Source: a virus
Virus record (IMG/VR): IMGVR_UViG_3300025316_000059
Coordinates: 1 to 25,742 of that record
Length of the DNA stretch: 25,742 nucleotides
Reading direction: 5' to 3' (one strand)
The position numbers were made by a program, and so were the translations under genes. Each line of letters starts with the position of its first letter. The first letter of the stretch is position 1. Shown here piece after piece: positions 1-25,742 of this stretch. The notes under the pieces are model-generated. The model had not been told where the DNA came from. It did no database searches and was given only the letters and a program-made list of their open reading frames with translations.

Positions 1-56
1 ATATATAAATTTGGTAATTGTTCTCTTTTAAATTTAAATAGATATACTATATGCAT
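1..56 (-). CDS. GIY-YIG homing endonuclease, 5' end only (cut by window edge)
   Basis: Only 18 codons lie in the window. The ATG at 56-54 follows a good ribosome binding site (AGGAAG). The residues MHIVYLFKFKREQLPNLY look like the first beta strand of a GIY-YIG nuclease running up to the second half-motif (NLY, then presumably IG). The gene sits directly after the uvsX/intein-N gene and has its own late promoter at 107-114. That is the same place the GIY-YIG gene takes between the two halves of split uvsW. The family call rests on a very short peptide plus context, so it is tentative. Confidence 0.5.
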   Translation of the reverse strand, partial: MHIVYLFKFKREQLPNLY

Positions 57-106
57 TTTCTTCCTTTTAAGTAGATTGGAACAGGAGTATATTACTCTGC
101 TGATAC

Positions 107-114
107 TATTTATA
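107..114 (-). promoter_or_regulatory. T4-type late promoter (TATAAATA) for the left-edge endonuclease
   Basis: Minus-strand TATAAATA lies 16 nt past the stop codon of the uvsX/intein-N gene and about 50 nt before the ATG of the partial GIY-YIG gene. A short hairpin (GAGTA/TACTC, loop TAT) can form in the leader. The placement matches the late promoters of the other inserted endonucleases in this window. Confidence 0.65.
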
Positions 115-129
115 AGAATTGAAAATTCG

Positions 130-1038
130 CTAAATCGTAGTTATATCATCGCCGACAGAAAGTTCTTTAGCATATAAAAATTTATCATTTTTAAGAAATG
201 GATGTTCATCAGAACAAATGACTGAATAACCATCTTCAAAAGTGATTTTATAACATTCAGGTTCCCCCTCTAAAAGAGTTTCAGGGTTCCAACTATGTGT
301 AACAATTTTTGGCCCATCTTGTGTCTTAACTAAACACCCAGGAACAATATCTTCAATAGATTTCAATGAGCCATCAAACATTTGGATTTTTGTGCCTTCT
401 ACTAAACATCCACCACTCACGACTGGCTTACTGTATAGTTCTTGTGTCATGTAGATATGGTTTACTGCAATCATTGGGATATCATACTTAACCAAATATG
501 GTGTAATCATTCTAAAGATTGACTTCATTTGCTTTGCGCGACTCATATCTTGAGTACTTTTACCGGCAATAGCATCTTCCATTTCTTTCTTACTAGACAT
601 GTTACCAAGAGAATCAACAACAAAGATTACTTTATCACCACGTTTAATCTCTTGAAATTGGTGCATGATGTCAAATTTAAACTCTTCCATATCCATAATT
701 GGAGTATGTACTACACGTTCTTTATCAATACCAAGTGAATCGAAATATGATTCAGGTGTACCGAACTCACAATCATAGAACACAAGAACAGAATCTGGGT
801 ACTTGTCCATATATGATTTAGCAAGGATCAATGAGAACAATGATTTAAAATGCTTTGATGGTCCGCAGAACAATGTTAGTCCAGGAGTCAAGCCACCATC
901 AATTCTGCCTGATAATGCAATATTCAGTGCAGGGATTGGTGTTGTGATCATATCCTTCTTGTTAAAGAACTTAGAACTCGACAAAATCGAGGAGTCCTTA
1001 ATTGTGCTGTTCTTTTTAATTCTATCCAATAAACTCAT
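130..1038 (-). CDS. uvsX: UvsX recombinase N-terminal part fused to split-intein IntN
   Basis: This is the RecA-like recombinase of T4-type phages, which coats single-stranded DNA and drives strand exchange for recombination-dependent replication. Residues 1-210 align with the start of T4 UvsX: Walker A GPSKHFKS at 59-66, Walker B-like VIFVVDSLGN, and the NHIYMTQE stretch. At Cys211, right after VVSGG (T4 continues GGGTGPM), the sequence becomes an intein N half of 92 residues. It starts with Cys1 (CLVEGTKI, block A) and carries the block B histidine in ICSDEHPFL, then stops. The last third of UvsX is missing. It should be encoded past the left edge behind an IntC, to be joined by trans-splicing. 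The ATG follows AGGAAC 15 nt after gp43C. IntN resembles the gp41-1 class of split inteins. Confidence 0.9.
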   Translation of the reverse strand: MSLLDRIKKNSTIKDSSILSSSKFFNKKDMITTPIPALNIALSGRIDGGLTPGLTLFCGPSKHFKSLFSLILAKSYMDKYPDSVLVFYDCEFGTPESYFDSLGIDKERVVHTPIMDMEEFKFDIMHQFQEIKRGDKVIFVVDSLGNMSSKKEMEDAIAGKSTQDMSRAKQMKSIFRMITPYLVKYDIPMIAVNHIYMTQELYSKPVVSGGCLVEGTKIQMFDGSLKSIEDIVPGCLVKTQDGPKIVTHSWNPETLLEGEPECYKITFEDGYSVICSDEHPFLKNDKFLYAKELSVGDDITTI

Positions 1039-1052
1039 ATTTTGTTCCTGTT

Positions 1053-2510
1053 TCAGTTAAAGAAATCATCTAGTGTACTTGCTTCGGTCTTATCTATAAC
1101 ACTAATAACTTTCTGTTTGATTGGTTCTACGAAAGTACCAGCATCAAAGAAATCTCCTAGTGTGTTTAGCTTTTCTGTTTGCCACCCCATACAATCCAAT
1201 ATAACTTTAATTGGGAGGACAAACGTCTTTTCATACTGCATATCATAATCTACATACTTATCTAATCCAAATTCGGTCGGTAACCGCCCAGGAAATGATA
1301 TGACATCATTCTTGATTGGGTTTGGCATTTTAAGATATGTGAACTTTAGCTTTTCACCTTCCTGGATATATGGATACTTCTTTTCTAATCCAAGTTCGGC
1401 AAGGTATAGATTGTATAATAATGCACCTCTTACATGAATTGGTGTGCGTGACTTGTATATAGTTAAGTCACTAGCGTATTTGTCCAGCCCATTAACCCCT
1501 CGTGGGAATGATATTTCTTCTGGTGGTAGCTCAAAGAAATCACTCTTAAATGTGTCGATGAATTCATGTATATCGGTTTCTGTCCCGTTCAACATAATTT
1601 CAATAGACTTCTTCATTTTCTCACGAATAGCTGATGGTGTTGAAGATTTCACCATTTCTAGTCCAGTTATTTTGATCTTTGGTTTTGCATATTGTACACC
1701 TTCATTGTTATACACGTTTAGGATGTAACGTTTCTTCGCTGTCCAGATACCTTTATCACACAACGCTTCACGCTTCATTACCATCTTTTGTGCATATGCA
1801 TGAACATAATCAGCTAGTTCTTGATAGGATTTATCTATGTGTGGTTGTATTCTATCCTCACATACTCTATCCATAAAAGAAATGACTTTATTAGCAGGTA
1901 TAGAAACCTTACCTTCAACTCCATATACTTTAGTAACAAGTTCTGCTAGTCTCAAATATACAGAATCTGTATCCATATAAACAACATAATCGACATCAAT
2001 CGTTTTCATTAAGGAGTTCATATACGTATTAATTGATTTCTCAATCCAACGAACTGATAACTGCCCCGCAGAAGTTACTGATGAAGCTAATCTTAGATCA
2101 TAAAACCTGAAGAATCTAGAACCTGTAGCACCATATGCAGAAACTAATGATTCTTTCTTGGCACGTTGTAGGTTATTGTATCTAGCAATCTTCTTGATCA
2201 AATCAGCTTTCTTATCTGAATCAGTCTCTATTTGGTACTCACTTTCAGCCGCTAACATTATGTTCTTGTATGTACTACGTTGAACATACATATCCTCTAG
2301 CATCTTTGGCAAAAAACCTTGAGAATCTGTTCTAAATAATTGTCCGTTTGGGGTGAGTGTGCATTGCATTGGACCAAGAAAAGATGTGTCTATAGATTTG
2401 GTTAGTAAGCTACCAATATCAACCTCACTAATTTCTGTATGATATAACTCAATAGCACGAAGTTCTTTTTGTAGGTCTTCAGTGGATAACCCTTGTACGT
2501 CACGAAACAT
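1053..2510 (-). CDS. 43: DNA polymerase gp43, C-terminal piece (palm, fingers, thumb)
   Basis: This is the C-terminal 485 residues of the family B replicative polymerase. It has the motif B region (AKKESLVSAYG followed by FYDLRLASS), motif C YMDTDSVYL with the catalytic aspartates, the thumb (KAKKRYILNVYN in T4 equals TAKKRYILNVYN here), and a C-terminal sliding-clamp binding tail (STLDDFF). Motif A and the exonuclease are encoded in two separate upstream genes, so this chain is inactive alone and must assemble with them. The ATG overlaps the stop codon of the preceding HNH gene as TAATG, which implies translational coupling. The usually invariant Asn of motif B (NSLYG in T4) is Val here. Confidence 0.93.
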   Translation of the reverse strand: MFRDVQGLSTEDLQKELRAIELYHTEISEVDIGSLLTKSIDTSFLGPMQCTLTPNGQLFRTDSQGFLPKMLEDMYVQRSTYKNIMLAAESEYQIETDSDKKADLIKKIARYNNLQRAKKESLVSAYGATGSRFFRFYDLRLASSVTSAGQLSVRWIEKSINTYMNSLMKTIDVDYVVYMDTDSVYLRLAELVTKVYGVEGKVSIPANKVISFMDRVCEDRIQPHIDKSYQELADYVHAYAQKMVMKREALCDKGIWTAKKRYILNVYNNEGVQYAKPKIKITGLEMVKSSTPSAIREKMKKSIEIMLNGTETDIHEFIDTFKSDFFELPPEEISFPRGVNGLDKYASDLTIYKSRTPIHVRGALLYNLYLAELGLEKKYPYIQEGEKLKFTYLKMPNPIKNDVISFPGRLPTEFGLDKYVDYDMQYEKTFVLPIKVILDCMGWQTEKLNTLGDFFDAGTFVEPIKQKVISVIDKTEASTLDDFFN

Positions 2511-3043
2511 TATTTACACCACTTCTTTCTATTTTCGGTAATTGTCAAAATCTGTACATTGTTTGGGTGATGTAGTCCACCTTTGGCTATGGAGATGATA
2601 TGGTCTACTTCGTGTCCTTTTGGACAGTTTAAATAATATTCTTGTAATTCATGTTTCTCTGCATCAGTAAGTTCAGGGGATTGTTCTTTCATTCTAGCTC
2701 TCCATCTAGCAGAAATTTCATTTCTGATCCTGCGCTTGTGGTCTTCACCAAGATATCTACTTTGCTGGGAACATGAAGTTCCGCAGTATTTTGATCCATA
2801 ATTTTCACTTTCAGTACGGAATCTCTGTGTTTCATATTCTTCACCACATTGTAGACAAATAACTAAAGACTTTCGTTCCTTGTTCTTACATTCTAACTCG
2901 AATGGTTTTTTTATGTTAAATTTTTGTAGTTGCTTTTTAATATTGGCATCAGAACATCCAAAATATTCAGCAACATCGTTTCTTCTCATGTTATTAATAA
3001 TAAATAATTCATAAAGTTTGTCTTTTGTTATATTGTATTTCAT
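2510..3043 (-). CDS. HNH homing endonuclease splitting gp43 (mid/C junction)
   Basis: A 177-residue protein. An N-terminal helix-turn-helix (RRNDVAEYFGCSDANIKKQL) is followed by a four-cysteine zinc ribbon (CLQC ... KYCGTSC) and a C-terminal HNH nuclease motif (GHEVDHIISIAKGG ... NNVQILT). This build is typical of free-standing phage homing endonucleases. I start it at the ATG at 3043 because AGGAAG lies just upstream; an in-frame ATG at 3070 has no comparable site. It sits between the gp43 middle gene (stop at 3073) and gp43C, whose ATG overlaps its stop. Expected activity is cleavage of an uninterrupted gp43 near the insertion point. No intron core fits in the flanking 29 nt. Confidence 0.88.
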   Translation of the reverse strand: MKYNITKDKLYELFIINNMRRNDVAEYFGCSDANIKKQLQKFNIKKPFELECKNKERKSLVICLQCGEEYETQRFRTESENYGSKYCGTSCSQQSRYLGEDHKRRIRNEISARWRARMKEQSPELTDAEKHELQEYYLNCPKGHEVDHIISIAKGGLHHPNNVQILTITENRKKWCK

Positions 3044-3072
3044 GATCTTCCTAAATAAGTATCCACACATGG

Positions 3073-4134
3073 TTATATAGTGCTTCTTAATCTTAACTCA
3101 TTTATCAACTCATGTTTTCTCGCGTTAATATAATTAGGATCAACGAGATTTTCAGGTGAGATGCAGTATTGAATCATAATATGTGGATACAGTGAGTTTA
3201 AATCGAAACTCGCCACCCAATCATGTTTACCAATCTGTGGAGATTTTACATATGCACCATCAAACTGTTCCTTTTCTTTGTGTTCACTTTGTGGCACAAT
3301 GATGTTCCTTTCTAATAGATAGGAGTACGTCATGGAATCCCACATACAAGTTTGTTTAAACACATCTTCAAGGTTAGTCTTGGTATCATATGCTAGAGTA
3401 AGTGCTAATTCTAAAAGCTTTAGCTTATCCTCCATCATCATAATCAGCTTAACGTCTTGTACGTTATATTCAATATATTTTTGAAAGTTTAACGTATACA
3501 ACTGATGTAAGTTCTCAAACTCTTCGTATGATAATTTGCTTTCACCAAGTTCAACATTGGCTATATTGTCTAATCTATACGATTCTTGAGATCTCCCACC
3601 TGGCGCATACCATTTATACAATTCAAGATAATCTAATGATGCAACACCCATAATTTCATAAGTATTCTGAGATTTACCATGCATACCTTTAACTTCTCGT
3701 TCGAGTACATTACCCCACGGAGATAGTTTTCTGGTTAATGGTTCACCTAGAATTTTATTGAATCTATTGACGATGTATGGTATATCGAAGAATTTGGTAT
3801 TCCATCCAGTAAGAATATCTGGACATTTAATCATCCAAACCTCAAGAAACTTCTTACATAATGTATATTCATCTTGGCATTTGATATAGATTTCTTCGCC
3901 TTGGGTAATATAATCACCACAACCAAACACATATGTACCATCATTAACAAAAGTTATTGCTATAGCTGTAATTGGTTCGTTTGCTTTATATGGATCAGGA
4001 AAACCACCGGTCTCTAAATAACAACTATTCTTAATATCAATCCAGTCTTGTTTGCTTTCATCCCAAACCTCATAACTATCATTATTGTACTGACCAATAT
4101 CTGATAATTTTATCTCTATATTTTCACTTTTCAT
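3073..4134 (-). CDS. 43: DNA polymerase gp43, middle piece (exonuclease II/III and palm motif A)
   Basis: A 353-residue fragment that matches T4 gp43 from just after exonuclease motif I to just after polymerase motif A. Visible parts are GGFPDPYKANEPITAIAI (T4: KFPDPMKAEYEIDAIT), Exo II GWNTKFFDIPYIVNR, Exo III YIEYNVQDVKLI, and motif A SFDLNSLYPHIM with the first catalytic aspartate. It begins with about 45 residues that T4 lacks (up to NSCYLET). It ends ELRLRSTI; the C-terminal piece resumes with RDVQGLS. The start codon lies inside the end of the upstream HNH gene (11-bp overlap). The metal-binding residues of one polymerase active site are thus divided between this gene and the next one. 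Confidence 0.9.
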   Translation of the reverse strand: MKSENIEIKLSDIGQYNNDSYEVWDESKQDWIDIKNSCYLETGGFPDPYKANEPITAIAITFVNDGTYVFGCGDYITQGEEIYIKCQDEYTLCKKFLEVWMIKCPDILTGWNTKFFDIPYIVNRFNKILGEPLTRKLSPWGNVLEREVKGMHGKSQNTYEIMGVASLDYLELYKWYAPGGRSQESYRLDNIANVELGESKLSYEEFENLHQLYTLNFQKYIEYNVQDVKLIMMMEDKLKLLELALTLAYDTKTNLEDVFKQTCMWDSMTYSYLLERNIIVPQSEHKEKEQFDGAYVKSPQIGKHDWVASFDLNSLYPHIMIQYCISPENLVDPNYINARKHELINELRLRSTI

Positions 4135-4915
4135 TAATATATTTGTTCCGCAAATTGATAAATCTGTTACGCATCTTAATACTCTTTGTGTTCAGAAATA
4201 ACTCAAATTCATCATCTGACATATTAGAATATCTAGTACCCATAATTTCTTGTTGGTTAGTTTTCTTTCCTATTTTAGATTTAGATATTTCTAATCCTCG
4301 TTGTACATGGTCACATCGTCTTAGGCTATTATCAAGTCGAATTTTTTTATCTGATATTGATAATGTATCGATATATGTAACCATAGAATTGCTTGTTTTG
4401 TTAGGATTCTTGGGTGAATGTGCTGCGGTTATATATTGCCTTTTTTCTTTAATATAACATGAAAATGTTTCACCACAACCACATAAACAAGTTCTTAGTT
4501 CCCTATAGTTTGATTTCATCAATAAACTTTTAGTTTTATATTCGTCTGTTGAGTAATATACACTCAAAGCTTTGGATATTTTAATCTTAATATCAAGTTC
4601 TCTACAGGGATGATTTTCTGAAAACTTTCGTCTAATCCAACCATATAATTTATTATTTCTTTTCTGACCATCATCACATATAGTCATCATCTTAGCAGAA
4701 TATATTAGTTGTTTGTTTTTAGGGTTAATTTTAACCAACAACAAATGGGCCAGATAATGTTCTTCTGGAGTCAATAATACTAAATTAAAATCATCATCCT
4801 TTCCAGACATACACCTAGGTATTATGTGATGATTTTCATAATACTGTTCACCCCTAACACGATCATAATTTTTACGGGTTGAGATTAAGTTGTTATAAAT
4901 TTTAGAATAGTTCAT
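4124..4915 (-). CDS. HNH homing endonuclease splitting gp43 (N/mid junction)
   Basis: A 263-residue protein beginning MNYSKIYNNLIS. The HNH motif is ENHHIIPRCMSGKDDDFNLV followed by LTPEEHYLAHLLL, the common T4-phage homing nuclease type. A CxCxC zinc-binding segment follows (RTCLCGCGETF), then a basic C-terminal half that probably binds DNA. The ATG at 4915 is chosen because AGGAG lies 7 nt upstream. A start at 4951 would lie upstream of the transcription start expected from the late promoter at 4936-4943. The last 11 bp overlap the start of the gp43 middle gene. Only about 45 nt separate this gene from the end of gp43N, too little for a group I intron. Confidence 0.9.
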   Translation of the reverse strand: MNYSKIYNNLISTRKNYDRVRGEQYYENHHIIPRCMSGKDDDFNLVLLTPEEHYLAHLLLVKINPKNKQLIYSAKMMTICDDGQKRNNKLYGWIRRKFSENHPCRELDIKIKISKALSVYYSTDEYKTKSLLMKSNYRELRTCLCGCGETFSCYIKEKRQYITAAHSPKNPNKTSNSMVTYIDTLSISDKKIRLDNSLRRCDHVQRGLEISKSKIGKKTNQQEIMGTRYSNMSDDEFELFLNTKSIKMRNRFINLRNKYINEK

Positions 4916-4935
4916 AGTTTTCTCCTGTATATCTA

Positions 4936-4943
4936 TATTTATA
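4936..4943 (-). promoter_or_regulatory. T4-type late promoter (TATAAATA) for the gp43-N/mid HNH gene
   Basis: Minus-strand TATAAATA starts 18 nt after the gp43N stop codon and ends 20 nt before the HNH ATG at 4915. It would give the endonuclease, and by coupling the middle polymerase piece, late expression on top of read-through from the early promoter at 5416-5444. Confidence 0.7.
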
Positions 4944-4960
4944 ACAACCAACTTCTATAT

Positions 4961-5389
4961 CTATGTTTTTTTACGAACTAAAATCTTCTTGTCTGGTATG
5001 TTGGCATATTGACCGTCACCTACTTCGATATCGATTATACCAATAAGAACATTTTCTTTATCGTATTCGATCATACCTTTGTGTTGATCAGCAATAAAAG
5101 CGTACTCATAGCGAGTATTGCCGTATATTGGTGATGCATTAGATACACCATCAAATTGCTTCACATAATCTTTAGCATCTTTCATGCTATCGAATTTCTT
5201 CTGTTCTAGAAATTTACCATGCAGATTCTTAAAATCTGTTGGCTTTTTAGATTCTATGTATAGCGATGGTTCATATTCAATCTTCATCTTGATACGTTTA
5301 CCATCTTTAACACCACGATAAAGAATGCTATTGCCCCATGCTTTTACATTTGTATAGAAATCGTTTGACACTGTTTCAGAATTACTCAT
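4961..5389 (-). CDS. 43: DNA polymerase gp43, N-terminal piece (to exonuclease motif I)
   Basis: The 142-residue N terminus of the replicative polymerase. FYTNVKAWGNSILYR parallels T4 FYISIETVGNNIVER, then FDSMKDAKDYVKQF (T4 FPSMKDARDWMKRM), and near the end exonuclease motif I as IIDIEVGDG with the Asp and Glu metal ligands. The chain ends PDKKILVRKKT at a TAG stop; the middle gene resumes the fold 826 nt further on. The break falls inside the 3'-5' exonuclease domain, so proofreading also needs reassembly of chains. The start follows an AGGAAA site and lies 27 nt below a near-consensus early promoter. Confidence 0.9.
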   Translation of the reverse strand: MSNSETVSNDFYTNVKAWGNSILYRGVKDGKRIKMKIEYEPSLYIESKKPTDFKNLHGKFLEQKKFDSMKDAKDYVKQFDGVSNASPIYGNTRYEYAFIADQHKGMIEYDKENVLIGIIDIEVGDGQYANIPDKKILVRKKT

Positions 5390-5415
5390 AAATTTCCTGT
5401 TTATATTAAAATTGC

Positions 5416-5444
5416 ATCATACTTCGATATCAGCATCCTGTCAA
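5416..5444 (-). promoter_or_regulatory. sigma70-type early promoter for gp43
   Basis: Minus strand TTGACA (5444-5439), 17-nt spacer, TATGAT (5421-5416). The -35 box overlaps the stop codon of the upstream LSm-like gene; the ATG of gp43N is 27 nt beyond the -10 box. Confidence 0.75.
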
Positions 5445-5746
5445 ACGATAATCTTGTTTTCGGGAACAATCAATCCAGAACCGAAAATATTATTGTAGTT
5501 CTTAATGAAGTCTGCCGCTGGTAGATATGAATATACAATGTGTGAATATTCAAACCCAATTTCCAGATCCGTCTGTGGTTCTGAATGAATTGGGAATGGT
5601 GAGAATCCAATATTAGTACCACCATCTTTACCTTTAACGATGGCTATACCAACTGGGTTTTTCAATCTCATACCCTGAGAATCATTAATGACTATCTCAC
5701 CAAGAATATCTTCGCCCGTGACTAACTTTAATGCTACTACTTTCAT
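5441..5746 (-). CDS. Small conserved phage protein, LSm-like (paralogue 1)
   Basis: 101 residues, predicted mostly beta: LKLVTGEDILGEIV, then LKNPVGIAIV, then GFSPFPIHSE and IVYSYLPAADFIKNY. The pattern (Leu-Thr-Gly-Glu-Asp opening, KNP turn, aromatic-proline strand, C-terminal YxxxF helix) is that of a small, widespread T4-type phage protein with an Sm-like look. Its biochemical role is unknown to me. Its ATG overlaps the end of the A1-like metallophosphoesterase by 4 bp (ATGA), so the two are translated together. A second copy of the family lies at 16524-16847. Confidence 0.75.
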   Translation of the reverse strand: MKVVALKLVTGEDILGEIVINDSQGMRLKNPVGIAIVKGKDGGTNIGFSPFPIHSEPQTDLEIGFEYSHIVYSYLPAADFIKNYNNIFGSGLIVPENKIIV

Positions 5747-7338
5747 ACTTTTCTCTCAATGTTATGTTCAATTCTCCACTTACCATCAATAATAGTGATA
5801 AGTTGGCGTTTACCGTTCTTGTGGATAATACAATGTGTATGTAACCAACTAGATGGACCTTTTGTGTAGTCCATTTTCTTCAATGAAGAAGTACCAACAC
5901 ACCACGCACCGCCTACAATACTAGGTGTATGTGAGTGCCCAATGATACACTTTTCACCAATTTTAGACAAGTTCTGCACAGAGCCTCTAGAACCATTAGG
6001 ACCAGCATCACCATGCATTGATAATGTGATACCATGCAAAGCGAATCCATTTTCAATAAATCTAACTTTATCTCTTGATTGGTAATCCTTCAACTCTTGA
6101 ATTTTATATACTTGTTCTAGGTATATTTCAAGTGCTGATCTACCTAACCCACTTCTGATATCACCCAATTTCAAATACATCAACTGATGATAAATTTCAG
6201 CATTCACATAGTCAAATTTAGGATCACTAATGTTCAGCCATTTATCAATGTGGTCGTCATGATTAGATCCAACTATAAGTGTTAGCGCAAATTTAGGTGT
6301 GGTATCAAATACATGATCCAGTGATAGTTTCAGCTCTTCTCTCAATGAGCCGTTCTGTGTCACTTGATGTTTCTTCCACCTAGTAAAGAAGTCATTCATG
6401 TGATGATGTGAAATACTATAGCTGTCTATAATATCACCACGAATGATGTATTTCGGTTTTAATCTATCTACTATACCACCAGCACCATATGTGGCTTCCA
6501 CAACTTCTTTGTCGGCAAATAGTACGTGTTCATCACCAGTATAGATAGCATCGATGTCTTCGAAGTTGACAAACCCAGTAGCGTCCCACTTTTCATCTAG
6601 ATCATGGAACCCACCAGTTTTATCTGCTAACAATTGTCTAATGAAGAATATATCACTTTTTTTATCGATATCAATAACAACAGCACCAAAGCAATGATGA
6701 AATTGTGCACGATGACCAGCTTTGCTTGCACTATAGTTATTCTTTAGTGATATGCTGCCAGTAGAATGTAGTATGATGCTATCTCGCCACGAATTAACCG
6801 CAATAGATTTCATTTGTACCACGGGATGTCCTACAATAGTAGTCATACCTTCACAGATACCATCAATACCAGTTAGAGGATTAGTAGCAGTGGCCTGTAT
6901 GTTGCAATCACCAATGACCTTAAACTTATCTTTATACTTAATATTTTCATTTAGGATGTGTGGAACTGCTTCTGGTGGCCATTCCATATCATCACCATCC
7001 ATAGCTGGATTTCTATATCTGTTACCAATGATGAACAATTTATAGTTCTTTTGGTCGCAATATTTTTCCAATCCTGACAAGAAATCACCAAAAACTTCGG
7101 TGTTGTTCAAGCAAGAAGTAACCACAATACCATCGTATTGGCTATATACATCTTCAAATTGAATGGAACCATTCCCGATAACTGGGTCCGGTAAACTTTG
7201 TCTGATAATTGGTGATGGTGGGTCGTAGAAATTCACGGAACAATCTTTACACTTGTGTCTTTGCCTTAGAACACCATTAGAGATTTCAGTGCCCTTCTTG
7301 ATAAAGTTAGTCGAGCCACAGTTAGGACAGTTGTTCAT
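5743..7338 (-). CDS. Zinc-ribbon metallophosphoesterase, T5 A1-like
   Basis: 531 residues. The N terminus is a zinc ribbon (C4, C7, C30, C33). The C-terminal half has the metal-binding signature of calcineurin/Mre11-type phosphoesterases: RGDIIDS at 300-306, GSNHDDH at 357-363, MHGD at 441-444 and GHSHTP at 467-472. Length and layout recall the A1 protein of phage T5, which is needed for host DNA breakdown, and related proteins in large T4-type phages. A nuclease acting on host or phage DNA is the best guess, but this is family-level inference. The gene has its own early promoter (7369-7397) behind a terminator, consistent with an early, host-directed function. It is distinct from gp47, the other phosphoesterase in this window. 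Confidence 0.7.
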   Translation of the reverse strand: MNNCPNCGSTNFIKKGTEISNGVLRQRHKCKDCSVNFYDPPSPIIRQSLPDPVIGNGSIQFEDVYSQYDGIVVTSCLNNTEVFGDFLSGLEKYCDQKNYKLFIIGNRYRNPAMDGDDMEWPPEAVPHILNENIKYKDKFKVIGDCNIQATATNPLTGIDGICEGMTTIVGHPVVQMKSIAVNSWRDSIILHSTGSISLKNNYSASKAGHRAQFHHCFGAVVIDIDKKSDIFFIRQLLADKTGGFHDLDEKWDATGFVNFEDIDAIYTGDEHVLFADKEVVEATYGAGGIVDRLKPKYIIRGDIIDSYSISHHHMNDFFTRWKKHQVTQNGSLREELKLSLDHVFDTTPKFALTLIVGSNHDDHIDKWLNISDPKFDYVNAEIYHQLMYLKLGDIRSGLGRSALEIYLEQVYKIQELKDYQSRDKVRFIENGFALHGITLSMHGDAGPNGSRGSVQNLSKIGEKCIIGHSHTPSIVGGAWCVGTSSLKKMDYTKGPSSWLHTHCIIHKNGKRQLITIIDGKWRIEHNIERKV

Positions 7339-7368
7339 AATATACTCTCTGTTTTGAATGAAGTGGAT

Positions 7369-7397
7369 ATTGTATCATAACACATTGATTATGTCAA
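7369..7397 (-). promoter_or_regulatory. sigma70-type early promoter for the A1-like gene
   Basis: Minus strand TTGACA (7397-7392), 17-nt spacer, TACAAT (7374-7369). The start codon is 31 nt below the -10 box, and a terminator hairpin lies just upstream (7409-7434). Confidence 0.75.
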
Positions 7398-7408
7398 ATT
7401 TTAGGCAC

Positions 7409-7434
7409 AAAAAAGCCACTATGTGGTAGTGGCT
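7409..7434 (-). terminator. Rho-independent terminator
   Basis: Minus-strand hairpin AGCCACTA / TAGTGGCT (8 bp, 5-nt loop CCACA) followed by a run of T residues (A run at 7409-7414 on the plus strand). It ends transcription of the 66-residue gene 15 nt after its stop codon. Confidence 0.85.
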
Positions 7435-7449
7435 GAGTTTGTTGTTTTA

Positions 7450-7650
7450 TTATTGTGGTTGTTGTAACTGAGGCATTGCTTGTTGTTGTAATGAATCGAT
7501 AATGCCTCGACTCAGTTTATGAGGGATCTCATCAAGTGCGGCTAATACGATATTTGCTTGAGAAAGTGTTAATACGAACGTTAATTCTGTATCAACTGGT
7601 GCTTCTTGGATTTCCGCTACTTCTTCGATTACTTCTTGCTTTTTGGCCAT
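7450..7650 (-). CDS. Small conserved phage protein, unknown function
   Basis: 66 residues. An acidic N-terminal stretch (EVIEEVAEIQEAPVD) is followed by a compact segment FVLTLSQANIVLAALDEIPHKLSRGIIDSLQQQ and a Gln/Pro-rich tail. The core pattern (strand, then NxxLxxLxELPxKxSxxxI helix) recurs in small proteins of many tailed phages, but I know of no assigned function. No signal peptide or membrane segment is visible. AGGAAA precedes the ATG, and a strong terminator follows. Confidence 0.7.
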   Translation of the reverse strand: MAKKQEVIEEVAEIQEAPVDTELTFVLTLSQANIVLAALDEIPHKLSRGIIDSLQQQAMPQLQQPQ

Positions 7651-7713
7651 TTTATTTTCCTATATTAATATTAAAGTTGTTTTCATTTCACGTTTATATA
7701 TGTTGTATGTTCC

Positions 7714-8070
7714 TCACGCTTGTCGTTCAAAATATTGATGGTTAATGTTTTCTGGTTGGAAGTAATCCTGTATTGCTTTGATTACGATCTCCTTATCATA
7801 TGCTTTGCAACTAAACACATCTAGATACATATCACCAGACGAGTCAACAAAGTGTCCCGCAATATTTGATGTTTCTATCAACTGTAGAACAGAATATCCT
7901 GCGATATTATCGCCATGACCAAAGTGTACTACTTGTGGTTCGCCATAAGCGGTCATATCTATGAGTTCAACTAAATCTTTAGTGAATTTGCTGATGTAGT
8001 CCGCGTCAGTGATCTTCGAGCGATCACAACCTTTCACATCTAACATTAAATGATATCCCCAATAACTCAT
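7714..8070 (-). CDS. speD: S-adenosylmethionine decarboxylase-like pyruvoyl enzyme
   Basis: 118 residues from the ATG at 8070 (AGGAG upstream; the longer frame would need a TTG). It matches the short bacterial AdoMet decarboxylase: WGYHLMLDVKGCDR at the start, then ETSNIAGH, then LDVFSC. Taking T. maritima numbering, Ser63 (the self-cleavage residue that becomes pyruvoyl), His68 and Cys83 are all present with exact spacing (S-x4-H-x14-C). The residue before the cleavage Ser is Thr rather than Glu, and the substrate-contact positions after His68 (usually Trp70/Glu72) are Val and Ser. The product is probably a polyamine-pathway decarboxylase, but AdoMet may not be its substrate. A late promoter lies upstream at 8132-8139, with a leader hairpin at 8105-8121. 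Confidence 0.8.
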   Translation of the reverse strand: MSYWGYHLMLDVKGCDRSKITDADYISKFTKDLVELIDMTAYGEPQVVHFGHGDNIAGYSVLQLIETSNIAGHFVDSSGDMYLDVFSCKAYDKEIVIKAIQDYFQPENINHQYFERQA

Positions 8071-8104
8071 ATCTTTACTACTCCTGTACAATAAATATTA
8101 GAAA

Positions 8105-8139
8105 TCTAACACATCGTTAGACATGTAAGTGTATTTATA
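8105..8139 (-). promoter_or_regulatory. Late promoter TATAAATA plus leader hairpin before speD-like gene
   Basis: Minus-strand TATAAATA at 8139-8132, 12 nt after the regA stop. The leader then contains TCTAAC / GTTAGA (6 bp, 5-nt loop, 8121-8105) before the ribosome binding site. Confidence 0.6.
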
Positions 8140-8150
8140 ATAATATTATA

Positions 8151-8582
8151 TCACATTTCATCGTGATAGCTTTTGGGTCGGGAGCCAATAGAGTATTTTG
8201 GTACTAATTGCCAATCATCTCTGTCTTTGTGCTTAATGATCTTGATTTGTGAAACATGTATTGGTAATGGATTTAGTGTATCATCGGTATTAACCAGTTT
8301 CAACAGTCCCCATTCACTCAGAAGATTCGCTATCGCATTCCTACGAGACAAGTCATTTTCAGATATGTCTGTAGGTTTGCCATCTAGCTTGAATAGTTCC
8401 TTGAAGTGTATTATTGAATAACGTCCTTGTTTATGTAGTATGTGACACGATTGATATAAGATTTTATCTAATCTAGAAGCAAAACCTATCCTAGTTAGTG
8501 ATTCTCTTATTTTTAGAAAATCATCACTCTCATTCAACAACACTTCAACACCACACCCTAAAAATATATCTGTCGGGTCCAT
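8151..8582 (-). CDS. regA: RegA translational repressor
   Basis: RegA binds the initiation regions of many early phage mRNAs and blocks their translation, including its own in T4. The protein has 143 residues against 122 in T4. The match is clear: DFLKIRESLTRIGFASRLDKILYQSCHILHK (T4 DFLKVKETLTRMGIANNKDKVLYQSCHILQK), IIHFKELFKLDG, RRNAIANLLSEWGLLKLV, and WQLVPKYSIGSRP at the end. The extra length is an N-terminal extension (MDPTDIFLGCGVEV) and a longer tail. AAGGAAA precedes the start. An unusual 13-bp inverted repeat with an embedded late promoter lies directly upstream. Confidence 0.95.
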   Translation of the reverse strand: MDPTDIFLGCGVEVLLNESDDFLKIRESLTRIGFASRLDKILYQSCHILHKQGRYSIIHFKELFKLDGKPTDISENDLSRRNAIANLLSEWGLLKLVNTDDTLNPLPIHVSQIKIIKHKDRDDWQLVPKYSIGSRPKSYHDEM

Positions 8583-8597
8583 ACACTTTCCTTTTCC

Positions 8598-8632
8598 ATG
8601 AATTATAAATTATATATCTATTTATAATTCAT
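8598..8632 (-). promoter_or_regulatory. 13-bp inverted repeat with embedded late promoter upstream of regA
   Basis: ATGAATTATAAAT (8598-8610) is perfectly complementary to ATTTATAATTCAT (8620-8632), with a 9-nt loop. Minus-strand TATAAATA occupies 8626-8619 inside the right arm and overlaps the gp62 stop codon. Transcripts reading through from gp62 can fold the hairpin. Transcripts starting from this late promoter would begin in or near the loop and lack one arm. Confidence 0.65.
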
Positions 8633-9014
8633 TAGAACTACCACCCTCCGAAGTTTTGGATCTTATAGTTTCTAGGTCATCTTCTGTCAATATCAACAAC
8701 GCCTGTTTAGCTTTATTGGTTGAGTACCCGAAATACTTCTTAACACACACCAAATCATTTATCGGTGCGTTCTTCTGCCAAGGTCGAAACTTACGTTTTA
8801 GTGGTCTGACTGTGTTTAATAGGTATTGATACTGCATATCTTTATCTATGCTATGATGCTTGTTGATCTCATTAGCGTATAATATACAATCCATATGGTA
8901 ACTTAATGCACGATTTACTATGAATGGTATATATTCTTCACGATCAATTGCATCATTAATAACACATTTCTTTGATACTAATATTGAGTGTACAATATCC
9001 TTGAACAAGTCCAT
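8622..9014 (-). CDS. 62: Clamp loader small subunit gp62
   Basis: 130 residues. The non-ATPase subunit that, with four gp44 subunits, loads the gp45 ring. The short form seen in cyanophage-type T4 relatives (T4 itself has 187 residues) is recognisable: EYIPFIVNRALSYHMDCILYANEIN, HHSIDKDMQYQYLLNTVRP, FRPWQKN, and VKKYFGYSTNKAKQALLILT. Its start overlaps the gp44 stop as TAATG, the coupling also used in T4 to set subunit ratio. Confidence 0.92.
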   Translation of the reverse strand: MDLFKDIVHSILVSKKCVINDAIDREEYIPFIVNRALSYHMDCILYANEINKHHSIDKDMQYQYLLNTVRPLKRKFRPWQKNAPINDLVCVKKYFGYSTNKAKQALLILTEDDLETIRSKTSEGGSSNEL

Positions 9015-9940
9015 TACCGAAACTCACAATCTATCATTATTTCAGTCAAACATGCTGTAATATTAATCTCCAGATCATTAACGAATGCTGATTGATATTG
9101 GTATTTTGCTAGTATAAGAACTAGTTGTGGTACAGAAGACGGTGTTAACACATTGTACAAGTTATCATACAAAGATCTGAATATCAGTGCTGCTTCATCT
9201 GTGTTATGTGTAACCCATTTCCTGCACGAACCAAAATCTTTACCCTTTAGTGCTACGATCAATTCATTGACTTGTAATTCACCAATATTAGCTAGTATAC
9301 CAGCATCTATACTACCAGAAGCAGCGTATCGTTGTAGTTCATTCAATATTCTACGATTATCAGGAAAGTGTTTGTGTATTACCGCAGCCACAACTTCTTT
9401 GTTATAAGGGATACCTTCACATGTAAGTATATACACAACACGTTTAAAGAACTGTGCTGCCATCTTTGCTTTGTTACTAAGTTTGAAATCAATAACAGCA
9501 CATCTAGAATGGATAGGTTCTATGATACGGTTCTTGTAATTACAAGTGAATATAAACGAACAATTCGAAGAGAACTCTTCAATTGCACCACGAAGTGCTG
9601 GTTGTGTTGAGTTAGCGTTTAGATAATCCGCTTCATCAATAATAATGACTTTTCTGCCACCCATTAGTGACACAGATGATGCATAGTTCTTAATCTTTGT
9701 GCGGAATGTATCGATACCAGATTCATCTGATCCGTTGATCACAATGTAATCACACCCTACTTCTTCACATAATGCCTTGGCTATTGTAGTCTTACCAACA
9801 CCAGCAGTACCCGATAATAACAGATTTGGTATCTGTTTGTTGTTCACGTATTCCTGAAATGTTGCCTTTATATCATCAGGAAGAACACATTCATCAACAG
9901 TCTTCGGTCTAAATTTTTCACACCAGAGTATTTCATTCAT
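9014..9940 (-). CDS. 44: Clamp loader ATPase subunit gp44
   Basis: 308 residues from the ATG at 9940 (MNEILWCEKFRPKTVDE). An AAA+ ATPase that opens and loads the gp45 sliding clamp at primer ends. It has Walker A SGTAGVGKTT (43-52), Walker B IIIDEADY (99-106), and the arginine-finger SRC motif at 145-147, followed by the RFC-type lid and collar helices (length as in T4, 319). An in-frame TTG at 9970 would add ten residues with no family match, so I do not use it. Confidence 0.95.
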   Translation of the reverse strand: MNEILWCEKFRPKTVDECVLPDDIKATFQEYVNNKQIPNLLLSGTAGVGKTTIAKALCEEVGCDYIVINGSDESGIDTFRTKIKNYASSVSLMGGRKVIIIDEADYLNANSTQPALRGAIEEFSSNCSFIFTCNYKNRIIEPIHSRCAVIDFKLSNKAKMAAQFFKRVVYILTCEGIPYNKEVVAAVIHKHFPDNRRILNELQRYAASGSIDAGILANIGELQVNELIVALKGKDFGSCRKWVTHNTDEAALIFRSLYDNLYNVLTPSSVPQLVLILAKYQYQSAFVNDLEINITACLTEIMIDCEFR

Positions 9941-9960
9941 ATTGGTTCCATAATATATTG

Positions 9961-9986
9961 AACCCACCAAGGTTAGTCAGTGGGTT
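9961..9986. other. Intercistronic hairpin between DsbA-like gene and gp44
   Basis: AACCCAC / GTGGGTT, 7-bp stem with a 12-nt loop. There is no T run on the minus strand, so it is more likely an mRNA processing or stability element, or an attenuator, than a full terminator. On the plus strand it is followed by TTTT, but no plus-strand gene ends here. Confidence 0.45.
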
Positions 9987-9997
9987 TTGATAAGGAT

Positions 9998-10273
9998 TTA
10001 GATCATATTGGTGATACCTTCGAATAACGATTCGAATTCACCTTGTTCAGCCACTTCTTCTTGGAATGATTGTTTGTACTGAACCTTTGCCAGTTTACGA
10101 AGAATCTTCTTTGGGATTTTCAATGTATCAAATGTAGCATCAAGAATATCTTTCATTGCTAATCTTTGTGCTTCTTGTCGCTCCATAACAATGATCATTT
10201 CATCAATTGCACCTTTTAGTGCTTGAAGTTCTTCATCGTTGAATGTACCAAATAATGTGTTAATAGATGCCAT
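9998..10273 (-). CDS. DsbA-like double-stranded DNA-binding protein
   Basis: 91 residues from the ATG at 10273 (AAGG upstream), predicted all-helical. The C-terminal two thirds follow the pattern of T4 DsbA (89 residues): a KDI helix (RLAMKDILDATFDTL against T4 ELIKDIRIRAKDELG), a Lys-rich turn, LRKLAKVQYKQS, then an acidic end (AEQGEFESLFEGI against AETEEVVELYDTVF). In T4, DsbA binds double-stranded DNA and stimulates late transcription. Here the gene lies between gp45 and gp44, not next to gp33. Similarity is by eye and moderate; a generic small helical phage protein is the alternative. Confidence 0.5.
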   Translation of the reverse strand: MASINTLFGTFNDEELQALKGAIDEMIIVMERQEAQRLAMKDILDATFDTLKIPKKILRKLAKVQYKQSFQEEVAEQGEFESLFEGITNMI

Positions 10274-10275
10274 AA

Positions 10276-10944
10276 TTATACCTTTGATTCCTTTGATTCG
10301 AATGCAATCCAATATTGAACTTCTTCAGTTGTATTTTTGAAGTGGCCAATACCTTTGAATGAAATATTAACATCATATGATCCAGGAATCATTTTGATAT
10401 TCTCTACCTTGAATACTACGGTATATGATTCACCAGATGCGTCAGCAACCTGAATGAAGTTTGTATGTGCTGAATCATTGTTAGCATCAAATGTAATGAT
10501 CTCAATCTTCTCACCATCAGATTTAATGCCGATATGTGGTGATGATAATACAGAACATGTCTTCATTATCCAATCATAATCAGCGGCTGTCAATGTGAAT
10601 GAACAATCAACAGACGGTAATACGATTTCCTTTTCAGGTGGTAATAAGATCATTTCTGGTTCAGTAACTCGGTATTTGATCTTTGATCTACCAGAATTAA
10701 AGATAATATTGATACCATCAAATTCTAGTTCAACGGACTCTTTGAATAAAGAATATACCGATAAGAATTGTGTTAGATCATATACACAGAAGTCTGTTGG
10801 GAATTCATCAGTTAGTACAGCATTAGCTAATACAGACTTTCCTGCCGAGATTGTTGCTAATTTACTACCAGCTTTGAACTGGATTCCTTTGTTGATGGTG
10901 CTAAAGTTCTTTAGTATTGCTAATGTTTGATTCGATAATTTCAT
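10276..10944 (-). CDS. 45: Sliding clamp gp45
   Basis: 222 residues (T4: 228). The trimeric ring that tethers gp43 to DNA and also activates late transcription through gp55. The N terminus MKLSNQTLAILKNFSTINKGIQFKAG matches T4 MKLSKDTTALLKNFATINSGIMLKSG, and the tail contains IKMIPGSYDVNISFKG (T4 MKMQPGNYKLLLWAKG). The ATG at 10944 is used because GGAG lies 7 nt upstream; longer readings enter the neighbouring gene. It has its own early promoter at 10970-10997, which lies inside the 3' end of that gene. Confidence 0.95.
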   Translation of the reverse strand: MKLSNQTLAILKNFSTINKGIQFKAGSKLATISAGKSVLANAVLTDEFPTDFCVYDLTQFLSVYSLFKESVELEFDGINIIFNSGRSKIKYRVTEPEMILLPPEKEIVLPSVDCSFTLTAADYDWIMKTCSVLSSPHIGIKSDGEKIEIITFDANNDSAHTNFIQVADASGESYTVVFKVENIKMIPGSYDVNISFKGIGHFKNTTEEVQYWIAFESKESKV

Positions 10945-10969
10945 GTGTAACTCCATAATGTAAAAATAT

Positions 10970-10997
10970 ATTGTATCACGTATTTCTATTCTGTCAA
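10970..10997 (-). promoter_or_regulatory. sigma70-type early promoter for gp45
   Basis: Minus strand TTGACA (10997-10992), 16-nt spacer, TACAAT (10975-10970). It overlaps the 3' end of the DUF5664-type gene and lies 25 nt upstream of the gp45 start codon. Confidence 0.7.
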
Positions 10998-11477
10998 CAA
11001 ATCTTTCTCTAATAAGAACATTAAATTGCAAATAGCATGTGCTAGATGGTTCTTGGATGTTTCTTCATCGAATCTTTCTCCACTTTTCCAATCCCACAAG
11101 TGCCTCATCGCAGCATCGAAATATCTACGCTTACCATCGGGGACGTGTTTCCAATTGTCTCGATCATATTTCTGAGCACCTAGTGTTAGGATCTCTACTA
11201 CTGCTTTGAATCCAATTGGTGGCACTAACCCATATTCCAACTTATTACCATCGAATTTACGGCCACCAGTAGTTGCTGTTTGTGAACTTTTAACAGCATC
11301 TACATCTTGTGTTTCTTTGATTACCATCCCACCACAACCAGCACCCATATTAGGTAACATAAATGATCCAGTTAATGAACCTGTAGGACCAGGTTCTTTA
11401 CTAGGATTGTAGTAATTTGGGTACATTTCAACAACATTAGTGTCGTTTGGATCATGTGCGACACCATTACCAGTCAT
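10986..11477 (-). CDS. dATP/dGTP diphosphohydrolase-like protein (DUF5664 family)
   Basis: 163 residues from the ATG at 11477 (GGAG upstream). The first 70 residues are Gly/Pro/Asn-rich and probably disordered. The rest matches a MazG-like all-helical nucleotide hydrolase domain: KFDGNKLEYGLVPPIGFKAV, LTLGAQKYDRDNWKHV, YFDAAMRHLWDWKSGE, and NHLAHAICNLMFLLE with the expected acidic and His metal ligands. Members of this family hydrolyse purine deoxynucleotides, and some serve phages with modified adenine. No purZ-like gene is visible here, so general nucleotide-pool control is the safer reading. Confidence 0.75.
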   Translation of the reverse strand: MTGNGVAHDPNDTNVVEMYPNYYNPSKEPGPTGSLTGSFMLPNMGAGCGGMVIKETQDVDAVKSSQTATTGGRKFDGNKLEYGLVPPIGFKAVVEILTLGAQKYDRDNWKHVPDGKRRYFDAAMRHLWDWKSGERFDEETSKNHLAHAICNLMFLLEKDLLTE

Positions 11478-11478
11478 A

Positions 11479-12276
11479 TTATAGTTCTCCAACAAAGTTC
11501 GCTACTGCTGGCATATCACCTTTGAAATGATATGTACCGATATGGCTAGTACGCATCCAAGGACATAACCAAATTTCACCACCCATGTTACGCCAGAACT
11601 GACAGAACATATAATCTTCGCTCAAATAACGCTCAGAATCTTTATCGATAATGGTGTCAAAGAATGCGTGAATATATCGTGTACCATCAAAGTTAGCTTG
11701 ACCAACATGATCTGGTTTGTATCTTAGTGTTGGGTATTCCTTTTCAAATTTAGGAAACACTGTTCTATTGATCAACATAAACCCAGTACCAATCTCTAAT
11801 ACTTCTAACGGTTCGGTGACAGAAAACTGTGCGGTACCTTTAACTGGGTTGAACACATAATCACCAACAACATTTTCTAGTTGACCCGCATCAATATCAG
11901 GATTCTTTGTTAGTGCAGTCTTAACGGATTTCCATTTGATAGCTTTCTTTGGGTATGGTGCGCCAATCACGTCTTTATCAAGTGCTAATAATGTAATAAC
12001 ATCTTTAGGATCGAAGTGAATATCAGAATCCAAGAACAATAGATGAGTACAATCTGACCTATGGATAAACTCATCGACCAGATAGTTTCTAGCACGAGTG
12101 ATTAATGATTCATTGAATAGGAATGAAAATTTAATTTCAATACCATATTGCATACATAACCCCTGTAAATCTAAACAAGACTTCATATACAATCCGTGGT
12201 TCATACCACCGTACATCGGTGTGCAGACGAACAGACTCTTCTTTTGGAGTTCTTCTTTCTTTATGCTGATTTCCAT
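11479..12276 (-). CDS. GT-A type glycosyltransferase-like protein
   Basis: 265 residues. FVCTPMYGGM at the N terminus, RARNYLVDEFI, and then FLDSDIHFDP, a DxD-type metal/nucleotide-sugar motif near residue 85, are followed by VIGAPYPKK and an acceptor-side region with SEDYMFCQFWRNMGG and TSHIGTYHF. This is the GT-A-like enzyme often found in T4-type phages of aquatic bacteria. The acceptor is unknown: candidates are hydroxymethylated DNA bases or virion proteins. There is no signal peptide, so it acts in the cytoplasm. It has its own perfect early promoter (12306-12334). Confidence 0.7.
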   Translation of the reverse strand: MEISIKKEELQKKSLFVCTPMYGGMNHGLYMKSCLDLQGLCMQYGIEIKFSFLFNESLITRARNYLVDEFIHRSDCTHLLFLDSDIHFDPKDVITLLALDKDVIGAPYPKKAIKWKSVKTALTKNPDIDAGQLENVVGDYVFNPVKGTAQFSVTEPLEVLEIGTGFMLINRTVFPKFEKEYPTLRYKPDHVGQANFDGTRYIHAFFDTIIDKDSERYLSEDYMFCQFWRNMGGEIWLCPWMRTSHIGTYHFKGDMPAVANFVGEL

Positions 12277-12305
12277 AATTTATCCTTTATCAATATTAAA
12301 AATAT

Positions 12306-12334
12306 ATTATACCCTAATAAATTTAGGGTGTCAA
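12306..12334 (-). promoter_or_regulatory. Consensus sigma70 early promoter with palindromic spacer
   Basis: Minus strand TTGACA (12334-12329), 17-nt spacer, TATAAT (12311-12306), a perfect consensus. The spacer is itself an inverted repeat (CCCTAA ... TTAGGG), which could be an operator or just chance. It drives the glycosyltransferase-like gene 30 nt below. Confidence 0.85.
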
Positions 12335-12373
12335 GTTTTGCTATATTATAAATAGTTATAGGATGTAAAGGAT

Positions 12374-12406
12374 ACCAAGTCTTCAGATTATTCGAAAAGA
12401 CTTGGT
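12374..12406 (-). terminator. Hairpin terminator after the deformylase-like gene
   Basis: ACCAAGTCTT / AAGACTTGGT, 10 bp with a 13-nt loop, 14 nt after the gene's stop codon. The minus-strand continuation is ATCCTTTACATCC, a weak T tract. Together with the promoter at 12306-12334 it resets transcription between two units. Confidence 0.65.
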
Positions 12407-12419
12407 AATACACATCAAG

Positions 12420-12983
12420 TTACAGTTTGATCCCACAACGTTTTATAGTTTTCCTTTGTTTCTTCACTGCCATTTCTAGTGCTAATGGTTTGGCTAGGGT
12501 ATAGAACGCTATACCATCTAGGTTATTTACCTGTTGCTGAACAATTCTGGCAGATAGTCCACCAAAGAATTTGTTGTGTTTCTCTCCATTAAAGTCTTGG
12601 TATTCTACTTCTATTGATATTGGTCTCTTGATTTTCAATTCAAGGAACGGCACGGTTAATGAGTTCTCAGGTAATTTTATAGTAGTTGCCGAAATCGATA
12701 CAATCTTTGGATTGAAGAATGCGACATATTCATCATCGACACCCATTACAAATACTCTATGAGGAAATCCGCATTGTGGGCCAGATAGTGATAACCCATT
12801 ATGTGCTTTACATGTCTCTACCAATGTTGATGCAAATGCATTAGCGTATTTACCATTTATCCCGAAATCAAATTCTGGTGTTTGTTCAACAGGGCCTCCA
12901 TAACGTAAACTAAACGTTTGTGGTTTTGGTTGTGCGATAGGTTTTGACTGCTCTTCTGTATTGAACGTTATTACATCACTCAT
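12420..12983 (-). CDS. Peptide deformylase-like protein lacking all metal ligands
   Basis: 187 residues. The fold of peptide deformylase is clear: motif 1 as NGLSLSGPQCG (GxGLAAxQ), an FNP strand, motif 2 as PENSLTVP (EGCLS) and motif 3 as RIVQQQVNNLDG (QHEMDHLxG). The motif 2 Cys is Ser, and the HExxH of motif 3 reads QQxxN, so all three metal ligands and the catalytic Glu are gone. Active deformylase genes occur in cyanophages, so this looks like a relative with a non-enzymatic role, for instance binding the ribosome exit or nascent N termini. That role is inference. The frame is intact, with no sign of decay. It lies just downstream of gp46 and ends at a hairpin terminator. Confidence 0.8.
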   Translation of the reverse strand: MSDVITFNTEEQSKPIAQPKPQTFSLRYGGPVEQTPEFDFGINGKYANAFASTLVETCKAHNGLSLSGPQCGFPHRVFVMGVDDEYVAFFNPKIVSISATTIKLPENSLTVPFLELKIKRPISIEVEYQDFNGEKHNKFFGGLSARIVQQQVNNLDGIAFYTLAKPLALEMAVKKQRKTIKRCGIKL

Positions 12984-12992
12984 AATATACTC

Positions 12993-14711
12993 CTATAGTT
13001 TAGCGATTCGTGAGAAATTCCCACTCTTTTCAAATTTTATTACTGACCTAAATCGATCAAATAAATGATCGCCGCGATGACTAATCACGAATAAGTTTGT
13101 GTCGTCATCAAATTCTTCGAATATTTTAAATAGATTATCTATAGATGCGTCATCCATAGAAGAGTCTAGTATCTCATCCATTATCAATATATTAGTATTG
13201 GTTGAGTTCTTCATCTTAGCAACTTGTCGCCATGTTAGCAATAGTGCTAAATCTATCTTTGTCTTCTCACCTTCCGAGAAGTTTGTATATTTGAAATCGT
13301 CTCTATGTCTAGATTTAATAGTCTCATCAAAGTTTTCATCTATGTTGAAGTTAACGAAGAAATCCATTGCCGATAGATACTTATTTATTAATTTATTCAT
13401 TACCGGCAAGTATTGCTTCACGATTCTAGTTTTGATGCCCGTATCTTTCAGTAGATTAGATGCATATTCATAGTATTGTTTCTCGTTGGCTAAACGTTCT
13501 TGTTCGGTCATAACTTTTTGTAGGTATTCTATCATAGTAATGAGCGTACCGTTATCATTCTCAATAGTATCTTTACGAAAAGACAGAAACTCTATCTCTT
13601 TGTTTATCTTATTGATGTACTGATTCATTGCGGATATCGTTGAGTTGTTGCTAACGATTTCATTATTATGTTGTGTTATTTGTCTATTGATAACTTGTAT
13701 ATCGGATAGTCTAGCATTTAGTCGTTGAATTTCCGCAGATATCTCACTAACACCTTTGTGTATTTGGTCTCGTTTAGTTGTCTTTTCGTTGACTTGGTTA
13801 GTCTTAAAGTCTACATCGAGCACCTGTCTACATGTAGGGCAGTCATCGTTTTGATGATAGAAAGCAATATCTTTGTTGATCGTCTTAATGCTGGATTCTA
13901 ATTTAGCCTCCATTTGAATCATCTTTCTAGATTTTGTTTCCACAGAAAGTTTATCATCTATTTTTTTCTGTAGAAATTCGATATGTTTCTGTATTAATAC
14001 ACCATCAGCAAGTAGACGTTCATTCTGTAATTGAGAAGTTTCAATTTCTTCCAGTTTTCTAGCAACTTCTTCATCATTGTGTTTTTTATGTTCATCTATG
14101 TTCTTCTTCTGCAATTTTATCTTTTCAGATGTTATGTTTAGCTCATATTTGTTGTTGGATGAGTCATCTTTAATGTTTGATAATTTCTCCTTAACTAGAG
14201 AATTCATTGATGAGAATATCTGAATGTCTAATAAATCTTCAATGATAGCTCGTCTATCGGCCGCAGAAAGTTGCATAAATGGGACGAACGATGCAGAACC
14301 TAGTATAACTACCTGAGTGAACGATTTGAAGTTCAGTTTCAGAATAACTTTCTCAAGATAATCTTGATAGTCCTTAGCTTTAGCATCCTGATTTATTAGT
14401 ACCCCAGCACAATATATCTCGAACACATTAGGCTTGATGCCACGTATGATCTTATATTCCTTTGTACCAATGATGAACTCGACCTCAACTACACCATCAG
14501 ACGCATTGATACTGTTTAGGATATTACCTTTATTGATCTTGCGGAAAGGCTTGCCAAATAACACAAAACACAACGCATCTAACATTGTACTTTTTCCAGC
14601 ACCATTAGAACCAATTATCAATGTGTTCTTAGATGAATTGAGCTTTATTTCGGTAAACACATTACCAGTGCTTAGTATATTCTTGTACCTTAATAATTTA
14701 AAAATAATCAT
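12993..14711 (-). CDS. 46: Recombination nuclease ATPase subunit gp46 (Rad50-like)
   Basis: 572 residues (T4: 560). An SMC-type ATPase that works with gp47 to resect DNA ends for recombination and host DNA breakdown. It has Walker A GSNGAGKST (34-42), long coiled coils with a central zinc hook CPTC, the ABC signature NFSEGEKTKIDLALLL, Walker B ILIMDE and the H-loop VISHRGDH. The start codon overlaps the end of gp47 by 4 bp (ATGA), so the two subunits are translationally coupled. Confidence 0.96.
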   Translation of the reverse strand: MIIFKLLRYKNILSTGNVFTEIKLNSSKNTLIIGSNGAGKSTMLDALCFVLFGKPFRKINKGNILNSINASDGVVEVEFIIGTKEYKIIRGIKPNVFEIYCAGVLINQDAKAKDYQDYLEKVILKLNFKSFTQVVILGSASFVPFMQLSAADRRAIIEDLLDIQIFSSMNSLVKEKLSNIKDDSSNNKYELNITSEKIKLQKKNIDEHKKHNDEEVARKLEEIETSQLQNERLLADGVLIQKHIEFLQKKIDDKLSVETKSRKMIQMEAKLESSIKTINKDIAFYHQNDDCPTCRQVLDVDFKTNQVNEKTTKRDQIHKGVSEISAEIQRLNARLSDIQVINRQITQHNNEIVSNNSTISAMNQYINKINKEIEFLSFRKDTIENDNGTLITMIEYLQKVMTEQERLANEKQYYEYASNLLKDTGIKTRIVKQYLPVMNKLINKYLSAMDFFVNFNIDENFDETIKSRHRDDFKYTNFSEGEKTKIDLALLLTWRQVAKMKNSTNTNILIMDEILDSSMDDASIDNLFKIFEEFDDDTNLFVISHRGDHLFDRFRSVIKFEKSGNFSRIAKL

Positions 14712-15769
14712 ACACGTTCACTATTCAATGCTTCAACATATATTTCATGTAGGATACCTTTCAACCTAGAGTTGTCTATATTATCCTCCTGTACAGAATC
14801 AACGAACTTGTTCAGTATGGCTAATGTGTCTTCTGATTGAGTAATTATATCATCACTACCGTTCTCGGTCAAGTCAATTACATCCTCTATGATAGTAACA
14901 TCAGTGGGGTTGACACTATACAAATGTTCCATGAATTTGTCGAATCGGTATGGGTCATTCTTGTTCAACACAATCACCTTAACATATCTATCAGTGACAT
15001 ACGAGTAATCTACTTGTTCGGAATTCTGAACAGAGTCATCATATACCACCTTGAAGAACATATCATTAGGGTTTGGTACGAATTCTAGTTCAAAATTCTG
15101 AACATCGTACAAATGGAACCCGCGAACATCCTCATAATCAGACCACGTTAATTGGTACGGATTGCCGAGGTAGTATATGCTATCAGCACTAGATCTATGG
15201 TGGTAGTGTCCAGAGAATGTGTTCATGAACTTTCTGAACATTGATCGCTCTAACCCATCATGTGCAGCCATACCTCTATACATAGAGAATCCCGCTATCT
15301 CGAAGTGTCCCATACATATTAGTGCTTTGGTATTACTGATCTCGTCCAGACATTCTTGATAATTATCTGCACATATCCAAGGGATCATACAGATAGATAC
15401 GCCATCAACAACAATGGTCTGTGGGGTATCTATCACACTCACGTTTGGATACTCGTTCAATAGTAGGTCAACCGAATTGGTGTTGTTACTATTCTTATGA
15501 AAACAATCGTGGTTACCTGCCAGCATGTGTACTTTAATGTTCAATGATTGCAGCTTATCAAAGAACATTTCCTTGGTTCTCTTTAGTGTTAAGAAGTTTA
15601 CATACTTGCGTCTATCGAAAGTATCACCAAGTATTAATAGTGTATTGATATTGTTAGCCACTAGTGACGGAAAGAAAGTTCCATCATAGAACTGTTCATA
15701 GAAATCTAGAAATGTAATGCTATCGTTCCTGGCACCGAAATGTTGATCCGTTATAATTGCTACTCTCAT
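14708..15769 (-). CDS. 47: Recombination nuclease subunit gp47 (Mre11-like)
   Basis: 353 residues from the ATG at 15769, with GGAG upstream (T4: 339). A metal-dependent phosphoesterase nuclease, partner of gp46. The motifs are in order: TDQHFG near the N terminus, LGDTFDRRK, AGNHDCFH, GHFEI and SGHYHHRS. The C-terminal part is acidic and probably carries the gp46 contact. It follows gp55 by 12 nt and has no promoter of its own that I can see. Confidence 0.96.
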   Translation of the reverse strand: MRVAIITDQHFGARNDSITFLDFYEQFYDGTFFPSLVANNINTLLILGDTFDRRKYVNFLTLKRTKEMFFDKLQSLNIKVHMLAGNHDCFHKNSNNTNSVDLLLNEYPNVSVIDTPQTIVVDGVSICMIPWICADNYQECLDEISNTKALICMGHFEIAGFSMYRGMAAHDGLERSMFRKFMNTFSGHYHHRSSADSIYYLGNPYQLTWSDYEDVRGFHLYDVQNFELEFVPNPNDMFFKVVYDDSVQNSEQVDYSYVTDRYVKVIVLNKNDPYRFDKFMEHLYSVNPTDVTIIEDVIDLTENGSDDIITQSEDTLAILNKFVDSVQEDNIDNSRLKGILHEIYVEALNSERV

Positions 15770-15781
15770 AATGTACTCCAA

Positions 15782-16318
15782 TTACATGAATTGTTCCAAA
15801 CCTTTCTGTTTAATCACGACAACTTTTCTTGCGGCCATAACATCCTCAAATGTTTCTATAAACGCTGATAAATTATCATAGATCTCGAACTGAACACCGG
15901 TATCACCAAACTCCATAAGATCATATTCATCGGAAATACCGAACTGTGATGCTGACTTATACTTAATATACTGGTGCTTCTTTTCTTTGTGTATACGTCT
16001 AAGAAATGCATAGTATATGATTTGTGTGAAATATGCGAATGGATTTTGTGTTTTAAGTGGATTAAAGTTTCTATAATACATTAAACAGTTCTCTATACCA
16101 TCACTGATCATCTCATCTCTATACGTATAATTCATGAAATTCGGTTTATGTGATAGTCCTTCTGCAATCTTCATGAAGCATTCAGCAATATACATTGGAA
16201 TTTTTGGTTGTACTTGCTCATTTATTGTGGCATTATCACATGCAATAGAATGTTTAGATAATGCATCTAGAAAGTCAACATTATTAACATAATTCTTCTT
16301 TGGTTTCTTGATTTTCAT
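15782..16318 (-). CDS. 55: Late-transcription sigma factor gp55
   Basis: 178 residues from the ATG at 16318 (GGAG upstream; an upstream in-frame ATG at 16402 lies in the repeat element and is rejected). The phage sigma factor that directs host RNA polymerase to TATAAATA promoters. The conserved core reads FMKIAEGLSHKPNF, YRDEMISDGIENCLMYYRNFNP and NPFAYFTQIIYYAFLRRIHKEKK (T4: [41 protein letters not shown]), covering the sigma region 2-like part. The tail KGLEQFM may be the clamp-binding end that in T4 reads SLDFLY. The many TATAAATA sites in the window are its expected targets. Confidence 0.93.
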   Translation of the reverse strand: MKIKKPKKNYVNNVDFLDALSKHSIACDNATINEQVQPKIPMYIAECFMKIAEGLSHKPNFMNYTYRDEMISDGIENCLMYYRNFNPLKTQNPFAYFTQIIYYAFLRRIHKEKKHQYIKYKSASQFGISDEYDLMEFGDTGVQFEIYDNLSAFIETFEDVMAARKVVVIKQKGLEQFM

Positions 16319-16344
16319 ATAACTCCATGATATTTTTAAAAACG

Positions 16345-16516
16345 CTTGACAGGATATATTTGTGTTGGTATAATGCTCTACCACTAGAACAAGTACCAAC
16401 ACAAATACTTAATACAATACTAGAACTTCAATGGCGTAGCTATTGATTCGCGAAGCGGACGTATAACACATGTGCTAATACAGTATTAATACTCGCTACG
16501 CGATGGGCTACGCCCA
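16345..16516 (+). repeat. Repeated promoter/stem-loop element, copy 1 (candidate small RNA)
   Basis: A perfect plus-strand sigma70 promoter (TTGACA 16346-16351, 17-nt spacer, TATAAT 16369-16374) points against all surrounding genes. The presumed transcript has GC-rich pairs unlike the rest of the genome: GGCGTAG (16433-16439) with CTACGCC (16508-16514), enclosing CGCGAAGCG (16449-16457) with CGCTACGCG (16494-16502, one mismatch). TGGGC-TAC-GCCCA can also form a local hairpin. No open reading frame is present. The same element recurs at 20807-20968. Copy 1 also has a 14-bp inverted repeat around the -10 box (TATTTGTGTTGGTA / TACCAACACAAATA) that copy 2 lacks. Confidence 0.75.
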
Positions 16517-16523
16517 AGTATCA

Positions 16524-16847
16524 TTAATGAATTCTGGTATTCTTCTCTAGTATTTCATCAATACTTTCTGTGTCATCTTCCTCTGCCATCACCTTGTGAT
16601 AGAACGCTACAACTTCTTCTGTTGGATCAAACACACATAACACGTCCTTAACATCTAGTATAGTTTCGTTGGTGCTTATGATTTCTATTGGTGACCAGTG
16701 TCTCATAATGAGATTAGAGTCATCATTATCATAATCCATAAACACAACCATTGGGTTCTTAATAAAGCAGGTATTACCAATGTTTAAGTAGTCGCATATA
16801 ATATCTGTACCACAATGTAATCTTAACAGTTTAATCTCATCCATCAT
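16524..16847 (-). CDS. Small conserved phage protein, LSm-like (paralogue 2)
   Basis: About 107 residues. KLLRLHCGTDIICDYLNI, FIKNPMVVFMDY, HWSPIEIIS, VLCVFDPTEEVVAFYHKVM: the same pattern as the protein at 5441-5746 (CG/TG-E/D-D opening, KNP turn, SPI strand, C-terminal FY helix), followed by an acidic tail. Function unknown. Several ATG codons cluster at the start (16862, 16859, 16850, 16847, 16844); 16847 has the best spacing from AGGA. The start lies inside the 3' end of the upstream GIY-YIG gene, implying coupled translation. Confidence 0.7.
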   Translation of the reverse strand: MMDEIKLLRLHCGTDIICDYLNIGNTCFIKNPMVVFMDYDNDDSNLIMRHWSPIEIISTNETILDVKDVLCVFDPTEEVVAFYHKVMAEEDDTESIDEILEKNTRIH

Positions 16848-17532
16848 CATTTTCCTCATCATTAATCGGTTTTAGTTTACATTTATCTAAATGGTATCGT
16901 TTTATGGTACTTATGGCCATGGTTCTTCCACAATATAAACACATACCAAGAGTTCTTTTTTTGCCTTTATTAGCAATAGATATTTTATTACTATGTTCAG
17001 ATGTTCGTGTTGGTTTTTGTTTTCCTTTATTAGCAATAGATATTTTATTACGATGTTCTATTGATAGTGGTGGTATATTTCTACCCTTCTTGCCTGCGGA
17101 AATATTAGCACTATGTTCCGGTGTTTTCTTTTTACCTACACTAGATAGTGACATCCTACATTTTTGTTCCTCACCAAGCGATCTACCTGTTAATGTTTTT
17201 GATATTTTATCTTTAGTTTCTTGTGTCCGTGGTGTACCTGTTGGAAAACCATCTAATCCATTTTCTGTAATTAGGTTTGCCCACTCGTCAGATTTAACTA
17301 TATCCCAGTGCTCGGAAAATAATAAAGCAAAATCTGTCAGCAAATCTTTATCACCAAACAATTGATGCCATAAAGTTACTACATGTTCTTTTCCATGTTT
17401 CTTGATATGCGACAACCAATACTTGCCTGAGCCTACATACTTAATGGGATCTTGTGTGGTTTTACCGAAGTATTTTAGTCCTGTAACTGAATGCTGTTTG
17501 ACGTAAAGATATGTTGGTGTATAAATATTCAT
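16837..17532 (-). CDS. GIY-YIG homing endonuclease with NUMOD3 repeats and zinc finger
   Basis: 231 residues. The N-terminal GIY-YIG nuclease is seen as TYLYVKQHSVTGLKYFGKTT followed by KYVGSGKYWLSHIKKHG, with the conserved YxGSGxYW of T4 Seg-like enzymes. Then come about five NUMOD3 DNA-binding repeats (KDKISKTLTGRS, CRMSLSSVGKK, SANISAGKKGR, RNKISIANKGK twice) and a C-terminal CxxC ... HxxxC zinc finger (MCLYCGRT ... YHLDKC). Two NUMOD3 units are near-identical at the DNA level. It is free-standing between the uvsW C-terminal gene and the LSm-like gene. It is preceded by a late promoter and a conserved leader hairpin shared with the GIY-YIG gene at 18412. Confidence 0.92.
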   Translation of the reverse strand: MNIYTPTYLYVKQHSVTGLKYFGKTTQDPIKYVGSGKYWLSHIKKHGKEHVVTLWHQLFGDKDLLTDFALLFSEHWDIVKSDEWANLITENGLDGFPTGTPRTQETKDKISKTLTGRSLGEEQKCRMSLSSVGKKKTPEHSANISAGKKGRNIPPLSIEHRNKISIANKGKQKPTRTSEHSNKISIANKGKKRTLGMCLYCGRTMAISTIKRYHLDKCKLKPINDEENDDG

Positions 17533-17556
17533 GCTGATACTCCGTTTAGTGTTAGA

Positions 17557-17597
17557 ATAGGTAGAGACTCCAATCTCGTGACCTATACTTATTTATA
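17557..17597 (-). promoter_or_regulatory. Late promoter and conserved leader hairpin, GIY-YIG gene 1
   Basis: Minus-strand TATAAATA (17597-17590) starts 13 nt after the uvsW-C stop. Transcription would begin at or just before a hairpin: 6-bp stem ATAGGT/ACCTAT (17586-17581 with 17562-17557), internal loop CAC opposite T, 4-bp stem GAGA/TCTC, 6-nt loop. The same architecture with compensatory changes occurs at 19196-19225. Confidence 0.75.
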
Positions 17598-17609
17598 AAG
17601 AAACAACAT

Positions 17610-18422
17610 TCACCTAAGATTAATTTTGTATAATTTAAATTCGAATTTCTCTTCTGTATAGATTTTAGTGCGATCCATAAAATGTTTCAGCGTGAAATTT
17701 ATGTGTTTCTTGTGCCTGATATCATCAGCAATATCATATAGTGTTGCAACTTCTTTACCATCAGACTGTCTTAATCCTCTACCAATACTTTGTAAATTTC
17801 TAACACGACTCTTGCTTGGTGATGCAAATATGATATTATGTAGATTTCTAATAGAAACTCCTGTAGAATAAACACCAAATGACGCTACAATAATTGCATT
17901 AGTTTCAGATTCAACGATCTTTCTAATAGCTTCTCTATCATCAGTAGAAGTTCCACCATGAACAAAGAACACTTTTCTGTCGCCTATTTGCTTCGAGTTC
18001 TTAATAAGATTATACAGTACTTTACCGTGTTTGTCTACCAGCTGGAACAGTACAAGAGTGTTATTCTTCATGCTAACTGACAGATTCTTAATGAATTTAT
18101 TACGAGTCTCATTTGATATTAAGTAATCTATTTCCTCTTGATATGTGCAGGTCTTTAGCGACGCACACGCTTCTTCAGGATGTTTTAATACAAGACATTT
18201 AATGTTAAGGTCGGCAATTTGTTTATTATCAATAAGTTCCTTTGTTGATATAACTTTCTTAACAGTGCCAAATAATCCCTCGATCACTAATTTATGGCAA
18301 TTATGAGATAGTATGGTGTTTGCATAGTAATTATGATTGTCTTCCACCTCTATGTCATATACAACATCATTATAATCATAAAGTGTTTCTATCTTCAATA
18401 TTTTAGTTGTGTTATTTGACAT
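17610..18422 (-). CDS. uvsW: Split-intein IntC fused to UvsW helicase C-terminal part
   Basis: 270 residues. Residues 1-41 are an intein C half: block F VYDIEVEDNHNYYAN and block G ILSHN ending in the His-Asn pair, followed by Cys42 as the +1 nucleophile. From Cys42 the chain is the second half of UvsW: LFGTVKKVISTKELIDNKQI (T4 MFGEIFKPVTTSKLMEDGQV), TYQEEIDYLI, then helicase motifs IIVASFGVYSTGVSIRNLHN and SIGRGLRQ. N-extein (269) plus C-extein (229) gives 498 residues against 503 in T4, so splicing would rebuild a full-length protein. The start codon overlaps the end of the GIY-YIG gene by 11 bp. Confidence 0.94.
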   Translation of the reverse strand: MSNNTTKILKIETLYDYNDVVYDIEVEDNHNYYANTILSHNCHKLVIEGLFGTVKKVISTKELIDNKQIADLNIKCLVLKHPEEACASLKTCTYQEEIDYLISNETRNKFIKNLSVSMKNNTLVLFQLVDKHGKVLYNLIKNSKQIGDRKVFFVHGGTSTDDREAIRKIVESETNAIIVASFGVYSTGVSIRNLHNIIFASPSKSRVRNLQSIGRGLRQSDGKEVATLYDIADDIRHKKHINFTLKHFMDRTKIYTEEKFEFKLYKINLR

Positions 18423-19170
18423 GTGCTGACCACCCTCTCCATTTACCCTTAATTGCTGGTATGCCAGTTTTCAGTGAGTTTTTAATTGATGCCGGTAAGC
18501 AACAATTATGATTAATCCTGAACCAATGTCTTATGCCGATATCAATAATATCATAACAATTACCAGCCGGATCAATTATGACGTAATCATTCTTGCTAAC
18601 ATGAATACCTTTCTTCATTTCTGAAAGTTTCTGTTTAGTTGATTCTCTCATAGGTTTACCTTTATTCCAAGGGACGCGGCCCAAATTAGATGAGCTGATC
18701 TTTTCCCTGGTTGATTCTGATAGAGCATTGCCTATCTTAGCAATTCTTCTTATTTCTTTTAGTTCATTTGATTTGTGTGTACCGTATAAATCATCATATG
18801 ATGTGTCTCTGGAGTATCTTCCAATTTTTTCCTTAGATTCATCAGTATGCACCATCCCAAGTGTTCCTCCATTTGACACGCCACTCTCATACATCAAATT
18901 TGCCCATCTATTAGAATTTACTATGTCGTTTTCTAGTGAAAACCATTTGGCATATGATAACATCTCATCTTCATCATAAAATAAATATGACCACAATGTA
19001 TTAACGAAAATTTTACCGTGTTTATTTATGTGGTTCTTCCAGTATGTTCCAGACCCTAGATATTTGTTAATATCTGGTCTTTTTGTCATACCAAAATAAC
19101 ACAGTCCGGTAATCTCATGATATTTTATGTATAGGTGTGTTGGTGTGGTTGGTATATTATATATACTCAT
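18412..19170 (-). CDS. GIY-YIG homing endonuclease between the uvsW halves
   Basis: 252 residues. GIY-YIG domain: THLYIKYHEITGLCYFGMTK, then KYLGSGTYWKNHINKHG and a WANLMYESG segment shared with the other GIY-YIG protein. NUMOD3 DNA-binding repeats follow (SKEKIGRYS, TREKISSSNLGRVPWNKGK, TKQKLSEMKKG), then a C-terminal domain ending KGKWRGWSAHVK. It lies exactly between the IntN and IntC genes of uvsW, so it probably cuts intein-less, unsplit uvsW near helicase motif III. It has its own late promoter and structured leader. Its last 11 bp overlap the IntC-UvsW start. Confidence 0.93.
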   Translation of the reverse strand: MSIYNIPTTPTHLYIKYHEITGLCYFGMTKRPDINKYLGSGTYWKNHINKHGKIFVNTLWSYLFYDEDEMLSYAKWFSLENDIVNSNRWANLMYESGVSNGGTLGMVHTDESKEKIGRYSRDTSYDDLYGTHKSNELKEIRRIAKIGNALSESTREKISSSNLGRVPWNKGKPMRESTKQKLSEMKKGIHVSKNDYVIIDPAGNCYDIIDIGIRHWFRINHNCCLPASIKNSLKTGIPAIKGKWRGWSAHVK

Positions 19171-19195
19171 GCTGATACTCCTTTAAAGTGTTAGA

Positions 19196-19236
19196 ATATG
19201 CGGATGCGCTAACATCGTGGCATATAACTATTTATA
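19196..19236 (-). promoter_or_regulatory. Late promoter and conserved leader hairpin, GIY-YIG gene 2
   Basis: Minus-strand TATAAATA (19236-19229) begins 5 nt after the stop codon of the UvsW-IntN gene. The leader hairpin is ATATGC/GCATAT (6 bp), internal loop CAC opposite C, GATG/CATC (4 bp), 6-nt loop: the same shape as at 17557-17586 but with different paired bases. Confidence 0.75.
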
Positions 19237-19240
19237 ATTA

Positions 19241-20329
19241 TCATGATATGACCAATTCATCAGATAAGCATAAATCTTCAGCACACACCCATCCTCTATT
19301 AGTGGTGTATATTTTATGTTTTGGTGTCACGATTATATACGATTTTTCGGTATATATCTTTATCATTTCATTAGATATTCCATTATTGAATGTGTTTAAT
19401 ACTTTTTTATACTCGGTTTGTTGTGAAATTTCGTTGTAAGTTAAAACCACGTCATTCGTAGTCACTTCAGATATTTTTTTGGTGCCTTCTTGTGTAGTTA
19501 TTTGGGTATCTTTATCAAAACATTTCATGCCGGATAATGTACCGGTCAAACCTATTCGATACTTTGTGTTTAGTAGCTTTTCCATGGTGTCACGTATAGA
19601 GTTTGCTTGAGCTAAATGGACCTCATCACACATCACATAATCAAATTGTTCAAAGTATGAGCTATCCTGTTTATACACAGATTGCCATGTAGATATGATA
19701 AGCTTCTTATTAGAATCCTTATCCTGTCCTTGATACACTTTATGTACATTGCTATCTACATCAAACCCATTACCACTTGAATAGTCTTCAAAATCAGAAA
19801 ATAACTGAGACACAAGATTTACTGTTGGTACTATGATAAGTCCTTTAAGATCCTGATACTGCAATAGCTGCCTGAATATAAGGTATATTATTAGACTCTT
19901 ACCACTACTAGTGGGTGATAGTAATAGTGCTCGTTTCTTCTGCATAGAATGTACAAACGCAACCGCTTGATGTTCATTAACTGTTATTGGTTTACCGTGC
20001 GCGTGTAGATTCAAGTCTGAAAAGAATTCTAGTGCTATCTTTGCAGAGAATTCGTCTTCCATATCAGCATTGGTATGGTCGTATTCATACGTATAATCGT
20101 GTGATTCACAAAATTCCACTATGTATGGTATTAGACCAAAATACAACAGATTAGTCTGAGTGTTCAATAGACGAATCTTACCATCGAATATCTTATTCCT
20201 GTATGATGGCATGAATTGATATCCTGGCACCATGAATGTAAGTGTATCAGATAGCTCCTGTGCTATAGCTCTTTCGCACGACACCTTTGCATATACTTCA
20301 TTCTTCTTTGAGATTATTATATCAGCCAT
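19241..20329 (-). CDS. uvsW: UvsW helicase N-terminal part fused to split-intein IntN
   Basis: 362 residues from the ATG at 20329, directly after the uvsY stop (TGATAATG). UvsW is the superfamily 2 helicase that unwinds branched DNA and R-loops and shifts T4 to recombination-dependent replication. Residues 1-269 carry Walker A LSPTSSGKS (137-145), IVPTVNLVSQ, the DEVH box (235-238) and motif III GLTGTL. At Cys270 the intein begins: block A CFDKDTQITT and block B IIVTPKHKIYT with the TPKH histidine, ending at LSDELVIS and a stop. The 93-residue IntN pairs with the 41-residue IntC at 18300-18422. The insertion lies right beside motif III, so neither half should be active alone. Confidence 0.95.
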   Translation of the reverse strand: MADIIISKKNEVYAKVSCERAIAQELSDTLTFMVPGYQFMPSYRNKIFDGKIRLLNTQTNLLYFGLIPYIVEFCESHDYTYEYDHTNADMEDEFSAKIALEFFSDLNLHAHGKPITVNEHQAVAFVHSMQKKRALLLSPTSSGKSLIIYLIFRQLLQYQDLKGLIIVPTVNLVSQLFSDFEDYSSGNGFDVDSNVHKVYQGQDKDSNKKLIISTWQSVYKQDSSYFEQFDYVMCDEVHLAQANSIRDTMEKLLNTKYRIGLTGTLSGMKCFDKDTQITTQEGTKKISEVTTNDVVLTYNEISQQTEYKKVLNTFNNGISNEMIKIYTEKSYIIVTPKHKIYTTNRGWVCAEDLCLSDELVIS

Positions 20330-20331
20330 TA

Positions 20332-20769
20332 TCAAACACCGCTCGTGAACTTGGTCCAATCTATGAATGATCTAAGCTCCCAATTACGGTTCTTTATTTC
20401 CCCCATAATAGATTCTAGTGCGTATACACATTCATCATGAAACATTTTGCGTTCTAGTATCTTTATTAGGTTCTTATCTGCATCCAAATAACCACCTAAC
20501 TCAGCCTTTAATACAGTTAGTGGTGATGGTTCCCATCCATGCAGTATCAATTCGTCTTGTGATAACTTACCTAGATGCCACAAGCTTCTTAAATTCTTCA
20601 TTTGTGCGTAAGAAGACTGTGCTTTCTTTGCGGCAAGTTTGTGCTTTACCAGTATGGAAAGGTATTTGTTGTGTAGTTTTGGGATATTGATGAGTTCATT
20701 ACCTGGCTGAGTACGATCCATTTCTGCATCGATTGACCATAACTCAAGGACTTGATCTAGTGTTTTCAT
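20332..20769 (-). CDS. uvsY: Recombination mediator UvsY
   Basis: 145 residues (T4: 137). UvsY loads UvsX onto gp32-coated single-stranded DNA. The cyanophage-type version is recognisable: LDQVLELWSIDAEMD, IPKLHNKYLSILVKHKL, LYHLGKLS-like WHLGKLSQDELILHGW, then a helical tail ending EIKNRNWELRSFIDWTKFTSGV. It immediately precedes uvsW. The 5' side contains element copy 2 and a late promoter at 20975-20982. The nearest Shine-Dalgarno (GAGG) is 10 nt from the ATG, a little far. Confidence 0.88.
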   Translation of the reverse strand: MKTLDQVLELWSIDAEMDRTQPGNELINIPKLHNKYLSILVKHKLAAKKAQSSYAQMKNLRSLWHLGKLSQDELILHGWEPSPLTVLKAELGGYLDADKNLIKILERKMFHDECVYALESIMGEIKNRNWELRSFIDWTKFTSGV

Positions 20770-20806
20770 TATATACGTGCCTCACTTTCATTAAAATTAC
20801 AAAATA

Positions 20807-20968
20807 CTTGACAGGAATTACATCTATTGTTATAATGCTCTACCACTAGAACAAGTGCTAGAACTTGATTTCTAATACAACACTAGAACTTCAATGGCGT
20901 AGCTATTGATACGCGAAGCGGAAGTATAACACATGTGCTAATACTCGCTACGCGATGGGCTACGCCCA
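20807..20968 (+). repeat. Repeated promoter/stem-loop element, copy 2 (candidate small RNA)
   Basis: Second copy of the 16345-16516 element, same orientation: TTGACA (20808-20813), 17-nt spacer, TATAAT (20831-20836) on the plus strand. A nearly identical block follows, from CTAGAACTTCAATGGCG through CGCGAAGCG, CACATGTG and CGCTACGCG to TGGGCTACGCCCA. The promoter spacer and the 40 nt after ACAAGT differ between copies; the core promoter and the hairpin block are conserved. Copy 2 lacks the extra 9-nt repeat unit near TATTAATAC seen in copy 1. It fills the gap between uvsY and the gp3-like gene. Confidence 0.75.
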
Positions 20969-20974
20969 ATGTGT

Positions 20975-20982
20975 TATTTATA
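20975..20982 (-). promoter_or_regulatory. Late promoter (TATAAATA) at the end of the gp3-like gene, toward uvsY
   Basis: Minus-strand TATAAATA overlaps the stop codon of the gp3-like gene. Transcription would start at the outer hairpin of element copy 2 and run through it into uvsY and uvsW, giving a structured leader of about 200 nt. Late expression agrees with UvsW being a late protein in T4. Confidence 0.6.
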
Positions 20983-21508
20983 AGGTATTAATACTAAAAC
21001 TTTGGTACTTGAATGATACCTCTGCTGTAATGACATCATCTGCCGATAATTCAGTATCTAATGTAATGCTTGATAATGATACCGGAAATGCATTAGTAAA
21101 TGTTATTAGTGCTACTGGGTTATTCAATGCACTTAATACAGTAATAACTAGATCTGAATAGTTAGTTAGATTAGTGCTTACTGTGTTCTTCAATGCGTTT
21201 GTGTTAGCTATTCTATCGGATGTACTAACCGGTGATCCCATTGCAAGGAACCAATTATATAGCTGACTCCATGAATGTAATTGTTCGTCCACTAGAAACT
21301 TTATATTAAGTGAATCATACGATAGTTTATTACCCATTATAGGAATATCCACTAATGGTGTAGTATATGTTGGTTGACTTAGTGACACACCAGGAAGATT
21401 CACTGATTGGCAGAAATACTGTGTTGCTGGTATCTTATCAATTGATAGAATGTACTTGGTGGGCTGTAATAAGTTTGTGTTACTGGGCGATCTATCTAGT
21501 GCTGACAT
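20978..21508 (-). CDS. 3: Tail-tube-fold structural protein, probably gp3 (tail completion)
   Basis: 176 residues, the same length as T4 gp3, the tail completion and sheath stabiliser protein. The first half (KYILSIDKIPATQYFCQSVNLPGVSL, then LSYDSLNIKFLVDEQLHSWSQLYNWFLAMGSP) is the signature of the T4 gp19/gp54-like tail-tube fold. The position right after gp23 and before uvsY is where cyanophage-type genomes keep gene 3. It has a perfect late promoter at 21532-21539 and GAGG before the ATG, as expected for a virion gene. A baseplate gp54 or gp19-type protein remains possible; the fold is surer than the number. Confidence 0.65.
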   Translation of the reverse strand: MSALDRSPSNTNLLQPTKYILSIDKIPATQYFCQSVNLPGVSLSQPTYTTPLVDIPIMGNKLSYDSLNIKFLVDEQLHSWSQLYNWFLAMGSPVSTSDRIANTNALKNTVSTNLTNYSDLVITVLSALNNPVALITFTNAFPVSLSSITLDTELSADDVITAEVSFKYQSFSINTL

Positions 21509-21531
21509 GATAATCCTCGTGTGATATTACT

Positions 21532-21539
21532 TATTTATA
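21532..21539 (-). promoter_or_regulatory. Late promoter (TATAAATA) for the gp3-like gene
   Basis: Minus-strand TATAAATA 23 nt upstream of the ATG at 21508. Confidence 0.75.
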
Positions 21540-21549
21540 CATAGAGATA

Positions 21550-21577
21550 TTGATAATCATTAAAATCATGATATACT
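21550..21577 (+). promoter_or_regulatory. Possible sigma70-type promoter for the plus-strand endonuclease
   Basis: TTGATA (21550-21555), 16-nt spacer, TATACT (21572-21577), 28 nt before the ATG at 21606. The match is partial; the promoter of element copy 2 (20808-20836), also plus-strand, could contribute by read-through. Confidence 0.4.
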
Positions 21578-21605
21578 TTGTATATTAAAATTTATAGGAA
21601 ATTGC

Positions 21606-23105
21606 ATGAAATATTCTCAAGAACTTATCGATCTATGTCTATCCAAGACAACACAGCAAATTTCAAAAACTCCACTATATCGTGAGTTATTAATAAACCA
21701 AACCAAATTCCTAGATAATGTGTCTGGAGTTGTGTTGGGGACTAGAAAATATTGTGTAAATAACAATATACACGAAATTCCTAAGTGTAAAAGTTGTGAT
21801 AGTTTTTGTACTGTGAACAGACTTAATTCTAAACTTGGGTTCACTACATACTGCTCACCAAAGTGTTCTAGAGCATCAAAAACCGTCATTAAAACTGTGG
21901 AGGTGCTACTTAGTAATAGGGATTGGTTGTACAATGAAAGAATAGTGTTGAAAAAATCTAAGGAAGTTATAGCAGAAGATCTTGGTATCTCTATCACTCC
22001 TGTGAACAAGTGGCTAGGCATTCATAACATACCAAATATCAAATATAATTGCTCACATCCAAGTGCTGTAATGAAATTGTCGGATAAAGATTGGTTGTAT
22101 GACGAGCATAAAAATAAACATAGAACATGTTCTGATATAGGAGTTGGACTTGGCGTTAGTAAAAGCATGGTATCTGTATGGTTGGCCACACACAATATAA
22201 TGGCGAATGAAGCAAATTCATATGATAGATTATCCAATAAAAGTTCCGCTGAATGTGCTGAAGTTTCTGATTACATAAAATCCATATATGATGGGGAAAT
22301 ACAATTAGATAAACGTGGTGTTATCGGATCATTAGAATTGGATATATATCTCCCAGAAATAAAATTAGCCATTGAGTATAATGGATTATATTCACACATT
22401 TATAGGCCAGAAGAATCTAGCTTTTCTGGTAGAAAGGATAGTAACTATCACTACACAAAAACTAAACTTTGTAATGAACAAGGCATACAATTGCTGCACA
22501 TATTCTCTGATTCTTGGAAAGAGAGATCGAGTGTGTGGAAGTCTTTCATCAGCAATAAATTGCACAACAATCAGTACAAAATATTTGCTCGTAAATGTAT
22601 AATAAAAGAAATATGTGTCAGTGATAAGAATAATTTTCTTGATGATAATCACATACAAGGAAAAGATAAGAGTAGGTTTAAGTATGGTATGTTTTTTGGT
22701 GAAGACCTTGTAGCTGTCATGACGTTTGGGGTGTCAAGATATTCAAAGAAATATAAATGGGAGTTGATTCGTTTTGCTATCAAGAAAAATTACTGTGTTG
22801 TTGGGGCATTCTCTAAACTACTAAAACACTTTAGGAAAAATAATGAAGGGTCTATTATATCGTATGCCGACAGAACTTATTCCAATGGGGACGTATATAT
22901 TAACAATGGATTCACATTAATATCAACCAATAAACCTGGATATCATTATGTGGCCAAGAATGTCGAGAAGAGATTACATAGATCTAATTTTGTTAAGTCT
23001 AAGATTTCGGTATTTGGGGACACTAGAACTGAACAAGAGATTATGTTTGATATGGGATATTCTAAAATATATGATTGTGGTACGCTTTCTTTTGCTATTT
23101 GGTAG
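21606..23105 (+). CDS. Vsr-like (EDxHD-type) homing endonuclease
   Basis: 499 residues, the only confident plus-strand gene. An N-terminal zinc ribbon (CKSC ... YCSPKC, 61-87) is followed by two helix-turn-helix units, each introduced by a DWLY motif (about 107-142 and 162-198). The nuclease core is SLELDIYLPEIKLAIEYNG (242-260), then KTKLCNEQGIQLLHIFSDSW, the pattern of Vsr/PD-(D/E)xK-like phage homing endonucleases (Hef and the EDxHD family found at fractured-gene loci). The C-terminal 180 residues form another domain found in such proteins. AGGA lies 8 nt before the ATG. It sits between gp23 and the gp3-like gene, transcribed against both, and ends at a bidirectional terminator. Confidence 0.88.
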   Translation: MKYSQELIDLCLSKTTQQISKTPLYRELLINQTKFLDNVSGVVLGTRKYCVNNNIHEIPKCKSCDSFCTVNRLNSKLGFTTYCSPKCSRASKTVIKTVEVLLSNRDWLYNERIVLKKSKEVIAEDLGISITPVNKWLGIHNIPNIKYNCSHPSAVMKLSDKDWLYDEHKNKHRTCSDIGVGLGVSKSMVSVWLATHNIMANEANSYDRLSNKSSAECAEVSDYIKSIYDGEIQLDKRGVIGSLELDIYLPEIKLAIEYNGLYSHIYRPEESSFSGRKDSNYHYTKTKLCNEQGIQLLHIFSDSWKERSSVWKSFISNKLHNNQYKIFARKCIIKEICVSDKNNFLDDNHIQGKDKSRFKYGMFFGEDLVAVMTFGVSRYSKKYKWELIRFAIKKNYCVVGAFSKLLKHFRKNNEGSIISYADRTYSNGDVYINNGFTLISTNKPGYHYVAKNVEKRLHRSNFVKSKISVFGDTRTEQEIMFDMGYSKIYDCGTLSFAIW

Positions 23106-23114
23106 GAAATAAAA

Positions 23115-23138
23115 AGGGTGTATCCGAAGATACACCCT
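23115..23138. terminator. Bidirectional terminator between gp23 and the plus-strand endonuclease
   Basis: AGGGTGTATC / GATACACCCT, 10-bp stem. Read on the minus strand the loop is TTCG (the stable C-UUCG-G tetraloop) followed by TTTTTATTT, a strong terminator for gp23. On the plus strand it ends the endonuclease gene 10 nt after its stop, with a weaker T tract. Confidence 0.9.
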
Positions 23139-23152
23139 AAATTTCTATGATA

Positions 23153-23188
23153 TGATTTATAAAAACTTCTTATACTTCTTATAAATCA
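23153..23188. other. AT-rich inverted repeat downstream of gp23
   Basis: TGATTTATAA (23153-23162) and TTATAAATCA (23179-23188), 10 bp, 16-nt loop, just after the gp23 stop codon. It may stabilise the 3' end of capsid mRNA. Confidence 0.4.
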
Positions 23189-23196
23189 ACAACTTA

Positions 23197-24522
23197 TCAC
23201 ATGAGATTTTTCACGCCAAAAATGCGGTAGTAAACGTTACTACGAGCAGCTAATTGACCATTGCCTTGAGTTAAACCTTGAGCAAATGGGTTAGCAACCA
23301 TGCCATATCTTGTCTTAAAGCCGATTTTAGGTTGGAAAGTATATTGGTCAACTGCACGAACCATTTGTAAAGGCACGTATGGGCAGTAGAAAATACCAGC
23401 ATCATAAGGTGAAGTACCTTTATAACCGATAGTTACCAATTCTTGGTTAGAAGTATAACCACCAAAATAAGGATCGATATAAACTTTGATACGACCGTGT
23501 AACATACCAGCAAAAGTATTACCAGTATCATCAACTTGTAAATCTGATTGTAAAGCAGGAGTATAAGATAATACACCAGCCATAGCCATTGCAGAAGCAA
23601 CGTCAGAAGAAACGATCATAACGTTACCTTTTCCTCTACGAGTTTGTTTCGCAATTACGTTAGCGTCACGTTCGATTTGGAAAATAAGACCTTTGAAACG
23701 TTCAACTGACCAACGGCCATTAGAATCTGTATCTAAGTCAAAATAACCAGCAGTAGTAGTACCGTATTGAGCACCAGCTACAGCAGTTGTGTAGATAGTA
23801 CGAATTACTTCACGGTTGATTTCAGCAAGGATTTCAGTAGAAAGAATGTTAGACAATTCAGTCTCAGCATCCAAACCATGAATAGCTTTCAAATCTTGAG
23901 CTAATTCTAAAGAGTATTCAGCTTTCAATGCACGAGATTGTGCAGTAACAGTTACTTTCTCAATAGAGAACGCCATTTGGTGGAATGAACCATCAGTAAC
24001 GCCTAATTGTTCAGCAGTTGCAGTTGGCATAGCAATACCAGTAGTAGTTGCACCACTAGTAACGTTAGAGAATAAATTATTAACGTCAGTTGCGCCAGTA
24101 CCTTGGAAACCGTATGGGTTAGAAGCAGAAGAAGTACCAGAGAAATCAGTGTTTGCTTCGTTGAAGAATGCTTCTGAGTTAGTATTTGCTTGAGCGTCAT
24201 AACGTGCTCTCATTGCAAAGATCAAACCAGTAGGACCAGTCATTGGTTGAACACCAGCAACGTCATATGCGATTAAGTTAGGAAGTGCTCTACGAACCAA
24301 TGAAATCAATACTGGATCAAAGTTAGAAACACCACCAGCAACGTTAGTTGGACCAGATTCAGTAGTTTCGTTTAATGCTTGGCGATCTTGTGCCATTGCT
24401 TGGTGTTGGTTTTCCAATACTAAAGCAGTAACAGCTCTTTTGTAAGGATCTTTAATTGCTTCTAATTCTGGATGTTCCAGAACTGGTTGCCATTTCTTTT
24501 GTAATTCTTCTGTTAAGTACAT
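23197..24522 (-). CDS. 23: Major capsid protein gp23
   Basis: 441 residues (T4: 521), the size seen in cyanophage-type gp23. It forms the hexamers of the head. Matching stretches include FDPVLISLVRRALPNLIAYDVAGVQPMTGPTGLIFAMR, QSRALKAEYSLELAQDLKAIHGLDAE, LSTEILAEINREVI, and the C-terminal PKIGFKTRYGMVANPFA. A likely gp21 protease site (L/I-x-E) is LNE at residues 50-52, so about 52 residues would be removed in maturation (65 in T4). The gene is more GC-rich and codon-biased than its neighbours, as expected for the most abundant protein. It follows gp22 by 12 nt and ends at a strong terminator. Confidence 0.97.
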   Translation of the reverse strand: MYLTEELQKKWQPVLEHPELEAIKDPYKRAVTALVLENQHQAMAQDRQALNETTESGPTNVAGGVSNFDPVLISLVRRALPNLIAYDVAGVQPMTGPTGLIFAMRARYDAQANTNSEAFFNEANTDFSGTSSASNPYGFQGTGATDVNNLFSNVTSGATTTGIAMPTATAEQLGVTDGSFHQMAFSIEKVTVTAQSRALKAEYSLELAQDLKAIHGLDAETELSNILSTEILAEINREVIRTIYTTAVAGAQYGTTTAGYFDLDTDSNGRWSVERFKGLIFQIERDANVIAKQTRRGKGNVMIVSSDVASAMAMAGVLSYTPALQSDLQVDDTGNTFAGMLHGRIKVYIDPYFGGYTSNQELVTIGYKGTSPYDAGIFYCPYVPLQMVRAVDQYTFQPKIGFKTRYGMVANPFAQGLTQGNGQLAARSNVYYRIFGVKNLM

Positions 24523-24534
24523 TTAATTTTCCTT

Positions 24535-25668
24535 TTAGATTTTAAGACTTTGTGAAATAGATTTTGCGTATTGTTCCATCATTGGATCATTAGATTTTAA
24601 AGTTTTAGTTTCTTCTACTAAAATAACTTCGTCATCCAATCCATAGTTATCTCCAGAATAGATAGCTGAAGTGAAATAAGATTCTTTCAGGGTTTCTAGT
24701 TTAGAGGCAAACTCGTCATCAGAATTAAATTCAACACCTTCTGCAAGTGCTTTCATCTTTTCGACTTGTGTTTGTGATAAACCATCGCACGCTGTGTGGA
24801 TAGCTTCTTGCTTTAATTGCTCATTCAACTCTTTCTTGAGTTCGATGCCTTTCATGATTTGCTCATTCAATGATCCTTCAAGCTCTTCAACTTTCAAAGA
24901 TAATTCTTCAACAATATCAACTTTATCAGCAGGGATATCAATATAGTGTTCAACAAATAAATTCTTAAGACCAGCAATAAAATCTTCAGTGATTTCTGAT
25001 TTCAAACCTTGCTCGATAGCAATTTCGTTTTCAGTCATCCATTCTTCTACCATATAGTTCAAGTAGTCGTCAATTTTAGTGGCTAATTCTTCTTTAATGC
25101 TTTCCATTGCTACTTGCATTTCTTCTAGCAATTCGTTTTCAACTTGTTCTACGATGTAATCAACACGAGCAGAAACAGCTGCTTCAAAAATTAGTGTGGC
25201 TTTAGCTTGGAATTCTTCAGAAAGATTTTCACCTTCCATAAGGGCAGCAACGTCATCAGCAACATCAAATTCTTCACCGTAAGACGCGAATGTAGCACCT
25301 GGGTTCTTAGCAAGTTTTTGAGTTGCTAATGCACCAGCTTTACGATCACGAATAGATGCATAATCTGTACCAGCCGCTTGAACAACAGTTTGTGCAGCTT
25401 CACTGCCAGGCTGATGCGCTAATTTTTTAATTGGGTCAGAACCAATAGGTGGAGTAGCACCAGGTGGTTTAGCAGAAGGAACACCTTTCAAATAATCTGG
25501 AAGGCTTGAATCTGTTTCTGTTGGTGAATGGCCAATATCGCCAGCTTCTTTTTGCCCATAAGCAACAGATGTTGATAATTTTTTTGGGGAATCTTGACCA
25601 CTTTGTTTTACTGATACATTATTCATCAGTATATCTTTCGCAGCTTCAGATAAATTTAGTTTAGACAT
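24535..25668 (-). CDS. 22: Prohead core scaffolding protein gp22
   Basis: 377 residues, longer than T4 gp22 (269). The internal scaffold on which gp23 assembles, cut to peptides during maturation. It is strongly acidic and helical: a Pro/Gly/Ser-rich N-terminal third, then long amphipathic helices (EEFQAKATLIFEAAVSARVD, YIVEQVENELLEEMQVAMES, and VEELSLKVEELEGSLNEQIM). The region before gp23 and the coiled-coil composition identify it. It has a late promoter (25696-25703) and an AAGGAG ribosome binding site. Confidence 0.92.
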   Translation of the reverse strand: MSKLNLSEAAKDILMNNVSVKQSGQDSPKKLSTSVAYGQKEAGDIGHSPTETDSSLPDYLKGVPSAKPPGATPPIGSDPIKKLAHQPGSEAAQTVVQAAGTDYASIRDRKAGALATQKLAKNPGATFASYGEEFDVADDVAALMEGENLSEEFQAKATLIFEAAVSARVDYIVEQVENELLEEMQVAMESIKEELATKIDDYLNYMVEEWMTENEIAIEQGLKSEITEDFIAGLKNLFVEHYIDIPADKVDIVEELSLKVEELEGSLNEQIMKGIELKKELNEQLKQEAIHTACDGLSQTQVEKMKALAEGVEFNSDDEFASKLETLKESYFTSAIYSGDNYGLDDEVILVEETKTLKSNDPMMEQYAKSISQSLKI

Positions 25669-25695
25669 TTTTTGTAATCTCCTTGATTTATATAT

Positions 25696-25703
25696 TATTT
25701 ATA
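25696..25703 (-). promoter_or_regulatory. Late promoter (TATAAATA) for gp22-gp23
   Basis: Minus-strand TATAAATA 27 nt upstream of the gp22 ATG, the expected position for a T4-type head gene. Confidence 0.8.
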
Positions 25704-25742
25704 ATTTAACGATTTTATAGAATTGTTATGTCTTTTTTGACC

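Follow-up and report, generated by a model that had tools for sequence, protein, structure and literature searches.

We identified a phage gene of the peptide deformylase (PDF) family in which the metal-ligand Cys, both His ligands and the catalytic Glu have been substituted, while the reading frame is intact and the gene is kept by selection. PDF is the enzyme that trims newly made bacterial proteins. The fragment that carries the gene is 25,742 bases long, comes from a T4-like phage and makes up the entire virus record (hereafter the window, meaning the whole stretch of DNA analysed). Since its catalytic residues are lost and the gene is preserved, we classify it on sequence grounds as a putative pseudoenzyme; judged from the substitutions, its product would be able neither to bind metal nor to deformylate. 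We tentatively favour the explanation, which we rate somewhat short of an even chance, that the gene has been retained because the folded protein binds something, docking without chemistry, with the ribosome exit as the likeliest site.

Sequence and predicted structure

The T4-like genes of the window include those for the major capsid protein gp23, UvsW and UvsY, genes 44 to 47 and 55, and a RegA-like regulator. The pseudo-PDF gene (12420..12983, minus strand) appears in the ORF list as 187 codons and a stop, beginning with an ATG; a Shine-Dalgarno-like GGAG can be read six bases 5' of this start (12990..12993, minus strand). The 187-residue product matches Pfam PF01327 (E 6.5e-25; 88 bits, cut-off 22.8) and the PHROG 2890 'peptide deformylase' family (E 1.7e-23), and its top solved-structure match by sequence is a Thermotoga PDF (E 4.6e-15). 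Membership of the PDF family is therefore not in doubt. Against the NCBIfam equivalog TIGR00079 the protein scores 60.8 bits, under the cut-off of 103.95. Profile, fold and the Gln of motif I are those of a PDF; motifs II and III are not.

The features of the protein listed in this paragraph are all encoded on the minus strand. The N-terminal extension (residues 1-21, MSDVITFNTEE..KP; 12921..12983), which is present in intact relatives too, includes T9, a residue that is at least 95% conserved. The motif I region reads GLSLSGPQCG (12768..12797) and retains Gln70, yet it differs from intact relatives by G65S, A68G and N69P. In motif II the codons GAG AAC TCA TTA ACC specify ENSLT instead of EGCLS (12654..12668), which places Ser108 at the position of the metal-ligand Cys. 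In motif III, CAG CAA CAG GTA AAT AAC specifies QQQVNN instead of QHExDH (12522..12539), with the first His replaced by Gln150, the catalytic Glu by Gln151 and the second His by Asn154. A first-pass annotation, made from the sequence alone, had reported both motif replacements in an intact frame, and direct reading of the codons confirmed them. The C-terminal helix (residues 166-183; 12435..12488) is basic and superposes on the C-terminal part of E. coli PDF.

AlphaFold modelled the window protein with a mean pLDDT of 91.5, compared with 91.8 for the intact relative L057; the 74-row alignment used consists mostly of intact PDFs, so that the fold predicted for the substituted protein is partly carried by them. 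The N-terminal extension was modelled with low confidence (pLDDT blocks of 62 and 69). All matches listed by Foldseek (50 rows) and by VIA-align (50 entries) are deformylases. VIA-align superposed the model on the PDF of phage S-SSM7 (3uwa) with a Z score of 23.7 and 1.3 A over 140 residues, and on the E. coli enzyme (1icj) with a Z score of 23.6 over 162 residues. In the latter superposition, model residues 22-186 align to residues 1-168 of 1icj, and the C-terminal helix is included.

Distribution and phylogeny

From four IMG/VR scans, together with a profile search of the loci retrieved, we obtained 111 distinct PDF proteins, including that of the window. All four of Cys, His, Glu and His are present in 102 of them; two end before motif III and seven have residue losses. 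Six of the 111 (the window protein, L002, L003=L004, L005, L050=L051 and L052) form a single clade with 100/100 support, which survives removal of the motif columns (SH-aLRT 99); the other members share between 58 and 92% identity with the window protein. The nearest relatives found for the window PDF are intact phage PDFs, in trees that were built without archaeal, trypanosomatid or other cellular type 3 or accessory PDFs. Read error was excluded as the source of the substitutions because the same kind of loss recurs across samples, in contigs L002 to L005 and L050 to L052; in two cases (L003/L004 and L050/L051) the same protein was recovered under two sample numbers.

Motifs II and III read ENSLS and HQLDN in L050 and L052, ENTLT or ENSLT and QQLDN in L003 and L005, and ENSLT and QQVNN in the window protein and L002. 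Other QQxxN members, for which the first reading had suggested a phylogeny, are L002 (QQVNN) and L003 to L005 (QQLDN), which fall into one clade with the window protein. The accompanying statement that every metal ligand is replaced is correct for the window protein and for L002 to L005; it does not extend to L050/L051 and L052, members of the same clade that retain the first His. Since these proteins still have the first His, complete loss was stepwise. In the simplest order Cys, Glu and the second His would have been lost first and the first His later, followed by the Asp and the motif I residues.

The substitutions are concentrated at catalytic positions. Among 67 intact relatives, 52 columns are at least 95% conserved, and 37 of these are kept in all six sequences of the clade. 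Only four of the 52 are altered in all six (C108, E151, H154 and Y160), and three of the four (C108, E151 and H154) are catalytic columns (hypergeometric P 7e-4 for at least three), on which basis chance loss of catalytic residues was rejected. The fourth change, Y160 to Phe, need not be harmful, because Phe is the most common residue at this position among PDFs generally, according to PMC5591237. The seventh relative with losses, L099 (ESCLS and HQLDL), is placed among intact PDFs in the full tree; a joint clade of L099 and the window group was not rejected (p-AU 0.595 in one test and 0.066 in another).

For comparison with isolates we used a hand-chosen set of 23 phage records, in which the ligands are intact in 21 and lost in two Rhizobiales phages, Ochrobactrum phage vB_OspM_OC and Rhizobium phage RHph_I1_18. 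The vB_OspM_OC protein has ANM in motif I (Gln to Met), DDVCPL and QRAIEA, with one Cys still present, and that of RHph_I1_18 has EEISPS and QQLIEI. The His/Glu/His positions of motif III are thereby occupied by Arg/Ala/Ala and Gln/Leu/Ile, respectively. Both proteins are annotated as peptide deformylase, and both genes start inside the end of gene 46. The word deformylase does not occur in the main text of the vB_OspM_OC genome paper (PMC7139368).

In a tree inferred without the motif columns, the window clade (98/97) is separate from vB_OspM_OC and RHph_I1_18. A common loss for the window clade and the two isolates was rejected (p-AU 0.013), a result that is qualified by long end branches (2.2 to 2.5) in the tree; for a single loss shared by the two isolates, p-AU was 0.179. 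Because the common clade is rejected, at least two independent losses of the PDF active site in phages appear likely from the sequences.

Each of five isolate records, including the whole records of vB_OspM_OC and RHph_I1_18, contains a single PF01327 match. A second match to this family was also sought in 25 IMG/VR records (that of the window, 14 and 10 others), and each contained one, the records of the window clade being fragments. Genome contigs searched with the alignment of the clade gave 72 pattern matches and no relatives, and viral contigs searched with the RHph_I1_18 and vB_OspM_OC proteins gave no match.

Genomic context

Directly upstream of the pseudo-PDF gene is a gene 46 homologue (SbcC-like; 12993..14711, minus strand; phrog_77, E 3.2e-165), separated from it by nine bases, and a gene 47 homologue lies beyond (SbcD-like; 14708..15781, minus strand; phrog_100, E 2.9e-111). 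A gene 46 end is found upstream in all 105 distinct relatives that could be judged, the other six of the 111 being cut; its distance from the PDF gene is at most 50 bases in 87 and at most 1500 bases in the remaining 18. The PDF gene also adjoins gene 46 or lies near it in several isolates. The order uvsY-uvsW-55-47-46-PDF-...-phrog_1574-45-44-62 is common to substituted and intact relatives (37 loci, some of them incomplete). Given this shared slot behind gene 46, the substituted gene is most simply the orthologue of the active PDF in place and not a spare copy.

The constancy of the slot is also an argument for the main rival to ribosome docking, in which the protein would serve the gp46/47 complex, or another product of the same DNA-metabolism operon, as a non-catalytic subunit or regulator, a role that its active relatives would already have had. 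The N-terminal extension, common to intact and substituted forms, would suit such a role, as would the pelagimyophage PDF, which PMC7029224 assigns to the core genome and to a DNA-metabolism operon. Synteny does not equal interaction, however, and the cyanophage PDFs that were sampled are located elsewhere. We consider a gp46/47 partner fairly unlikely.

Between the pseudo-PDF gene and the phrog_1574 gene, a promoter-like site can be read (TTGACA-N17-TATAAT; 12306..12334, minus strand), the spacer of which holds an inverted repeat (CCCTAAAT..ATTAGGG). L003 and L050/L051 have a comparable site in the corresponding position, and the pattern is without a match in L002 and L005. Its position in the window suggests that the pseudo-PDF gene ends the 47-46 transcription unit.

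On the 3' side, a gene of the DruA family (PF14236/DUF4338), which takes its name from the Druantia defence system, directly follows the PDF gene, sometimes overlapping it, in 88 of the 98 judged relatives outside the clade; seven more of these 105 relatives were too short to be judged. Examples are L010:6576-7835, L037:6587-7960, L194:6590-7933 and L200:2940-4238. Within the clade a DruA-like gene is present only in L052 and is absent in the other five members, and homing endonucleases occupy the slot in L002 and L003. Loss of the DruA-like gene was rejected as a simple cause of the loss of the active site, as L052 and L099 both have a substituted PDF and an adjacent DruA-like gene. In other relatives the slot holds a protein with an SPPYF motif, by eye DNA methyltransferase-like, or an ORF that by eye is glycosyltransferase-like (L148:6573-8153, L120:6333-7274), and it looks as if modification genes have been exchanged there.

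Elsewhere in the window, the UvsW helicase gene is in pieces (17610-20359, minus strand): its N part (19241-20359) ends in an intein N-terminal region, a further ORF (18412-19170) contains a NUMOD3 motif, and the C part of the helicase is fused to an intein C-terminal region (17610-18422). In sequence, this locus resembles a split intein whose halves flank an endonuclease gene. A UvsX/RecA-like protein recognized by eye (130-1038, minus strand) enters an intein N-terminal region and then reaches a stop near the window edge, possibly representing a second split intein. The DNA polymerase gene, also recognized by eye (1053-5389, minus strand), appears as three ORFs (4961-5389, 3073-4134 and 1053-2510), between which lie an ORF without a Pfam match (4124-4951) and one with a weak HNH match (2510-3070). 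The longest plus-strand ORF (21606-23105, 499 aa) has an endonuclease-like look and a weak Mom-family match.

Evolutionary constraint

The pseudo-PDF gene is under purifying selection. Nonsynonymous change is depleted in all five pairs compared within the clade (Fisher p 8e-8 to 7e-26); dS exceeds 1.4 in three of these pairs, and for those three we therefore rely on the counts and not on the ratios. The dN/dS ratio of the window gene and L002 is 0.117, and 16 pairs of intact PDFs span 0.053 to 0.191. For L050 and L052 the ratio is 0.305, higher than in all 16 intact pairs, and constraint is therefore somewhat relaxed. No stop codon or frameshift was found in the six distinct sequences, the most divergent of which shares 58% identity with the window protein.

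Constraint is unevenly distributed along the protein. Averaged over pairs, identity in the motif regions is 0.70 for the clade and 0.82 to 0.92 for intact PDFs arranged in 25 nested groups of similar depth; because these groups overlap, the comparison is descriptive and carries no significance test. Identity in the N-terminal extension, the 113-141 sheet and the C-terminal helix lies within the range of the intact groups, and this group-wise control weakened the idea that constraint on the helix and sheet of the clade is raised. As far as sequence identity indicates, extra constraint is gone from the active-site motifs only, and the N-terminal extension, beta-sheet and C-terminal helix retain theirs.

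This pattern bears on whether the protein could be a reader or decoy of formyl-methionine, whose cleft would bind formylated N-termini uncut and either shield them or compete with the host deformylase. All six clade members retain Gln70, Gly63, Leu66, Glu106 and Leu109, and the replacements are near-isosteric (Cys to Ser or Thr, Glu to Gln, His to Asn or Gln), which would favour a cleft that still binds. The motif regions that line the cleft are nevertheless without extra constraint, motif I of the window protein is itself altered at three positions, and the motif I Gln has become Met in vB_OspM_OC, so that we regard this reading as unlikely. The first-pass annotation had offered an inhibitor or decoy of host N-terminal processing in broader terms. 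This is possible in view of the C-terminal helix, which superposes on that of E. coli PDF and remains basic in the clade, but a decoy acting through the substrate cleft fits poorly with relaxed constraint that falls exactly on the active-site motifs.

The gene could alternatively be decaying, the deformylase being no longer needed and frameshifts yet to accumulate. In line with decay, one pair has a raised dN/dS, active-site residues continue to disappear along the clade, and five of its six members have lost the neighbouring DruA-like gene. We judge it quite unlikely given the uninterrupted frames of six diverged sequences, the strong depletion of nonsynonymous change in every pair, and clade-wide changes that target catalytic columns rather than scatter. 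A different chemistry, with a hydrolase formed from the new polar residues or another metal held in the same pocket, is very improbable, since the four positions, although all polar in the window clade, vary among its members, and the isolates carry Arg/Ala/Ala or Gln/Leu/Ile in place of the His/Glu/His of motif III.

Predicted role

Docking without chemistry, the explanation that we favour, would begin with an ancestral active PDF that a T4-like phage encoded in the conserved position after genes 47-46. Catalysis would then have been lost in steps, with Cys, Glu and the second His preceding the first His, while the retained basic C-terminal helix, beta-sheet surface and N-terminal extension would bind the same partner as in active relatives. 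If this partner is the ribosome exit region, the protein would, in the infected cell, occupy the site used by the host's N-terminal processing factors. The suggestion in the first-pass annotation that a pseudoenzyme was kept for a binding role is supported, at the level of sequences and a predicted structure, by clade-wide loss, intact frames, purifying selection and a confident PDF model.

The extension at the C-terminus is described in PMC5591237 as important for the binding of E. coli PDF to the ribosome, and viral PDFs are said there to be without it; the window PDF family has such an extension, unlike the viral PDFs described there. Every one of the six clade members has a C-terminal tail with a net charge between +6 and +8; the tail charge is +2 (hardly basic) in vB_OspM_OC and +3 in RHph_I1_18. 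As the helix by which PDFs bind the ribosome is retained, we place docking at the ribosome exit first among the candidates, with a partner in the gp46/47 operon as its main rival. Our confidence in this ranking is low in view of the weakly basic tails of the two isolate proteins, and with such tails ribosome docking may not hold for the group of vB_OspM_OC and RHph_I1_18.

More broadly, and with greater reserve, we suggest that the PDF of T4-like phages could have a second, non-catalytic core function tied to the slot behind 47-46, either ribosome docking or docking in recombination or late expression. Deformylation would in that case be dispensable, so that separate lineages could shed the active site and keep the body, the N-terminal extension and the C-terminal helix.

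Why phages carry deformylases is an open question, and conservation of the motifs has been taken to suggest that phage PDFs are active (PMC5591237). PDFs that selection has kept despite the loss of their active sites, probably of at least two origins and representing the sole PDF match in two isolate genomes, argue that the benefit is partly non-catalytic. As two of these phages have been isolated, a direct test is possible. Caution is advisable where databases label such genes 'peptide deformylase'.

Comparison with known deformylases

The window protein resembles the active phage PDFs of S-SSM7 and Vp16 in fold (1.3 A to 3uwa and 3uwb), in family match and in the Gln of motif I. It differs from them in that Cys, both His and the catalytic Glu are replaced, and in its full C-terminal helix. 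Viral PDFs are characterized in PMC5591237 as having strictly conserved motifs and shortened C-termini, and all were suggested to be possibly active.

PDFs with little or no activity have been described in archaea, trypanosomatids and some bacteria (PMC5591237, PMC12690207). The type 3 PDFs of archaea and trypanosomatid mitochondria and the accessory PDFs of S. aureus and S. pneumoniae likewise have substitutions in their catalytic motifs, as outlined in the same two sources; these proteins are cellular, whereas the window PDF is encoded by a phage gene in a T4-like DNA-metabolism operon. A literature search by title or abstract start, with subscription papers mostly outside its scope, returned no report of a phage PDF without its active site.

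The closest counterparts of the window gene are the substituted PDFs of vB_OspM_OC and RHph_I1_18, which share with it the slot behind gene 46, membership of the PDF family and replacement of all three His/Glu/His residues of motif III. They differ from it in their substitutions (DDVCPL with QRAIEA, and EEISPS with QQLIEI) and, given the rejected common clade (p-AU 0.013), in their probable separate origin.
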